From Mesotoga sp. BH458_6_3_2_1 (GTDB taxonomy: Bacteria > Thermotogota > Thermotogae > Petrotogales > Kosmotogaceae): a DNA stretch of 64,000 nt. Position 1 is the first letter of the stretch. The number at the start of each line of letters is the position of its first letter. Position numbers and translations under genes: made by a program. Location: positions 62,001 to 126,000 of the forward strand of contig NZ_JFHL01000002.1 in NCBI RefSeq assembly GCF_003664995.1. The letters run 5' to 3'. Below are positions 1 through 64,000 of the stretch, piece by piece. Under the pieces are notes generated by a model. It searched no databases and was not told where the DNA came from. It saw only the letters and a program-made list of their open reading frames with translations.

Positions 1-853
1 GATAGATGACGGTTTCTTTCTTTGCCTCTTCAGCGGTTAGGAAGAGAAAACCTGCCGTGTCCATTGCCTTATGCAATACGGGAATTGGAAATCCGCCCAT
101 CTTTTCCGATACAATCTGTGCAGTCTTCTCCCGGTTAGCTATAGAGAGGTTCATAGACTGCTGGTACAGGAGCAAGAATGACTCTACAACTCCTCTATCC
201 AGACTACCGCTCACAAATATTCCCGAAGTAGGGATCCTGATTTTCTCATCATTGAAACTGCTCCATAGATCTTCGATAGGCATGGATCTTATAACTCCCT
301 GCACACGCGTTTCGGCGAGCGAGGCAAAGGGTTCAGGTACAAGGATGACCTTTGCTTTTCCACTTGCAAGAAGTTGAACAGCTTCTGCTCCTCCAACGTA
401 AACAACTGTCACATCTCTTCCAACTTCGTATCCCTTAGATTCAAGTGCGCCTCGCAGAATAGTATCGGCCGTCTGACCCGGAGCTTGAAGCGTGTAGACT
501 TCGGTGCCAACTAGATCATCTATTATGACTATTCCCTTTTCCAAAGACATGAAATAAAAGCCGTTCCACATGCTAACTGCGGCGAGTTTTATGTCTACCC
601 CTGACGCCGCAAGTTTGACCCCAACGGTGACGGGAAGAAGGCTGATCTGAGCCTGTTCAGTCACCAACAAGGATATTGCCTCGTCAACGCTTCTCCAAAG
701 ATTCACTTCGAGGCCGGGTATTTCTTCGGAGATGTTTGAAGACAGCAATTCTGCGATCGGAATAAGTGTGGGACCGACTGGATTGATGTAATTTACCCCG
801 AAAGAAATTACGGTAAGGAACAGCAACAAGAATACAATTATGACTTTTTTCAT
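1..853 (-). CDS. ABC transporter substrate-binding protein, NMT1/SsuA-like (3' end outside window)
   Basis: I translated the minus strand from the ATG at 853. An open frame runs off the left edge for about 284 codons. It starts with a signal peptide (MKKVIIVFLLLFLTVISFG). The following sequence has the layout of a periplasmic binding protein for an ABC importer: an early NPVGPTLIPIAELLS segment, a VTEQAQISLLPVTVGVKLA segment, and later VILVPEPFASLAETR, as in the NMT1/THI5/SsuA group that binds small organic ligands such as pyrimidines, sulfonates or nitrate. The ligand cannot be told. A GGAGGTGG Shine-Dalgarno lies just before the ATG and a TATAAT-type -10 at 875-880. The permease and ATPase genes would lie beyond the left edge. 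Certain as a gene, moderate on family. Confidence 0.8.
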   Translation of the reverse strand, partial: MKKVIIVFLLLFLTVISFGVNYINPVGPTLIPIAELLSSNISEEIPGLEVNLWRSVDEAISLLVTEQAQISLLPVTVGVKLAASGVDIKLAAVSMWNGFYFMSLEKGIVIIDDLVGTEVYTLQAPGQTADTILRGALESKGYEVGRDVTVVYVGGAEAVQLLASGKAKVILVPEPFASLAETRVQGVIRSMPIEDLWSSFNDEKIRIPTSGIFVSGSLDRGVVESFLLLYQQSMNLSIANREKTAQIVSEKMGGFPIPVLHKAMDTAGFLFLTAEEAKKETVIY

Positions 854-1007
854 AGAGAACCACCTCCACTGACAATTATACACTCATTTTTCAAGCGTGG
901 CGATGGCTTATCAGCTTTGAAGGCCAAATCGAGAGCTCATAAGCGAATTAGGACTCTTATGGCGGGTTTCTTGCTTGAGAAGGCCAAAATCGCCCTCTAT
1001 AAGGAGT

Positions 1008-1036
1008 TTGGTAATTTAGGCTCTGAGTGGTAGAAT
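1008..1036 (+). promoter_or_regulatory. Promoter of the HU gene
   Basis: TTGGTA (1008-1013), a 17-nt spacer and TAGAAT (1031-1036) form a sigma-A type promoter. TGG sits directly before the -10, giving an extended -10. It lies 34 nt upstream of the HU start codon and is the only convincing promoter seen before the 1391-6883 genes. Confidence 0.6.
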
Positions 1037-1069
1037 AATAGCGACATCTCATGCGAAGGGGGGAACAGT

Positions 1070-1342
1070 ATGAACAAAAAAGAACTCATCGCTGAAATCG
1101 CTGAGAAAACGGGTGTTACTAAGAAGGATGCTGGAAAAACCCTGGACACGGTGATCGAGATTATTGAAAAGACACTGTCTAAGGGTGACGTTGTGAGACT
1201 GGTTGGCTTTGGCACATTTATGGTAGCTTCAAGAAAGGCCAGAAAGGGTGTCAATCCTAGAACCAAGAAACCCATCACGATTCCGGGTGGAAAAGTTCCT
1301 AAGTTTGTACCTGGAAAGGAACTGAAGGAAAAGGTAAAATAG
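1070..1342 (+). CDS. hup: DNA-binding protein HU
   Basis: This 90-aa protein has the standard HU/IHF length. It starts MNKKELIAEIAEKTGVTKKD, followed by the FGTFMVASRKARKGVNPRT segment that forms the DNA-clasping beta arms, including the conserved NPRT, and ends in a lysine-rich helix. HU is a dimeric nucleoid protein that bends and compacts DNA and constrains supercoils. An SD run of six G's lies six bases before the ATG. It has its own promoter and a strong terminator right after the stop, so it is mainly monocistronic. Readthrough could feed the envelope genes downstream. Confidence 0.97.
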   Translation: MNKKELIAEIAEKTGVTKKDAGKTLDTVIEIIEKTLSKGDVVRLVGFGTFMVASRKARKGVNPRTKKPITIPGGKVPKFVPGKELKEKVK

Positions 1343-1355
1343 TGTCGTAGACTCT

Positions 1356-1387
1356 GCGGCGGCCAGAGTAGCCGCCGCTTTTGTTTT
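1356..1387 (+). terminator. Rho-independent terminator after HU
   Basis: GCGGCGGC (1356-1363), a 7-nt loop and GCCGCCGC (1371-1378) are followed by TTTTGTTTT. The next gene starts only 3 nt after the T-tract, so its SD overlaps the terminator tail. Confidence 0.93.
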
Positions 1388-1390
1388 GGA

Positions 1391-2287
1391 GTGAAAAGCT
1401 TGAAAGGAATCTGGGTTCTTCTTATTGTCTTTGTTATTATCGTGGCTTTGGGTGCTTTCTTCAACATCTACTTTCTTAAGCAGTTTGGCGATCAGATGAT
1501 CTCGAGCCTCAGCACCAAGGAAATCGAAAACAAACTTCAAATCATGTCAGAAAGGCTTTCCCAACTCAATCTCAATCTCGATTCACTTTCATCAATCGAG
1601 GTGAGAAGTGATCTCTCGGGAATCATCTCGGATTTCGAAGTAATCGTTTCAGCGATGAATTCAGCGTCAAATTCCATGAGTAGTTCTGCTGTTGTCGATT
1701 CACTTACGAAATTGTCCGCAGATGTCAAGAACATTCAAAATGCTATTGGCTCGCTCGATAAGGGAGATAGTATTGATTACTCATCTCAGATAGAAGGGAT
1801 TAGGGGGAAAATCGTCTCGCTTGAATGGCAGGTAGAAGATTTGAAGACATTGCTCGAAACAAGTACAGTTGATCTGAAGAAATCTGTAGAGAGCGTGAGA
1901 GCTTCGTCAAGTTCTGCAAATGAGTCTTTCGATGAAGAAGTTGGAAAAGGTGTTCGGATTAGAATAGAATCGGGCTTTAAAGGGAGCAGCATACTTCACG
2001 ACAGTGATATTCTCATGATATTGAATGAACTTTATGCCTTGAGGGCGACTAAGATCTCACTAAACGGGAAGAGAATAATGCCATATACTTACGTGCGTTG
2101 CGTAGGAGCAACTGTTATAATTGATGATGTCCCTACACAAATTTCGCCTATTGTTATTGAAGTGTTGGGCGATTACGATTATTTGGTTTCCGGTCTGGGT
2201 CTCTTGAAGGAGTTTTTTAAGGGCAGAGAAATTGAAGTGACTTTTCTGCCACTTGAATTCATTACCATTCCCGCGGGAGGGGGTTGA
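1391..2287 (+). CDS. DUF881 (YlxW-like) membrane-anchored coiled-coil protein
   Basis: 298 aa from a GTG. Residues 1-27 form one N-terminal membrane anchor. Residues about 30-155 are Ser/Leu/Asp-rich with heptad-like spacing and probably form a coiled coil outside the membrane. The C-terminal 130 residues match what I know of DUF881 (PF05949): a HDSDILMILNELYALRATKI block, NGKRIMPYTYVRC, then SPIVIEVLGDYDYL and a final IPAG. DUF881 proteins occur near division and cell-wall genes; their biochemical role is unknown. The gene begins directly behind the HU terminator without a clear promoter of its own. It overlaps the next gene by a few bases, which suggests translational coupling. Confidence 0.75.
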   Translation: MKSLKGIWVLLIVFVIIVALGAFFNIYFLKQFGDQMISSLSTKEIENKLQIMSERLSQLNLNLDSLSSIEVRSDLSGIISDFEVIVSAMNSASNSMSSSAVVDSLTKLSADVKNIQNAIGSLDKGDSIDYSSQIEGIRGKIVSLEWQVEDLKTLLETSTVDLKKSVESVRASSSSANESFDEEVGKGVRIRIESGFKGSSILHDSDILMILNELYALRATKISLNGKRIMPYTYVRCVGATVIIDDVPTQISPIVIEVLGDYDYLVSGLGLLKEFFKGREIEVTFLPLEFITIPAGGG

Positions 2288-2292
2288 TTCAG

Positions 2293-4110
2293 TTGAAAAA
2301 AGTTGCCCTTCTATTTCTTCTTGTACCTGTTTTTTTGTTATTCACAGGGTGTGACTCACCTTTCATTACTAGGGATGACTTTCTTGCAAGGATGGATTCT
2401 ATTGAACAGAAGATTGATTCTCTGACTCTAGGTCAGAGAAAGATTGTCCAACTGGAAGACGCAGTTCAAGAGCTTGCCTTCCGGATTAACTTTGTTCAAG
2501 CAATAGAGCCTACGTATGCAGGCTATGAAGAGCTCGAAGCTTTGAGAGCCGAACTTCAGATAATAAAGAATATGCTCGCCGAGTCAGTAATCGATTCAGC
2601 TTCTTCCGCTGCAATAGTTAAGACACTCTATGACAAGATTGACGGTGTTCTCACCGGCTCGGTGGAGAATGATATCATCACAAGAGAAATCGACGACCTG
2701 AACAGAAAAGTTCAGGCACTCGAGTCTCTTAATTCTTCAAGATATTCAGAACTCGTCCAGAGAATTTCTGAAGTTGGTAGTTACGATAGTTCTATCGATG
2801 AAGCGAAGTATGATGAGCTTCTTCAGAGGATTGAAGAGATCAAGAATGCCGAGACCGTTATCGTTCAGCAGGAACCGGAAAACACAGACGGCAGATACGA
2901 TGAACTGGTACAGAAAATTGAGGAACTTTCTGCCAGGACGGATACTTCGGTTGTAGACAGCGTTAAGTACGATTCACTGGCAAGAAGGCTTGCCGAGTTG
3001 GAGCAGACTGTGGGTTCCTCTGTGATTGATGCAGAGGTTTTCAACGAGTTCGTTTCGAGAATTGAGGAAATGGATTCAAGAACTAGAGAGCTTGCCAGCA
3101 ATCTCGAGGCAATTGAACAGCAGGAAGAGCCTGAACAGAGAGAGTTTGTTACTATGACCACTTTCCTGGGAGAGATTTCCGACATTCGAAGCAGGCTTGG
3201 AGCAGCTGCTTACGAGACCATAGAACCTACATCTTATGTATCTTACGTTGTGAAGTCGGGAGACAGTCTCTGGAGTATTTCGCAAGCTTACGGTGTGACG
3301 GTGGAGCAGCTAAAGGTTATGAATACGGATGTTAAAAACTGGGATCTAATCTACCGCGGTGACGAGATCAAGATTCCTCTTTCTCTTGACAATCTGATGG
3401 CCAAGGCATCAATTGCAACTCATTTCGGTTTGAACCTTGGAGTAGACTTTCTTGTCGATTCGATAGAGTCTAATTTCGGAAGCTATGATTACGGTTACGC
3501 CAATCCAGGTATGGACTTGACTGTACCGCCCGGATCAAGAATCACGGCTTTTCTTCCTGGAAAGGTTATTTTGTCCGAGCGTGTGAACGATCTATACGGT
3601 GAAATGGTTGTCGTAGATCACGGAAACAATATTAAGACTGTGTATGCGCGCCTTGGTAGTCGTACAGTAGTGAAAGGCGATTTTGTTCGGGTTGGAGATA
3701 CAATCGGATCGGCCTCCGATGCAAAAGGAAACCTCCATTTTGAATTCTGGAAAGCTGACGTGCCGGTTAACCCTGCAGATATAATATTTGAGAACGTGGG
3801 AACTTTCGAGGTTACAATGTATACTGAATGGGATGATGCAAAGAATCCAACGTCACCTTCTTTCAAGATGACTGCAAGTGGGGATTTTGTGAAGGGATAT
3901 CGAACGGTTGCTGCCGATCCCAGCGTAATTCCTCTTGGCTCGATTGTCTATATCCCGTTCTTCTCATCCTCTCCAAACAAAGGATTCTTTGTTGTTGAGG
4001 ATACCGGTAGTTCTATAAGAGGTAATAAGATCGATGTTTACACCCACGATTTCGATATAGCGTCAAATTTCAAAGAAGATCTTCTGGTGTATGTGGTGAA
4101 GAAACCTTGA
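2293..4110 (+). CDS. Lipoprotein with coiled coil, LysM, degenerate M23 and 3D domains
   Basis: About 605 aa. The TTG at 2293 is preferred over the one at 2284 because the GGGAGG SD is then correctly spaced and the protein begins MKKVALLF with a lipobox LFTGC. Residues ~25-300 form a long coiled coil. A LysM peptidoglycan-binding domain follows (VVKSGDSLWSISQAYGV). Residues ~385-495 are an M23 (LytM) fold, but the first zinc motif reads NPGMD instead of HxGxD and the second NLHFE instead of HLHFE, so endopeptidase activity is doubtful. The last ~100 residues are a 3D domain with its three Asp positions (ADPSVIPLGS, EDTG, KIDVY), as in MltA/YuiC-type peptidoglycan enzymes. Likely an envelope lipoprotein that binds or remodels peptidoglycan. 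Confidence 0.85.
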   Translation: MKKVALLFLLVPVFLLFTGCDSPFITRDDFLARMDSIEQKIDSLTLGQRKIVQLEDAVQELAFRINFVQAIEPTYAGYEELEALRAELQIIKNMLAESVIDSASSAAIVKTLYDKIDGVLTGSVENDIITREIDDLNRKVQALESLNSSRYSELVQRISEVGSYDSSIDEAKYDELLQRIEEIKNAETVIVQQEPENTDGRYDELVQKIEELSARTDTSVVDSVKYDSLARRLAELEQTVGSSVIDAEVFNEFVSRIEEMDSRTRELASNLEAIEQQEEPEQREFVTMTTFLGEISDIRSRLGAAAYETIEPTSYVSYVVKSGDSLWSISQAYGVTVEQLKVMNTDVKNWDLIYRGDEIKIPLSLDNLMAKASIATHFGLNLGVDFLVDSIESNFGSYDYGYANPGMDLTVPPGSRITAFLPGKVILSERVNDLYGEMVVVDHGNNIKTVYARLGSRTVVKGDFVRVGDTIGSASDAKGNLHFEFWKADVPVNPADIIFENVGTFEVTMYTEWDDAKNPTSPSFKMTASGDFVKGYRTVAADPSVIPLGSIVYIPFFSSSPNKGFFVVEDTGSSIRGNKIDVYTHDFDIASNFKEDLLVYVVKKP

Positions 4111-5201
4111 AAAGATCACCGATTCTTTTTCTCCTATTCATTGGAATAATAGCAGTTACAGCATCCGGAACAATCACCCTTGGTCAGCGATATCCTCTTG
4201 GTATCATGCCTTCGGGACTTAAGAAGGTTGAGAATAGCAGCGGTACGTACTTCGTAACCCTTGTAAAAGGTGACTCGGAACTAGTTGTTTTTGATACAAG
4301 TTTCAGACCCCTGACTATTTTCGACTCCATGAGAAACGATGGGATAAATGATCTCATCTACAGGGATGGGAAGTTATATTGCTTTGGATTCTACAGTGGG
4401 AGAGTGATTGTTGTTGACGTTTCCGGTCACCCCAGCAAATGGAAGAAGATGGACGAGATTCCAACTTCCAGCAGACTGGTAACCGGTTCTTTTATTGACG
4501 GCAAAGTCGGAATGTTGACTAATGATTACGAGTTTCTTGTGCTTGATATCGACAAACGAGAGATTCTCAAGAGGGAAAATCTGCCAGTAATCGGACTGTC
4601 GGTTGCCGAGGATGCAAAGAATTTCTTCGTCTCGCTCTTTCACAATTACAACATGCTGACGCGCTCTCATGAAACAGAGAAGGGACTATTAGTCTTTGAT
4701 GAATGGGGCAACTTGGTGAAGGAAGTGAATATCGGAAAGAGGCCCTCCTACATTCTCTTGGAAGACAATAGGGTCTTTCTTGTATCATATGTTGAAGAGA
4801 CTCTGGAAGTCCTTTCAAAAAGTGATTTTTCTCAGATTCAGACAATCAAGCTTGGAAGATATCCGAACTTTCCGACAATTCATGATGGAAAGATCTGGCT
4901 TGCCTTGACCGGTGAAGACCAGATTATGGCGATAGACTTATCGAGCTACCAATCGAAGTATTTTGATCTTGTGGGGCGAGGTCCAATAAAGGTTGTTCAC
5001 AATGGAGATAGAATTTACGTTCTTGAGACTATTACTGGAACACTAGAGGTTTTGGATAGTAGGGGAAATACGATAGAATATGTAGAGTTAGATGGTTATC
5101 CGGTTGACATTGTTTTCAGTGGGAAGGAAGTTGCTGTTTTACTTCAAGAAGACTGGCAGACCGGCAAGAATACAGGAGCGCTTCAGCTAATCAGGCATTG
5201 A
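4107..5201 (+). CDS. Exported beta-propeller-like protein
   Basis: 364 aa from a TTG that overlaps the previous stop by 4 bases. A signal peptide (MKRSPILFLLFIGIIAVTAS) is followed by repeats of about 40-45 residues, with strands such as LVVFDTSFRPLTIFDS, VIVVDVSGHPSKW, FLVLDIDKREIL and LEVLSKSDFSQIQTIKLG. This spacing resembles a seven-bladed NHL/YVTN-type beta-propeller. No catalytic motif is recognisable. It probably acts outside the cytoplasm as a scaffold or binding protein for the neighbouring lipoproteins. Family assignment is from the repeat pattern only. Confidence 0.65.
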   Translation: MKRSPILFLLFIGIIAVTASGTITLGQRYPLGIMPSGLKKVENSSGTYFVTLVKGDSELVVFDTSFRPLTIFDSMRNDGINDLIYRDGKLYCFGFYSGRVIVVDVSGHPSKWKKMDEIPTSSRLVTGSFIDGKVGMLTNDYEFLVLDIDKREILKRENLPVIGLSVAEDAKNFFVSLFHNYNMLTRSHETEKGLLVFDEWGNLVKEVNIGKRPSYILLEDNRVFLVSYVEETLEVLSKSDFSQIQTIKLGRYPNFPTIHDGKIWLALTGEDQIMAIDLSSYQSKYFDLVGRGPIKVVHNGDRIYVLETITGTLEVLDSRGNTIEYVELDGYPVDIVFSGKEVAVLLQEDWQTGKNTGALQLIRH

Positions 5202-5218
5202 TGATTTTGGAGGTTTAG

Positions 5219-6883
5219 ATGAATCTTAAAAAGTTTTTCGGACTTGCTATCGTTGTTACCGTAGTGCTAATCTCAACAGTATCCTGTTTTGATCCGACGG
5301 TTAGATTGCTAAAGGCAATCCATACTCAGTTTGTTGACGAAGGCAGTACTCTTGAACTTGATCTCATGGCCTACGTGTTTCCGGTTTATAGTGCTGAAGC
5401 AATTACATTTGAGATAGACAGTGAAGTTGGCGAAATAATCGGAACCAAATTTGTTTACAGCCCTGATTTCGATTCTGCTGGCGTCTACAGTGTTGAGCTT
5501 ACTGCTAATAGTAACGAGCTGACTGACAACAGGGTATTCGCTGTAACCGTTGTTGATAAGAACAGAGCGCCTTCAATTGATGTGCCGGATCAGCATGTTG
5601 AGATTGAAGAAGAACTCCGGCTTGACCTAACGGACTTTTCTGATGACCCCGATGAAGATGCTCTGGCATTCTCTCTCATTAGTGGAGTCGGAGAAATCAT
5701 GGGAAATACATATATGTTCAGTTCAAGTGACATATATGTTGGAGAGAATAGCGTCACTGTTGGTATTAGCGACGGCAAGGGCGGGACTGATAGTACATCA
5801 TTTTCCATAACCGTTTTTGACTCGAATGGAGCGCCGCAAATCAATCTACCAGATCAAACCATTGAGGAAGGCGAAAATCTGTCAGTCGATCTTCTAGACT
5901 TCGCAACAGACCCTGATGGTGACGCACTCACTTTTGAATTGATAAATGGTGTGGGATCTGTACAAGGGAGCATCTACGAGTACTCAGCAGATTACGAAAG
6001 TGCTGGAGTGTATGGGGCGACAATTGGAGTAACTGATACGAAAGGCGCATCAAGCTCCGATCAGTTCCAGATTACTGTTGAGAATGTGAACAGGAAGCCA
6101 GAAGTTCCTACAAACCAATCACCGACAGATGGCGAGACAGATGTTGCAACCGGCTCTTCTCTGAAATGGACTTGCAGTGATCCGGATGGCGATGCTCTTC
6201 AGTACGATATCTACCTGGGTAAAGATCAAGATCCACTTTTAGTTGCCGCAGATATTTTTGTAGACAACTTCGTTCCCGGTGACCTTGACCCAGATACTGA
6301 GTACTATTGGAAAGTCGTTGCATCAGATGGAGAGGAGACCGTCGAGAGTCCTGTCTGGAAATTCACCACCGTGGTGCCTCCAGTTATACTTCAAATCATT
6401 GCAGAGGATGATCTTCCGGTGGCACCTCTAGTAGTCATAAATGGAATTGAGCGCCAATTGCCTGTAATCTTTGAGGGTCAGAAGAGTGAAGTTGTCCTGA
6501 TGGAGGTTCCAGAAGAGCAGCTTTATGACTCGGTCTTACCAGATGGTGATGATATTAGATTGGAATTTGCCAGATGGAGTGATGGTGAAGAGAGCCCTGA
6601 GCGATCAATTGTCCTTGGAGATTCAGTTGATTTCTCTGTTAGTTTCGATGCGAGCTATTACATAAATATTACTCACAACCTTCCTGTAGATCTCGAAATC
6701 GTAATTGAAGGTGCCGCCTGGTATGAATCAGGTGAAAAAGTGTCCATAAGCGCTCCAAAAGTTGATAACTTCACCTTCGACAGATGGATTAAGAACGGAG
6801 AAGAGGTTGTAGGAAGAATTATCACGGTCTATGTAGAAAGTCCAATCAGGCTTTATGCAGTGTACAAGCACGATTGTCCATAG
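5219..6883 (+). CDS. Surface lipoprotein with cadherin/Ig-like and FN3 repeats
   Basis: 554 aa with a clear SD (GGAGG, 5 nt before ATG). The signal ends in a lipobox (STVSC), so it is probably lipid-anchored. Three tandem Ig/cadherin-like repeats follow, each opening with forms of APxIxxPDQxxEEGExLxxDL and carrying acidic DPDGDAL-type loops that may bind calcium. A fibronectin type III-like module comes next (SPTDGETDVATGSSL to DTEYYWKV). The C-terminal ~160 residues include a FDRWIKNGEEV segment like the InlB B-repeat/Listeria-Bacteroides type. Such proteins are usually adhesive or structural. It is the last gene of the cluster and converges on cysK. Confidence 0.75.
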   Translation: MNLKKFFGLAIVVTVVLISTVSCFDPTVRLLKAIHTQFVDEGSTLELDLMAYVFPVYSAEAITFEIDSEVGEIIGTKFVYSPDFDSAGVYSVELTANSNELTDNRVFAVTVVDKNRAPSIDVPDQHVEIEEELRLDLTDFSDDPDEDALAFSLISGVGEIMGNTYMFSSSDIYVGENSVTVGISDGKGGTDSTSFSITVFDSNGAPQINLPDQTIEEGENLSVDLLDFATDPDGDALTFELINGVGSVQGSIYEYSADYESAGVYGATIGVTDTKGASSSDQFQITVENVNRKPEVPTNQSPTDGETDVATGSSLKWTCSDPDGDALQYDIYLGKDQDPLLVAADIFVDNFVPGDLDPDTEYYWKVVASDGEETVESPVWKFTTVVPPVILQIIAEDDLPVAPLVVINGIERQLPVIFEGQKSEVVLMEVPEEQLYDSVLPDGDDIRLEFARWSDGEESPERSIVLGDSVDFSVSFDASYYINITHNLPVDLEIVIEGAAWYESGEKVSISAPKVDNFTFDRWIKNGEEVVGRIITVYVESPIRLYAVYKHDCP

Positions 6884-6893
6884 GAAGAAGGTC

Positions 6894-7781
6894 TTAAGTC
6901 ATACTCAAATATCTCTCGTAAGTGTCCGGAGCTATCGTTGCGATTCGCTTGAAACCTCTTTGGGAAAGTTTTAGAGCTCCCGCAACGTTGGCTCCGGATG
7001 ATATTCCAACCATTAATCCCTCTTTTGTGTGGAGCCATTTCATCATAGATAGAGCCTCTTCGTCCTCAACGGTGATTACTTCGTCCAGCACTGAAAGGTC
7101 GAGGACTTTCGGTCTAAAGCCGGGACCGATTCCTTGAATTTGGTGAGAGCCAGCTCTCCCCTGTGAAATGAAGGGCGAACCCGCAGGTTCGATACCGGCT
7201 ATATGAATATTCTGAACTTCCTTCTTGAGATAGCGTCCAATTCCGGTCACTGTTCCTCCCGTTCCCATGCCGCAAATGAAGGCGTCCAGCTCCCGGTTGA
7301 CCTGCTTAAAAATCTCAGGACCGGTAGTAGAGAAGTGAAACAACGGATTAGCATCATTGTTGAACTGATCAAGCATTATTGAACCCGGATTGCTCTGGAG
7401 AAAGCTCTTGGCTTCGTCATATGAGCCGGATATCCCTTTATCAGATGGAGTTCTTATCACTTTAGCACCAAAGGCTTCCATTAGCTTAACTCGTTCAATG
7501 CTTGCCGATTCGGGCATAAAAATAACCGACATGTAACCTCTGGAAGCCGAAAGCATTGCTATTGCAATTCCCGTGTTGCCGCTGGTCGGCTCTACTATAG
7601 TCATTCCACTTTTGAGAATGTCACTTCTCTCGGCGTCAAGAATCATTCCAAGCACTGTTCTGTCCTTTACGCTTCCTCCGGGATTGTTCTTCTCGATCTT
7701 AAGCATTATGGATGAAGAATCTCCAAGAGATCGAAGCCTAATGATCGGGGTGTTACCTATTAGAGAATCAATAGAAATCAT
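6894..7781 (-). CDS. cysK: Cysteine synthase (O-acetylserine sulfhydrylase)
   Basis: 295 aa, close to CysK/CysM length. PLP fold type II motifs are present: NPGGSVKDR with the Schiff-base Lys, PTSGNTGIA for the phosphate-binding loop, GMGTGGTVTGIGRYLK, and a late GISSGANV segment. It converts O-acetyl-L-serine and sulfide to cysteine in the cytoplasm. It overlaps the upstream cysE stop by 4 bases, so the two steps of cysteine synthesis are one transcription and translation unit and probably form the cysteine synthase complex. Confidence 0.95.
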   Translation of the reverse strand: MISIDSLIGNTPIIRLRSLGDSSSIMLKIEKNNPGGSVKDRTVLGMILDAERSDILKSGMTIVEPTSGNTGIAIAMLSASRGYMSVIFMPESASIERVKLMEAFGAKVIRTPSDKGISGSYDEAKSFLQSNPGSIMLDQFNNDANPLFHFSTTGPEIFKQVNRELDAFICGMGTGGTVTGIGRYLKKEVQNIHIAGIEPAGSPFISQGRAGSHQIQGIGPGFRPKVLDLSVLDEVITVEDEEALSMMKWLHTKEGLMVGISSGANVAGALKLSQRGFKRIATIAPDTYERYLSMT

Positions 7782-8341
7782 TGTTGTGATCCCAGTCTTT
7801 CACATACCCTATGGATTCTCCCCGGTATGCCGGTAACAATAGAGAATTGAGGCACGTGTTCAATAACCACGCTGTTTGCGCCGACTTTAGAATTATCTCC
7901 AATATAAATCGGGCCAAGTATCTTAGCCCCCGCCCCAAGCACAACATTTCGCCCAATGTCCGGGTGCCGCTTTCCCTTCATCACATTCTTTGAGCCTAGA
8001 GTCACTCCGTGACATATCAGCGTTCCCGTCCCCACTGAAGCCGTCGAACCTATAACAACTCCTACACCATGATCAATTACAACTCCGCCTTCTACTCGAG
8101 CTGCAGGGTGAATGTCCATTGAATATACTATCCTTGAAAATAGATGGAGGCCCCTGGCCAGAAAAACAAGCCTGTTTTTCCAAAGAAGGGTAGAAATCCT
8201 GTATAGCAAAAGACCATGAAAACCCGCAGAGAAGAGAATGATGTGCCATTTGCTGGAAGCTGTAGGGTCCTTCTCAAGATAGGAGTCTACGTCCATAGAG
8301 ATATCTATCAATGTTTGCTTTATGCGTTTCATCCCTTTCAC
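7778..8341 (-). CDS. cysE: Serine O-acetyltransferase
   Basis: 187 aa, the short CysE form. Start GTG at 8341, with GAGGGTGA 8 nt upstream. The C-terminal half is a left-handed beta-helix with hexapeptide repeats and the catalytic region IHPAARVEGGVVIDHGVGVV, followed by GTLICHGVTLG and KRHPDIGRNVVLGAGAKILG. It makes O-acetylserine from serine and acetyl-CoA for the cysK product. The translation continues to residues QQ with no long inhibitory tail; feedback control cannot be judged. Confidence 0.95.
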   Translation of the reverse strand: MKGMKRIKQTLIDISMDVDSYLEKDPTASSKWHIILFSAGFHGLLLYRISTLLWKNRLVFLARGLHLFSRIVYSMDIHPAARVEGGVVIDHGVGVVIGSTASVGTGTLICHGVTLGSKNVMKGKRHPDIGRNVVLGAGAKILGPIYIGDNSKVGANSVVIEHVPQFSIVTGIPGRIHRVCERLGSQQ

Positions 8342-8400
8342 TGTATCACCCTCAATTGAAATTATCTATTGTAAGTATACCGTTGTTATCGGCATTGAAG

Positions 8401-9564
8401 TTAAAGATATGTGAAGGCAGTTCGTTTGTGGAACGCGGCAAATAAAAACGAGAAGAAGATGGCAATCGCCATACCGGTTATTCCTGTGGCAGTGTACACT
8501 CTTACAATTCCAAATGTACGAATGAGCACTCCGCCAAGTACGGAGCCAAGAAGATAGCTCAATCCGGTAGTCGACATCCAGTAGATTGTAAGCGCTCTGG
8601 TGGCTCTGCTGGCTTCAAATCTTGTATGGATGTAATTCATGACAGAGTAATAGACAACAATATAGTTGATGCCGTGAAGCATTTGAAGAAGGAGAAAGAC
8701 GGGAAAAGAAATCGCCATCGATGTCAAAAACCATCGAAGACCTGTTGCAAAGATTCCTATTACTAGAAGGCGTGTATTACCAATCTTCTCAACCACCTTC
8801 TCTGCGAAGAAAAGGAATGGGACTTCCGAAAAAGCCATCAAAGAAAACGCGAACCCTGCCGAGGAAACATTGAAACCTCTTTCGCTGGTTAAGACAGGCA
8901 AAAAGGTTGATCCAAATGCTCCAATAGTAATGGAGGCGACACCGGCAAGTACAAGCAGATAAAATTGAAGTGGCAAAGATGAGGGATCAGTCTCTTCATC
9001 TGTCCTTTTCAGTTTCCTGCCTGTCGGATAGGTTCTACTTACAAAGGCCACTGTAGATAATGACACTGTGGCCATTATGAAGATAAAGACAAATCCGTAC
9101 TTCAATATGATTCCCGACATAAGGGCGGTAATCGAATAACCAACGGTTCCGAATAATCTTACGCGATCAAAGCGTTTACTCTTTTTTCTCAAAGAAGGAA
9201 CGACCACAGACTCAGCGATAGGTATTATGCTCACAACAAAGAACGCGAAGAAACACATTGCAATCAATGAAGTTTCAAAGGTTGATGAGAAGAAAACTGT
9301 CCAGACAGAGACTGCCGAGACAATAGAAACTGTTCCCATAACAGATGGCCCCCCTGTCCTGCTTGATCGCCTAAACCAAAAAGGATTTGCAATAATTGAG
9401 AGGGTAGGAGTAACCGCCATCAGAATCCCGATCTCTATTGATGAAAAGCCTTTGCTGTGGAAAAGCTGACTGAAAAGAGCGGTGATGCTGAGATTTGAAT
9501 ATATGAATATTTCAGTAACGATCTCACGGACGCTGGAAGAGGCCCTAAAAAGAGAAATGTCCAC
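8401..9564 (-). CDS. Major facilitator superfamily transporter
   Basis: 387 aa from a GTG at 9564. This start is chosen because AGGAGGT lies about 10 nt upstream; a longer frame back to 9648 would cross the divergent gene's start. Around twelve hydrophobic segments are visible, with an MFS-type loop LFGTVGYSITALMSG and a central hydrophilic loop (SRTYPTGRKLKRTDEETD) between the halves. It resembles the MFS_1-like/LacY-related sugar or nucleoside symporters, but the substrate cannot be read. It lies 59 nt upstream of cysE on the same strand and diverges from the outer-membrane gene, with only 46 nt between the two starts. Confidence 0.85.
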   Translation of the reverse strand: MDISLFRASSSVREIVTEIFIYSNLSITALFSQLFHSKGFSSIEIGILMAVTPTLSIIANPFWFRRSSRTGGPSVMGTVSIVSAVSVWTVFFSSTFETSLIAMCFFAFFVVSIIPIAESVVVPSLRKKSKRFDRVRLFGTVGYSITALMSGIILKYGFVFIFIMATVSLSTVAFVSRTYPTGRKLKRTDEETDPSSLPLQFYLLVLAGVASITIGAFGSTFLPVLTSERGFNVSSAGFAFSLMAFSEVPFLFFAEKVVEKIGNTRLLVIGIFATGLRWFLTSMAISFPVFLLLQMLHGINYIVVYYSVMNYIHTRFEASRATRALTIYWMSTTGLSYLLGSVLGGVLIRTFGIVRVYTATGITGMAIAIFFSFLFAAFHKRTAFTYL

Positions 9565-9610
9565 CGAATATTTAACCTCCTGGTGTAAAATTCTAGTGGG
9601 GGTGAATCTC

Positions 9611-10990
9611 TTGTCGAAAAAACATGCACTGCTTTTGATGCTTATCATACCACTAATAGCTCTCGGGAGTACTGGACTCCATGTGATTCTCTCACCATCC
9701 TTGTCGTTTAACAGCTTTCAGGCAGTCAGCAACAGCTATAAGCCAAGCCTGGAAGACCTCAATCGCTATTTAAGCGTTCCTGCAATCTTCTCGGGCGGCA
9801 TGGAGATTTACCTGGGAAAATCAAGGCTGTATGTGAATATGGATCTTAGACAGGAGTTTTCTGATTACTTGACGGGAGAGTGGTTTACTAACTTACCGCT
9901 GTCGAAGACATCTTTTCTTCCGGAGGTAGATATGAATTTTCCCAGGCTGGGTTACTTCGAGAGAAAGGATGAAAACTCGCTGATCTCTTTGGGAAGGCGA
10001 AAATTGAGTCTTGGTGGTTCTACTTACAGTTTCGTTCTTTCCAATACTCTGCCATATTTCGATCACCTGTGGATTGAGTTGAATGGCAAAGCCAAATCAG
10101 GAGAGTATCTTTATAATTTCTTTGCCATATCTTCCGACAGAACAGTTAGCGGTGGACCCAAGACGCTTCTTGGTCACCGTTTTGGATATATGAACGACAA
10201 TCTCAAAGTCACTTTCGGCGAAGAAAATCTCGTTTATGGTGTCTACCCTGACCTGCAGGACATTGGACCATTTCTAATCTATCATCATACCTATCAAGAT
10301 CATTCAAACGTCACAGCAACCATAGCGGCCGAGGTAAGAATTGACCGCGTGGTTGCCTACGGTGAGTTCACGCTTGATGACTTCAGACTTGAATCGGAGG
10401 GCGAGAATTCCAATCCAACGGCATTTGGCTGGGTTGCGGGTTTTCTCTGGAGAATTTCCGATGGTAAGCCATATTCTGGGCTGAAACTGAATGAATCAGA
10501 ACACGAAATAAGAGACAAGACTCTTCTGCAAGACGGTGGCCTCAGAGTCAGGATGGAACACTATCATTCCACCACATATCTCTATAACAGAGGAACAAAT
10601 ATTGGAAAATTTACATATCCGTACAGATTTAATGTCTTACATCTCGATTTTTGGCCCGTTATCACAGGGTTCTTCGGGTTTCCCTATGGCCCCGATTCTA
10701 CACTTACTCTGATTGGCATAGAATATGAGAGCCAGAGCGTTTCGTTGAAAATCGCTGCGGAACTGCTGCGAATCGGTTCAATCACAATCGATTCTCCATA
10801 TTCGCCACCCTTCGATGCAGAATGGTACGGACCGAAGAAACCAATAACTACCTCTTTCATTCTGACAGGAGAGGGTCTTTATGCAGCAAATAGAAACACA
10901 ACTCTCTTCGTTGCCGGTAAACTGACCTTTTCCAAGAAGGTTGATTTCTGGATAAATATTGGTTTTATTAGAATGTTTTCACTACTATAG
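9611..10990 (+). CDS. Outer-membrane beta-barrel, Wzi (capsule assembly)-like, paralogue 1
   Basis: 459 aa. The TTG at 9611 is chosen because GGGGGTGA precedes it and the protein then starts with a signal peptide (LSKKHALLLMLIIPLIALGS). The body alternates hydrophobic and polar residues as in a beta-barrel and has Wzi-like signatures: ISLGRRKLSLGG, KTLLGHRFGYM, LKVTFGEENLVYG and DIGPFLIYHHTY. It ends in hydrophobic/aromatic residues (MFSLL). Wzi proteins are outer-membrane lectins that hold surface polysaccharide; here the role is inferred. It is followed after 13 nt by a clear paralogue. Confidence 0.6.
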   Translation: MSKKHALLLMLIIPLIALGSTGLHVILSPSLSFNSFQAVSNSYKPSLEDLNRYLSVPAIFSGGMEIYLGKSRLYVNMDLRQEFSDYLTGEWFTNLPLSKTSFLPEVDMNFPRLGYFERKDENSLISLGRRKLSLGGSTYSFVLSNTLPYFDHLWIELNGKAKSGEYLYNFFAISSDRTVSGGPKTLLGHRFGYMNDNLKVTFGEENLVYGVYPDLQDIGPFLIYHHTYQDHSNVTATIAAEVRIDRVVAYGEFTLDDFRLESEGENSNPTAFGWVAGFLWRISDGKPYSGLKLNESEHEIRDKTLLQDGGLRVRMEHYHSTTYLYNRGTNIGKFTYPYRFNVLHLDFWPVITGFFGFPYGPDSTLTLIGIEYESQSVSLKIAAELLRIGSITIDSPYSPPFDAEWYGPKKPITTSFILTGEGLYAANRNTTLFVAGKLTFSKKVDFWINIGFIRMFSLL

Positions 10991-11003
10991 GGAGGTATCG
11001 CCG

Positions 11004-12635
11004 ATGAAGAAGTTAACCTTGCTTCTGTTCTTTACACTGGTAGTGGCAGTGTTTGGCAGTCAGGGAACTTTGATATTCAAGGGCACAGATCAATACAACT
11101 TGTTTTTGGGCAGAAACCTGATTGATGGAAAAACTCTCTTTATTGCAAATACGGCAATTCCAGAGGGATTTGCTTCAGTTCAGGTAGAACAACCTACGGT
11201 GAAGATCGCGGCCGGGACAGACATTTTTCTCCGAGTCACTCCGCAGTTCTTGATACATAATTTCGAACCCTTCAAGCAGAAGGGGCGGTTGCAATCTGTT
11301 GTTCCTCTTTATTTGAGGTATCGGTACGATACTTTGAAGCCCTGGCTTGTTCTGGGGTTTGAAAGCGAAGTATCAGACAATATAACGGGGTTCATAAATC
11401 TCGATATCCCGAAAGACTACAGAAGCTACATCAGTCACGGTGATAACTTTGATTCGAAGCCGTATATGAATTTTCCAGTAGAGCTTTTTGAGGGAAAACT
11501 CGAGGCGCTCGATATGAGCTGGCCAACATTCGGTTATGTATCCTATGCTAGCAATAACTTCTATGCTTCCCTGGGTAGGTACAAGGTGGCCTGGGGGCCT
11601 ATGAGAAATGGACTGACGATAAGTGATGCATCATCGTATTACGATAACATCTCTTCTTCATACACTACGCCTCTCTGGAAGAATGGCCGTTTTACCTATT
11701 CTTTTCTGGTTATAACCCCGACTTCACTCCTGAACGATGAGGAGTGGGTGAAACAGGGAAAGGTGTGGGATCTGAACCAGAGAAGGCCATACACCGAAGG
11801 AGCGAAGACTATTATTGGTCATCGTTTCGATGTTCAGTTTTCGACATGGGGGAGGGTCGGTGTAGGAGAACTTAACGTCGTTGGAGGGAAACATCCCGAT
11901 TTGAACGATGCCAATCCATTCATAATCTTCCACAATACATACGGCGAAGACTTCTCCAACGTCATGGCATCGCTTGACTTTTCTCTTGTTCCTTTCAAGG
12001 GTATAGAGCTCTACGGAGAAATCGCCATAGATGACGTCTCTTTCGGTTCTACTGAAGCCGGAGCTCGGGGCAAGCCAACGGCGCTGGCTTATGGTGCTGG
12101 TCTTAGATACGCGATGGACATTAAGGGAACGCTGCTTCTTGCCTCCGTAGAGCTCTATCACACTGACACGTGGATGTACAATCGCTGGCAGCCGCTTCTT
12201 ACATTTACAAACAGAATCTACACTAAATCCGAGCTACCCGGAAGCAGGGATTTCACTGACTATCCGCTCGGTTTTAAGTATGGCCCTGATCTGAACGGTT
12301 TTTCTCTTATGGCTAATGCAATAATGACGAATGGGCTTTCAATCTCCTTCGTGTATGATCACTTCAAACAGGGAGAGGTTACTCTGAAAACCCCGTACTT
12401 GAACATGGAGGAGCCGGAGGACGATCCCGGCGAATTTACGGCCCCTGAAGACTGGAGCGGGCCAGTTGGTGAAACCGTTAATGCTAACATTTTGAAGCTC
12501 AATGTAATGATCCCTTACCGGAACTTTACGTTCGGAAGCGACTTCTCTCTTTATTTTGGAGATTATTTCAAGAAGAATGGAGGGTATGAAAAACCGATTT
12601 TCGAAATAAGGCCTTATGTATCTTACGTTTTCTAG
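11004..12635 (+). CDS. Outer-membrane beta-barrel, Wzi-like, paralogue 2
   Basis: 543 aa from the ATG at 11004 with GGGAGG 9 nt upstream. The signal peptide is MKKLTLLLFFTLVVAVFGS. It shares the order and wording of landmarks with the upstream gene (ASLGRYKVAWGP, KTIIGHRFDVQFS, NPFIIFHNTYGEDFSNVMAS, GEIAIDDVSF, GKPTALAYGAGLRY), so the pair arose by tandem duplication. It is longer by extra barrel loops. It ends in YVSYVF, the C-terminal aromatic typical of BAM-inserted outer-membrane proteins. Likely a toga outer-envelope protein, either structural or polysaccharide-holding. Confidence 0.65.
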   Translation: MKKLTLLLFFTLVVAVFGSQGTLIFKGTDQYNLFLGRNLIDGKTLFIANTAIPEGFASVQVEQPTVKIAAGTDIFLRVTPQFLIHNFEPFKQKGRLQSVVPLYLRYRYDTLKPWLVLGFESEVSDNITGFINLDIPKDYRSYISHGDNFDSKPYMNFPVELFEGKLEALDMSWPTFGYVSYASNNFYASLGRYKVAWGPMRNGLTISDASSYYDNISSSYTTPLWKNGRFTYSFLVITPTSLLNDEEWVKQGKVWDLNQRRPYTEGAKTIIGHRFDVQFSTWGRVGVGELNVVGGKHPDLNDANPFIIFHNTYGEDFSNVMASLDFSLVPFKGIELYGEIAIDDVSFGSTEAGARGKPTALAYGAGLRYAMDIKGTLLLASVELYHTDTWMYNRWQPLLTFTNRIYTKSELPGSRDFTDYPLGFKYGPDLNGFSLMANAIMTNGLSISFVYDHFKQGEVTLKTPYLNMEEPEDDPGEFTAPEDWSGPVGETVNANILKLNVMIPYRNFTFGSDFSLYFGDYFKKNGGYEKPIFEIRPYVSYVF

Positions 12636-12664
12636 ATAAAACTGTAGGACTCTATGAGTTGACC

Positions 12665-12708
12665 ACTGCTCAGAAGGGGCGACCAGCTCTTCGCCCCTTC
12701 TGAGCAGT
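12665..12708. terminator. 18-bp perfect inverted repeat between convergent genes
   Basis: ACTGCTCAGAAGGGGCGA at 12665-12682 pairs perfectly with 12691-12708 around an 8-nt loop. It sits between the end of the barrel gene and the end of the minus-strand permease/small-ORF unit. There is no T-run on either strand, so it may be a bidirectional terminator helped by its very stable stem, or an mRNA 3'-end protection hairpin. Confidence 0.7.
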
Positions 12709-12712
12709 GCAA

Positions 12713-12859
12713 TCAAATGAAGCCAAAGATCAGAAAGCCGATGATGAATCCGATTATCAAACCAACAATCAATCCCTTTGTGAATCTGTCTGTTCTTCCT
12801 GGAGAGGGTGGTTCTTGTCCCTGACTTTCTTTGTACCAGTCTCTATCGTAGATTCCCAA
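12713..12859 (-). CDS. 48-aa small membrane protein overlapping the permease gene
   Basis: Found by reading the minus strand. The TTG at 12859 has an excellent SD (AAAGGGGTGA, 6 nt upstream), and the frame runs 48 codons to a TGA at 12713-12715. The product has a hydrophilic N-terminus GIYDRDWYKESQ, a short Pro-rich stretch, and one glycine-zipper membrane helix (GLIVGLIIGFIIGFLIFGF). It overlaps the last 91 bases of the AI-2E-family permease in another frame and ends just before the large hairpin. The N-terminal YDRDWY words resemble those of some other small bacterial membrane proteins, but this is only an impression. Function unknown. Confidence 0.65.
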   Translation of the reverse strand: MGIYDRDWYKESQGQEPPSPGRTDRFTKGLIVGLIIGFIIGFLIFGFI

Positions 12860-13860
12860 TTGCTTTCACCCCTTTCCTTGAGGACGAAGTCCATCCAGAA
12901 TCTCTTAACGAATATCAGAATTGGGACAGCGAAGACTACTCCGAAGACACCCAGGAGTTCTCCAAATCCAATTATCGATACAAGGACTATGAACCAGTTG
13001 ATCTTGACTCTGTTCGAAAGGATCTTCGGAGAGAGAAACCAGATCTCTATCTGGTTCGCGAACACAAGCAGAACAATAGATCCGACAACCCCCCAAAAAC
13101 CCTTGCTAACGAAAGAAAGGACTATCATCGGAATCGATGTAACTACTACTCCCAAATACGGAATGAAATTCGTTATTCCGGCTAGCAATCCGAGGAATAT
13201 TGCGTTTGGTACTCCGATTATTGCAGATCCGATCCCAATAATGGTCCCGACAACAAGCGCAATGATCAATTGACCACCTATGTAAGTCTGAAAATCCTTA
13301 TACAGAGAGTCAAAAAAATTGCCAACCTTGTCTTGGTCGCAACCGGGGAAAAGTATTGGTGCGCCTTTTTGAATCAAACCCGTTCTGCGAGCAATGACAA
13401 ATCCCGCTATGATGAGCAGTACAACTCCGGTAATCCATGAAGTTATGTTAGAGGCAACATATTGTCCAATGGCAATTGCCGAATCGCTAAGCCACTGAGA
13501 TGCACTTTCAACGATATCAACTATCGCTTCGGAAACAAAAGGAGGAAGCTTTTCCAACCACTTGTCAAACGCTCCGTCATTGAACAATGAATCTAACTCG
13601 GTAGATAGACTTCTAACTCCTCTGATGGTTATTGGAATAGCGCTGTATATCAGGAAGAACATGAATGTAAGGAGGGCAATACCTGTGATGATATTGAGCG
13701 CTCCTTTAGGGATCTTTCTACTTACAAACCGCGCCGGTGTATTAATTATTAGCGAGAAAATAAAGGCCAGGCCTAAGACTCGGGAAGTCATAGGGAAGAG
13801 GAAAAGAGTCATGAAGATTGCTATGAAATACCCAAGAACCCAGAATTTTGTTGTCTTCAT
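12769..13860 (-). CDS. AI-2E family (PerM/YdiK-like) permease
   Basis: 363 aa, typical for PF01594. ATG at 13860 with GGAGGG 5 nt before. Several membrane segments are visible, with the family's central soluble region and the conserved later segments IGGQLIIALVVGTIIGIGSA, IPYLGVVVTSIPMIVLSFVS and FLSPKILSNRVKINW. Members export small molecules (AI-2 for TqsA) or act as Na+/H+ antiporters; the substrate here is unknown. The C-terminal hydrophilic tail (ESNWESTIETGTKK onward) shares DNA with a second small gene in another frame. Confidence 0.9.
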   Translation of the reverse strand: MKTTKFWVLGYFIAIFMTLFLFPMTSRVLGLAFIFSLIINTPARFVSRKIPKGALNIITGIALLTFMFFLIYSAIPITIRGVRSLSTELDSLFNDGAFDKWLEKLPPFVSEAIVDIVESASQWLSDSAIAIGQYVASNITSWITGVVLLIIAGFVIARRTGLIQKGAPILFPGCDQDKVGNFFDSLYKDFQTYIGGQLIIALVVGTIIGIGSAIIGVPNAIFLGLLAGITNFIPYLGVVVTSIPMIVLSFVSKGFWGVVGSIVLLVFANQIEIWFLSPKILSNRVKINWFIVLVSIIGFGELLGVFGVVFAVPILIFVKRFWMDFVLKERGESNWESTIETGTKKVRDKNHPLQEEQTDSQRD

Positions 13861-13935
13861 ATTAGCCCTCCGCCAGAGAATAATGGCAAATCTGTTGTAT
13901 ACTCATTATGTATATTTTCGGAACTGAGGTGCCCT

Positions 13936-14580
13936 ATGAGAAGAGTATATATTATCGTGATCGTGTTTTTTTTATTTTCTGTGATGTTATTTGGATCAAC
14001 TCACTCTTCCAGGATGATGATTCCGGGATCGGTGAGGACAATGATCGGTTTCAGGGACATAGGATTGAGAATAGGAATTCTCCCCTTTCTAGAGGCCGGT
14101 TGGTTTATCGATGAGGGTCCTTACTTCACTCTTGGCTACGACGGCAACTTTCATGTCGCGTCCCGAGTATCATTTTCTTCATTGGAGGAAGCAAGAGTGG
14201 TCGCAGAGCTAGGATATGACTTCAATGTTGTTTATCTTGAAGTTAGCGGCCTGTATGAATATGCCGCGCCTGACGCATCCTTCCTTGGTGGGCAACTGAA
14301 AACCGAAGTGTTCTTTGACAACTATTTGAGCACTGTGAGTGCCACGCTGGGGAGATTTCAGAAGGTGGCCGGCGAGACCGAAAAGCAAAGTTTCACCTCC
14401 ATCGGGTTCTCAGCGAGGAGAAGACTGGATATTGACAAGAAGTTCTACTTTGTAAATATCGAAAGCATTGAACTGGTCGGCACATTGAAGTGGGAAGTCA
14501 AAGACGACCTCGCTTCTTTCAACCCTTTTCCTGCTTACAGTTTTGTGGGAATACAGTTGAACCTAGGATTCCTTAACTGA
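13936..14580 (+). CDS. Exported protein of unknown function, beta-rich
   Basis: 214 aa with SD GAGGTG 5 nt before the ATG. N-terminal signal peptide (MRRVYIIVIVFFLFSVMLFG). The rest alternates in short beta-like stretches (FTLGYDGNFHVASRVSFSS, VVYLEVSGLYEYA, FVGIQLNLGFLN) and ends in a strand, suggesting a small outer-membrane barrel or periplasmic beta protein. I do not recognise a family. It is divergent from the permease and converges on the TetR gene. Confidence 0.6.
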   Translation: MRRVYIIVIVFFLFSVMLFGSTHSSRMMIPGSVRTMIGFRDIGLRIGILPFLEAGWFIDEGPYFTLGYDGNFHVASRVSFSSLEEARVVAELGYDFNVVYLEVSGLYEYAAPDASFLGGQLKTEVFFDNYLSTVSATLGRFQKVAGETEKQSFTSIGFSARRRLDIDKKFYFVNIESIELVGTLKWEVKDDLASFNPFPAYSFVGIQLNLGFLN

Positions 14581-14663
14581 GAAGCAAAGTCTTTTCCGGC
14601 ATCACGGTAGAATCCGTACTATGCTGTTTGCGCCTGTGATGAATAATCCTCGTACCATCGGGT

Positions 14664-15215
14664 TCATGAAAGGAGTTTTGCTATCTCATCTACTTCCTTT
14701 TCGTCGGGCATCTCTCCATCGACGGACATCTCCATAACCTTACCTGCCATGTAGGTTAAGAGGCGATGGGATACCTTCGAAGCTCTCCTCATGGACATTG
14801 AAGCGCCTAAAGCCCTCTCGACTCTATCGTAGAAGTCGGCTCTTGCGTTGATAAGAATCTCTCTCACTCTTTTGTTCTTCATTCCGTGAAGCCAAAGGTA
14901 AACAAGAGAAACCATTATGTCAGATCTTTCGGAAAAAAGCTTTATCACTTCGGAATAAAGATCTCTGGCAATCTCAACGGGTTGTTTGGCTTGATCGATG
15001 AGCGGTTCGAGCCTTGGAAGTACGTAGTTGTTCAGAATGTGCCTCGAGAGATCTATCAGCATTCCCTCTTTGGAGCGATGGTGATAGTGAATCGCCGCAA
15101 GATTAACTTCTGCTATGCTTGAAACCTTCCGTGTACTCAGTCCCTCAATTGTCTCCTCGGCTATCACCTGTATAGCTGCTTCCATTATTCTTTCTCTCGT
15201 TTCTTGTCCACGCAC
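14664..15215 (-). CDS. TetR/AcrR family transcriptional regulator
   Basis: 183 aa. The GTG at 15215 is preferred to the TTG 18 nt earlier because AAAGGAGTGA then serves as SD. The N-terminal helix-turn-helix region reads RERIMEAAIQVIAEETIEGL then SSIAEVNLAAIHYHHRSKEG, matching the TetR DNA-binding domain. The C-terminal ~120 residues are the variable all-helical ligand-binding domain. It has its own promoter and is not obviously paired with a transporter; nearest same-strand genes are arcC and argF. Target unknown. Confidence 0.9.
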   Translation of the reverse strand: MRGQETRERIMEAAIQVIAEETIEGLSTRKVSSIAEVNLAAIHYHHRSKEGMLIDLSRHILNNYVLPRLEPLIDQAKQPVEIARDLYSEVIKLFSERSDIMVSLVYLWLHGMKNKRVREILINARADFYDRVERALGASMSMRRASKVSHRLLTYMAGKVMEMSVDGEMPDEKEVDEIAKLLS

Positions 15216-15250
15216 TGTCGTCACTCCTTTCAATCATTCGTATAACACAT

Positions 15251-15256
15251 ATTATA
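15251..15256 (-). promoter_or_regulatory. -10 element of the TetR gene
   Basis: On the minus strand TATAAT lies 36 nt before the GTG start, in an AT-rich stretch. A matching -35 is weak (TGTTCA at 18-nt spacing), as is common for regulated promoters. Confidence 0.5.
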
Positions 15257-15282
15257 TCACATTGTATTTGAAAATGAACAGT

Positions 15283-15304
15283 GAAGCCGGGAATACCCGG
15301 CTTC
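15283..15304 (-). terminator. Terminator of the argF-arcC operon
   Basis: A perfect 9-bp stem GAAGCCGGG / CCCGGCTTC with a 4-nt loop starts 4 bases after the arcC stop. The following minus-strand sequence is moderately T-rich (ACTGTTCATTTTC). Confidence 0.75.
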
Positions 15305-15307
15305 TAT

Positions 15308-16246
15308 TCATGGAACAATTCTTGTACCCGATTTTCCTCTAAGTGCCAGGTCTACCTTCTCCAGAGAGGTTATTATTGCTTCCTTTCCCGTTCTAGAAAC
15401 AAAATCGATTGCGGATTCGATTTTTGGGAGCATGCTTCCCTTTGCAAAGTGGCCAGCTTCCATCAACTCAAGGCCTTTCTCAACAGTCAGCTCCTTCAGT
15501 TCCTGCTGGTCTTTCTTTCCATAGTTTATGTAGGCATGATCTACTCCGGTGAGGATTACTAGAGCGTCTGCTTCAATTAGTTTTGCAAGTAATGCTGAGG
15601 CTCTGTCCTTGTCTATAACTGCTTCAACTCCGCTGATCGTCCCTGACTTATCTCTGACGACGGGGATTCCGCCACCGCCTGCAGCAACCACTATTGTTCC
15701 ATCCTCAATCATCTCTCTTATCGGCTCAATCTCAAGAACATCAAGAGGAATTGGCGAAGGAACTACACGGCGGAAGCCTCTTCCGGCGTCTTCCCTTACG
15801 GTCCAGCCCTTGGTTCTCTCAAGTTCCTTAGCAGTATCTTCATCATAGAATGGTCCTACAGGTTTCGAAGGTTTCTGAAAGCCCTGATCATTCTTATCTA
15901 CAACTATCTGAGTTAGAACGCAAGCAATGTTTCTCCTATGATCGCGCTTGATTAGTTCATTGTTCAAGGTTTGGCTAATCAAGTAGCCGATCGAACCCTG
16001 AGTCATCGCATCGTTAACATCAATTGGAAAGGGTGGAAATACTTCTTTGGCGATGTCCTGCTGAACCAGCAGGTTGCCCACTTGAGGTCCGTTTCCGTGA
16101 GTAATAACCAGCTCATACCCTTCCTCGATAAGATCAGCAAGATAGGAGGTTGTCGAGAGCAAATTCTTTTCCATTACTTCTGCGGTTGGTTTTTCATTTG
16201 GCTTATTGAGCGCATTCCCACCTATTGCAACAACAATTCTCTTCAT
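15308..16246 (-). CDS. arcC: Carbamate kinase
   Basis: 312 aa, standard length. Motifs of the carbamate kinase/amino acid kinase fold are present: AIGGNALNKP at the N-terminus, THGNGPQVGNLL, a VAAGGGGIPVV glycine loop, and KGSMLPKIESAIDF near the end. It transfers phosphate from carbamoyl phosphate to ADP, giving ATP, CO2 and ammonia. It starts 8 nt after argF; the argF stop forms part of its SD (TAGGGGGC). Together they form the energy-yielding lower part of the arginine deiminase pathway, but no arcA is in the window. Confidence 0.96.
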   Translation of the reverse strand: MKRIVVAIGGNALNKPNEKPTAEVMEKNLLSTTSYLADLIEEGYELVITHGNGPQVGNLLVQQDIAKEVFPPFPIDVNDAMTQGSIGYLISQTLNNELIKRDHRRNIACVLTQIVVDKNDQGFQKPSKPVGPFYDEDTAKELERTKGWTVREDAGRGFRRVVPSPIPLDVLEIEPIREMIEDGTIVVAAGGGGIPVVRDKSGTISGVEAVIDKDRASALLAKLIEADALVILTGVDHAYINYGKKDQQELKELTVEKGLELMEAGHFAKGSMLPKIESAIDFVSRTGKEAIITSLEKVDLALRGKSGTRIVP

Positions 16247-16254
16247 TTTGCCCC

Positions 16255-17196
16255 CTACAGCAGTGTGGCTATCATAACTGCCTTAATTGTGTGCTTTCTG
16301 TTCTCTGCTTCTTCAAAGACTCTTGAAACGGGACTCTCAAAGACATCTTCAGTTACTTCATTTCCTTTAACTGCAGGGAGGCAGTGAAGGAAGATCGTCT
16401 CTGTTTTTCCAGTCTTTCTCATCATCTCAGTATTTACCTGATAGGGCTTCAACAGGGCTATTCTTTCCTGAAGCTTTGCTTCTTCTCCCATAGATGCCCA
16501 AACATCGGTGTAAACCGCATCGGCATCCATCAGTGCCTTCTCCACGTCTTCAGTAACCTCAACCTTAGCTCCAGATTCTTTCGCAATCTCACTGCACTTA
16601 TCAACTATCGCTGGGTCTGTGTGTAGGCTCTTTGGGCCGCATGCAACGAAATGCAGACCCATCTTCGCAGAACCTATCATAAGAGAGTTAGCCATGTTGT
16701 TTCTGGAATCGCCAACGAAGACAAGCTTTCGACCCTTGAGGCTGCCCAGGCTCTCCTCGATCGTCATGAAATCTGCTAGGATTTGAGTCGGATGGTACAG
16801 ATCAGTAAGACCGTTGTACACAGGGACCCCTGACCACTGAGAGAGCACATCAACTGTTTCCTGTTTGAAGCCTCTGAACGCTATCGCATCGAACATCCTT
16901 CCAAGGACTCTTGCAGTATCCTTCAGATCCTCTTTGACTCCAAGGTGAATGTCATCTTTTGAGAGGAATACCGCGTGGCCTCCCTCTTCTCCAAAAGAAG
17001 TTTCAAAGGCAGTTCTTGTTCTTGTCGACCGCTTCTCAAATACAATTGCCAGTGTCTTGCCGGTGAATCTACTGGTCGGAGTTCCAGCCCGTTTCTCTAC
17101 CTTCACCTGCCTCGCAACATCCAGTAGATAGCGGATCTCATCTCTTGTGAAATCAAGTAGTGTCAAAAAGCTCTTTCCTTTAAGGTTTACGCCCAT
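16255..17196 (-). CDS. argF: Ornithine carbamoyltransferase
   Basis: 313 aa from the ATG at 17196 (AAGGAGGG 6 nt upstream); an upstream frame to 17256 is rejected since it crosses the promoter. Diagnostic motifs are KRSTRTRTAFETS (carbamoyl-phosphate binding), YHPTQILADF and FLHCLPAVKG (ornithine-binding Cys loop). It acts either anabolically to citrulline or catabolically with the adjacent carbamate kinase; the pairing with arcC favours the catabolic direction, so arcB would be an equal name. Confidence 0.95.
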   Translation of the reverse strand: MGVNLKGKSFLTLLDFTRDEIRYLLDVARQVKVEKRAGTPTSRFTGKTLAIVFEKRSTRTRTAFETSFGEEGGHAVFLSKDDIHLGVKEDLKDTARVLGRMFDAIAFRGFKQETVDVLSQWSGVPVYNGLTDLYHPTQILADFMTIEESLGSLKGRKLVFVGDSRNNMANSLMIGSAKMGLHFVACGPKSLHTDPAIVDKCSEIAKESGAKVEVTEDVEKALMDADAVYTDVWASMGEEAKLQERIALLKPYQVNTEMMRKTGKTETIFLHCLPAVKGNEVTEDVFESPVSRVFEEAENRKHTIKAVMIATLL

Positions 17197-17227
17197 CTTA
17201 ACCCTCCTTGTTTTGGTTATCTCTAAT

Positions 17228-17256
17228 ATAATACATATATAAGTCCTTGCTTTCAA
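17228..17256 (-). promoter_or_regulatory. Promoter of argF-arcC
   Basis: TTGAAA (17251-17256), exactly 17 nt, TATTAT (17228-17233) on the minus strand, 31 nt before the argF ATG. A strong sigma-A type promoter. Confidence 0.8.
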
Positions 17257-17359
17257 TTGTGTTTATGGGCGCGAGGAAACGTAGACTAAACCATATCACA
17301 ACAATGCGGTGTTATGCTTTTGTATGCTAAGGTATATTGCCCTAATATGGAGGTGACCT

Positions 17360-18991
17360 TTGTTCAAAGAAAAGTTGGAGAGCACAATGAAGCGCTTGTT
17401 AAAAGAGTTCGGTGTAAAAGAAGAGGAAGTAGATTTTAAGATTGAGATACCTCCCGAAGGGTACGGTGACCTCTCGACCAATGTTGCCTTCATTCTCTCA
17501 AGATCTCTCAAGAGGAGTCCCAGAGAAATCGCTGTTTCGATTTCCGAAAAGCTGCGAAAGGAATCAGATTACAGTAGAGTTGAGGTGGCTGGACCCGGGT
17601 TCATAAACGTCGATTTTTCCATAGATTATCTCTCTTCTGTACTGGCCAAAATCCTTGAAGAGCCAGGCTTCTGGAAGAAACAGGGCGAAGCAAATATTCA
17701 ATTCGAATTTGCCAGTGCCAACCCAACAGGGCCTTTTACTGTTGGCCATGGACGCCAGGCAGTATTCGGCGATGTTTTATGCAGGGTCTTCTCTTCAAGG
17801 GGTTTCAGGGTTCAGAAGGAGATGTACATAAATGATGCGGGTCGACAGATAGGGCTTCTTGGGAGATCTCTGTGGGTAAGGTACAATCAGCTCCTAGGCC
17901 GGGAAGAAGAACTTCCTGAGGATGGTTATCAAGGCGAGTATCTGGTTGAGATTGCGCAAGGACTCGCAAATGAAGTTGGTGATCGCTTCAAAGGGAGCTG
18001 GAACGATGAATCAGAAGTTTTCTTTAAGAAGTATGCGCTTGATAAGATGCTCGAAGACATTTTGGGAACCCTAAAGAGGCTGAGAGTAGACTTTGAAAAT
18101 ATCTTTTATGAGAGTTCTCTTATTGAAGACGGAACGGTTGAATTCGTTATCAAATCTCTGGAAGGTAAGGAGTTGATATACGAATCCGAAGGAGCAAGAT
18201 GGCTGAAGGTATCGAAGTTTGTTGAAGATGATGACAAGGTATTAGTTAGGTCAAATGGTACCAACACTTACTTCATGACAGATATTGCTTACCACTACAA
18301 CAAGCACGAGAGGAAGTTCAAGAAAGTTTTCGATATCTGGGGTGCAGATCACATGGGTCACATACCCAGAATGAAAGCAGCGATGAAAGCGCTCGATATT
18401 GATGATGATTTTTTGAACGTGATTATTCACCAGTATGTAAACCTCAAGAGAGAGGGTGAAGTGGTGAAGATGTCTACAAGAAGAGGGGAGTTCACAACTC
18501 TGGATGAACTAGTTGAAGCCGTGGGAGTGGATTCGACGAGATATTTCTTCGCGATGTTCGATCCTGACACTCACATGCTCTTTGATATAGATCTGGCAAG
18601 GCAGAGGTCGAATGACAATCCTGTTTTTTACGTCCAGTATGCCAACGCAAGAATAAGCAATGTCTTTAGGACTGCAGATGAGAAGAATGTGATGATATCA
18701 ACGAGTTCATTGAAGTTGCTGAATACTAAGGAAGACAGAAAAATCATCAAGCTATTAACCATCTTCCCTGAGATTCTAGATTCTATAGTGACAGACTACA
18801 GGACAAATCGTCTGACTTCTTATCTGGAGGATCTTTCAAGGGCGTTTCATGGATACTACAACAAAAACATCATTGTTGATCCAGAGAACCCGGCTCTTTC
18901 CGGGGCTCGACTGGCAATGTGCAAGGCTCTGCAGAATGTTTTGAAAGCCGGGCTAGATCTACTTGGAGTGGAAGCTCCCGATAGTATGTGA
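17360..18991 (+). CDS. argS: Arginyl-tRNA synthetase
   Basis: 543 aa, usual for bacterial ArgRS. TTG start at 17360 with GGAGGTGA upstream. The N-terminal Add-1 domain recognises the tRNA D-loop; the class I HIGH-type motif is ANPTGPFTVGHGRQ and the KMSKS-type motif VKMSTRRGEF. The C-terminal ~120 residues form the DALR anticodon-binding domain. It charges tRNA-Arg, one of which (CCG) is encoded at 63636. Its last bases overlap rlmD, forming a two-gene unit divergent from argF. Confidence 0.97.
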   Translation: MFKEKLESTMKRLLKEFGVKEEEVDFKIEIPPEGYGDLSTNVAFILSRSLKRSPREIAVSISEKLRKESDYSRVEVAGPGFINVDFSIDYLSSVLAKILEEPGFWKKQGEANIQFEFASANPTGPFTVGHGRQAVFGDVLCRVFSSRGFRVQKEMYINDAGRQIGLLGRSLWVRYNQLLGREEELPEDGYQGEYLVEIAQGLANEVGDRFKGSWNDESEVFFKKYALDKMLEDILGTLKRLRVDFENIFYESSLIEDGTVEFVIKSLEGKELIYESEGARWLKVSKFVEDDDKVLVRSNGTNTYFMTDIAYHYNKHERKFKKVFDIWGADHMGHIPRMKAAMKALDIDDDFLNVIIHQYVNLKREGEVVKMSTRRGEFTTLDELVEAVGVDSTRYFFAMFDPDTHMLFDIDLARQRSNDNPVFYVQYANARISNVFRTADEKNVMISTSSLKLLNTKEDRKIIKLLTIFPEILDSIVTDYRTNRLTSYLEDLSRAFHGYYNKNIIVDPENPALSGARLAMCKALQNVLKAGLDLLGVEAPDSM

Positions 18992-20313
18992 TGGAAGAAC
19001 TGAAGATAGAGAAGCTTATTGCTGGAGGGTACTCTCTTGCCAGAACGAGAGAAGGTAAGGTTGCCTTGCTGGACGGAGGTTACCCCGGGGAAGTGGTTCT
19101 TGCAAGCCGAAGTGAAGGAAAGAACGACTTCCATCTGATGAAGACCGAAAGGATCGTAACTCCCTCAAATGCAAGACGGGAAAGACTATGTACAAGCTTC
19201 CCAGTATGCGGCGGATGCGACTGGCAGACGCTCGAGTATTCTCAACAGCTCCACTGGAAAAGAGAGATTATTCGAGAGCAGTTCAGCAGAGTTGGAAAGA
19301 TCAAAGTTGATGATTTTGAGATTGTTCCCTCTCCGAAAGAAGTGAATTACAGGCTGAAAATGGAATTTGTTTGCTATCAGGGAAAGAAGGGACTCTCCCT
19401 TGGTCTTTACAGGAGAAACAGCAAGTTCCCTGTGAATTGTCGGAATTGTGTCTTGGGCTTGAGAAATTTCGAGAAGACAAGAGCGGTCTTTGAAGATATT
19501 CTAAGAAAGACGTCTCTAAGACCTTACAACAGGGCAAACGGAAAGGGTGAACTTAAGCACCTGATTTTGAGAGGCAATCGAAGTCAGGTTATGGCAATTC
19601 TTGTTACGAAGGGTGAACGACTCCCGGATGAAGACCATATAGTTTATAGCGTAAAGAAAAGACTGAGCGAGGTTTCAACTCTCGTTCATATAATGAACAG
19701 TAATGACAGAGTTGTGATGAGGGGAGTATCAAGAACTCTTTTTGGAGAGGGTATCCTGGAACAGGATCTTTCTGCGAAGAGATTTGAAGTTCCTCCTGTT
19801 GCATTTTTTCAGAATAATCTGGAAGTTACTGAACTGATAGTTCAGCACATAGTGAATGAAATGGGAAAATCGGTCGGTGATTCTCTTCTTGATCTATATA
19901 GCGGTATTGGTACCTTCTCGATCACCATTGGAAATCAGATGAAGAAGGTCACGTCAGTAGAGTCGAATCCCGTTTCGGTAAAGGCACTCAAAGCCAACGC
20001 GAATCTAAATGGAATGTTCGGAATTGATCTCGTTATGAGTGACGTCATAGATTACTTGAAATCAAATGAGAGGCAGTTTTCGACTGTCATTCTAGATCCT
20101 CCAAGAGCTGGCGTGGGTGAAGGTATCAAACTTCTTGAAAAGGCAAGGCCCTCGCGAATCTTCTATGTCTCTTGTGACCCTGCAACTCTCGCAAGAGATG
20201 TTGCAAAGCTAATGGAAGCAGGATTTGAAATTTCATCTATGAAGGCATTTGATATGTTTCCTCAGACATGGCATGTTGAGACTGTTGTCTTGATGTCGAG
20301 GGTAGAGAAGTAA
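18991..20313 (+). CDS. rlmD: 23S rRNA (uracil-5-)-methyltransferase RlmD/RumA type
   Basis: 440 aa from the ATG that shares one base with the argS stop (TGATG). A short TRAM-like N-terminus is followed by a 4Fe-4S cysteine set (CTSFPVCGGC plus CRNC later) and a SAM-binding core: LLDLYSGIGTFSI, DPPRAGVGE and the nucleophile region YVSCDPATLARD. The family makes m5U in 23S rRNA or tRNA; which uridine is targeted (1939, 747 or tRNA U54) cannot be fixed from sequence. Confidence 0.93.
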   Translation: MEELKIEKLIAGGYSLARTREGKVALLDGGYPGEVVLASRSEGKNDFHLMKTERIVTPSNARRERLCTSFPVCGGCDWQTLEYSQQLHWKREIIREQFSRVGKIKVDDFEIVPSPKEVNYRLKMEFVCYQGKKGLSLGLYRRNSKFPVNCRNCVLGLRNFEKTRAVFEDILRKTSLRPYNRANGKGELKHLILRGNRSQVMAILVTKGERLPDEDHIVYSVKKRLSEVSTLVHIMNSNDRVVMRGVSRTLFGEGILEQDLSAKRFEVPPVAFFQNNLEVTELIVQHIVNEMGKSVGDSLLDLYSGIGTFSITIGNQMKKVTSVESNPVSVKALKANANLNGMFGIDLVMSDVIDYLKSNERQFSTVILDPPRAGVGEGIKLLEKARPSRIFYVSCDPATLARDVAKLMEAGFEISSMKAFDMFPQTWHVETVVLMSRVEK

Positions 20314-20344
20314 AAGTGTAGAAATGTATCTATAAAAGGACTTT

Positions 20345-20396
20345 CCGTGATTTGAGTTCCGGTTTCGGCCAGGATGATAATCACGGCTTTTTTTTT
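20345..20396 (+). terminator. Terminator of argS-rlmD
   Basis: CCGTGATT (20345-20352) pairs with AATCACGG (20379-20386), then C and nine T's. The 26-nt loop contains a smaller GC-rich hairpin. This marks the left border of the accessory island. Confidence 0.88.
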
Positions 20397-20519
20397 GCTT
20401 TGTGGGAGCTTATCCAAGATAGCTAAGGTTAAAGGCTGAGTAGACAAGTTGGATGTTGGCTTGGTGAGTTGATAGAATTACTGTGTAACTTCAGATTAGA
20501 TGAATAACAGACTAGAAGA

Positions 20520-20954
20520 CGTTTTATTATTACGTTTCCGCCAGCGATTTACGATTTACGTCACATTCCTGGCTTAGAATTCGGTGGACTTGTGCGGTAT
20601 TCTCCGATTTCCATGGCCATGAACGCGATTGTTATGGCGATTGCCTGTGAATATTATGGAGCGCAGTTTTTCGCTAATGGGGCTACACTGGAAGGAGTAC
20701 TTGAATATCTGGGAACGATCAAACATCCACAGAAAGTTAACGAAAGCTGGAATACGGCCTATCAAGGAAGCAGTGCTTGAGGAAGGCATGAAATATCAAC
20801 AGATTGGGATCTCACAGGAACAAACAGGCACAGTTTTTAGAAACACGGAAATCCCAAATAAATGAAATCGCTCGAATTTTTCGTGTACCTCCACACGTGG
20901 GGGGACGTGGAAATGTCGAACTTTTCTAAAATTGAGGAACAATCCCTTGGGTGA
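20520..20954 (+). pseudogene. Decayed phage portal protein (HK97/phi-105 type)
   Basis: Three frames must be joined to read it. Frame one gives FPPAIYDLRHIPGLEFGGL, RYSPISMAMNA, MAIACEYYGAQFFANGA, ESWNTAYQGSS. After a deletion of a few codons, frame two gives AVLEEGMKYQQIGISQEQ. Frame three gives QFLETRKSQINEIARIFRVPPH, and a last shift gives GDVEMSNFSKIEEQSL. These are in the right order and spacing for the middle-to-C-terminal part of HK97-family portal proteins (PF04860), the ring through which DNA enters the capsid. No other intact phage gene is near. Identification is from memory of the family but the motif series is distinctive. Non-functional. Confidence 0.85.
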
Positions 20955-21259
20955 TACCTGAGGAAAACTTTATATCTTGGACTTGGCTGTTGATTCTTCT
21001 AAGGCCTTGATTGCCTAGTCGCTTGCTTTGCTCGCTTCTTCAATTTTGTCTTCTGTTCTGCGGCAATTTCATATCTGATTGCCATTTGTATCACCCTGAA
21101 ATATTTTGACGCAGTATTGTCAATTGTTAAAGGCTCTTACTGAATGTAAGTAAACATTTCCTCGTATTGGTTCGGGAGTCTCATATTGATTTTTGTAAAA
21201 TTACTGAATTTGAGGGTTTAACCTTGATATCAGGCTTAAAACGTTAATCAGTGAATGAT
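20955..21259. other. Gene-free stretch between portal relic and MarR cassette
   Basis: AT-rich with stops in all frames. The only possible coding trace is a 28-codon minus-strand frame (20999-21085, MAIRYEIAAEQKTKLKKRAK onward) with an SD-like AGGGTGA, probably a fragment rather than a gene. No repeat or RNA structure was recognised. Confidence 0.4.
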
Positions 21260-21289
21260 TTGACAAATAACAGGTACCTGTTGTATAAT
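21260..21289 (+). promoter_or_regulatory. Consensus promoter of the MarR-ABC cassette
   Basis: TTGACA (21260-21265), 18-nt spacer, TATAAT (21284-21289): both hexamers match consensus exactly. The spacer contains the first of two identical operator palindromes. Confidence 0.92.
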
Positions 21290-21317
21290 GTAATTATCAA
21301 ACCAACAGGTACCTGTT
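21269..21317. promoter_or_regulatory. Twin 14-bp operators for the MarR regulator
   Basis: The perfect palindrome AACAGGTACCTGTT occurs twice, at 21269-21282 (between -35 and -10) and 21304-21317 (just before the SD), with centres 35 bp apart. A dimer bound at the first would block RNA polymerase and at the second would block clearance. This is the arrangement of an autorepressed MarR gene whose ligand releases repression. Confidence 0.85.
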
Positions 21318-21337
21318 ACAAAGGAGGATTGATATAT

Positions 21338-21844
21338 TTGAAATCGAAAAACGCAAGTGACAACAATACCAATGAAGCCATGCTGGCTTCCCTGGACCGT
21401 GTCATGCGTCTGTTGCGTCGGCGGCCGGCCAGACGGACGAATCTGGGCAGAGGAGTCTATCGCCTGCTGTCCATGATTCGTGATCGGGAAGGCATATCGA
21501 CGCGGGAACTGGCAACTCTGCTGGAGATCCGACCATCTTCTCTCAACGAGAAACTGATACGTCTGGAAACCGAGCAAATAATCAGTCGGGAGCGGGATCC
21601 TCGGGATCAGCGGGTATTTCTGGTTCGGTTGTTGCCAAGAGGAGAAGCTCACTTAGAGAGGATCCACGCTGAACGCAAGCAGTTCTATAAATCCGTGAGT
21701 CAGATCCTCACCGAGGATGAAGTCAGGGATATGATCGGGCTTGCCAACAAACTAGCTGATGGTATCGAAGCCCTCAGCGATTCGGAGACAGGGCTTCAGG
21801 AATCCGAAGGATGTCACGGGAACGAAGCTAATAGGAGTGAGTGA
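21338..21844 (+). CDS. MarR family transcriptional regulator
   Basis: 168 aa from the TTG at 21338 (AAGGAGG 10 nt upstream); a longer frame from 21251 would cover the promoter and operators. The winged helix is visible: YRLLSMIRDREGISTRELATLLEIRPSSLNEKLIRLETEQ then ISRERDPRDQRVFLV with the D-x-R wing, read here in parts. Codon use is unlike the neighbours (many CGG, CTG, CCG and GC-rich third positions), indicating recent transfer. It lies 6 bp before the ABC exporter and very likely controls it as a drug- or toxin-inducible repressor. Confidence 0.9.
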   Translation: MKSKNASDNNTNEAMLASLDRVMRLLRRRPARRTNLGRGVYRLLSMIRDREGISTRELATLLEIRPSSLNEKLIRLETEQIISRERDPRDQRVFLVRLLPRGEAHLERIHAERKQFYKSVSQILTEDEVRDMIGLANKLADGIEALSDSETGLQESEGCHGNEANRSE

Positions 21845-21850
21845 TCTTTC

Positions 21851-23686
21851 ATGGAACTGAGGCCGGGGATTACCAAGCGGTCTGGATGGAGCTTCCTGTC
21901 AGAGAAAGAAAAGATCAACCGGCCAAAAATCACACGGGAACTCCTTCTGCGCATCGGATCTTACTTAAAACCATACTGGAAGCAAATGCTGCTGGTGGTG
22001 GCGACTATTTTGATGTCGTCGGTCTTGTCTATTATGCCTGCCGTTCTAACAGGTCGGATTATCGACGAAGGACTTATTGGCCGTGATTTGAACTTGCTGG
22101 TCCGCCTGCTTCTGATCTCATTGGCCGTGACTTTGGGAGCTAATCTCATCGGTGTCCTTGAGAGCTACCTCAACACCTGGATCGGACAGCACATCACTTA
22201 CGATATGCGCAACAGCATGTATCGACATCTGCAGTCCATGCCGCACCAGTTTTTCACCACCAACCATCCGGGTGAGATCATCACCCGGATGACCAGCGAT
22301 ATCTCCGGTGTCCAGCAACTAATCACGGGAACTCTGACCGGCATCCTCTCCAATATAATTACCCTAGGCGTGTCTCTGCTGGCCATGTATCAGAAGAACT
22401 GGATTCTTGCCACTATCAGTATCATCATCGTGCCGTTCTTCACGTTGCCCACCAAGCGGGTGGGCAAGGCCCGCTGGAGCCTGACACGGGAAGCTCAGGC
22501 CCGTAACGATGAAGTCAACGGTATCCTGAATGAAACCCTGTCTGTGAGCGGGCAGCTCCTGGTCAAACTGTTCAACCGGGAGGAGGCTGAAATCACCCGT
22601 TACGAAGTGGCCAACCATCAGATGATTCGACTGAACATCCGTGAACGAATGGCCGGCCGTTGGTTCCGTGTCATACTGGGTACCTTTGCCAGCATCGGTC
22701 CCATGCTGATCTATCTGGTGGGAGGATTGCTGATAATCTGATACGGTTCGGATCTGTCGGTGGGCGACATCACGGTATTGGTCGCACTGTTGAGCAGAAT
22801 GTATTCTCCTGTGAATTCACTCATGGGGATCCAGGTGGATTGGATCCGCTCCATGGCGCTGTTTACACGCATCTTTGAGTATTTTGACCTGCCCGTTGAC
22901 ATTGCCAGTGATCCGAATGCCGTAGTGCCGCATTCTGCACAGGGAAATATCAACTTTTCTCACGTTGATTTCGCCTATGAGCCAGACCGGCCGATCCTAA
23001 GGGATGTCAGCTTTTCCCTAGAAAGCGGAAAAAGCATTGCCATTGTGGGTCCCTCCGGATCCGGTAAAAGTACCATCAGCAACTTGATCCCGCGCCTTTA
23101 TGATGTATCGAAAGGTAGTATTACCTTTGACGGTATCGATGTCCGAAAACTCGATCTCGGATGGCTCCGCCAGAATGTTGCCATCGTGACACAGGAGACG
23201 TATCTGTTCAACGGAACCATACGGGACAACCTACTGTATGCAAAGCCGATGGCGATGGAAGATGAACTCGTGTCAGCATGTATCAAGGCGAATATCTACG
23301 ATTTCATCAGCAAGCAGCCCATAGGCTTTGACACTTTGGTTGGAAATCGCGGACTTAAGCTGTCAGGCGGAGAAAAACAGCGCATTTCCATTGCTCGGGC
23401 GCTTCTCAAAGATCCGGCTGTGTTGATCTTCGATGAAGCGACTTCATCATTAGACTCCATTTCCGAACAGCTGATCCAGAAAGCTATCGACCCCCTCATT
23501 TCCACCCGAACCAGCATCATAATAGCTCATCGTCTCTCCACCATTCTGGCGGCTGATGAGATCCTGGTCATGAAAGAAGGGCGTATTGCCGAACGAGGCA
23601 CTCATACTGACTTACTGGAAGCTGGTGGCGGTTACACCGAACTCTATGAAACGCAGTTTTTTGGCGCATTGGAACCAAGGGAGTAG
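21851..23686 (+). pseudogene. ABC multidrug-type exporter (fused TM and ATPase domains) interrupted by one in-frame TGA
   Basis: Read through, it is 611 aa, the normal length of a half-transporter. The N-terminal ~320 residues are an ABC exporter membrane domain (PHQFFTTNHPGEIITRMTSD). The ATPase has Walker A GPSGSGKST, Q-loop TQETYLF, signature LSGGEKQR, Walker B VLIFDEATSSLD and H-loop AHRLS. A TGA at 22739-22741 splits it just after GGLLII, directly before YGSDLSVGDITV, with the frame unchanged. A single TGG-to-TGA change would explain it. All other Trp codons in the gene are TGG, so recoding is unlikely. The second half could restart at GTG 22760 but has no SD. GC-rich and foreign-looking, like the MarR gene. 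Confidence 0.88.
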
Positions 23687-24024
23687 CACACTACCGCATA
23701 ATCAGGCCATATTGAGACGGTCTGTCTACATGAGAGAAGATAGGTACTAATATCAAAGCCTTCATCAAGCGGATAACCAGGGTGTTTTATCCTTTCTAAT
23801 TCTAAAAGATAAACCTATAGTCATTTGAGAGTCTTTGGGATGAGGTTCGGATTGTCATTTGAGAGTCTTTGGGATGAGGTTCAGAGAATACGTAACGATA
23901 GTCTTATAGAGTGGAGAAGTATATGGTCTGCCAAAAGATTGAGAACTATTTGATAACAAGCACCTATAAGATATGAAGATGTCGTCGTAGAGCTCAACCG
24001 ATCCGTTTAGAAGATCTATCAAAA
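23687..24024. other. Gene-free stretch with a duplicated 29-bp segment
   Basis: No intact gene. After the exporter stop the GC content drops back. Contains the 29-bp direct repeat listed separately; the copy at 23854 opens a 32-codon frame (FESLWDEVQRIRND onward) that looks like a protein fragment I cannot place. Confidence 0.45.
23820..23882. repeat. 29-bp direct repeat, two copies
   Basis: The segment beginning GTCATTTGAGAGTC and ending GATGAGGTTC is present identically at 23820-23848 and 23854-23882, with 5 nt between. Two copies with such a short spacer are a tandem duplication scar, not a CRISPR. Confidence 0.9.
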
Positions 24025-24708
24025 GTGATTACGGATCTCGAGAGTGAGATGGACAGAAGTCAAATAGAAAAAGTATTCGATATACTGAGCCAGAATTACC
24101 CGTTGTTCAGCGAACATGACAATGAGTGGATGTCCGACGGAGTGAACAGTACTCCGTTCAAGAACAGTGTTTCGGTAACTCTCTCGACGATGACGCATAC
24201 AAAGAGAGTAATTCGTGCGGCTGTTGAACTTTTTTCTGAGGTTTCGACTCCGCATGAACTAGAACAACTTACCGATGAACATCTTAGGGAGATTTTCAAA
24301 CCTGTCGCTCATTACAGTCGCAAGAAAATAACGCTGAAGGAGATGTGTCGGCAACAGATCGAAAAGCAAGGAGGTAAGGTGCCCCAGTTTAGAGAATAGC
24401 TTCTTGCTTCGAAGGATGTGGCAAGAAAGAGTTTCAACATCCTAATGAACTTCACTTTTGGGGACAGCTCAATAGCGGTTGCACTAATGTTAATAGAGTC
24501 CTTAACCGAAGTGGTATTGTCAGAACAAAAACCCCGCTGAGACTGCTGACCTGGCAAACGAAATGGTTCACGATAAGTACAGGAAACATCACATGAGTGG
24601 TTAATTCAACATGGAATGAAGACTGGCAAAGCAAAGAAGCCAAATCGCATAGGCTGCTGCATATATGAGTCGTTTGAGTGGGACAATATGAACACCACTC
24701 TTATCTGA
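24025..24708 (+). pseudogene. Decayed endonuclease III (nth)
   Basis: The first frame gives 124 aa beginning MITDLESEMDRSQIEKVFDI, with LSTMTHTKRVIRAAVELF, KPVAHYSRKKITLKEMC and GGKVPQFRE. It meets a stop where the parent read RE-ELLA. The same frame continues LLASKDVARKSFNILMNFTF, then shifts to TNVNRVLNRSGIVRTKTP, then to AETADLANEMVHDKYRKHH, then to EWLIQHGMKTGKAKKPN and GCC. This order is that of Nth, the DNA glycosylase/AP lyase for oxidised pyrimidines. The hairpin motif LPGVGRK is degraded to SKDVARK, the catalytic-Asp VDTHV region is destroyed by the frameshift, and the 4Fe-4S cysteines are mostly lost. At least one stop and three shifts: a dead gene. Confidence 0.85.
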
Positions 24709-25114
24709 ACTCATTCATGAATTCGCCAGGTGGCTCCTGCCGTATTCTTTACCGAAGCTGAGCGAAAAGTCTTAAAGCCAAGGAAGATGGCGAATCGCTC
24801 AAATAAGCGTTTTATCGGATGGCCATTTCACAAACCTTCATAGTTCAATTTCCTTGCAAGTTTTTGAAGTATGTTGAGATGGTTTTTACCTCAAAATGAA
24901 CTAACTCAAGATTTTTCGATTTGGGAGAGTCTCTTGCTGAATGTTACGTCTATGAATCCATGTTTTCTGGACAAGAAAGCACTGCACGAATTGTGATAGT
25001 TGATTCGACAACGGGGATCAATGTTAGCACAATTCTAAAGAAAGTCTGATGCATGATTCTCTTTATCAGCATTTGTTTGAGTGACAGCAATATCTTCAGA
25101 TACTCGTATCATTA
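24709..25114. other. Gene-free stretch before the TPM/pspA genes
   Basis: No recognisable gene. A 49-codon open frame at 24900-25049 (LGESLAECYVYESMFSGQ, then ARIVIVDSTTGINVSTILKK, stop TGA) has protein-like composition but no start or SD and is probably the 3' scrap of a lost gene. Confidence 0.4.
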
Positions 25115-25144
25115 TACACATTTCTCAGCCCTTTGGCCTATAAT
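25115..25144 (+). promoter_or_regulatory. Promoter of the TPM-like/pspA pair
   Basis: TACACA (25115-25120), 18 nt, TATAAT (25139-25144), 38 nt before the start codon. Confidence 0.55.
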
Positions 25145-25181
25145 TAGCAGAGAGGATTCCTTACCCGAAAGGAGATAAGCA

Positions 25182-26243
25182 ATGGCTAGAAGAAGTAGCG
25201 GCGGGTCGTCATCGAGCAACAGAAGTAGCGGTGGAAGAAGCGGAGGATCGTTTAGTAGCAGTCGAAGCAGTCGGTCCTCAAGCAGTAGCTCGAGTAGCTC
25301 TAGAGGAAGCACTTCAAGCAGACCGGGTAGCTCTTTCCCTTCAGGAACCTTTGGTAGTTCTTCGCGCAAAAAGGTTTTTACATCGCCCTTCAGAATTCCT
25401 GTCGGAGGTTTCAAGAGGCCGACTACGGGTGGGTCTGGAGTGAATACTGCCGGATGTGCCGGATGCAGTGGCTGCAGCGTCTTTGCATTTGGTGTGATCG
25501 TTATCGCTATAATACTGATTGTACTGGTTGTCTCAGGGACCTTCTCCTCTTGTGGAAGTAATACCAGTAATGTTGAGATCACCAAATCGACGATCGCGAG
25601 AGAACCGCTGCCAAAAGGATCGGTTAACGAAACCGGGTATTATACAGATGAGCTCGGGTGGATTAACAAAGACTCTGTTCTTATAAACGGCATGAAACAC
25701 TTCTATCAGGAGACGGGCGTTCAACCTTATCTGTACATAACAGATACTGTAAACGGCTCTCACTATCCAACTGAAGATGACCTCGCGGATTTCGCCAGCG
25801 GTCTTTACGATAGGCTATTCACAGACGAAGCTCACTGCCTAGTAGTCTTCTTCGAATATGGCGACGGCTATATGGACAGATATATATGCGGTAATCAGGC
25901 GAAGACAGTTATCGACGACGAGGCTGCCGATATCCTTCTCGATTACATAGACAAGTATTATTATTATGACAACTTCGCCGATGAAGAGTTCTTCGCCAAG
26001 GCATTCATTGACGCGGCAGACAGGATAATGACTGTTACCAGATCACCCTGGATTCCAGTGTTTATTATCATAGGAGTTATTGCACTAGTTGCGCTATTGC
26101 TTTTCTGGTGGAGTAATGTGAAGCGCCAGAAGAACATTGAGGCCAAGCAGACCGAAGAGATTCTGAACACACCGCTCGAGAAATTCGGTGATAAGGACGT
26201 AGAAGAGTTGACAAAGAAATATGATGATGATGACAAAACTTAG
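25182..26243 (+). CDS. Membrane protein with Ser/Arg/Gly-rich N-terminus and TPM-like domain
   Basis: 353 aa; AAAGGAGA SD. Residues 1-~95 are extreme low complexity (Ser, Arg, Gly) and likely disordered in the cytoplasm. A Cys/Gly cluster (GCAGCSGCS) precedes a membrane helix (FGVIVIAIILIVLVVSG). The ~140-aa middle domain, between this helix and a second one (PWIPVFIIIGVIALVALLLFW), resembles TPM/YgcG-type extracytoplasmic domains: GWINKDSVLINGMKHFYQET, YLYITDTVNG, HCLVVFFEYGDGYMDRYICG. The acidic C-terminus ends DDDDKT. Its neighbour 58 nt downstream is a PspA homologue, which suggests envelope stress. The family call is moderate. Confidence 0.65.
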   Translation: MARRSSGGSSSSNRSSGGRSGGSFSSSRSSRSSSSSSSSSRGSTSSRPGSSFPSGTFGSSSRKKVFTSPFRIPVGGFKRPTTGGSGVNTAGCAGCSGCSVFAFGVIVIAIILIVLVVSGTFSSCGSNTSNVEITKSTIAREPLPKGSVNETGYYTDELGWINKDSVLINGMKHFYQETGVQPYLYITDTVNGSHYPTEDDLADFASGLYDRLFTDEAHCLVVFFEYGDGYMDRYICGNQAKTVIDDEAADILLDYIDKYYYYDNFADEEFFAKAFIDAADRIMTVTRSPWIPVFIIIGVIALVALLLFWWSNVKRQKNIEAKQTEEILNTPLEKFGDKDVEELTKKYDDDDKT

Positions 26244-26301
26244 TTCTCTGATAGTGCAAACTATTTCAAAGCCTTATACAGGCTAGTTGTGGGAGGAAGA
26301 A

Positions 26302-26979
26302 ATGGGTATTCTTGACAGGTTCAACGACATTATCAAATCAAACGTGAATGCTCTGCTGGACAAAATGGAGGACCCTTCGAAGATGATTGATCAGCATCTT
26401 CGCGAACTTAGTGAAGATCTCGCTGAAGTGAAGCGAGGGACGGCGGGAGTAATCGCAGAGGAAACAAGAACAAAGCGTCTAGTCGATGAAAACATGGGTG
26501 AAGTGGCCAAATACGCGGATTTTGCAAAGAGGGCATTGCTGGCAAAAAATGAAGAAGATGCGAAGGTCTTCATAGCAAAGAAGCAGGAACTCGAGAATGT
26601 AGGAGCCGGTCTTATGACTGCTTACGCAGCAGCTCACGAGAACGCTGTGAAGATGCGCCAGATGCACGACAAACTTGTTTCAGATATTGAGTCACTCAAG
26701 TCTAAACGGTCGATGATAAAGGCTAAGGTGGCCGTTGCCAAGACTCAGAAGAAGATAAACGAAGTGACTTCCTCTGCTGGAAAGACTCAGGGAGCAATGG
26801 ACGCAGTAGGAAGATTGGAAGACAAGGCCCAAAAAATGCTAGATGAGGCCAATGCCATGGCAGAATTGAACACCGAGACTATTGACAAGGCAAAGGCCCT
26901 TGAAGAAAAGTACGCTGCCAAGAGTTCGTTTGCAGTTGATGAAGAGCTTGAACAGATGAAGAAGGATCTTGGTGTTTAA
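26302..26979 (+). CDS. pspA: PspA/IM30 (Vipp1) family membrane-stress protein
   Basis: 225 aa from the ATG at 26302 (GGGAGG upstream). It begins MGILDRFNDIIKSNVNALLD and PSKMIDQHLRELSEDL, the characteristic amphipathic helix and first coiled-coil hairpin of PspA. The rest is nearly all helical coiled coil (KRALLAKNEEDAKVF, KSKRSMIKAKVAVAKTQKK). Family members assemble on the inner face of a damaged cytoplasmic membrane as ESCRT-III-like rods or rings and keep the proton gradient. Probably cotranscribed with the preceding TPM-like membrane protein, a likely partner. Confidence 0.9.
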   Translation: MGILDRFNDIIKSNVNALLDKMEDPSKMIDQHLRELSEDLAEVKRGTAGVIAEETRTKRLVDENMGEVAKYADFAKRALLAKNEEDAKVFIAKKQELENVGAGLMTAYAAAHENAVKMRQMHDKLVSDIESLKSKRSMIKAKVAVAKTQKKINEVTSSAGKTQGAMDAVGRLEDKAQKMLDEANAMAELNTETIDKAKALEEKYAAKSSFAVDEELEQMKKDLGV

Positions 26980-27317
26980 CAGTTTTTTCTCGATTTCTGT
27001 TGCTTTTAAGTAAGTATGCTTATTCTCGTGGTAGGAGCAGTGTCTCCAGAGTAAACACGAGAATCAAGATTGGAACGAACACTTGGGTCCGCCTTTTATG
27101 AAGTTTCTGAGGCCGAAGATAAGTTAGATTAGTGTGTCCGTTTTGGATGCGCGCAGCTTGTTTCGGCTTCTTCTTTTTGAAGTTGACTCTCCCTGCTGTT
27201 TTCTTAGAATAGCCGGCTCGCAAATGTAAACAGGTCTGAAACAAAATTGATTGTCAAGCTCGACGTCAAGGCGAGGCCCCTCAATTTTGATCAACTTACG
27301 TTCTGTGGAGGTGAATT
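26980..27317. other. 338-bp intergenic stretch with inverted repeats
   Basis: No gene seen. ATTCTCGTG (27031-27039) and CACGAGAAT (27056-27064) could pair, but no T-run follows. Near the right end CAAAATTGA and TCAATTTTG flank an inner CTCG/CGAG pair just upstream of the Fpg-like gene, possibly a leader hairpin. Neither is strong enough to name. Confidence 0.4.
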
Positions 27318-28148
27318 GTGATAGAGATTCCCGAAGCATTTGTGCTTGCGAGTCAGATAGACGAGACTCTTTCCGGTAAGATAGTTGACGGAGTTGAAGT
27401 GCCTGAGAATCCAGGCAAGTTCTCTTTCTATCTTGGAGATCCAATCGAATATCAAAAACTGTTGATTGGTTCGTTTTTTTCTTCGGCCAGGGCAATAGGT
27501 GGAATGGTAGAAATTTCCGCCGACAGGAGGCGATTGGTTTTCTCAGATGGAGCCGCCCCTAGGTTCTACTCTCAAGATCAGAAGCCAAAAGTGAAGTCCC
27601 AGCTCACAGTGAAGTTCGGCGACGGTTCATCCCTGAGTGTTTACGTTCAGCTTTATGGAGGGTTATGGTGCTTCGAAGAAGGTGATTTTGACAACAAGTA
27701 CTATTTTGTGGCACAGGAGAAACCGTCACCTATCAGTGAGGATTTCGATGAAAACTATTTCTCGAAGCTCTTTGACTTCGAAAAGGCCGATTCGCTTAGT
27801 CTAAAGGCCTTCCTGGCAACTGAGCAGCGGATACCGGGTTTGGGTAACGGTGTATTTCAAGATATAGCCTGGACTGCCGGGCTTCATCCAAGAATAAAGA
27901 TAGGTAAGATTTCTGATGGTGACAAAGAGAGGTTGTTTTCTTCGATTAAGACCGTTCTCAAAGATATGACTGAAAATGGTGGTAGAGATTCTGAGAAGGA
28001 CCTCTTTGGAGTTGAAGGGAAGTATAAGACAATCATTGGAAGGGCGACTTTTGGCAAGGCTTGTCCTAGATGTGGCGGAACGATAGGAAGGCAAAACTAT
28101 CTTGGCGGAAAGGTATATTTCTGCCCATCTTGCCAGAGGCTGGAGTGA
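27318..28148 (+). CDS. Fpg/Nei-like protein lacking the N-terminal proline
   Basis: 276 aa, GTG start with GGAGGTGA. Fpg/Nei architecture is clear: an N-terminal beta-sandwich, an H2TH domain (KAFLATEQRIPGLGNGVFQD) and a C-terminal zinc finger (CPRCGG, CPSC). Fpg and Nei cut oxidised bases from DNA using Pro2 as nucleophile and Glu3. Here the N-terminus is MIEIPE: position 2 is Ile, Glu3 is kept, and the nearest Pro is residue 5. I recall MIEIPE-type proteins annotated as endonuclease VIII in other bacteria, so this is probably a real subfamily rather than damage. Activity cannot be assumed. It stands alone between pspA and the acyltransferase. Confidence 0.85.
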   Translation: MIEIPEAFVLASQIDETLSGKIVDGVEVPENPGKFSFYLGDPIEYQKLLIGSFFSSARAIGGMVEISADRRRLVFSDGAAPRFYSQDQKPKVKSQLTVKFGDGSSLSVYVQLYGGLWCFEEGDFDNKYYFVAQEKPSPISEDFDENYFSKLFDFEKADSLSLKAFLATEQRIPGLGNGVFQDIAWTAGLHPRIKIGKISDGDKERLFSSIKTVLKDMTENGGRDSEKDLFGVEGKYKTIIGRATFGKACPRCGGTIGRQNYLGGKVYFCPSCQRLE

Positions 28149-28266
28149 AATGCTCTACCTTTTCAGCTTTCTTGAGAAGATACTGATTTAGCGTAAAGAG
28201 AGTCAATCAGTACTCTATCATAGGGTATACTTGCCTATAGAAACTGTTGAGCAAGGAGGATTTTCT

Positions 28267-29160
28267 GTGAAAAGTTTTTCTGAGCTTATTTCTTTGGCTA
28301 AGGCCAAGGGTCCAAGAAGAGTTGTACTTGTTGGTTCGGAAGACAGAGAAGGAGTCAAAGCTCTAAAATTTGCGTTTGATGAGGGAATAGCGATGCCAGT
28401 CTTCGTAGGTGATGAAGAAAGAACGAATGAGATCCTCGAAGAAGAAGGACTAAAGGGAGAGGTTATGAGTGCTTCAAGTCCCGAGGAAGCATGTGAGAAG
28501 GGTATCAGGCTGGTGAACTCCGGATATGCCGATATAGTATTGAAAGGTCTTGTCAAGACCTCCACACTGCTGAAGGCAGTTCTCAACAAAGAATGGGGGC
28601 TGAGATCCGGAAAGATCCTGAGCCATATTGCCGCTCTTGAAGTCCCGGCAATTGATAGGATAGTCTTCGTTACGGATGGTGGAATGGTAATTCGCCCAGA
28701 CCTGCCGACCAAAATATCTATAATCGAAAATGCAGTATCCTTTTTGATATCACTAGGTTATGAAAAGCCAAAAGTCGCATTGGTAGCTGCTGTTGAAACA
28801 GTAAATGAAGACATGCCAGAAACCCTTGAGGCTGCAGTGATCTCGAAGATGGGCCAGAGGGGACAGATAATAGATTGTGAGATAGATGGCCCTCTTGGAA
28901 TCGATAATGCAATATCATCATTCGCAGCGGAAATAAAGAAGGTTTGCGGTCCAGTTGCGGGCAGGGCAGATCTACTTGTCGTGCCTGACATTGCTAGCGG
29001 AAACTTCCTTGGGAAATCGGCCGTCTACTTTGCGGGCGGAAAGATTGCGGGGCTAATTCTGGGTGCCTCGGCACCGATTGTTATTGTATCAAGGGCCGAC
29101 TCATCTCCTTCAAAACTCGCCTCGATTGCTTTGGCAAGTTACTCATTAGGAGAACGATGA
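28267..29160 (+). CDS. Phosphate butyryl/acetyltransferase family protein
   Basis: 297 aa from the GTG at 28267 (AAGGAGGA upstream). The sequence follows the PTA/PTB fold: RRVVLVGSEDREGVKALKF, then DIVLKGLVKTSTLLKAVL, VTDGGMVIRPDL, and the C-terminal GKSAVYFAGGKIAGLILGA with the family's late glycine segment. The length matches phosphate butyryltransferase (Ptb, ~300 aa). The reaction is acyl-CoA plus phosphate to acyl phosphate plus CoA, which yields ATP when paired with an acyl kinase. No kinase (buk/ackA) is adjacent; a ThiS-like gene overlaps its stop instead. Confidence 0.88.
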   Translation: MKSFSELISLAKAKGPRRVVLVGSEDREGVKALKFAFDEGIAMPVFVGDEERTNEILEEEGLKGEVMSASSPEEACEKGIRLVNSGYADIVLKGLVKTSTLLKAVLNKEWGLRSGKILSHIAALEVPAIDRIVFVTDGGMVIRPDLPTKISIIENAVSFLISLGYEKPKVALVAAVETVNEDMPETLEAAVISKMGQRGQIIDCEIDGPLGIDNAISSFAAEIKKVCGPVAGRADLLVVPDIASGNFLGKSAVYFAGGKIAGLILGASAPIVIVSRADSSPSKLASIALASYSLGER

Positions 29161-29348
29161 TGAAAGTAGAGTTTGAAGATGAAGTTCTAGATCTTGAAGG
29201 CGGAATTTCAGTCAGAGAGCTTCTTATCAGTCTGGACGTTGATTCTGATCGGTACATAGTATTAAAGGATAGGAAAATGGCTGATCTGGATAGTTTTCTT
29301 GATGATGGTTCAGAGGTCTTGATTATCAAAGCGATCGTGGGAGGGTAG
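29157..29348 (+). CDS. ThiS/MoaD-like ubiquitin-fold sulfur carrier
   Basis: 63 aa (ATG at 29157, or the next ATG at 29160). It has the ThiS layout: a beta-grasp with GGISVRELLISLDVDSDRYI, a middle DRKMADLDSFLDDGSEVLII and the terminal Gly-Gly (AIVGG) that a ThiF/MoeB enzyme would adenylate. It serves as sulfur donor in thiamin, tungsten/molybdenum cofactor or tRNA thiolation pathways; no thiamin or moa genes are nearby. It overlaps the acyltransferase stop, and its last 39 bases overlap the convergent PHP gene. Confidence 0.8.
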   Translation: MMKVEFEDEVLDLEGGISVRELLISLDVDSDRYIVLKDRKMADLDSFLDDGSEVLIIKAIVGG

Positions 29349-30161
29349 AGATTCAAGGAACCTAAAGACAAAGTTATCAGGAATCTCGATCCCGAGTTCA
29401 AGATTCTTTTTGTGTTCTCCATGGTAATCACTGCCACCTGTGGCAAGCAGATCAAGTTCCTTCGAGATCTCAAGAAGTTCATTTCTCGTTTCTATATCGT
29501 ATGTCTTGTAAAATACCTCTATTCCTTTCAGACCGTAAGACCTCATTGTTCTTATCATCTCTACAGTTCGATTGCGATCTAGCGTCATCGAAAGAGGGTG
29601 AGCTAGGACTGGAATGCCCTCGGCAGAAAGGATGAGTTCTATGGCGGCTTTTATCGATAGTTTTTCTTTCTCTACATATGCTCTTCCCTCTCTTCCGATG
29701 AACCGAGAAAAGGCCTCTTCTATTGAATCAGCGTACCCCTTCTTCACAATGAGATCTGCTATGTGAGGTCTTCCGAGACTCTCACCAGGAAAAGAATATT
29801 CGAGTTCTTCATCCGCTATATGAACTCCTAGGGATCTCAGCCTTGAGAGAATTCTGGTATTCCTGAGATCTCTTTTCAGCCTGACTTCTTTTAAATTGTT
29901 TTCGATAGACGCAGCCGATGAAATCATTCCGTAACCAAGGATGTCAAGAGTCTCGTGAAAATCACAGCTAATCTCTACTCCTTTTACGTATCTTATTCCC
30001 ATCTGTGAAGAAAGCTCGCTTGCTTCAACTTGACCGGCTAGAGTGTCGTGATCTGTTATCGAGAGAGCGATAATTCTCTTATCGAGGGATTCTTCAATTA
30101 TCCCAGCAACCGAGTTGGTTCCATCTGAATGGTCTGAATGACAGTGAAAATCAACAAACAT
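29310..30161 (-). CDS. PHP-domain phosphoesterase
   Basis: 283 aa. PHP metal-binding motifs appear in order: FHCHSDHSDGTN, ALSITDHDTLAGQVEA, GVEISCDFH, LAHPLSM and TGGSDYHGEHK. This pattern matches the YciV/TrpH family, whose characterised members hydrolyse 3',5'-nucleoside bisphosphates and act as 5'-3' exonucleases on small RNAs (RNase AM). SD AAGGTGG. Its 3' end is antisense to the ThiS-like gene. Confidence 0.9.
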   Translation of the reverse strand: MFVDFHCHSDHSDGTNSVAGIIEESLDKRIIALSITDHDTLAGQVEASELSSQMGIRYVKGVEISCDFHETLDILGYGMISSAASIENNLKEVRLKRDLRNTRILSRLRSLGVHIADEELEYSFPGESLGRPHIADLIVKKGYADSIEEAFSRFIGREGRAYVEKEKLSIKAAIELILSAEGIPVLAHPLSMTLDRNRTVEMIRTMRSYGLKGIEVFYKTYDIETRNELLEISKELDLLATGGSDYHGEHKKNLELGIEIPDNFVFRFLESLPSHDRFDNQDL

Positions 30162-30209
30162 TCGTCTGCCACCTTTCTCATTAATGATGATATTATTCTA
30201 CTAGAGGTG

Positions 30210-31067
30210 ATGACAATAGAATACTACCTCAGTGAAGGTACAATTTTGAAGAAGCGTTACAGGGTTATCAAGCCGTTGGGCAGAGGTGGATTCGGTTTAA
30301 CTTATCTATGCTCTGACTTTCACAAGGGAAATAATGTCGCCGTGAAAGAGTTCTTTCCCAGAGGCGTAGAAAGAGAAGGCAACAATGTCAAGCCGGTGAG
30401 CGATGACCTGAGAGAGATCTATTTCGACAAGCTCTCTTCCTTCTCCGAAGAATTCACAATAATGTCCAGAATCGAAGATGACAGAGTTGTTAAGGTTCTA
30501 GATCTTTTCACAGAGAATAACACCGCTTACTATGTGATGGAGCTAATAAGTGGAAAAACTTTGAAGGACGCAGTGAGAGACGAAGGTGTGATGAACGATG
30601 AAGAGGCTTTTGAAACGGTGGAAAGCATACTTAAAGGAGTCTCGTCTATTCACGAAAGAGGCTATATCCACGGCGACTTGAAACCTACCAACGTAATGCT
30701 CACAGATGATGGAAGAATAAAAGTAATGGATTTCGGCGCAGCATGTCTAAAAGATGTGTACCTTATGAATTCCCTCGCGAAAGTGGTATCCCTCAGCTAT
30801 ACTTGTCCCGAGAAATTCTATTCTTCTTCTCCTCCAAACTACTCATGGGATGTGTATTCAGTTGGGGGGATTCTATACTTTCTGCAGAGCGGAGAGGATC
30901 CTGTTCCTTCGACAGAAAGAGTTAAGGGAGTTCCTCTCATCTTCGACACATTTTCAAGAAGAGCCAAGCGAATTCTCGACAAATCAATGGCATTGCTCTC
31001 AGAGAAAAGGTACTCTGATGCGGCAGCTTTCAGAAGAGCTTTGAAGTCCAGATTCTTTGGACTTTGA
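30210..31067 (+). CDS. Serine/threonine protein kinase
   Basis: About 285 aa, a bare kinase domain without PASTA or membrane segments. P-loop LGRGGFGLTYL, ATP Lys in VAVKEFF, catalytic loop YIHGDLKPTNVML (HGD instead of HRD, with catalytic Asp and following Lys kept), DFG Mg loop, and CPE in place of APE. Hanks-type kinase, cytosolic. The start is uncertain: the ATG at 30210 follows AGAGG by only 2 nt, whereas an ATA at 30216 sits 8 nt from it. It diverges from the PHP gene across a ~48-bp AT-rich spacer and converges on ispA. Confidence 0.92.
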   Translation: MTIEYYLSEGTILKKRYRVIKPLGRGGFGLTYLCSDFHKGNNVAVKEFFPRGVEREGNNVKPVSDDLREIYFDKLSSFSEEFTIMSRIEDDRVVKVLDLFTENNTAYYVMELISGKTLKDAVRDEGVMNDEEAFETVESILKGVSSIHERGYIHGDLKPTNVMLTDDGRIKVMDFGAACLKDVYLMNSLAKVVSLSYTCPEKFYSSSPPNYSWDVYSVGGILYFLQSGEDPVPSTERVKGVPLIFDTFSRRAKRILDKSMALLSEKRYSDAAAFRRALKSRFFGL

Positions 31068-31068
31068 T

Positions 31069-31908
31069 TCAGCGTCTGGCAATCAAGTCGTAAACACTTA
31101 CCATTTCTCTTGAAAGATCATAGAACTCGTCGATTTCTTCCAGAAGGTCGAGAAACATCTCTTTGACTTTCGTCTGAGCTTCCTCAATGGATTCGAACGA
31201 GAGTATAGTGAGCTTGTCTTGTTTACCATCTTTTCCCGGTGTTTTTCCAAGTTCACTTTTTGTAGATGTTACATCTTTTATGTCATCCATCATCTGAAAC
31301 AACTTGCCGAATCTCAGCCCCAGCTGGCGCATTTGAACGAATTTCTCTTCCTCTTTTCCCGCAAACGGAGCTGCGAAACAGAAGCCGAAAAGAGAACCCG
31401 TCTTGGCAGCGTGAATTCTTTCCATTTGTTCTCTTGACTTGTTTACGGGGAAGACGTCTTCGAACTCACCTTTGACTACCTCAAGAGAAGTCTCTTGCCA
31501 GAGTCTCATGAGATTCAGCTTAGAACTGCTTTCTATATCTAGTGAAGAGAGGAGTTCTGAGGGATACAGCATGAGAAAATCCCCTGCCAATATGGCTTTG
31601 CACTCACCAAATTTAACGTGACTAGATGGTAAGCCCCGCCTCATAGTATCGTTATCTACCGCAGGCAGATCATCGTGGATCAGACTTCCGCTATGGAAGA
31701 GTTCTACGGCAATACCTGTCTTTATGGCATTTTCCTCGCCGAACCCAGTGAACCTAGCTAGTTCCCAGACAAGATATGCTCTGAGTCTCTTTCCACCAGC
31801 CATAGGAGTATAAGAGACTACTTCTTTCAATGGTTCATAAAGGTCCAGTTCATCGAGAAACCTTCTAAGATTCATATTGAAAAAGGGTGTAAATTCAGCT
31901 AGATTCAT
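31069..31908 (-). CDS. ispA: Polyprenyl (farnesyl/geranylgeranyl) diphosphate synthase
   Basis: 279 aa from the ATG at 31908, which overlaps the previous gene by 14 bases. Both aspartate-rich motifs are present: HDDLPAVDND (first, bacterial DDxxxxD form) and QMMDDIKDVT (second). GGKRLRAYLVWELARF binds the pyrophosphate of IPP. It condenses IPP with allylic diphosphates to C15-C20 chains for quinones, lipids and undecaprenyl carrier. Chain length cannot be set from sequence. End of the thiI-plsC-BFN-ispA operon. Confidence 0.93.
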   Translation of the reverse strand: MNLAEFTPFFNMNLRRFLDELDLYEPLKEVVSYTPMAGGKRLRAYLVWELARFTGFGEENAIKTGIAVELFHSGSLIHDDLPAVDNDTMRRGLPSSHVKFGECKAILAGDFLMLYPSELLSSLDIESSSKLNLMRLWQETSLEVVKGEFEDVFPVNKSREQMERIHAAKTGSLFGFCFAAPFAGKEEEKFVQMRQLGLRFGKLFQMMDDIKDVTSTKSELGKTPGKDGKQDKLTILSFESIEEAQTKVKEMFLDLLEEIDEFYDLSREMVSVYDLIARR

Positions 31909-32428
31909 TGTTCTCGTCTTTTCCTCTGAAGTGTTTTTTGAGCTCTTCAATGTCAAGGTTTTCAACGAACTTCTTGAAGCCTTCATTTTCCTCTTCCGGA
32001 CCGTGCTGAAGAGTGTCAGTCTGAAGGTTGCTTAGGTCGATAGAACTCTCAACGAATACAGCATCTTCTACGAAAATCGGGAAACCCTTCTTAACGGCGA
32101 GCACCAGACAGTCAGATGGGCGAGCATCTATCACGTAAAACTGACCGTTTCGATCCTGCAAATGTAGAGTCGCGTAATAGATATTGTCTTTTACCTGACC
32201 GATAACTGCCTTCTCGAAATTACCCCCAAGTTGAGCGACTGTATTAAGAAAGAGATCATATGTCAAAGGCCTTGGAAAGTCTTTTCCACTAACAGCAAGG
32301 GCAAGAGCCTCTGCCTCAAATGGGCCAATCCATATTCCAAACCCCTTGTTTGTCTTCTCAACTTCCAGTATGACTACTGGGGAATTACTCTGGTCTAGGG
32401 CCAATCCCCTGAGTCTTACCTGCAACAT
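31895..32428 (-). CDS. Bifunctional nuclease domain protein (DUF151)
   Basis: 177 aa from the ATG at 32428 (GAGGTGA 5 nt upstream). The DUF151/BFN fold reads LEVEKTNKGFGIWIGPFEAE, RPLTYDLFLNTVAQLGG, YYATLHLQ and IDARPSDCLVLAVKKGFPIF. Family members have nuclease activity in vitro (TM0160 of T. maritima gave the structure) but their cellular role is unclear. The C-terminal 35 residues are acidic and charged. In an operon with lipid and tRNA modification genes. Confidence 0.88.
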   Translation of the reverse strand: MLQVRLRGLALDQSNSPVVILEVEKTNKGFGIWIGPFEAEALALAVSGKDFPRPLTYDLFLNTVAQLGGNFEKAVIGQVKDNIYYATLHLQDRNGQFYVIDARPSDCLVLAVKKGFPIFVEDAVFVESSIDLSNLQTDTLQHGPEEENEGFKKFVENLDIEELKKHFRGKDENNESS

Positions 32429-32438
32429 AAAATTCACC

Positions 32439-33191
32439 TCAGTTTCTCAGTGATTCCAGTGCATCTTCAATTATATTATAGACTCCTTGGCAGAACTCTT
32501 TTTCGGAAGCGAAGTCTTCCGGTAAAACAGGCTTAGATATGGCAAGAGAGATCCTTGACGGAGTGATAAGGAAACTGTTCTTCTTCAGAAGATTACGAGT
32601 TCCGTCTAGAGCTACAGGGATGACTTTAACTCCAAGCTTGAAAGGTATTGAAAGACTCCCGTCTTTGAACTCTCCAATTTCTCCGGCTGTGCTTCGAGTT
32701 CCTTCCGGAAACAGCAGAATCGTCCCGTCCTCTTTCAGTATTCTGAAGATCTTTCTCATAGCACCTGCTGTCTGCGATCTGTTTCCTCTCTCAATGTATA
32801 CTCCGTCAAGAGCACTGATGAACCAGCTGACACCTGGAATTTTCGACAACTCTTTCTTTGCTATGAAAGAAATTTCCGGATAGACGTAGCCCGGAATAAG
32901 CGGTATGTCGAACGCGCTTTGATGGTTTGCGACGATTACCATTGGTCCGTTCTGGGGCACATTTTCCCTACCTGCTACCCTTACCTTTGATCCCGAAAGT
33001 ACAAAGGCCGCTCTGCCAAATCTCGAGACTTCTCTTGAGATGAAAGTCTTTCTCTCTTTCTTCCCTTTTATCTTGCCTATCAAGTTCCCAATAAGGATCA
33101 CGATTCCGCCATAGACACAGATGTAAAGGACTCCAAGCACGGCTATCCAGACAGTAACTACCAGACTAAGTAGCTTTTTCAGGAATCTCAA
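32439..33191 (-). CDS. plsC: 1-acyl-sn-glycerol-3-phosphate acyltransferase
   Basis: 250 aa. An N-terminal membrane anchor, then the acyltransferase motifs NHQSAFD (HX4D) and FPEGTRS, with VIPVALDG for block IV. It makes phosphatidic acid at the inner membrane. The TTG start at 33191 lies inside the thiI 3' end, with GGAGG 9 nt upstream, so it is translationally coupled to thiI. Confidence 0.93.
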   Translation of the reverse strand: MRFLKKLLSLVVTVWIAVLGVLYICVYGGIVILIGNLIGKIKGKKERKTFISREVSRFGRAAFVLSGSKVRVAGRENVPQNGPMVIVANHQSAFDIPLIPGYVYPEISFIAKKELSKIPGVSWFISALDGVYIERGNRSQTAGAMRKIFRILKEDGTILLFPEGTRSTAGEIGEFKDGSLSIPFKLGVKVIPVALDGTRNLLKKNSFLITPSRISLAISKPVLPEDFASEKEFCQGVYNIIEDALESLRN

Positions 33192-34380
33192 TTCCCCCTA
33201 CCTCCAATATCTCGCCGTTCTTCATTCTGTACATTTTCGACTTGTTGAGGGCCCTCGTCGTCAGGTCCTCAAAGTCCAGCCCGGCTTCTACCCGGTTGAT
33301 GTCGAATAGTCTTGCCTTTGTTGCGGGACTCGATGGCACGAACACCGTACAACAGTCTTCATAAGGCAATATTGACGTCTCAAACGTCCCTATTTTCTTG
33401 GCAAGCTCTATTGTCTCGATTTTATCGTAAGTAAGCAAAGGCCTAAGCACTATCAAATCTGTCTGTTCTTCAATTACTCTCAGGTTCTCGAGAGTTTGAC
33501 TCGCCACCTGACCAAGGTTCTCTCCAGTCACGACAGCGATTATCCTGTTCCTTTCAGCAATTCTGTTTGTGATCTTCATCATTAACCTTCTCTGACAGAT
33601 AAGACTGTATCTCTCTTCAACATGTTTGTGAACGGCGATTTGAGCTTCTGTGAAGTGAATTGAATATAGTCTAAACTCCCTGCCTCCATTGTAGAGAGAA
33701 AGGGATTTCGCAAGAGAGAGAACTTTGTCGAAAGCCTTCTCACCCGTGTATGGTGGACTGGAGAAGTGAATGGCGTCAAGATCTAATCCCCTCTTCTGGG
33801 CAAGCCAACCGGACACAGGACTATCGATTCCCCCAGAAAGCAGCAGAATAGCCCTACCACTTACTCCAACAGGTAGACCTCCGTTAGCGGTCGTTTTTCC
33901 GCATGAAATGAGAACTCCTTCATCTCTTATCTCAATCTCGATCTTGAAATCCGGATTGTGAAGATCGACAGAAGTTTCGGGGATCTTTTCAAGAATCCGC
34001 TCCCCAACAAGAGGATTCAGTTCGATGCTTTTCAAAGGGAATCGCTTGTCGAGCCTTCGGGTCTCCACCTTAAAGGTTCTTTTCCCTCTCTCGACCTCCC
34101 TCCTTGCAAGGTCTGTGGAAGTCAGATAGATGTCCTCAAGATCGTAAGTTGTCCACGTCCCCAAACTGTAGTTCTGGATTCCGAATGTCCGAGACATTAC
34201 TTCCGTGGCTGTTTGCAGCTTGTCAGAAGGCACAGTGACTATTATTCGCCCCCGGATCCTTTCTACAGTCGACTTTCCTAATTGTCTCTTTATGTTGTTT
34301 GACAGGACCTTTTCGAAGAGTTTTCTGTTTCCCTGCTTTAGAGCAATTTCTCCATATCTCACTACTACGAATCTATCCAT
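33166..34380 (-). CDS. thiI: tRNA 4-thiouridine synthase ThiI
   Basis: 404 aa from the ATG at 34380 (GGAGG 6 nt before). NFLD and THUMP domains at the N-terminus (TRTFGIQNYSLGTW), PP-loop LLSGGIDSPVSGWLAQ, TGENLGQVASQTLENL, and a conserved EDCCTVFVP. There is no C-terminal rhodanese domain, so this is the short B. subtilis-type enzyme needing a dedicated cysteine desulfurase. It makes s4U8 in tRNA. First gene of a four-gene minus-strand operon. Confidence 0.95.
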   Translation of the reverse strand: MDRFVVVRYGEIALKQGNRKLFEKVLSNNIKRQLGKSTVERIRGRIIVTVPSDKLQTATEVMSRTFGIQNYSLGTWTTYDLEDIYLTSTDLARREVERGKRTFKVETRRLDKRFPLKSIELNPLVGERILEKIPETSVDLHNPDFKIEIEIRDEGVLISCGKTTANGGLPVGVSGRAILLLSGGIDSPVSGWLAQKRGLDLDAIHFSSPPYTGEKAFDKVLSLAKSLSLYNGGREFRLYSIHFTEAQIAVHKHVEERYSLICQRRLMMKITNRIAERNRIIAVVTGENLGQVASQTLENLRVIEEQTDLIVLRPLLTYDKIETIELAKKIGTFETSILPYEDCCTVFVPSSPATKARLFDINRVEAGLDFEDLTTRALNKSKMYRMKNGEILEVGGIEIPEKAT

Positions 34381-34461
34381 GAAATACCTCCGGGTTGTTT
34401 TTTCCATTGTAGTTATATAATATTCCTATCATATAATCTTACTAAGGAGGTGTTCCTTTAC

Positions 34462-35178
34462 ATGAAGAAACTGCTATTAATCTCTTTCTTGGTTCTATTT
34501 TCATCGCTTTTTATTGCTTCTGATTTCGAGACGCTCCAATCTGAATTTGTTCAGATAAGGGCGGTACAGAACACTGGGCTGATGACCAGCTTCATAGAGA
34601 GACTCGAGTCAGAGGATCTAGGAGACATAGAAATTCTCACGTTGCTTGCGGATTCTCACAGAGAGTATGCAAACTGGATAGAAGACAAGAAAGATAGAGA
34701 AACTCACTATAAGAAGGCAAGGGAACTTGCAGAAAAGGCAATAAAAATGGACGATTCTTATGGGATGGCCTACTATGTAAAAGGTGCGGCGATAGGACAG
34801 CTTGCTCAGATGGCGGGGATAATCCAATCTATGTTCCTGATAACCGACTTCGATAAGAGTATAGATAAGGCTATGGAACTGATGCCAGACAGTCCATTTC
34901 CCTTTATTGCTAAAGGAATGAGAGATAGAGATACTCCCTGGCCATACCGAAATTACGGAAAGTCGGAAGAACGATTCCTGAAGGCCATTGAAAATGATCC
35001 TGCATATATCAACAGTTACTACGAGCTCGCTTTACTTTATCAGGTATGGAAAAAGAAAGATTTGGCCGCACAATACTACAAGAAGGTTCTTGAACTGGAA
35101 ATTCAGAGTGATTTCGTGGTTCAAGGTCAGGAGTCGAAGGAAAAGGCGCAGAAGTGGCTGGAAGATAACGGATACTGA
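34462..35178 (+). CDS. Exported TPR-like protein
   Basis: 238 aa from the ATG at 34462 (AAGGAGGTG upstream). Signal peptide MKKLLLISFLVLFSSLFIAS. Helical repeats of the TPR kind follow: HYKKARELAEKAIKMDDSYG, SIDKAMELMPDSPFPFIAKG, EERFLKAIENDPAYINSYY and LAAQYYKKVLELE. Probably a periplasmic protein-protein adaptor. It overlaps the next gene by one base. Confidence 0.75.
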   Translation: MKKLLLISFLVLFSSLFIASDFETLQSEFVQIRAVQNTGLMTSFIERLESEDLGDIEILTLLADSHREYANWIEDKKDRETHYKKARELAEKAIKMDDSYGMAYYVKGAAIGQLAQMAGIIQSMFLITDFDKSIDKAMELMPDSPFPFIAKGMRDRDTPWPYRNYGKSEERFLKAIENDPAYINSYYELALLYQVWKKKDLAAQYYKKVLELEIQSDFVVQGQESKEKAQKWLEDNGY

Positions 35179-35672
35179 TGCTATACAGAATCATCTTTTC
35201 TCTCGTTCCACTTGTTCTTATGCCGTTCCTTAATTACTCGTTTTTGCTTTCGGCGATAGCTGCCTTTCTAGTTTTTACGGGTATGATTCTTGGAAGCAAG
35301 ACAGTTCGTGTTTCGAAAATTCAGAACCTTACCCTTATTCTCTTTTATGTAGTTCTACTATTTGGCTTCTTTCAGGATACAACTGGCACAATGTACGAAG
35401 GTGAAGTTCTTATTCTCGCCGCGGCGCAAGCATTATCGGGATTCTACGGACTTTTTCACCATAAGAAGCCGTTGGCGGTTGCCTTTTCACTTTTGTATTG
35501 GACTCTTGTTGGAGTGGCGATAGGCAGAATCGCGAATTTTAGGTTGGGAAGTGGCGGAATCGTGCTTGCTGCGGTTCTAATGATTTTAGTTGCAGCTCAG
35601 GATCTTAGAAGGATTCTGAAGCCCATTGTGAGGACTCCTTTTGAGTGGGATGGTGAAGATAAGTATGAGTAG
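35178..35672 (+). CDS. Integral membrane protein of unknown function
   Basis: 164 aa, start ATG sharing a base with the previous stop (TGATG). Four to five hydrophobic segments make up most of it (SFLLSAIAAFLVFTGMILG, LTLILFYVVLLFGFF, GGIVLAAVLMILVA); the last ~20 residues are charged. I do not recognise a family. Cotranscribed with the TPR-like and nitrilase-like genes. Confidence 0.7.
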   Translation: MLYRIIFSLVPLVLMPFLNYSFLLSAIAAFLVFTGMILGSKTVRVSKIQNLTLILFYVVLLFGFFQDTTGTMYEGEVLILAAAQALSGFYGLFHHKKPLAVAFSLLYWTLVGVAIGRIANFRLGSGGIVLAAVLMILVAAQDLRRILKPIVRTPFEWDGEDKYE

Positions 35673-36468
35673 AACGGAGAAAATCAGAATTGGAATTGTT
35701 CAGTTCAAAGCAGACAATGATGAGCCGGGCGAGAATTTGGAGAAGGCGACAAGCTATATTGAGAGTCTTGTTGAAGAGGATGTGAACATTGTTGTTCTTC
35801 CCGAGATGTTCAACAGCGGATATGGAACGGATGAAGCCACCGTCAACAATGCAGTCGAGATGCAGGAGGAGACAGAAGAGATCCTTTCGGCGCTTGCCGA
35901 TTACAATGACATTGCTATTGTCGGTGGAATGGTGAACAGGACGAAAGTCGGTCTTTTCAATTCCGCTGTAATAATGCTTCCTTATCTTGAAGCGATCTAC
36001 TACAACAAGACTCACCTTTTCCGCGATGAAAAAAAAGTCTTCACTCCTGGCAAAGAATTCAAGTCTTTTGAGTATTTGGGTGTGAAGTTTGGACTACTTA
36101 TGTGCTATGAAATCGGGTTCCCCGAAATCTCGAGAAAACTCTGCAGGCAAGGAGCCGAGGTTCTCTTAGTTCCATTCGCCTTTGGAAGAGAGAGAAGGTT
36201 GATTTACGATACTGCGACCAGAGCTCGTTCAATTGAAAACGGGTGCTTCCTTGCGGCAGCCAGTCAAGTTGGATCGAATAAGTCTATGAACTTTGTCGGA
36301 GAAAGCAGAATCGTTTCGCCTTCAGGGGAAATCATTGCAGATTGTGGTGGCGCAGAAGGTTTTGCTTTTGCCGATGTTGACACTAAGCTTGTCAAGAGAT
36401 ATCGATTCAACGAGAGTCGTGATTCTCACGGGTATTTTTCTAACTTAAGAGACGATCTATACGTTTGA
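35665..36468 (+). CDS. Carbon-nitrogen hydrolase (nitrilase superfamily)
   Basis: 267 aa from the ATG at 35665. The Glu-Lys-Cys triad is visible: LPEMFNSGYG, YNKTHLF and LMCYEIGFPE. RARSIENGCFLAAASQVG is the conserved dimer/active-site segment. These enzymes hydrolyse C-N bonds of amides such as deaminated glutathione, omega-amides or N-carbamoyl compounds; the substrate here is not known. It overlaps the preceding membrane-protein gene by 8 bases. A tRNA promoter starts 8 nt after its stop. Confidence 0.9.
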   Translation: MSRTEKIRIGIVQFKADNDEPGENLEKATSYIESLVEEDVNIVVLPEMFNSGYGTDEATVNNAVEMQEETEEILSALADYNDIAIVGGMVNRTKVGLFNSAVIMLPYLEAIYYNKTHLFRDEKKVFTPGKEFKSFEYLGVKFGLLMCYEIGFPEISRKLCRQGAEVLLVPFAFGRERRLIYDTATRARSIENGCFLAAASQVGSNKSMNFVGESRIVSPSGEIIADCGGAEGFAFADVDTKLVKRYRFNESRDSHGYFSNLRDDLYV

Positions 36469-36475
36469 AACCCGG

Positions 36476-36504
36476 TTGACAGGTTCATTCCCATGAGATA
36501 CAAT
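36476..36504 (+). promoter_or_regulatory. Strong promoter for tRNA-Lys (and probably infC operon)
   Basis: TTGACA (36476-36481), 17 nt, TACAAT (36499-36504), 13 nt before the tRNA 5' end. No other clear promoter lies between the tRNA and infC. Confidence 0.85.
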
Positions 36505-36517
36505 AAATACCGTTAGT

Positions 36518-36593
36518 GGGCCGTTAGCTCAGCAGGCAGAGCGATTGATTCTTAATCAATAGGTTGCAGGTTCGATCCCTGCACGGCTCACCA
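36518..36593 (+). tRNA. tRNA-Lys (CTT)
   Basis: Cloverleaf folds fully: acceptor GGGCCGT / ACGGCTC (one G-T pair), anticodon stem ATTGA/TCAAT with loop TTCTTAA (anticodon CTT), T-arm GCAGG-TTCGATC-CCTGC, and encoded CCA end. Confidence 0.96.
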
Positions 36594-36599
36594 GAGAGT

Positions 36600-36700
36600 G
36601 TAAATTAAGTGGAGATTTTCTCCCACCCCCGCCCGAAGGTTGAGGGGTCAATACCTTAAGAATAGGTTATTGACATGGCGGGTTATTCCGCCAATTTTTT
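36600..36700 (+). promoter_or_regulatory. infC-rpmI-rplT leader with attenuator (L20-leader-like)
   Basis: Three elements are visible: a hairpin right after the tRNA (GTGGAGA / TCTCCCAC with a bulge, 36609-36626), a long hairpin (GTCAATACCT at 36647-36656 with AGGTTATTGAC at 36664-36674), and a terminator GGCGG-GTTATT-CCGCC with six T's (36677-36700). CCCGCC at 36628-36633 is exactly complementary to GGCGGG at 36677-36682, so an antiterminator fold is possible. This matches the logic of the L20 autoregulatory leader of Firmicutes; the ligand here is inferred. Confidence 0.7.
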
Positions 36701-36719
36701 ATATGAGAGGTGATGTAGT

Positions 36720-37286
36720 ATCGCAAGAGGTGATTCAACACCGAAAAACAATGAAATAATGACGAAGACGGTGAGACTTGTTGACATTAACGGGGAACAG
36801 CTGGGTGTTGTTCAGACATCAGAAGCGCTTAAAAATGCCAGAGAAAAGGGTCTAGATCTAGTTCTTGTGGCGCCTGCGGCAAATCCGCCGGTTGCAAGAA
36901 TAATGGATTACGGAAAGTATAAGTACGAAAAGGACAAGCGAAAGAAGGAAGCAAAGAAGAAGACCAAGCAGTCACAGCTTAAAGAGATGAAATTCAGAAT
37001 CAGGATTGATGAGCATGATTTCCAGACCAAGACGAACAGGATAAAAGAATTCCTTGAAAAGGGAAGTAAAGTTAGGGTCGTCATAATGTTCAGAGGCAGG
37101 GAAATCGTCTTTTCAGATAAAGGAAGAGAGATTCTCGAAAGAGTTGCAGATCAGCTACAGCAGATTTCCGATATCGATAGGCCTCCAAAGTTGGAGGGAA
37201 GAGATATGTGGATGATTCTTAAGCCAAAGGCAGCTCCTCAAGGAGGTAAAGATAATGGGCAACAAAGTAAAAATGAAGACTCATAA
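36720..37286 (+). CDS. infC: Translation initiation factor IF-3, ATC start codon
   Basis: 188 aa when started at ATC 36720. GAGG of the SD lies 9 nt before ATC. The 13 codons before the first ATG (36759) encode ARGDSTPKNNEI, and NNEI is the conserved start of IF3 (N-x-E-I-x(4)-VRL), so translation must begin upstream of that ATG. The only usable codon after the in-frame stop at 36711 is ATC. Rare AUU/AUC/AUA starts in infC allow IF3 to repress its own translation. N-domain VRLVDINGEQLG, Lys-rich linker, C-domain KEMKFRIRIDEHDFQTK. Controls initiator tRNA and start-site fidelity. Confidence 0.93.
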   Translation: MARGDSTPKNNEIMTKTVRLVDINGEQLGVVQTSEALKNAREKGLDLVLVAPAANPPVARIMDYGKYKYEKDKRKKEAKKKTKQSQLKEMKFRIRIDEHDFQTKTNRIKEFLEKGSKVRVVIMFRGREIVFSDKGREILERVADQLQQISDIDRPPKLEGRDMWMILKPKAAPQGGKDNGQQSKNEDS

Positions 37287-37458
37287 GGCAAGTGCCAAGA
37301 GGTATAAGGTTACCGGTAGTGGAAAGATCATGAGGAACCAATCAGGAACTGGTCATAATACCGGTAAGAAGAGTGAAAGCAGTCGCCGAGAGGCTCGAAA
37401 ATGGAAGCTGGTCGAAGGCGGATACGAGAAGAAAGTCAAGAAAAGCCTGGGCATTTGA
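37255..37458 (+). CDS. rpmI: Ribosomal protein bL35
   Basis: 67 aa. KMKTHKASAKRYKVTGSGK and the basic middle are typical of L35. ATG at 37255 with AAGGAGGT 8 nt before; the gene overlaps the infC 3' end by 32 bases. Confidence 0.97.
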   Translation: MGNKVKMKTHKASAKRYKVTGSGKIMRNQSGTGHNTGKKSESSRREARKWKLVEGGYEKKVKKSLGI

Positions 37459-37481
37459 CCCTTTTGAGAGGTGAGATTTAG

Positions 37482-37841
37482 ATGCGTGTAAAAGGTGGAG
37501 TAAATTCAAAGAAGAAAAAGCTGAAATATCTGAAAGCCGCGAAGGGTTATAGAGGTGCCTTGAGCAGAAGGTACAGGCTGGCAAAGCAGTTTTATATAAG
37601 ATCCGGTGTCTATGCCTATGCGGGAAGGAAGATAAGAAAGAGAGATTTCAGGAAACTCTGGATAACCAGGATCAATGCCGGTGCGCGAATCGCAGGCACT
37701 AAGTATAATGATCTGATCCATGGTTTGAAAATCGCTGGTGTGAACATCAACCGAAAGATGCTTGCAGACCTTGCAGTCAATGACTTCAATACGTTTAGGG
37801 AGTATTGCGAGATCGCCAAATCGGCACTGAACGGAAATTAA
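37482..37841 (+). CDS. rplT: Ribosomal protein bL20
   Basis: 119 aa. MRVKGGVNSKKKKLKYLKAA at the start and AKGYRGALSRRYRLAKQ, then a globular end with WITRINAGARI and YNDLIHGLK. A 23S rRNA-binding assembly protein and, in other bacteria, the repressor of this operon through its leader. Third gene of infC-rpmI-rplT. Confidence 0.98.
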   Translation: MRVKGGVNSKKKKLKYLKAAKGYRGALSRRYRLAKQFYIRSGVYAYAGRKIRKRDFRKLWITRINAGARIAGTKYNDLIHGLKIAGVNINRKMLADLAVNDFNTFREYCEIAKSALNGN

Positions 37842-37865
37842 AAGGGGCTTAGGCCCTTTTTTTTT
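37840..37865 (+). terminator. Terminator after rplT
   Basis: AAAAGGG, loop GCTTAGG, CCCTTTT and five more T's, starting at the rplT stop codon. The next gene's SD follows within a few bases. Confidence 0.9.
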
Positions 37866-37881
37866 GAGAGGAGATGAGACA

Positions 37882-38304
37882 ATGGAATACTCTGCTAAGA
37901 GAATAGGAAAGATGGCCTTCTACGCAAAAACCCCCTCAGGTCATGATATATATATGGACGCCAAGGAAGCTTCAGGTGGAGATGGGTCTGCACCAAGCCC
38001 AATGGAGACGGTTCTGGCTGCATTGATGGGGTGCACGTCGATGGACGTTGTTTCCATACTCTCCAAGATGAAGGTCAACGACTACGAATACTGGATTTCT
38101 GCAAACTATGAGTATGCTAAAGAACATCCAAAAGTCTTCACAAATATTGAACTCGTCTACCATTTCTCCGGCAAGAATCTTCCGAAGGACAAGATTGAAA
38201 AGGCAGTTAATCTCTCGCAGGAAAGATACTGCTCTGTCTCTGCTATGTTGAAGAACTCGGTAGATCTTGCAATGAGGATTGAATATGAGGGTGAAGAAAA
38301 TTGA
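37882..38304 (+). CDS. OsmC family peroxiredoxin-like protein
   Basis: 140 aa from the ATG at 37882 (AGGAG upstream). SPMETVLAALMGCTSMDVVS carries the first conserved Cys, and QERYCSVSAMLKN the second. OsmC/Ohr proteins reduce organic hydroperoxides with this Cys pair; YhfA-like members have unclear roles. Overlaps mrp by 4 bases, so it is made with it. Confidence 0.93.
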   Translation: MEYSAKRIGKMAFYAKTPSGHDIYMDAKEASGGDGSAPSPMETVLAALMGCTSMDVVSILSKMKVNDYEYWISANYEYAKEHPKVFTNIELVYHFSGKNLPKDKIEKAVNLSQERYCSVSAMLKNSVDLAMRIEYEGEEN

Positions 38305-39107
38305 ATCCACAAGAGATGGCGGAAGCAATGGAGAAGATAAGAAACAATGTCAAGTCAATAAAGCACAAAATACTTGTGATGTCAGGAAAAGGAGGAGTGG
38401 GTAAATCCACTGTTGCAGTGAATTTAGCGCTGGCTCTTGCCGATGAGGGATTCAGAACTGGTCTCATGGATATTGATCTTCACGGTCCGAATGTGGCGAG
38501 AATGGTCGGACTCAAGAAACAACCTGAGGTTATTGAGAATCAGATCTTTCCCCCAGAGGTCCTGCCGAATCTCAAGGTTATAAGCATTTCCAGTTTTGTT
38601 GAAGATGATGCCCCGGTAGTATGGAGAGGTCCTATGAAGACTACGGCAATATACCAGTTTCTGGGTGACGTTGCGTGGGGCGAACTCGACTTTCTCATTA
38701 TTGATTCTCCTCCAGGTACAGGAGACGAGCCGCTAACTGCTCTCCAGACTCTTTCCGACATAATGGCGCTTGTGGTGACGACACCTCAGGCCGTTGCGGT
38801 TCAGGACGTGAAAAGAGCGATAAATCTTGTCAAGACCATGCACAGAACGCCTCTCGGCATTGTTGAAAACATGTCATACATGAAATGTCCAAACTGTGGA
38901 GAGGTAATAAAGCTGTTTGGAGAGGGTGGAGGAAAGGACCTTGAGAATCTCTTTGATATTCCGCTTCTAGGTTCCCTTCCCTTTGATCCGGCGCTAGTAG
39001 GATTTTCGGATATTGGTAAGAGTATAGTGACACACATGAGGGGTTCCGAGCTTGAAGCCGCCTATCGAGAGACTGTGAAAGAGATTGTTCAGAGGGTGAA
39101 GCTGTAG
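38301..39107 (+). CDS. mrp: Mrp/NBP35 family Fe-S carrier ATPase
   Basis: 268 aa from a TTG. P-loop with deviant Walker A SGKGGVGKSTVAVNLA, switch FLIIDSPPGTGDEPL, and C-terminal CPNC that can hold a bridging 4Fe-4S cluster between two monomers. It delivers Fe-S clusters to apo-proteins. There is no N-terminal MIP18/DUF59 domain. Confidence 0.94.
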   Translation: MNPQEMAEAMEKIRNNVKSIKHKILVMSGKGGVGKSTVAVNLALALADEGFRTGLMDIDLHGPNVARMVGLKKQPEVIENQIFPPEVLPNLKVISISSFVEDDAPVVWRGPMKTTAIYQFLGDVAWGELDFLIIDSPPGTGDEPLTALQTLSDIMALVVTTPQAVAVQDVKRAINLVKTMHRTPLGIVENMSYMKCPNCGEVIKLFGEGGGKDLENLFDIPLLGSLPFDPALVGFSDIGKSIVTHMRGSELEAAYRETVKEIVQRVKL

Positions 39108-40153
39108 TGGGCAAGTTCAAGAGCATGACGCTTGAATGGAAAGAAGACAGACTGATACTCATCGATCAAAGAAGCCTTCCTTCAAAGGAAGAGTATGTTG
39201 AATGCTTAACTCACGAAGACGTATATCTTGCAATCAAAAATATGGTTGTCAGAGGTGCGCCGGCAATAGGTGCAAGTGCAGCATTCGGCTATCTTCTCGG
39301 TGCAAGAGAGGCTAGAACTGGTTCTGAAGAGATGTTTTTCGGACACATGGTATCGGTCAAGAAAAGACTTTCAGAGAGCAGACCTACTGCTGTGAATTTA
39401 TTCTGGGCTCTTGATAGAATGGAAAGGACGCTTAACCAGCTCCGAAAGCTGGAAAGGAAAGGTCTGATTGCGTCTCTCGAAAGCGAAGCACTGAAAATAG
39501 CCAGTGAAGACATCGAGATCAACAAGGCAATAGGGAAGAACGGTGCAGCAATTGTGAGAGACGGTGATGGAATACTCACTCACTGTAACGCTGGCGCCCT
39601 TGCAACAGTTGACTACGGTACGGCGCTCGGAGTAATGCGTGCTGCTGTTCAACAGGGTAAGAAGATCTACGTTTACGCCGATGAAACACGTCCTTATCTT
39701 CAGGGGGCTCGATTGACGGCGTGGGAGCTCATGCAATCGGGAGTCGACGTCACGCTCATCTGTGACAATATGTCTGGTTGGGTAATGAAGAAGCGACTGG
39801 TAGATCTAGTGCTAGTGGGAGCGGACAGAATTGCAGCAAATGGTGATGCAGCAAACAAGATAGGGACATATTCAGTGGCGATTCTTGCTCAGAGACATGG
39901 AATTCCCTTCTACATAGTTGCTCCTTTAAGTACTGTGGATCTCTCAACTCCTACAGGAGATGAAATCCCCATAGAGGAAAGAGATCACCGCGAGATAACT
40001 CACTTAGGAGGCTACCAGATTGCTCCCGACAATGTAAAATGTTTGAACCCCGCTTTTGATGTAACTCCATGGAATTTGATAACCGGAATAATCACGGAAA
40101 AGGGAATTGCAAGGCCACCTTACAACATTTCACTCAAGAAAATGTTTGAATAG
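39107..40153 (+). CDS. mtnA: S-methyl-5-thioribose-1-phosphate isomerase
   Basis: 348 aa; GTG shares one base with the mrp stop. Motifs: VRGAPAIGASAAFG, LTHCNAGALATVDYGTALGV with the catalytic Cys, DETRPYLQGARLTAWEL, and GADRIAANGDAANKIGTYS with the catalytic Asp. It converts MTR-1-P to MTRu-1-P in methionine salvage; related enzymes isomerise other pentose phosphates. Confidence 0.95.
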   Translation: MGKFKSMTLEWKEDRLILIDQRSLPSKEEYVECLTHEDVYLAIKNMVVRGAPAIGASAAFGYLLGAREARTGSEEMFFGHMVSVKKRLSESRPTAVNLFWALDRMERTLNQLRKLERKGLIASLESEALKIASEDIEINKAIGKNGAAIVRDGDGILTHCNAGALATVDYGTALGVMRAAVQQGKKIYVYADETRPYLQGARLTAWELMQSGVDVTLICDNMSGWVMKKRLVDLVLVGADRIAANGDAANKIGTYSVAILAQRHGIPFYIVAPLSTVDLSTPTGDEIPIEERDHREITHLGGYQIAPDNVKCLNPAFDVTPWNLITGIITEKGIARPPYNISLKKMFE

Positions 40154-40174
40154 AATCCTGGAGGAGGTTTTTAC

Positions 40175-42852
<2,678 letters not shown>

Positions 42853-42856
42853 GTTT

Positions 42857-43429
42857 ATGTCGGGCAAACTCACGGTTGTTGTAGGACCAATGTATTCCGG
42901 GAAGACTTCGACTCTTCTCTCTATGGTTGAAATCTACACTCTTGGGAAGAAACGCATAAGGGTTTTCAAGCCAATAATTGATACCCGATACTCATCCAAT
43001 CATGTTGTAAGTCATTCAGGCCAAATGGCGGAAGCGATAAATGTGTATGACTCTTCTGAAATAGAAGAGATCGTCTCGCGGGAAAATGAGAAGCTCGATG
43101 CAATATTCATTGACGAGACTAATTTCTTTGATCAGGGTCTGCTAGAAGTGGTACAGAAGATGATTTTCGCTGGGATCGATGTATTTTGCGTGGGACTCGA
43201 TCTCAGCTACAAACATAGACCGTTTGCTGTAACTGCAAATCTGATGGCTGCAGCAGATGAAGTGATAAAGAAAAAGGCCGTCTGCCATATTTGTGGAGAA
43301 TATAGTGCAACAGTAACTCACAGGATTTCAGGTGCAATCGATACAGAAATCGATGTTGGGGGAATGGAGAAATACATTGCAGTCTGCAGAGATTGTTACA
43401 TAAAACTTAATTCATTGAATCACAAATGA
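42857..43429 (+). CDS. tdk: Thymidine kinase (type II)
   Basis: 190 aa. P-loop VVGPMYSGKTSTLLSM, FIDETNFFDQGL as Walker B, lasso region, and a zinc site made of CHIC and CRDC. Phosphorylates thymidine to dTMP. End of the mtnA-glyA-upp-PfkB-tdk run. Confidence 0.96.
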   Translation: MSGKLTVVVGPMYSGKTSTLLSMVEIYTLGKKRIRVFKPIIDTRYSSNHVVSHSGQMAEAINVYDSSEIEEIVSRENEKLDAIFIDETNFFDQGLLEVVQKMIFAGIDVFCVGLDLSYKHRPFAVTANLMAAADEVIKKKAVCHICGEYSATVTHRISGAIDTEIDVGGMEKYIAVCRDCYIKLNSLNHK

Positions 43430-43508
43430 GTGTTTGCTTGCGTCGTTAAATTACTTCCAGAGCGAGGTGTGTTCTCTTCAGCAAGTATTGCTGATCAATC
43501 TACTAGAG

Positions 43509-43527
43509 ATGTTCCTCGAAGGAACAT
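43509..43527. terminator. Hairpin after tdk
   Basis: ATGTTCCT-CGA-AGGAACAT: perfect 8-bp stem with a 3-nt loop, no T-run on either side. Possibly the operon end or an RNA processing site in the 236-bp tdk-ffh gap. Confidence 0.45.
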
Positions 43528-43619
43528 AGGTGAATTAAGTATATTGATGTCTTTCCGGTAATCAAAATTTAATATAAGTAGAAGATAATCACAGTTGTTG
43601 TTTAGATAAGTTCAACATT

Positions 43620-43642
43620 CGCGTGCAGACGCGTTGTATACT
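43620..43642 (+). promoter_or_regulatory. ffh -10 with adjacent CGCGT/ACGCG inverted repeat
   Basis: TATACT (43637-43642) lies 23 nt before the ffh ATG. Just upstream, in the spacer, CGCGT-GCAG-ACGCG (43620-43633) forms a perfect dyad that a regulator could bind. The -35 is weak (AACATT). Confidence 0.5.
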
Positions 43643-43665
43643 TTTCAAGCTGTGGAGGTGTTTAG

Positions 43666-44982
43666 ATGTTTGAAAATCTCCAGGACAAACTCGGCAGAGC
43701 ATTCAGATTGCTGAGCGGAAAGGGAAGAATCTCGGAAAAAAACATAGAAGATGCCGTTAAGCAGGTCAAACTATCGCTCTTAGAAGCAGACGTTAACTAC
43801 AAGGTAGTCAAGGAATTTATTAGCGGTGTAACAGAAAAGGCGCTTGGTGAAGAAGTACTCAAATCTTTTTCACCGGATCAGCAGTTCATAAAAGTTGTGA
43901 GAGATGAACTGATAAATATGCTGGGTGAAAAGAACGTTCCACTGAAACTTTCGAGTCAACCTGCCAAGATCATGATGGTTGGATTGCAGGGAAGCGGAAA
44001 AACGACAACCACCGCGAAACTTGGTACTCTTTTGAGAAAAGAAGGCCGAAAGCCGCTTCTTGTTGCGGCAGATGTATACAGGCCGGCTGCCATAGATCAG
44101 TTGATGCAGCTGGGGAAACAGATAGATATGCCTGTCTTCACGGGTGACAGAAAGAACCCTGTTCGTATTGTACAGGAAGCAATGCAGCAGGCCGTAAAGA
44201 ACATAAATGATGTCGTGATTCTTGATACTGCAGGAAGACTTCATATTGATGACACTATGATGAGAGAGCTAAAAGACATAGTTGCTGCAGTCAAGCCCGA
44301 TGAGATTCTCATGGTTGTTGATGCAATGACGGGTCAGGATGCGGTTAACTCTGCAAAGGCGTTTAACGAAGCACTAGAGCTTTCGGGCTTCGTAGTTACA
44401 AAACTTGATGGGGATGCCAGAGGTGGAGTTATTCTATCCATAAGACATGTTACGGGAAAGCCAGTGAAATTCATCGGAGTCTCTGAAAAACCCGATGGGA
44501 TCGAAGCTTTTCATCCTGACAGAGTTGCTGGACGGATACTTGGCATGGGAGATGTGCTGTCTCTTATAGATAAGCTTCAATCTAACATAGACGAGGAAAA
44601 GGCGAAAGAGATGGAAGAGAAATTCCTTAAGAACAAGTTTGATCTTGAGGATTTCCTTGAGCAATTGAAAGAAGTAAAGAAACTTGGATCGATCGCAGAT
44701 ATTATGGAAATGATACCCGGTGCACCGAAAGATGTGGATTTGGCCGGGAGCGAAAAAAGTATGAAGCGAACAGAGGCGATTATCAGTTCGATGAATGCAC
44801 AGGAGAGAAGAAATCCAAAGCTGCTCAATTACTCGAGAAAACAGAGAGTAGCAAGAGGAAGCGGAACGTCAATTCAGGATGTGAATAAGCTCCTGAAATC
44901 ATATGATCAGATGAAGAGTATGATGAAGCAGTTTGGAAGGAAAGGAAAGCTTCTAAAAGGTATGAAAGGATTTCCATTTTAG
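43666..44982 (+). CDS. ffh: Signal recognition particle protein Ffh
   Basis: 438 aa; GGAGGTG SD. N domain, G domain with GLQGSGKTTTTAKL, DVYRPAAIDQL, DTAGRLHID and TKLDGDARGG, then the Met-rich M domain ending in MMKQFGRKGKLLKGMKG. It binds 4.5S RNA and signal sequences for cotranslational targeting. It leads the conserved ffh-rpsP-khpA-rimM-trmD-rplS-lepB operon. Confidence 0.98.
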   Translation: MFENLQDKLGRAFRLLSGKGRISEKNIEDAVKQVKLSLLEADVNYKVVKEFISGVTEKALGEEVLKSFSPDQQFIKVVRDELINMLGEKNVPLKLSSQPAKIMMVGLQGSGKTTTTAKLGTLLRKEGRKPLLVAADVYRPAAIDQLMQLGKQIDMPVFTGDRKNPVRIVQEAMQQAVKNINDVVILDTAGRLHIDDTMMRELKDIVAAVKPDEILMVVDAMTGQDAVNSAKAFNEALELSGFVVTKLDGDARGGVILSIRHVTGKPVKFIGVSEKPDGIEAFHPDRVAGRILGMGDVLSLIDKLQSNIDEEKAKEMEEKFLKNKFDLEDFLEQLKEVKKLGSIADIMEMIPGAPKDVDLAGSEKSMKRTEAIISSMNAQERRNPKLLNYSRKQRVARGSGTSIQDVNKLLKSYDQMKSMMKQFGRKGKLLKGMKGFPF

Positions 44983-45013
44983 ATAGTAGAGAATCAGGAG
45001 GTGTACGCAAAGA

Positions 45014-45304
45014 ATGGTAAAGATAAGGCTAACAAGAATGGGTAGAAGAAACAGGCCTTTTTACAGGCTTGTTGTAGTCGATTCTCAGAAACGCAGGGAC
45101 GGAGCATATATTGACTCTCTGGGTTTCTATGATCCTATAAGAGATCCCGGTATCATGAGCGTCGATGTTGATAAGGCAGTGGAATGGATTATGAAGGGGG
45201 CTCAACCGACAGAGACTGCAAGATCGATTCTTGCAAAATTCGGAGTTATGAAGAAGGTTCACGAACTGAAGTTTGTCAAGGAAGTTGGAGAGAAAGCAGA
45301 GTAA
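45014..45304 (+). CDS. rpsP: Ribosomal protein bS16
   Basis: 96 aa. [20 protein letters not shown] and [14 protein letters not shown] are unmistakable. SD AGGAGGTG. Its stop overlaps the start of khpA. Confidence 0.98.
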
Positions 45305-45537
45305 TGAGGGAAGTACTTGAACACATTCTGAAGGGAATAGTTAGAGAGCCCGATCAGATAACCGTTTCAGAGACACTTGACGAAAACGGGAACACGGTCT
45401 TTGAAATTGGTGCCGCAGAAGAAGATGTTGGCCAGATTATTGGAAAGGATGGTAGGACAATCAAGTCAGTCAACGTGCTACTCAACGCTCTTGCAGGCTC
45501 ATCAAAAGAAAGTTTCATTCTTAAGGTGGTCAGATGA
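45304..45537 (+). CDS. khpA: KH-domain RNA-binding protein KhpA
   Basis: 77 aa starting at the ATG that overlaps the rpsP stop (TAATG). KH signature EEDVGQIIGKDGRTIKSVNV with the GxxG loop (GKDG). In other bacteria KhpA pairs with KhpB/Jag in a small-RNA chaperone linked to cell size. Confidence 0.96.
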   Translation: MREVLEHILKGIVREPDQITVSETLDENGNTVFEIGAAEEDVGQIIGKDGRTIKSVNVLLNALAGSSKESFILKVVR

Positions 45538-46094
45538 GCGATTTGAAAGACGGTATTCTGGAAAACATGATTCCTATCGGGCGGATAGTGAAGCCCCATG
45601 GTCTTCACGGCGAAATGAAGGTGAAAGTCTCCCTTGAAGATGAAGATGTCTTCAGGAACGTTGGGAAGGTTCTTCTTTACAACGAAAAAACGCGATCGCA
45701 TTTCATGGCTTCAATTGACGGAGCCCGTAGAGCAACAAAAGGATGGATCCTGCATTTCGAAGGTATCAATTCGGTGGCTCAGGCAGAAAGACTTGCTGGC
45801 TTCCATCTCTACATCGAAGTACAGATATTGCCAGAACTGAGCGAAGGAGAGTATTATTACTTTCAGGTTCTTGGTTGCAAAGTTTTCGATGAGAATAGGG
45901 ACTTCATTGGTATTGTAGACGATATTATTGAAACCGGTTCGAATGATGTAATGGTTGTTGTCAAAACCAAGAAAGACTTTTCGATCCGAGAAGAACTCAT
46001 TCCTATGATTAGGGACTGTATTATAGAGCTAAACTTTGATGATAAGACGATTATTGCGAGGTCTTTGGAATTTGAAGAGGTTAAGCCTGAATGA
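45534..46094 (+). CDS. rimM: 16S rRNA processing protein RimM
   Basis: 186 aa. GRIVKPHGLHGEMKVKVS opens the RimM N-domain; the C-terminal PRC-barrel has YYYFQVLGCKVFDE and the conserved LIPMIRDCI. Helps 30S head assembly with S19. ATGA overlaps on both sides. Confidence 0.97.
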   Translation: MSDLKDGILENMIPIGRIVKPHGLHGEMKVKVSLEDEDVFRNVGKVLLYNEKTRSHFMASIDGARRATKGWILHFEGINSVAQAERLAGFHLYIEVQILPELSEGEYYYFQVLGCKVFDENRDFIGIVDDIIETGSNDVMVVVKTKKDFSIREELIPMIRDCIIELNFDDKTIIARSLEFEEVKPE

Positions 46095-46834
46095 GGATAG
46101 ATGTTCTAACCATATTCCCACGGCTTTTCGAAACGATTTTCAACTGGGGTGTAATTTCGAGAGCGCTAAAGAGCGAGATAATTGTTTTTGAAGCCTTAGA
46201 TATTCGAGATTTCACTGATGATCGCCACAGAACTACCGACGACTATCCATTCGGTGGAGGGAGCGGTTTGGTAATGAAGGCTGAGCCGATTCTAAGGGCA
46301 GTTGCGAGTCGCTTTACAGAAAGTAGCAGGCCATACATAATCTACCCTTCTCCTCAAGGAAAGGTCTTTGATAACAAAAAAGCTCTTGAACTCAGCAAAC
46401 TCAATCATATTGCTTTCATCTGTGGCCGTTACGAAGGGATTGATGAAAGGGTTATGAGCGTGGTTGATGAAGAACTCTCGATTGGTGACTTCGTGCTCAG
46501 CGGTGGGGAAGTTCCCACCATACTCATGATAGAGGCTATTTCAAGATTCATACCAGGGGTGGTTGGAGACATGGAATCAGTCATTAATGACTCCTTTTTC
46601 TCTGAACTCCTTGATCACCCGCATTACACAAGGCCTAGAGAAGTGAATGGAATTAAAGTGCCCGAGGTGCTTCTCAGTGGAAATCACGAGATGATTGAAA
46701 TTCAAAGAAGAGTTGAGAGTTTGAGGCGGACAATCGAAAGAAGGCCTGACATCTTTTTGAAGCATGAGTTTGATCTCTCTGATAAGAAGGCCTTACTTAT
46801 GCTCTTCAAGGAGCTGAAAAAGGATGTTGAATAA
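46091..46834 (+). CDS. trmD: tRNA (guanine-37-N1)-methyltransferase
   Basis: 247 aa. Trefoil-knot SPOUT enzyme: DDYPFGGGSGLVMKAEPI, CGRYEGIDERV, SIGDFVLSGGEVP and PHYTRP. Makes m1G37, which prevents +1 frameshifting. Overlaps the next SPOUT gene by 11 bases. Confidence 0.98.
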   Translation: MRIDVLTIFPRLFETIFNWGVISRALKSEIIVFEALDIRDFTDDRHRTTDDYPFGGGSGLVMKAEPILRAVASRFTESSRPYIIYPSPQGKVFDNKKALELSKLNHIAFICGRYEGIDERVMSVVDEELSIGDFVLSGGEVPTILMIEAISRFIPGVVGDMESVINDSFFSELLDHPHYTRPREVNGIKVPEVLLSGNHEMIEIQRRVESLRRTIERRPDIFLKHEFDLSDKKALLMLFKELKKDVE

Positions 46835-47408
46835 CATATATCTTGCTTTGATTCACTACCCGGTTTTGGGAAGACATGGGAATATCGTTTCGAGTGCCGT
46901 TACAAATCTCGACGTTCACGATATCTCCCGCACTTGCAGAACTTACAATCTAAAGGGTTATTTTGTGGTAAGCAATCTTCCCGCGCAGAGAGAGATAGTA
47001 GATAACGTCCTCAACTACTGGCTTGAGGAGTTTGGAAAAGAGTACAATCCAAGCAGAAGTGAAGCGCTGACGGTTGTTAAGAGGGCATCGTATATTGAAG
47101 ATGTTCTTGAAGATATAGAAGAGATCGAAGGTCAAAAGCCTGATCTTGTTTTCACTTCTGCTAAAAGGGGAAGAGACAGGCTCACTTACGAAGCCATGAG
47201 AAACATTATTGCCGGGGGCAAAAAGCCGCATCTTCTTCTTTTTGGAACTAGCTGGGGCTTACCGGAGGAAATAGAAAAAATGTGCAACTACTCGTTGGAA
47301 CCACTGAGAGCTAATTCGGATTTCAATCACCTCTCTGTGAGAGCGGCGGTTGCAATAGTATTAGATAGATTAATTCGAGAGGATACAATAGATGTTAGGA
47401 GGGATTAA
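46824..47408 (+). CDS. SPOUT RNA methyltransferase, TM1570-like (Methyltrn_RNA_4)
   Basis: 194 aa. [20 protein letters not shown] and [16 protein letters not shown] at the start, [16 protein letters not shown] near the SAM knot. This is the small SPOUT family next to or fused with TrmD in Thermotogota (TM1570 in T. maritima) and some Deltaproteobacteria. Its RNA target is not known to me; tRNA is likely from the company it keeps. Confidence 0.9.
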
Positions 47409-47409
47409 G

Positions 47410-47757
47410 ATGGATCAGTACATAAGGTCTCTGGAAAATGAACATTTGAGGGAAGATCTGCCGAAGATGGGTCCGGGCGATACGGTAAGGGTAAGCGTAA
47501 GGATCAAAGAGGGTAACAAAGAAAGGATTCAGGCCTTTGAGGGTATTGTTATGGGGATCAGAGGTAGTGGAACCGGAAAGTCTTTCACCGTTAGAAGAGT
47601 TGGAGCGGCAGGTGTTGGAGTTGAAAGAATCTTCCCGTTCACAAGCCCGTCTCTAGAGAAGATAGAAGTTCTCAGAAGGGGAAAGGTTAGAAGAGCTAAG
47701 ATCTACTACATTCGAGATGTGAAGGGTAAGGTAAAGATTAAAGAGAAAAGGGACTGA
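47410..47757 (+). CDS. rplS: Ribosomal protein bL19
   Basis: 115 aa from the ATG at 47410 (GGAGGG 6 nt upstream; the earlier in-frame ATG at 47392 is rejected). [38 protein letters not shown] and [14 protein letters not shown]. At the 30S-50S interface. Confidence 0.98.
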
Positions 47758-47763
47758 GGCTAA

Positions 47764-48606
47764 GTGTCTGCCAAAATGTCGGAAAAGGCCTCTGAAAAGA
47801 AAGGATCGCGCTTTCTCCACGAAGTTAGAGAGTGGGGAAAGGCGATTCTTTACGCGGTTGTCTTTGGTACGATAATTCGTCTGTTTGTTTTTGAGACGAT
47901 GTTAGTTCCGACTGGCTCGATGATACCTACAATTAACCCTCCCGCTCGACTATTCGTGGAGAAAGTCACCTATGAATATAGAGAACCGGACTATGGGGAT
48001 ATCGTCGTGTTTTGGACTCCGTATGTGGATATCGAATCGCAGAAGTATCTGCGGGGGTTTGATAAATTCATGGACCTATTCGCCCCTGCCGAGTACAGGG
48101 GTCATGTAAAGTACGTCAAACGGCTGGTCGGGAAACCGGGTGACATACTGGAACTAAGAAAAGCTCCAGACTACACTTCCGCTAATCCAGTCTATCAGCT
48201 TTACGTCAATGGGGATATCCCTCCTGCGCTGGAAGAAAAGCGATACGTAAGGGAAGGAATATTCTACGATCCGATGTTCTATTTCGGGCTGGCTCATCCC
48301 GATGATCCCTCTGTCAGGATTTCGCCGTATTACAGACTTTACCAGGCATACAAGGGGCTAATCGAATATACTGAGTACTATGATACAGTACTGGGACCTC
48401 TTGGAATGGAAGAGTATATTAGTCAGGACCCTGCAACCGGGGAAGTCAAAGTCAGGATTCCAGAAGGTTTCAGATTCATGATGGGAGATAACTCCACCAA
48501 TAGCTTCGACAGCAGGTATTTTGGCTTTGTTCCGGAGGAAGCGATAGTTGGGAGCCCGATGCTTACCATTTGGCCTTTATCGGATTTTGGCCCATTAAAG
48601 AAATAA
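47764..48606 (+). CDS. lepB: Signal peptidase I
   Basis: 280 aa. One N-terminal membrane helix, catalytic Ser in VPTGSMIPTI, catalytic Lys in KYVKRLVGKPGD, and the late MGDNSTNSFDSRYFG block. A ~90-residue insertion lies between the Lys and the GDN block, making it longer than the minimal Gram-positive form. Cleaves signal peptides on the outer face of the cytoplasmic membrane. Last gene of the ffh operon. GTG 47764; ATG 47776 is an alternative. Confidence 0.95.
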   Translation: MSAKMSEKASEKKGSRFLHEVREWGKAILYAVVFGTIIRLFVFETMLVPTGSMIPTINPPARLFVEKVTYEYREPDYGDIVVFWTPYVDIESQKYLRGFDKFMDLFAPAEYRGHVKYVKRLVGKPGDILELRKAPDYTSANPVYQLYVNGDIPPALEEKRYVREGIFYDPMFYFGLAHPDDPSVRISPYYRLYQAYKGLIEYTEYYDTVLGPLGMEEYISQDPATGEVKVRIPEGFRFMMGDNSTNSFDSRYFGFVPEEAIVGSPMLTIWPLSDFGPLKK

Positions 48607-48623
48607 CCGGGGAAACCCCGGTT
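48605..48623. terminator. Bidirectional hairpin between lepB and tRNA-Ser
   Basis: AACCGGGG-AAA-CCCCGGTT, 8-bp perfect stem overlapping the lepB stop. On the minus strand it is followed by ATTTCTTT, so it can also end the tRNA-Ser transcript. Confidence 0.75.
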
Positions 48624-48624
48624 C

Positions 48625-48713
48625 TGGCGGAGGCGGTGGGACTCGAACCCACAAGGGGCGTCAACCCCACCGATTTTCAAGACCGGCTCCTTAGCCAATT
48701 AGGATACGCCTCC
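48625..48713 (-). tRNA. tRNA-Ser (TGA)
   Basis: Acceptor GGAGGCG / CGCCTCC, anticodon stem CCGGT/ACCGG with loop CTTGAAA (anticodon TGA), long type II variable arm (GGGGTTGACGCCCC), T-arm GTGGG-TTCGAGT-CCCAC and encoded CCA. Confidence 0.96.
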
Positions 48714-48722
48714 GTTTAGAAA

Positions 48723-48751
48723 ATTATACCTCTTTGATACTTCAGATTCAA
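48723..48751 (-). promoter_or_regulatory. Promoter of tRNA-Ser
   Basis: TTGAAT (48746-48751), 17 nt, TATAAT (48723-48728) on the minus strand, 9 nt before the tRNA. The same DNA, read on the plus strand, carries the SD region of folE2. Confidence 0.85.
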
Positions 48752-48764
48752 GGGGTGCTAAATC

Positions 48765-49529
48765 TTGAGAGACGTACAGAATGAGAAGGACAAGAGGAAC
48801 ATAAAGATCAATATGGTTGGGATAAAGTCAATCGAGTATCCAATAGTTGTGTTGGACAGGAAGTTCGGGACACAACAGACAATTGGAAAATTCGATCTTT
48901 TTGTAGATCTTCCAAAGGATTTTCGAGGTACCCACATGTCTAGATTTGTGGAGGTTTTGGAGAGACACCATCGAAAAATCACCCCGAGAAATATGGAATC
49001 GATTCTTGATGACATGAAAGAATCACTTAAAGCAGATGTTGCACACATTAAGGTTGAGTTTCCATATTTCATCAGAAAGAATGCTCCGGTAAGTGGTAGT
49101 GAGAGTTTCAGTTCATTCGGGTGTTCTTTCAATACCATGAAGGATGGGGCGTTTGATTTTATTCTAGGAGTTAAAGTTCCCGTCATGACCGTTTGCCCCT
49201 GTTCAAAGGAGATAAGTGACAGAGGAGCTCACAACCAAAGGGCAGAAGTCTTTGCCTCCGTCAGAATGAATTCTCTTGTATGGATTGAAGAAATCATTGA
49301 GTTTGTCGAGAAGTCTTCGAGCGCCCCGATCTATTCTCTTCTAAAAAGGGAAGACGAGAAATATATTACAGAACACTCGTATGATAACCCCCGGTTTGTA
49401 GAGGATCTTTCGCGAGAAGTCGTTCTATTTCTTCAAGAGGATGATCGCATCAACTGGTACAGGGTAGAAGTGATCAGTCAGGAGTCAATTCACAATCACG
49501 AGGCATACGCTTGCATCGAAAAGGAATGA
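48765..49529 (+). CDS. folE2: GTP cyclohydrolase FolE2 (type IB)
   Basis: 254 aa from a TTG (AAGGGGTG upstream). Signature VTVCPCSKEISDRGAHNQRA with the metal Cys, and a C-terminal ISQESIHNHEAYA. Makes dihydroneopterin triphosphate from GTP for folate or preQ1. FolE2 works with metals other than zinc. Followed 6 nt later by rsmG. Confidence 0.95.
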   Translation: MRDVQNEKDKRNIKINMVGIKSIEYPIVVLDRKFGTQQTIGKFDLFVDLPKDFRGTHMSRFVEVLERHHRKITPRNMESILDDMKESLKADVAHIKVEFPYFIRKNAPVSGSESFSSFGCSFNTMKDGAFDFILGVKVPVMTVCPCSKEISDRGAHNQRAEVFASVRMNSLVWIEEIIEFVEKSSSAPIYSLLKREDEKYITEHSYDNPRFVEDLSREVVLFLQEDDRINWYRVEVISQESIHNHEAYACIEKE

Positions 49530-49535
49530 GCCGTA

Positions 49536-50210
49536 ATGTTCTCATTTGATTCGCTTGAACCATCTCTTCGCTCGAAGTGTAATATGCTTTTAGAGCTAGT
49601 GATTTCTTCTCCACATAATCTCACATCAGTTAGGATATTCGAAAGGGCAGTAACAGTGCACCTCGAGGACACTCTGATCCCGTTTGCCAATTCTACGTTG
49701 ACAGGCAGTTATGTGGATATCGGAAGTGGTGGGGGGATTCCCGGTCTTTTGCTTGCAGCGGTTTTTCCAAAATCATGTTGGGTGCTTCTTGATTCGATTG
49801 CAAAGAAGACTCAAGAGATCGAAAGATTCGCTCTCAAGATGAAACTTAGCAATGTTACAGTGAAGACGGCAAGAGCTGAAGAGTTTGCTCTCGAGGAAAG
49901 AGCGAGTTTCGATTCGGCCTTTCTCAGAGCAGTAGCAAGGAGTGACATTTCAATGGAGCTCGCGGCCCCACTGGTAAAGATTGGTGGCAGCATTGTTCTC
50001 TATAAGGGACCTGGGTGGAATGAGGAGAGAAGATTCGCAAGAATTGCGGAAGAGAGGCTTGGACTTAGTCTATCCCAAGAGAAGGAATATCGTCTTTCAG
50101 ACGGATCTACCAGGTTCTTGGTAGTCTACGAAAAGGAAGTTGAAACACCGCCGGAATTTCCACGGAGAGTCGGAATGGCCTCAAAGTCACCGCTCGGAGG
50201 TTCAAAGTGA
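49536..50210 (+). CDS. rsmG: 16S rRNA (guanine-527-N7)-methyltransferase
   Basis: 224 aa. SAM site YVDIGSGGGIPGLLLAAVFP, LLDSIAKKTQEIERF, and FDSAFLRAVARSD. The start of rsmI overlaps its stop (GTGA). The last ~20 residues are basic and extra. Confidence 0.95.
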   Translation: MFSFDSLEPSLRSKCNMLLELVISSPHNLTSVRIFERAVTVHLEDTLIPFANSTLTGSYVDIGSGGGIPGLLLAAVFPKSCWVLLDSIAKKTQEIERFALKMKLSNVTVKTARAEEFALEERASFDSAFLRAVARSDISMELAAPLVKIGGSIVLYKGPGWNEERRFARIAEERLGLSLSQEKEYRLSDGSTRFLVVYEKEVETPPEFPRRVGMASKSPLGGSK

Positions 50211-50911
50211 CGGAAAATACTGGGAAACTCTGGATTGTCGGAACTCCAATCGGCAATCTAGATGACATGACAGTGAGAGGCAGGAAGATACTGGAAGTTG
50301 CAGATGTTATCCTCGCAGAAGATACAAGGAGAATGAGGGTACTACTCTCTGCTCTTGGAATATCCAAGAAAGAGGTCGTATCTCTGAACATGCATAACCA
50401 GGAGGAAAGAGTGCCTTTCGTGATTGAGCGGCTAAAAAAGGGAGCGCAAATCGCCCTTTCTAGTGACGCTGGAATGCCTGTGGTTTCGGATCCAGGAGCT
50501 CTGATTATTAGAGTCTGTCGCGAGAGAGGATTCGAAATCGATATCGCCCCTGGTCCCAGCGCCGTTTCATCTGCGCTTGCGATTAGCGGTTTTCCGGGGA
50601 GTCACTTCACTTTTCTTGGGTTCCTTCCAAGAGGGAAGAATCGCAGAAGGATCTTCAGAAAGATTGCTCAAGGGCTTTATGCGGAGAGTGTCATAGTCTT
50701 TTTCGAGTCCCCGTTCAGACTGACCGAGACCTTGACCGATCTCCTTGAAATAGTTGGCGATCGGGAAGTTTTTGTTGGAAGAGAAATGACTAAACTTTTC
50801 CAGGAATCGTTCTTTGGGAGAGTATCTGATTCAATTGAGAGATTCGGAACTTCCGAAGTGAAGGGAGAGATAACGGTCGTTCTTTCGGGAAGGGAGAATC
50901 AAAATGCTTGA
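50207..50911 (+). CDS. rsmI: 16S rRNA (cytidine-1402-2'-O)-methyltransferase
   Basis: 234 aa, a tetrapyrrole-methylase fold. WIVGTPIGNLDDMTVRG, LAEDTRRMRVLLSALGI, SDAGMPVVSDPG and FLGFLPRGKNRR. GTG start. Short C-terminus, normal for the family's core. Confidence 0.96.
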   Translation: MTENTGKLWIVGTPIGNLDDMTVRGRKILEVADVILAEDTRRMRVLLSALGISKKEVVSLNMHNQEERVPFVIERLKKGAQIALSSDAGMPVVSDPGALIIRVCRERGFEIDIAPGPSAVSSALAISGFPGSHFTFLGFLPRGKNRRRIFRKIAQGLYAESVIVFFESPFRLTETLTDLLEIVGDREVFVGREMTKLFQESFFGRVSDSIERFGTSEVKGEITVVLSGRENQNA

Positions 50912-51539
50912 AATGATGAGGAACTTCTTCTGCCTGTCACCAGCAATTGCGGCAACTATTCTCTCCCATGAGTATGCTCGTTTCATAACCGCAAAAAAGT
51001 TCGAAGCAATCAAGCCAGAATGGGGAGCGCCGGGATTCATTAGAAGAATAGATCCTGTCGGCCTTCTGATGTATTACTTTTTCAAGTTTGGTTGGTCGAG
51101 ACCGTTTCCTGTCAACTATTGGAAACTGAGAAGAGTTGGGTATTTCAGAGCTATACTGACTTCCATCTCGGGATCTATTGCTAACTTTTCGTTGGGCCTT
51201 GTTGCAGGTCTTCTCTTTTATCTTTCAGGTCTTTACCAGTATTCAACTTTTTTGCCGGATAGTGTCAGTTTATTTCCTGCCAGTTACATCGCGGATGTTG
51301 TTTACTGGACAATGGTAATCAATCTCAACACTGCTTTATTCAATCTAATCCCAATACCACCGCTAGATGGAGCGAATATTGTTACTGTGCTCGTTCCCGA
51401 AAGCCAGGTCAACTGGTTGGTCAAGTATGAACTCTACGGAATACTAACTCTTCTTGTTCTGTCTCTAATGGGCATAATTCAGTTGATAATGTGGCCAATA
51501 ACACAATTCATACAGCTTCTTGCGAGGTTAATTGCCTAA
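50904..51539 (+). CDS. Site-2-protease (M50)-like membrane protein with altered HExxH
   Basis: 211 aa, five or so membrane segments. The N-terminal helix carries SHEYARF where M50 enzymes have HExxH; the second zinc His is Arg (codon CGT, one base from CAT). The third ligand region NLIPIPPLDG is intact (Asp kept). Typical M50 rhomboid-like order: motif 1, a SGSIANF loop, LDG motif, terminal helices. Either the protease is inactive or another residue ligates zinc. It overlaps rsmI by 8 bases and the convergent nrnA by 4. Confidence 0.85.
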   Translation: MLEMMRNFFCLSPAIAATILSHEYARFITAKKFEAIKPEWGAPGFIRRIDPVGLLMYYFFKFGWSRPFPVNYWKLRRVGYFRAILTSISGSIANFSLGLVAGLLFYLSGLYQYSTFLPDSVSLFPASYIADVVYWTMVINLNTALFNLIPIPPLDGANIVTVLVPESQVNWLVKYELYGILTLLVLSLMGIIQLIMWPITQFIQLLARLIA

Positions 51540-52519
51540 TTCGTTTCATTTCGAAGCCTGGAATCGATCATCTCGACGACCTCTCTGAGAGCCTCTTTTA
51601 GATCGCTTTCATAGTTGAGAGTGAAGCCTGAAGCCTTCTGATGTCCTCCACCTCCGAACGCGACCGCGATCTCACTTACATCAAAATATCTCTTAGATCT
51701 TAAAGAGACATGGGCCTGTCCCTTGCCGGCTTCCGAAGCAAAGAGGGCAACTTCAACACTTTCAATAGATCTCAATTCACCAACAAATCCAGTAAAATCG
51801 TCCTCCGTCAGTGAGTGCCTTTCAAAATCCCTCATGGTGAGGTAAGAATAAGCAAACCTGTTCTCTGAAATCAATTTAATGTTGTCGATTGCGTCTCTTT
51901 CTAAGAATAGTTCTTCGATCTTTCTGGTCTCCAGAATCGTTGTTGCAACAAAGGCGGGATCGGCACCCAATTTGACGAGTTCAGCCGCAGCCTCAAAGAC
52001 CGAGCTATCCACGTTAGAATATCTGAAAAATCCTGTATCTGTCGCTATGCCAAGGTAGTTCATCAGGGCAAGATCGCTGTCATATTCAACATCCATAAGT
52101 TTGAGGAGGTCGAGAACCATCTGGGCAGCCGACGAATATGAAGCATCTACCCAGCATTCATTTGCGAAATAAGTGTTTGTGGCATGATGATCAATCACTA
52201 TTGAGGGGATGCCCTTTCTTAGAAACTCTTCAAACCTACCGATTCTATCAGGGGAAGATGCGTCAACAACAATAATCAAGTCCGGTTCAGAGATTTCCTC
52301 GCCATATTCCCTTATTCTTTCTACCCAAGGAAAGGCACTGAAACTCGATGGGATCCTCCAGTCGATTGCCGGTGTGGCTATCTTGCCGAATTTCTCCAGA
52401 CCCATTGAAAGAGATACAACGGAAGAAATGCAGTCTCCGTCGGGCATTATATGGCCGACGACAAGTACGTTATTGGCTTCCTGAATGCATGAAAGGACAC
52501 TGTTAACTCTTCTTATCAT
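51536..52519 (-). CDS. nrnA: DHH-family oligoribonuclease/pAp phosphatase
   Basis: 327 aa. DHH motifs GHIMPDGDCISS, IVVDASSPDRIG, and VIDHHATN; DHHA1 end with AVAFGGGGHQKASGF. NrnA degrades 2-5-nt RNAs and dephosphorylates pAp. Overlaps punA by 4 bases, so both are one minus-strand unit. Confidence 0.94.
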   Translation of the reverse strand: MIRRVNSVLSCIQEANNVLVVGHIMPDGDCISSVVSLSMGLEKFGKIATPAIDWRIPSSFSAFPWVERIREYGEEISEPDLIIVVDASSPDRIGRFEEFLRKGIPSIVIDHHATNTYFANECWVDASYSSAAQMVLDLLKLMDVEYDSDLALMNYLGIATDTGFFRYSNVDSSVFEAAAELVKLGADPAFVATTILETRKIEELFLERDAIDNIKLISENRFAYSYLTMRDFERHSLTEDDFTGFVGELRSIESVEVALFASEAGKGQAHVSLRSKRYFDVSEIAVAFGGGGHQKASGFTLNYESDLKEALREVVEMIDSRLRNETN

Positions 52520-53340
52520 GATTTGTTCACCTTTATTGATTCGATTGCTTGCTGCACGATAGAAGTGAATCTGGGTCTGATTCTGTTGGCTGTTTTCACA
52601 ACATCGGCGTGAGTCAATTTTTCCTTAAGAATTCCCGAGGCCATGTTGGTCACGCAAGAAAGAACAAGAAGCTTCATTCCGCAGTGCTTGGCTGAGATTA
52701 TTTCCGGAACGGTTGACATTCCGACGAGATCGACCCCGAAGGATTCAAATGCCTTAATCTCTGAGGGAGTCTCGTAACTTGGACCTAGAGCCCAACAGTA
52801 CGTTCCTTCCTTCAAGTCTATTCCCTTGTTGTCAAGTCTCACCCGTAGTTCATTCAGCCAATTTCTGTCGACGATCTCAGACATGTCGGGAAATCTTACT
52901 CCGTAACGCTTGTCATTCTGACCCCTTAGGGGGTTTCGAAAACCGAAGTTAATAATGTCGGTCACTGCTACGATATCTCCGGGAGTGTAACTCCTGTTTA
53001 TTCCACCGGCAGCATTTGTGATCAGCAAATTCTCCACTCCCAGTTCCTTGAACAAGTATATTGGGGCAGAAACGTCCTTAATCTCATGACCTTCGTAGAA
53101 ATGGAAACGTCCTTCCATTGCAACAACAGGGAGTCCATGGAAAATACCAAAAACGAGCCTTCCTGAGTGACCTTCTACTGTAGTGTCAGGAAAGCCAGGA
53201 ATCTCGCAGTATTCTATTGCCGTTGGTTCAGCAAACTGCTCCGTCAAGTAACCAAGACCCGATCCAAGTATTAGCGCTGCCTTCGGCACGAGATTGACTC
53301 GTTTGATTACTGTCTTTTTCATCTCTTCAAAATTTGTCAT
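52516..53340 (-). CDS. punA: Purine nucleoside phosphorylase
   Basis: 274 aa, trimeric PNP type. LILGSGLGYLTE, GHSGRLVFG, GRFHFYEGHE, TNAAGGINRSYTPGDIV, and VGMSTVPEIISA. Splits inosine and guanosine with phosphate. SD GGAGG. Confidence 0.95.
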   Translation of the reverse strand: MTNFEEMKKTVIKRVNLVPKAALILGSGLGYLTEQFAEPTAIEYCEIPGFPDTTVEGHSGRLVFGIFHGLPVVAMEGRFHFYEGHEIKDVSAPIYLFKELGVENLLITNAAGGINRSYTPGDIVAVTDIINFGFRNPLRGQNDKRYGVRFPDMSEIVDRNWLNELRVRLDNKGIDLKEGTYCWALGPSYETPSEIKAFESFGVDLVGMSTVPEIISAKHCGMKLLVLSCVTNMASGILKEKLTHADVVKTANRIRPRFTSIVQQAIESIKVNKS

Positions 53341-53362
53341 AGCAAACCTCCGAAAGTAAAGC

Positions 53363-53390
53363 CTTTCAAATTATTATATAATAATGAAAG
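53363..53390. promoter_or_regulatory. 28-bp inverted repeat between punA and acpP
   Basis: CTTTCA, AA, then the perfect 14-bp palindrome TTATTATATAATAA (53371-53384), then TGAAAG. The outer arms are complementary, with a 2-nt asymmetry. It carries TATAAT on both strands between divergent genes, so it could be a double promoter, an operator, or both. Confidence 0.6.
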
Positions 53391-53480
53391 CTTTTGAGAA
53401 TCGAGACCCATTTGACTTTGGAGCTTTCGATCAATATAATTGTTCCGATTTCCAGAAAGAATTCGAAGGGAGGAAATCCT

Positions 53481-53732
53481 TTGACAGCAGATGAAGTTTT
53501 CGACAGAGTGAAAAGCATAATCTCTGAGAAACTAGGCGTAGAGGAAGATGAAATCGCCATGGATTCCGATCTTACCGAGGATCTCGGAGCCGATTCCCTT
53601 GATCTGGTCGACCTTGTTATGGCATTCGAAGATGAATTTGATTTCAAGGTTGAGGATGAACAGATCGAGAGTATCTCTACTGTTGGAGATATTGTGGAGA
53701 GTATCAACAAAGGTCTGGGCGTTGAGGACTGA
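53481..53732 (+). CDS. acpP: Acyl carrier protein
   Basis: 83 aa from TTG 53481 (GGGAGGA upstream); the frame upstream of it is non-coding. LTEDLGADSLDLVDLVMAFE carries the Ser that takes 4'-phosphopantetheine. Acidic, helical. No fab genes follow, only a terminator, so it stands alone. Confidence 0.97.
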   Translation: MTADEVFDRVKSIISEKLGVEEDEIAMDSDLTEDLGADSLDLVDLVMAFEDEFDFKVEDEQIESISTVGDIVESINKGLGVED

Positions 53733-53739
53733 GGTCTGT

Positions 53740-53760
53740 AAGGGGGCTTGAAGCCCCCTT
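53740..53760 (+). terminator. Terminator after acpP
   Basis: AAGGGGGCT-TGA-AGCCCCCTT, then AAAATTTT. Strong stem, weak T-tract. Confidence 0.75.
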
Positions 53761-53773
53761 AAAATTTTGTGGA

Positions 53774-54667
53774 GTGATTTCTATCGAAAGAGAACTGAAA
53801 GTCTTGAAAGATAATTTTTATGAAAGGCTTGATAGATTCTTGAGAAGAGAGCTCTCGGATCTCAAGCTTTCGTCTATTTACAAGCTTCTGAGAAAGGGAA
53901 ACGTCAGAGTAAACGGAGAAAGAGTGAAAGACGGTTCCTCGAGACTGAAGATTGGAGATGTAATTCATGTAGTATTTTCGGGAGATCCTTCAAGACTAAA
54001 GCGTCTTGAAGAAACGCGCGAACTGACTCCTCACGAAATTCCCCTTGTTATTCTATTCGAAGATGATTTGATAGTAGCGGTGGACAAACCTTCGGGGATA
54101 TCCGTTCATCCCGGTAAGGGAATTCAGATAGTAACGCTCATCGAAGGGCTGATGGCATATGGAGATGCCAGAGGTTTTGTGCCCCGCCCAGTTCACAGGC
54201 TTGATAAGCACACTTCCGGAGTGATTGTCTTTGCCAAATCGCCGGAAGCTGCTAGAGAGCTCTCTAGGCTTTTTAGAGAGCGGGAAGTAGAAAAGGGCTA
54301 CTACACGCTAGTGAAAGGTATTCCAGAGGAAAACCGAAAGTTAATCTCGCGTAGAGAGAAATTCGTGGAGTCAATGGCTTTTGAGGTTGAAAAGTGCTTT
54401 GAATCGGTCTCACTGCTTTGGGTTGATCTATTTACCGGGAAGAAGCATCAAATACGTCGCCAGTTGAGTGAAGCGGGGTATCCGGTTGTCGGAGACGATG
54501 TGTATGGTGACAGGGACTTCAATAGAGATTTTAAGAAGATAACGGGACTCAAGCGGTATTTTCTTCACTGCTCTAGACTCTCCTTCACGAGAGAAAATGG
54601 AAAGAGAATCGAGATCGCTTCCCACCTTGCTGTTGACCTCCAGAAAGTGTTGGTCAACCTTAAATGA
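53774..54667 (+). CDS. RluD-type pseudouridine synthase
   Basis: 297 aa. S4 RNA-binding domain (IYKLLRKGNVRVNGERVK), then the catalytic block RPVHRLDKHTSGVIVFAKS with the nucleophile Asp, and YGDRDF, YFLHCSRLSF. Targets in 23S rRNA (e.g. 1911/1915/1917) or tRNA cannot be separated. The start is ambiguous: GTG 53774 is fused to GGAG, while ATC 53783 lies 8 nt from it. Confidence 0.93.
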   Translation: MISIERELKVLKDNFYERLDRFLRRELSDLKLSSIYKLLRKGNVRVNGERVKDGSSRLKIGDVIHVVFSGDPSRLKRLEETRELTPHEIPLVILFEDDLIVAVDKPSGISVHPGKGIQIVTLIEGLMAYGDARGFVPRPVHRLDKHTSGVIVFAKSPEAARELSRLFREREVEKGYYTLVKGIPEENRKLISRREKFVESMAFEVEKCFESVSLLWVDLFTGKKHQIRRQLSEAGYPVVGDDVYGDRDFNRDFKKITGLKRYFLHCSRLSFTRENGKRIEIASHLAVDLQKVLVNLK

Positions 54668-55428
54668 AGTCAATATTACTGATTCTAGTCATTACTTTAG
54701 CGACTGTCTCTGGATTCGGTCAGTTGGAGATCAGAAAAGAGATAGAAGAAGCAAATGCTGAGCTATCAATGATCTACAGTTTCTCGGTAAAATACAGCCT
54801 TACTATTCTTAAGGGCGAAGGTCATGAGCAACCTGCAGCGATTGATGACAACGGGATATATCAGATATTTCTCTACACCTCTTCTTACAGGTCGGGAGTT
54901 GCAAGGCATGAACTTGCGCACGTCTATTTCTTCGAATATCTAAGAAGTGAAGGTCTTAATCCCGATGAAATCCCTCTATGGTATCATGAGCTTATTGCAG
55001 AAGGGTTTCAGAATCTCCATACTCGGACAAAGAGACCCGAGTTGAGAGCCGCTTTTTTTGATTTTACGGAATTTGATAGGAGATATCCTCAGAAGACTGA
55101 TCAGAGTGTATTCTACGGCGCGGTTTCAAGCTTTGCCGGTTACATTCTAGAGAGATTTTCTTACCGAGATCTAATTAGAGTAATAGATGAATTTTCCGAT
55201 GAGAGAGATTTTAATCCCGCTTTTGTCAAGGTTTTTGGATCAAGTCTTGGTTCAATGATCACGAGCTGGAGATTGATTCTTCTCTTGCCGTATTCTCCAT
55301 TTCTAATCGGTGTTGTATTATTTCTTTATCTTCTAATCGGGAGGAGAGAAAAGTATTGGCGGAAGTTCCCGTTAGACCTAAGAAGCCTCGAAGAAGACAA
55401 AGAAACGAAAGAAAAAGGAATACAGTAA
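54664..55428 (+). CDS. Membrane-anchored HELAH metallopeptidase-like protein
   Basis: 254 aa; signal peptide MKSILLILVITLATVSGFG, extracytoplasmic domain, and a C-terminal membrane helix (LLPYSPFLIGVVLFLYLLIG). ARHELAHVYFFEY is a full HExxH and WYHELIAEGFQN supplies a downstream Glu, the gluzincin (peptidase MA-like) pattern. Exported protease or a fold relative; substrate unknown. It overlaps its neighbours on both sides. Confidence 0.75.
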   Translation: MKSILLILVITLATVSGFGQLEIRKEIEEANAELSMIYSFSVKYSLTILKGEGHEQPAAIDDNGIYQIFLYTSSYRSGVARHELAHVYFFEYLRSEGLNPDEIPLWYHELIAEGFQNLHTRTKRPELRAAFFDFTEFDRRYPQKTDQSVFYGAVSSFAGYILERFSYRDLIRVIDEFSDERDFNPAFVKVFGSSLGSMITSWRLILLLPYSPFLIGVVLFLYLLIGRREKYWRKFPLDLRSLEEDKETKEKGIQ

Positions 55429-56867
55429 GTCTTGGAAACGGAGTAGTCCTCATTGCCTTCATTGTTGGACTGCTATTGATTCTTCTTTACATTCCCTGGA
55501 GAGTTGCTCTAGATTCTAATTACAGCAGCGCGGCGTTAATCACTGAGAAAGCAGTTGAAGGAGTTCCTTCCAAACAGCTTGTTTATGTGAAGGAGATTGA
55601 GACGGCGACCGCGCTTGAATCTTCAGTTGTTCTGATCGATCTTAGGGAAGACTGGTTCAGTCTTGAAGAGATTTTGGAGCTTCAGATACCCGTAATTCTT
55701 ACCGGCGTGTCTCCTTACACTGTTTCGGAACTGGCTGCAATTCTTGACAGCCATTCCGCTTATGCAGGATATATGGAGTTTGATGAAAGGGGTCAGTACG
55801 TAAAGGATGTTTTGACGGCACGAATCAACAAGTCTCTGGTATTCCGCGTACATAACCTGAAGAAGAAAGAGTATCCAAACTACGATATCCAGAAAGCAGT
55901 GACAAGATACCTAAGAGCAATAAGAGAGAGAAGTGTTGACGCAATACTTTTCTTCACACCTGATAACGATTTTGACTACGATCATTTGGTTTCCGAAGTA
56001 TATGAAAATCTCAGCTACAGGGGGCTGATCTCTGGAGAGATCGTCTCTCCAAGGACAGGTTCATCAAGGTTTGTACTTTTGGCATCTCTGTTCGTGTTTG
56101 TTCTCCTGTTGTCTATCAGTCCGCTGCTTGCGGTTGTCTGTACTGCTTTATTATTGTTTTTCCCGATCGTGGGTCTTCCATTAGCCGTGATATCTGGAGA
56201 GTTCGCCATATATATCAAGGTGTCTTCTCTGAAAACGGGGGTTCTCAAGGGACTTCTTCTCTTCTTCTCCTTTTCGGTTTTCCTTGGAATCGCCGTGAAC
56301 GCTTCTATGGTCGGAGCAGATTATCAGAACGGGCTTGAGCTCTTTCGAGGTGTAAAACTATCTCTAGTAGCACTTCCTGGATGGTTATTTGTTAGCGGTT
56401 TTGCTAGGAGTATCGCTAAGAAGGTTACGAAGGGCGATTTGATGGTAGTTGCTCTTGTTCTTGTTGCAGCCGCCTACTATATCCTTAGAAGTGGTAACTT
56501 CACTTTTGTTCTTGATCTGGAAAGATCATTGAGAGACTTTCTCGATAATCTTCTTGTTGTTCGGCCGCGCTTCAAAGAATTGTTTGCATATCCGCTGCTT
56601 GCCTTGCTCCTTCACTTTTCTTTCGACATCAAAGGAAAGCTCGGTCCGATTATTGCTTCAGGTGGGTCTCTTGTGATCGTTTCCATTGTAAACACGTTTT
56701 GTCATGCGACCGTTCCCCTCTGGACCGGCTTGGTCAGGAGTCTATACGGTCTAGGTTTTGGAACAGTAATCTCACTTCTAGTGATTGGAATTGTCAAGAA
56801 GTATAATAAGTTAGGAAGAGCAGTTGAAGGATCATTGAACGAGGTTGATGAAAATCAGTCTAATTAA
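55356..56867 (+). CDS. Multi-pass membrane protein, DUF5693-like
   Basis: 503 aa from a TTG inside the previous gene (73-base overlap). Very basic N-terminus (PVRPKKPRRRQRNERKRNT), one membrane helix, an extracytoplasmic domain of ~190 residues (SSVVLIDLREDWFSLEEIL, PVILTGVSPYTVSEL), then about eight membrane helices. The layout recalls DUF5693 proteins, which occur near polysaccharide/S-layer anchoring genes; I am only fairly sure. Function unknown. Confidence 0.6.
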   Translation: MAEVPVRPKKPRRRQRNERKRNTVSLGNGVVLIAFIVGLLLILLYIPWRVALDSNYSSAALITEKAVEGVPSKQLVYVKEIETATALESSVVLIDLREDWFSLEEILELQIPVILTGVSPYTVSELAAILDSHSAYAGYMEFDERGQYVKDVLTARINKSLVFRVHNLKKKEYPNYDIQKAVTRYLRAIRERSVDAILFFTPDNDFDYDHLVSEVYENLSYRGLISGEIVSPRTGSSRFVLLASLFVFVLLLSISPLLAVVCTALLLFFPIVGLPLAVISGEFAIYIKVSSLKTGVLKGLLLFFSFSVFLGIAVNASMVGADYQNGLELFRGVKLSLVALPGWLFVSGFARSIAKKVTKGDLMVVALVLVAAAYYILRSGNFTFVLDLERSLRDFLDNLLVVRPRFKELFAYPLLALLLHFSFDIKGKLGPIIASGGSLVIVSIVNTFCHATVPLWTGLVRSLYGLGFGTVISLLVIGIVKKYNKLGRAVEGSLNEVDENQSN

Positions 56868-56893
56868 TACCTGATAATGGGAGGGGTGAAATT

Positions 56894-58717
56894 ATGAAGA
56901 AGACAATATTTGTCATTCTCTTTTTTTTCTTGGCAATATCAGTTTTTGGTGTAGTAACTTATGATGTGCAGAAAGTCATAATTGTACCGGAACAGCCTCA
57001 GGGAGGCCTCGAAGTCTCTATTTGGCTTGATAGAGATAATGGTTCACTCTATTATTCCGGTGAAGAAGTAAAGACATATTTCCAAGTGAGCAAAGACGCG
57101 TATGTTGCAATTTACGATATAACGCCAAACGGAGAGATTCAGCTAATTTTCCCTAACGGCTATGACCGTAACAACGCACTGAAGGCCGGTGTTACCTATT
57201 CGCTTCCGACTGACAATGCAACTACCAGATACCGGCTTCAGTTGACCAGCGAAACCGGCGGCGGTAAGGAAATCTTCCAGATAGTGGCATCCACATCGCC
57301 CCTTGGTTTCCTTGATGATCTTATGGTTAGGGCTGAATCGGGAGATATCTTCCCTAGGGCTAGTATAGGCGCAGAAGACTTCGTCACTATGAAAGTAATA
57401 CCGGTGATAGACAAGCAGGAGTACGCAGTCTCCACTGCCTGGTTCTATCTTGACATTATGCCTAGCACTGGTCGAGCGAGAATAACCACAACACCGTCAA
57501 ATGCAACCTTATACGTTGACGGAAAGATGGTCGGCAGGAGTCCCGTTAACATAGACCTCGATCCGGGAAACCACATGGTTACGGCATACATGAACGGATA
57601 CAGGACCGAAACCAGACAGTTCACCATTGAGAGTGGGCGTACACTGGATGTGAAGCTTGATCTGCAGAAGTTTGCCAAGGAGTATCAGCTTTCTCTGGTT
57701 ACGAACCCCAGTGACGCTGTAGTGTACATTAACGGTAGTTCAATAGGCAGAACACCATTGAATGTCACCCTCGAAGAAGGAACGAAGAATCTTAGTGTAT
57801 CCAAAGCGGGTTATGAGACTTATACGGAGACTTTTGTTTTAAATAGGAATATCTCGAAATCTTTGACGTTGACTCCTGTTGTTCAAAGCCATCAGCTATC
57901 TGTAATCACAAGTCCCTCCGGAGCCGATGTATATGTGAACAATGCATACGTAGGAAGAAGTCCATTGAACGTGACTTTGGAGGGTGGAACTAAGAATCTA
58001 AGGATCGAGAGATCTGGTTATGAAACTTACTCGGAGACTTTCGTCCTTGACCGCTCGATTTCTAAGTCTATTACTTTGAGCCCTCAGGTGAGAGATTACA
58101 AATTAAACGTTACTAGTTCCCCGTCAAATGCTCTCGTATATATCAATGGGACCTATCAAGGCAGAACACCATTGAATCTCACGCTTAGAGAGGGATCCTA
58201 CACCGTTAGAGTAACTGCGGATGGTTATGAAGACTTTTCTACGAGTGTTTCGCTCGACAGAGACAGACAGGTTAGTGCTACTCTTTATGCCAAGAAGGCT
58301 AGACTGACAGTTGAAACTGAGCCGACAAATGCTTCAGTTTTTGTAGACAATGTCTATGTCGGGAGATCTCCGCTTTCAATTGATATCGATGCGGGAAGAC
58401 ACACGATCAGAGTTGAAAAATCCGGTTATATAACAGACAGTAAGGATGTCAACCTTGCGGCGGGAACAAGCTCGTCGACAAAAATAACTCTGATAGAAGA
58501 AAGGCCGATTGCAAGGATTACGATTTCTTCAGATCCAAGAAATGCCAGAATTTTCATAAACGGTAGAGACTACGGCAGATCCAACACAGTTGTCGAGCTT
58601 GATCCAGGATACTACGAAGTTGTGCTCGTACTCGATGGATACCGTGTATCGGTCACATACCGCTATTTTGGAAAGGGAGATCATAATCTCTCGTTCAATC
58701 TCTCCAAAATTGACTAG
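56894..58717 (+). CDS. Exported DUF4384 + six-PEGA-repeat protein
   Basis: 607 aa; signal peptide MKKTIFVILFFFLAISVFG. The N-terminal domain is DUF4384-like (TYFQVSKDAYVAIYDITPNG, LIFPN). From residue ~195 come six PEGA repeats of ~70 residues, each with the pattern P-S-x-A-x-V-Y-[VI]-[ND]-G then G-R-[ST]-P and an aromatic G-Y, such as TPSNATLYVDGKMVGRSP and SSPSNALVYINGTYQGRTP. PEGA modules form small beta sandwiches on surface proteins. Likely part of the envelope; no catalytic motif. Confidence 0.85.
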   Translation: MKKTIFVILFFFLAISVFGVVTYDVQKVIIVPEQPQGGLEVSIWLDRDNGSLYYSGEEVKTYFQVSKDAYVAIYDITPNGEIQLIFPNGYDRNNALKAGVTYSLPTDNATTRYRLQLTSETGGGKEIFQIVASTSPLGFLDDLMVRAESGDIFPRASIGAEDFVTMKVIPVIDKQEYAVSTAWFYLDIMPSTGRARITTTPSNATLYVDGKMVGRSPVNIDLDPGNHMVTAYMNGYRTETRQFTIESGRTLDVKLDLQKFAKEYQLSLVTNPSDAVVYINGSSIGRTPLNVTLEEGTKNLSVSKAGYETYTETFVLNRNISKSLTLTPVVQSHQLSVITSPSGADVYVNNAYVGRSPLNVTLEGGTKNLRIERSGYETYSETFVLDRSISKSITLSPQVRDYKLNVTSSPSNALVYINGTYQGRTPLNLTLREGSYTVRVTADGYEDFSTSVSLDRDRQVSATLYAKKARLTVETEPTNASVFVDNVYVGRSPLSIDIDAGRHTIRVEKSGYITDSKDVNLAAGTSSSTKITLIEERPIARITISSDPRNARIFINGRDYGRSNTVVELDPGYYEVVLVLDGYRVSVTYRYFGKGDHNLSFNLSKID

Positions 58718-58741
58718 CAATACTTGCTTCCTTTGATAGCA

Positions 58742-58769
58742 AATAACCGGGACTCAGGTCCCGGTTATT
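58742..58769. terminator. Bidirectional terminator between PEGA and RsuA-type genes
   Basis: AATAACCGGGAC-TCAG-GTCCCGGTTATT, a perfect 12-bp stem followed on the plus strand by CTTTT and on the minus strand by TGCTAT. The minus-strand gene's stop lies in its loop. Confidence 0.9.
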
Positions 58770-59449
58770 CTTTTCGTATCTGCATTTGACAAGTAATCCC
58801 ATTCTCCCGGCTTCAGTACACTGGAAAGAACATAAGAGCCAATTCTAGTTCTGTGCAGGCGACTTACATTGTTTCCAGCTGCTGAAACAAGTCTCTTCAC
58901 CTCGTGATACCGACCTTCCGTGAGAACGATTTTGAGGTGAGAGGAATCCAGGACTTCAAGAAAAACGGGCTTTGAGAATTCATCCTTACCGATAAAGACT
59001 CCGCGGGAGAGAGCCAAAACTTGTTCTTCGGTTATCTCATTGGAAGTTTCTACCATATACTCTTTTTCCACGAAATTGCGAGGCGATATAACTTCGTGAA
59101 TGAACTTACCATCGTTGGAGAGCAATACAAGACCGGTCGTGTCTTTATCAAGTCGTCCTGCGACTGAGAGTCCCGCCGAGAAGTTCGTTTCAACAAGATC
59201 AAAGACGCTCTTGCCTTCGGCTTTCTCTCTTGAACAAACATAATCCACCGGTTTGTTAAGAGCTATGTATATCATGCCAAAAGCCTCTACAGTCATTCCG
59301 TTGGCAACTATCTTGTCTTTTTCATCAACAATGGCAGAAGGACTATTGACTATTTCGCCATTTACAGTCACTACTCTGTTTTTGATCATTTTTCTGCTCT
59401 GACTTCTGCTGAAGCCGGCGAATTTAGACAAAAAAGCATCGAGTCTCAT
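58754..59449 (-). CDS. RsuA/RluB-type pseudouridine synthase
   Basis: 231 aa from the ATG at 59449. S4 domain MRLDAFLSKFAGFSRSQSRK, catalytic VAGRLDKDTTGLVLLSNDG and GRYHEVKRLVSAAGN. Acts on 16S U516 (RsuA) or 23S U2605 (RluB); not resolvable. The SD is poor (AAAAGG, far), and an upstream TTG gives two more residues. Confidence 0.92.
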   Translation of the reverse strand: MRLDAFLSKFAGFSRSQSRKMIKNRVVTVNGEIVNSPSAIVDEKDKIVANGMTVEAFGMIYIALNKPVDYVCSREKAEGKSVFDLVETNFSAGLSVAGRLDKDTTGLVLLSNDGKFIHEVISPRNFVEKEYMVETSNEITEEQVLALSRGVFIGKDEFSKPVFLEVLDSSHLKIVLTEGRYHEVKRLVSAAGNNVSRLHRTRIGSYVLSSVLKPGEWDYLSNADTKRITGT

Positions 59450-59515
59450 GGACAAATTGTACAATACCTTTTCTTGTGGTACTAGCCGGTGTCTCATCCA
59501 AGCTATTGTGCAGAA

Positions 59516-59524
59516 TGGTATAAT
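59516..59524 (+). promoter_or_regulatory. Extended -10 promoter of recJ
   Basis: TGGTATAAT with no good -35, 33 nt before the recJ ATG. Confidence 0.6.
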
Positions 59525-59557
59525 CTTTTCAAAAGAAAAAAGAGAGGGTGGATCTTT

Positions 59558-62500
59558 ATGAGAAAGGAGTGGCTTCTCCTAAAGCCCGATGATGAGGCCG
59601 TGAATAGACTGGTCGAATTCATGGGTATTGATCAATTTCTAGCAAGGTTATTAGTGACACGTGGAATCGATAATGAGGTTGAGGCGATGAAGTTTCTTAA
59701 TCCTGACAAAACTGTTCTCCACGATTCCTTCCTTCTACGAGATATGCCGCTAGCCGTTCGGACAATCATTGAAACTAGAGAAAGAAAAGAGAGCATTGTA
59801 ATCTTTGGTGATTACGACGTTGATGGAGTTACCAGTACGGCGCTCCTTTATCTTGCAATGAAAAGAATGGGGTTCGATGTTAGCTACTACATCCCCCTGA
59901 GGTTGGAAGAAGGATACGGTTTAAGTAAGGACGCAATCAAGGACCTGAGAGACCAGGGGCATAGCCTGCTAATAACCGTAGATTGCGGGGTTACTTCATT
60001 CGATGAGATAACATACGCAAAGGAGATAGGCTTCAATGTTGTTGTCACGGATCATCATGAAGTTAAGGATGTTCTCCCACCTGCCGATGCCATAATCAAT
60101 CCGAAGAGACCGGACGATGATTATCCTTTCAAGGGACTTGCCGGGGTTGGCGTGGCCTTCAAACTGCTGGTGGCATTGAATGAGACCCTTCACTGCCCTA
60201 TTGATCCGGAGGATTATCTGGACATTGTCGCGCTTGGAACTATCGCCGATATAGTCCCGCTCAGGGATGAGAACCGCTACATAGTCAGGGAAGGTACTGC
60301 CAAGATCCAGAGCAGTCCATTACTTGGTTTGAAGGCCCTTCTGTCATATCTTAGAATTCCAGCTGAGAATCTTACAGCGCAAGATATCGCTTTCAAGATC
60401 GCTCCGAAGCTTAATGCTGCGGGAAGAATGGCTTCCGCTATAGTTGCCTTGGAGCTTCTCATAAGCGAAGACATGGATTCGGCAATGAATACTGCCAGCC
60501 GTCTTCTGAAACACAACCAGAACCGACAGACTATAGAGGCAAAGATTTTTGATCAGACTGAAAAGGATCTCGCAAACACTGCAAGTTTCAAGGATGATTT
60601 TGCTCTAGTAATCGATGGAGATAACTGGCACTTAGGAGTACTAGGAATAGTGGCTTCAAGGCTTGTTTCAATTCATAATAAACCAGTTTTCCTAATTGCC
60701 ACAAATGGTTCAGACGGTAAAGGTTCGGCCAGAAGTCCTGCAGGAGTAAGCATAATAAGTCTGTTGAATGAAGTTTCTCATTTGCTTAGAGAGTTTGGTG
60801 GACATGAAATGGCAGCTGGATTCAGCATTGACAAAGAGAACATATCAAAATTCAGAGCCGCGATAAACGATGCTTATATAAGGTTGTACGGAAAGAAACA
60901 ACCTGTTTTCAAGATCGATGTCGATGATGTTCTGTCTCTTGATTCCATTACGTCAGGCATTCTTGATAAGCTCGAACTTCTGAGACCCTTTGGCCACTCT
61001 AATCCCGAGCCGAGATTCTTGATTAAAGGTCTCAACATAGAGAAGGCGAAGATGTTTGGCAGCAGCAGCGACCATGTGAAGCTAATTCTTCGCAGCGGTG
61101 ATAGGAAGACTCTTGCAATCGGGTATAACATGGGCACCATGTTTGATGACTTCAAGTACGTGAAGCCGAATCTGTTGAAGGTTGATGCGATAGCCTCAGT
61201 GAAGAGCGACAGTCTTTACGGACTTCAAAGTGTTAAGCTTTCACTTTCAGACGCGAAATTATACATAGATCCGGTATTTGAAGAGGAAGTTAGAGACAAG
61301 AATTTCGTTTTTGAGTTCATTAGAGACTGGAAGAATCAGCAGCCTGGTTCACAAGGCAAGACAGATGTATCGTCACTAATTGGCGAACTAGAGAAGAAGC
61401 TGTCTCACAAGTGTCCGGAATTCTTGGATATCAGCACCAGAAATCCTTGGGGAGTGTTCGGCAATATCAGAATAAAGAATCCCTTCCTGGCTCTCAAGAT
61501 TTTGAAGAACTATCAGCAGGGAAAGAAAACCTTCATAGTATCGGCCATCAACGGTACCTTGGCACACACTTATTATTCGCTGCAGCATTATTTAGATTCG
61601 ATAAAGCCAGTCTTTGCAAACTCTCTTTACCGTGGTAGGCTGGATGAACCTGTGGTATTTGTTACGCTACCGTTCTTTGTCGAGAGATTCAAGGAAATTT
61701 CCGAGATCGCCGGCGAGATAATCTTTGACGAACCAACCTATATCCTCTCAGGTATCTTCAAAGATCACCCTGATCTTGAAGCATTTCTCAAAAACGTCGA
61801 CAAGGTGCTTAGTATTTCCGGTTTCGCGGGAAGCGTCTTCTATGACGATTTGAAGGATTTTCTCTCGGACAGGAGGATATCCAATATATACAAACCCAGT
61901 CCCATAAAGAGAGTGGGCATAATCGACAACCGTGGCTCCAGAAAAAAAGTTGAGCAAGTTATGTCAATAGTTGGACATGGAGAGAACGTTGCTGTTATCG
62001 TTGATTCTCCGCACAAAACGGTAACTCTCGCAAAATCGATGGGTTCTAGGCTCTCTCATGCTCTTCAGAACGGTGAGCTGATCTTTTACAATTATCTTCT
62101 TAAGGATTTTCAGAGATCTGTCATCTATTCGCTAGTTGAGAGACAGAAGATAAGAGTTCTGATAACGACTCCTTCGAGCGATGGCCTGGGTGTCACCTTG
62201 GGCAACTCGAATATTGTATTCTACAGCGCGCCAAGAAATTTCCTCGAGGTCATTGATTCCGTATCAACCAGACCTGGCGAGGATTCTGAGCTGTTTCTGA
62301 ATTTGTCTTTCAATAAGGCAGATCTTATTTCCAATACAAGTGAAATGGACAGGCTGTTTCCCACCGTTGAAGAACTGGAAGCTGTCTATCAGGATTTGAA
62401 GGATGTTCTGCCGGCTTCAGAAAGAGATATAAGAAAGGCGCTCAGCTTTGAAGACGGGATTTCGAAAGTCTTTCTGTCAATGTTGGAGGAGATGAATCTG

Positions 62501-62701
62501 CTAAGCATAGAAAGTGGCGTATGGCATAGCAGCTCAAGCTCAGATCTTGATACCTCTCAGGTTAAGAAGACCCTGAGATACAGAGAGGGAGTTGCTGAGA
62601 AGAGAATGACCAGATGGTTTGCAACCAAACTCTCAACCATGACCACAAGAGGCTTGCTAAGGAGTCTTACAAATGCAGAAGAGGTGCTGAAAGTTGGTTG
62701 A
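59558..62701 (+). CDS. recJ: Single-stranded-DNA exonuclease RecJ with long C-terminal extension
   Basis: 1047 aa from the ATG at 59558; RecJ cores are ~560 aa. DHH motifs: FGDYDVDGVTSTALLYLA, LLITVDCGVTS, VVTDHHEV, ALGTIADIVPL, and DHHA1 FGGHEMAAGFS. An OB-fold (HVKLILRSGDRKTL) follows. The last ~480 residues are a further region with IIFDEPTYI, VAVIVDSPHKTVTLAKSMG and VLITTPSSDGLG, suggestive of a degenerate helicase-like module (RecJ C-terminal type). It is 5'-3' on ssDNA in recombination and mismatch repair. Confidence 0.95.
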   Translation: MRKEWLLLKPDDEAVNRLVEFMGIDQFLARLLVTRGIDNEVEAMKFLNPDKTVLHDSFLLRDMPLAVRTIIETRERKESIVIFGDYDVDGVTSTALLYLAMKRMGFDVSYYIPLRLEEGYGLSKDAIKDLRDQGHSLLITVDCGVTSFDEITYAKEIGFNVVVTDHHEVKDVLPPADAIINPKRPDDDYPFKGLAGVGVAFKLLVALNETLHCPIDPEDYLDIVALGTIADIVPLRDENRYIVREGTAKIQSSPLLGLKALLSYLRIPAENLTAQDIAFKIAPKLNAAGRMASAIVALELLISEDMDSAMNTASRLLKHNQNRQTIEAKIFDQTEKDLANTASFKDDFALVIDGDNWHLGVLGIVASRLVSIHNKPVFLIATNGSDGKGSARSPAGVSIISLLNEVSHLLREFGGHEMAAGFSIDKENISKFRAAINDAYIRLYGKKQPVFKIDVDDVLSLDSITSGILDKLELLRPFGHSNPEPRFLIKGLNIEKAKMFGSSSDHVKLILRSGDRKTLAIGYNMGTMFDDFKYVKPNLLKVDAIASVKSDSLYGLQSVKLSLSDAKLYIDPVFEEEVRDKNFVFEFIRDWKNQQPGSQGKTDVSSLIGELEKKLSHKCPEFLDISTRNPWGVFGNIRIKNPFLALKILKNYQQGKKTFIVSAINGTLAHTYYSLQHYLDSIKPVFANSLYRGRLDEPVVFVTLPFFVERFKEISEIAGEIIFDEPTYILSGIFKDHPDLEAFLKNVDKVLSISGFAGSVFYDDLKDFLSDRRISNIYKPSPIKRVGIIDNRGSRKKVEQVMSIVGHGENVAVIVDSPHKTVTLAKSMGSRLSHALQNGELIFYNYLLKDFQRSVIYSLVERQKIRVLITTPSSDGLGVTLGNSNIVFYSAPRNFLEVIDSVSTRPGEDSELFLNLSFNKADLISNTSEMDRLFPTVEELEAVYQDLKDVLPASERDIRKALSFEDGISKVFLSMLEEMNLLSIESGVWHSSSSSDLDTSQVKKTLRYREGVAEKRMTRWFATKLSTMTTRGLLRSLTNAEEVLKVG

Positions 62702-62966
62702 CACTCGGCAACTGGATGCTTTGGTCACGGTTTCGAAAAAAGACATCCTTGAAGCTTTGTCACTGCTTAGAAGTGGCGGTTTGCAGGCAAAGATTTTTCC
62801 GACGCCACCCAATCTATTCACGGGATGTTCTCTTTCCATTGCGGTCGCCTCGAGAGACCTTGATGTAATTTCAGAACTCCTTTTGGAGGCAGAAATTGAG
62901 GTCTTGCTCACAAGTTACTTCGTTGATAATCCGGTAAGGTCCTTCTATGATAAAACTTGGAATTGA
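62694..62966 (+). CDS. DUF3343-like small protein
   Basis: 90 aa from TTG 62694 (AGAGGTG 7 nt upstream). Features VTVSKKDILEALSLLRSGG and FPTPPNLFTGCSLSIAV: a Pro-rich turn then an invariant-looking Cys, as in DUF3343 (proposed Se/S carrier-like) proteins. Overlaps recJ and ruvX, so it is made as part of that operon. Function unknown. Confidence 0.7.
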   Translation: MVDTRQLDALVTVSKKDILEALSLLRSGGLQAKIFPTPPNLFTGCSLSIAVASRDLDVISELLLEAEIEVLLTSYFVDNPVRSFYDKTWN

Positions 62967-63657
62967 CTTTGGTACATCAAGAATAGGACTTGCCTTGCAG
63001 ATAGAGGGAGTGGAGATCCCTCTATATTCGATAGATCACGCCGGCTACCGAAAATCTCTCCTTGAAATCTTGAAAGAGAAAAGAATCGAGACAGTTGTTG
63101 TTGGTCTGCCGATTTCAATGTCGGGCAGATACAGTGAATCGACTATGAGAGCAGTCTCATTTGCCGAGAAAGTGAAGAAGATGTTTCCTGGAAATGTACT
63201 GCTGGTTGATGAAACCCTTACAACTGAAAGTGCAAGAAAAATGTCCGTTGAGATTGGGATAGAGTTCGCGAAGGTAAGGGATGTTTTCAGCGCAATGCAG
63301 ATTCTCAGGAATGAGTCCTCCGGGAAGGCTGTTAAATGGGAAGTACACAACAATAGAAGTGTATGCCGGAATTTGCCAGAACTTCCGTCAGGTAGCAGAG
63401 TGTTGTTTTTCAAACCGAAATCTGGACTGATAAAGGGAATAGACTCACTGGAGAAAAAGCCAGGGGTGTTTGTTGAAGACCCACAGGTCTTCCTTTCATT
63501 CTTCAGGAAAGGATTGAAGCCAGTAAACCTCATTGACGACATAGACTTTTCAACTTACGATATAATAGTAATCGCTTGTGGTGAAGCGCTCGATGGGATG
63601 GTTCATTTGAATTCAAGAGGACCGCAGGTTATTGAGTGCTCGTGGCTCAACGGATAG
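62947..63657 (+). CDS. ruvX: RuvX/YqgF-family nuclease with ~95-aa C-terminal extension
   Basis: 236 aa; YqgF proteins are ~135-150. RNase H-fold motifs GIDFGTSRIGLAL, VVGLPISMSGRY, LVDETLTTESARK and the final Asp in RDVFSAMQIL. Residues ~140-236 are an added domain (SGSRVLFFKPKSGL, EDPQVFLSFFRKG, YDIIVIACGEALDG). YqgF resolves Holliday junctions or trims pre-16S rRNA. The last 22 bases of the gene, to its TAG, lie inside tRNA-Arg. Confidence 0.88.
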   Translation: MIKLGIDFGTSRIGLALQIEGVEIPLYSIDHAGYRKSLLEILKEKRIETVVVGLPISMSGRYSESTMRAVSFAEKVKKMFPGNVLLVDETLTTESARKMSVEIGIEFAKVRDVFSAMQILRNESSGKAVKWEVHNNRSVCRNLPELPSGSRVLFFKPKSGLIKGIDSLEKKPGVFVEDPQVFLSFFRKGLKPVNLIDDIDFSTYDIIVIACGEALDGMVHLNSRGPQVIECSWLNG

Positions 63658-63711
63658 AGCGCTGGACTCCGGATCCAGAGACTGTGGGTTCAAATCCCAC
63701 CGAGCACGCCA
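63636..63711 (+). tRNA. tRNA-Arg (CCG)
   Basis: Acceptor GTGCTCG / CGAGCAC, anticodon stem CTGGA/TCCAG with loop CTCCGGA (anticodon CCG), T-arm GTGGG-TTCAAAT-CCCAC, encoded CCA. The 5' end lies within ruvX; no promoter of its own, so it is probably cut from the recJ-ruvX-mreB transcript. Confidence 0.96.
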
Positions 63712-63735
63712 TTTATGTCACACGGGAGGTTATTT

Positions 63736-64000
63736 ATGAAAAAGGGCGATCTTGGCATCGATTTGGGAACTGCTTCACTTTTGGTCTTCCAGAAAGGCAA
63801 AGATATTGTCATAGATGAACCTTCGGTCATCGCCGTTGAAGTGAAGTCCGGGAAGATAATTGCAATAGGGTCTGAAGCTAAGGAAATGATTGGGAAGACC
63901 CCAAAAGATATCAAGGCCGTCAGACCTATTCGAGACGGGGTTATTGCCGATTATCAGATAATTGAACAGGCTCTGAAAGAGCTGGTCAAGAGAACTCGCA
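63736..64000 (+). CDS. mreB: MreB-like rod-shape actin (5' part, runs off window)
   Basis: 88 codons visible from the ATG at 63736 (GGGAGG upstream). LGIDLGTASLLVFQKGKD is the actin phosphate-1 loop, followed by IDEPSVIAVE, IAIGSEAKEMIGKTP and AVRPIRDGVIADYQ, which fit MreB/Mbl. It would form the cytoskeletal filament guiding wall synthesis. The C-terminus lies beyond the window. Confidence 0.93.
   Translation, partial: MKKGDLGIDLGTASLLVFQKGKDIVIDEPSVIAVEVKSGKIIAIGSEAKEMIGKTPKDIKAVRPIRDGVIADYQIIEQALKELVKRTR

Follow-up and report, generated by a model that had tools for sequence, protein, structure and literature searches.

A tRNA-Lys gene and an L20-type leader ahead of infC-rpmI-rplT in Thermotogota as a probable tRNA-mRNA fusion unit

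The window, meaning the whole 64-kb stretch of DNA that was analyzed, is part of a 3.2-Mb Thermotogota genome, with a Kosmotogaceae bacterium as the closest named relative among the infC matches. On its + strand, the end of a carbon-nitrogen hydrolase gene is followed by a promoter, tRNA-Lys(CTT), a leader, infC, rpmI, rplT and a terminator (Table 1). The tRNA-Lys(CTT) gene is the single copy of the whole genome and begins 13 bp after the promoter, and the spacer of 126 nt between it and infC contains two hairpins, a U-tract terminator and the motif CCCGCC. The original prediction, made from the letters of the window, had named each of these elements, and all were found where it had placed them; the promoter, which it had called consensus, is near-consensus. 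Within the leader the P1 hairpin proper covers 36611-36623, the terminator hairpin 36676-36693 and the U tract (six T) 36695-36700.

Table 1. Positions in the window of the features at the tRNA-Lys/infC locus.
Feature	Position	Strand	Remarks
Carbon-nitrogen hydrolase gene stop	36466-36468	+	upstream neighbor of the promoter
Promoter TTGACA-17-TACAAT	36476-36504	+	11/12 consensus matches; same element in all f1 relatives
tRNA-Lys(CTT)	36518-36593	+	CCA encoded
tRNA CCA-to-leader spacer, 13 nt	36594-36606	+	
P1 element, AAG + bulged N + GGAGA/TCTCC stem + C	36607-36624	+	putative L20-binding element
P2 hairpin (anti-antiterminator), closing pair A36625-U36648	36625-36648	+	pairs kept in relatives
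Antiterminator strand CCCGCC, within P2 5' strand	36628-36633	+	complement of GGCGGG 36677-36682
P3 long hairpin GUCAAUACC...GGUUAUUGAC, between antiterminator strands	about 36647-36674	+	present in most f1 leaders
Intrinsic terminator TGGCGGG-TTAT-TCCGCCA + U tract	36676-36700	+	relatives: hairpin then T-rich tail
Shine-Dalgarno GAGGTG of infC	36707-36712	+	
infC (IF3), start codon ATC	36720-37286	+	Pfam IF3_N + IF3_C
rpmI (L35)	37255-37458	+	Pfam L35p
rplT (L20), presumed regulator	37482-37841	+	Pfam L20
Operon-end terminator	37840-37867	+	

The start of infC was placed at the ATC behind GAGGTG and not at the first ATG of the open reading frame list (36759), from which the protein would lose 13 residues. 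The best in-frame start with Shine-Dalgarno support was AUC, AUA or AUU (42, 28 and 28 loci, respectively) in all 98 Thermotogota loci, so that annotation from the first ATG would truncate IF3. A non-AUG start of the IF3 gene is shared with E. coli, where infC begins with AUU and the start is linked to self-regulation by IF3 (PMC9410913); the codon itself differs, being AUC in the window and AUC, AUA or AUU across the phylum. By analogy with the E. coli AUU, the AUC start suggests an added translational loop through IF3. The rpmI start lies inside the 3' end of infC (37255-37286, a 32-nt overlap), which would permit translational coupling.

To place the locus among its relatives, infC was located in 99 of 103 Thermotogota genomes and the upstream region was read in all 99. 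tRNA-Lys(CTT) stands immediately before the leader in 97 of these, while the other two end at contig breaks, with the 3' half of tRNA-Lys(CTT) retained in one of them. The gap from CCA to leader ranges from 3 to 64 nt with a median of 13, and it is at most 30 nt in 90 of 98 loci. Ahead of the leader are found Lys alone, Arg-Lys, Glu-Arg-Lys, Ala-Arg-Lys, Gln-Trp-Lys and others; tRNA-Lys is always the last of the cluster and the preceding tRNA genes differ by family, a pattern of gene gain ahead of a fixed tRNA-Lys/leader unit. Among 79 named infC loci of other phyla, none had tRNA-Lys(CTT) before infC. Lysine demand was considered as a reason for the presence of this tRNA. The infC-rpmI-rplT genes are rich in lysine (15.2% vs. 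6.7%). AAG, however, is no more favored over AAA there than elsewhere (0.63 vs. 0.69), and the explanation therefore fails for tRNA-Lys(CUU).

The leader between the tRNA and the terminator is conserved, with AAG present in 98 of 98 leaders and C[AG]C in 97. Pairs 1-4 of P1 are formed in all 98 loci, with exchanges of G-C/A-U and of A-U/G-C/U-A/C-G, and by script count the outer pairs of P2 are formed in 94-98 of the 98, the closing pair being A-U in 90 leaders and G-C in 5. RNAalifold, run on 53 leaders, recovered P1, three of whose pairs showed double changes, and no other stem, because MAFFT had misaligned P2. The compensatory changes in relatives on which the original prediction had staked its reading were thus seen in P1, in one pair of P2 and, as described below, in the terminator/antiterminator pairing across families. 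Such covariation gives a clear structure to a leader class that in Thermotogota scored under the Rfam cut-off. As read from the sequences, the P1/P2 junction, with its AAG and G-C pairs, fits the determinants described for the L20 site, namely an AA dimer together with two G-C pairs (PMC7247131). A 9-mer, AAGUGGAGA, common to the leader and the 23S rRNA of the same genome (23S position 1082) was considered as rRNA mimicry and set aside, since chance alone would yield about one match of this kind.

Assignment of the leader to a known class was approached with the Rfam L20_leader model (RF00558, gathering cut-off 58.7 bits), a scan that the original prediction had proposed. The model matched the same spacer in most relatives at 26-58 bits, usually below the cut-off, with the top relative score of 58.7 bits in genome G002, and it also matched the T. 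maritima control; in the window it gave no match at the gathering cut-off and none up to E 10. Matches of the model elsewhere in the genome (E about 0.002) were treated as chance terminators. A covariance model (R1) was then built from 42 leaders of families other than that of the window, and cmsearch with R1 returned the leader as its single match in the window (22.5 bits, E 2.3e-5); a search of the whole genome with R1 did not pick up this site, probably owing to the first-look filter applied there. At the other held-out loci R1 pointed to the correct place in 16 of 17, two of them weakly, with L177 missed, and outside the phylum it matched 23 of 79 infC loci, mostly of Firmicutes, at up to 38 bits.

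Since R1 matches both the window leader and infC leaders of Firmicutes, the former belongs, on sequence grounds, to the L20-leader class as a divergent member; its descent and its anatomy place it there, whereas the Rfam cut-off is not reached. Its anatomy comprises the position in the 5' leader of infC-rpmI-rplT (Pfam on the three genes), an H1/H2 junction with the conserved AA and G-C pairs, and a Rho-independent terminator whose hairpin competes with a mutually exclusive fold; the R1 matches in the window and in Firmicutes point to common descent with recognized members. The link to L20, which had been drawn from B. subtilis, is hence supported through the Rfam matches of the relatives and through R1, with Rfam blind to the window copy and L20 binding here a prediction.

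Such an anatomy would also accommodate an effector other than L20, namely IF3, L35 or the tRNA itself, given that the operon encodes IF3 and L35 too, that tRNA-Lys is fused to the leader and that L20 binding is deduced from sequence. Set against this are the L20-regulated B. subtilis member of the very Rfam family that was matched and the fit of the AAG and junction G-C pairs to the L20 determinants, and we regard a different effector as the least likely of the three alternatives weighed in this work.

The folding of the leader supports a switch between two structures. The spacer is more stable than dinucleotide shuffles (z -3.0), and for a transcript ending before the 3' arm of the terminator the minimum free energy structure consists of P1, P3 and the antiterminator 36628-36633/36677-36682, whereas the full window RNA prefers the terminator fold (-35.4 vs. 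-26.2 kcal/mol). The claim that the two folds are exclusive was in this way borne out by the energies of nascent and full RNA, and the antiterminator is the nascent-RNA fold in nearly all Thermotogota leaders. The complementarity of CCCGCC to the terminator arm GGCGGG is present as had been claimed; in the window alone the 6-bp match is at chance level, being equaled in 15% of shuffles, and its significance comes from the relatives. In a swap test, where the duplex of the P1/P2 strand with its own terminator arm was compared with duplexes using arms from other families, the native pairing of 98 Thermotogota leaders beat 2000 of 2000 cross-family derangements and was stronger by 4.2 kcal/mol on average, counts which, like those of covariation, treat related sequences as if they were independent and should not be read as probabilities. 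The gain in Kosmotogaceae, the family of the window, was only 1.5 kcal/mol over swapped arms, the second smallest among families, and the antiterminator of this family is accordingly weak. Most families use the P1 loop or 3' arm as antiterminator strand, Kosmotogaceae a stretch within P2, and this comparison of sequences shows an apparent move of the strand from the P1 loop to P2 with the putative protein site unchanged.

Two leaders of the same genus (L094 and L095) also seem, by eye, to have co-changed the terminator loop and the upstream strand (CCACCC/GGGUGG vs. CAGCCG/CGGCUG), a pair not singled out by the duplex swap test.

The hairpin and U tract could in principle be a constitutive and leaky terminator of the tRNA that feeds infC with no regulated switch, as a tRNA unit requires a terminator, the full-length RNA folds as one and CCCGCC/GGCGGG in the window alone is not beyond chance. 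A mere terminator leaves unexplained, however, the invariant AAG...C[AG]CC with compensatory stems that 98 loci carry between the tRNA and the terminator, the co-variation of the terminator arm with the P1/P2 strand between families, and the occurrence of the same element before infC in Firmicutes, where there is no tRNA. We consider this alternative very unlikely, and a regulated leader is the reading that we retain.

To locate the source of infC transcription, promoter-like sites, defined by at least 9 of 12 consensus matches with expectations taken from shuffles, were counted at 97 loci; consensus scans of this kind can overlook weak or non-sigma70 starts. A promoter-like site lies ahead of the first tRNA in 88 of the 97 loci (13.4 expected), in the gap between tRNA and leader in a single one (2.0 expected by chance) and past the terminator in six (5.2 expected). 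On the + strand of the window, the scan found no further promoter-like site between the tRNA and infC, which upholds the earlier statement that a second promoter is not visible there. A separate start at 36594-36700, named beforehand as the finding that would refute the prediction, is seen neither in the window nor at the matching place in relatives. Because promoter-like sites stand ahead of the tRNA cluster rather than ahead of the leader or of infC, the most likely source of infC expression is read-through that starts at the tRNA promoter, and we infer that the promoter of Table 1 is the sole promoter of tRNA-Lys and infC-rpmI-rplT. On the question of whether the tRNA and the protein genes form one transcript, both the promoter distribution and the short gaps, as far as sequence can tell, speak in favor.

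The opposing explanation is that infC is transcribed from a promoter of its own, one that overlaps either the leader or the 3' half of the tRNA, so that the tRNA and the operon merely abut. In B. subtilis, infC does have two promoters of its own directly upstream of the leader (PMC6097659), and at one of the six loci with a site past the terminator (L127) TTGATA-17-TATAAT (11/12), with an unusually long spacer between terminator and infC, is an apparent promoter of infC itself and possibly an escape from the tRNA-driven arrangement. Yet the site counts in the gap and past the terminator stay near expectation, and the gap can be as short as 3 nt. An own promoter of infC is thus judged slightly less probable still than a constitutive terminator.

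Given these results, the locus is very probably a tRNA-mRNA fusion unit, with one promoter, tRNA-Lys(CTT), an L20-type attenuator and infC-rpmI-rplT under L20 feedback, and joint control of the tRNA and the operon from one start, as put forward in the original prediction, is supported with the qualifications given here. A single promoter would transcribe the tRNA, then the attenuator and then the protein genes. Without free L20, the nascent leader would form the antiterminator, CCCGCC pairing with the 5' arm of the terminator, and polymerase would read through. When in excess of its rRNA sites, L20 would bind the P1/P2 junction and keep P1 and P2 closed, freeing the terminator arm and causing a stop downstream of the tRNA; this direction of control is taken by analogy from B. 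subtilis, where L20 binding stabilizes the leader terminator (PMC6097659). As the stop falls past the tRNA, its output would be kept in both states while IF3, L35 and L20 are reduced, and the protein genes can probably be switched off with the tRNA still being made. Processing of the tRNA 3' end would be expected to release the leader about 13 nt before P1, and a second, translational layer of control is likely, with IF3 discriminating against the AUC start of infC.

With rather more reserve, we think it likely that in Thermotogota, as an ancestral state with hardly any exceptions, the essential IF3-L35-L20 genes are promoterless and are transcribed by polymerases that start at the promoter of tRNA-Lys(CTT) and read through an L20-controlled terminator. 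If so, L20 would decide whether a transcript of the tRNA is extended into an mRNA, its feedback acting as the separator between the two, and the amounts of an initiation factor and of two ribosomal proteins would be set phylum-wide by a stable-RNA promoter.

The closest known system is the B. subtilis L20 leader (RF00558), which shares with the window leader the operon, the succession of P1, P2 and terminator, a strand in loop or junction that can pair with the terminator arm, and the position directly before infC. The window leader differs in escaping Rfam detection, in being tRNA-fused, apparently without an own promoter, and in carrying the antiterminator strand in P2 and not in the P1 loop. 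L20 motifs had been reported in Thermotogales from Rfam scans, with transfer from Firmicutes suggested (Sun et al., 2013; PMC3766115), and so both phylum and motif are shared with that report; in the part of its text covered here, the tRNA fusion, the Kosmotogaceae variant and the antiterminator covariation were not found. A paper of 2018 called the L20 leader RNA narrow to Firmicutes (PMC6097659). A tRNA gene also heads a translation initiation factor operon in metY-nusA-infB of E. coli, the tRNA being freed by processing (PMC6511841), although that operon has the initiator tRNA and IF2, a further promoter (P2) inside the operon on the 3' side of metY, and no L20 switch. The earlier view that joint control of a tRNA and an initiation factor would be unusual is for these reasons only partly right, as metY-nusA-infB already joins the two and L20 leaders of Thermotogales were known from the 2013 report. 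In titles and abstracts of the PMC literature, no description of the tRNA-Lys/infC link in Thermotoga was recognized, and the phylum-wide tRNA-Lys/L20-leader fusion as sole source of infC transcription seems undescribed within the literature searched.

R1 also finds L20-type leaders before infC at six loci outside Firmicutes and Thermotogota, which are L065 (Thermoleophilia, 2762-2812), L048 and L081 (Hydrogenedentota), L009 (Abyssobacteria), L059 (Oleimmundimicrobium) and L020 (Coriobacteriia). The Rfam L20_leader model gave no match on L065 and L020 and scored 57.3 bits on L059, 47.9 on L081, 43.3 on L048 and 34.7 on L009. By eye, L065 and L048 each have a loop strand matching the terminator arm.
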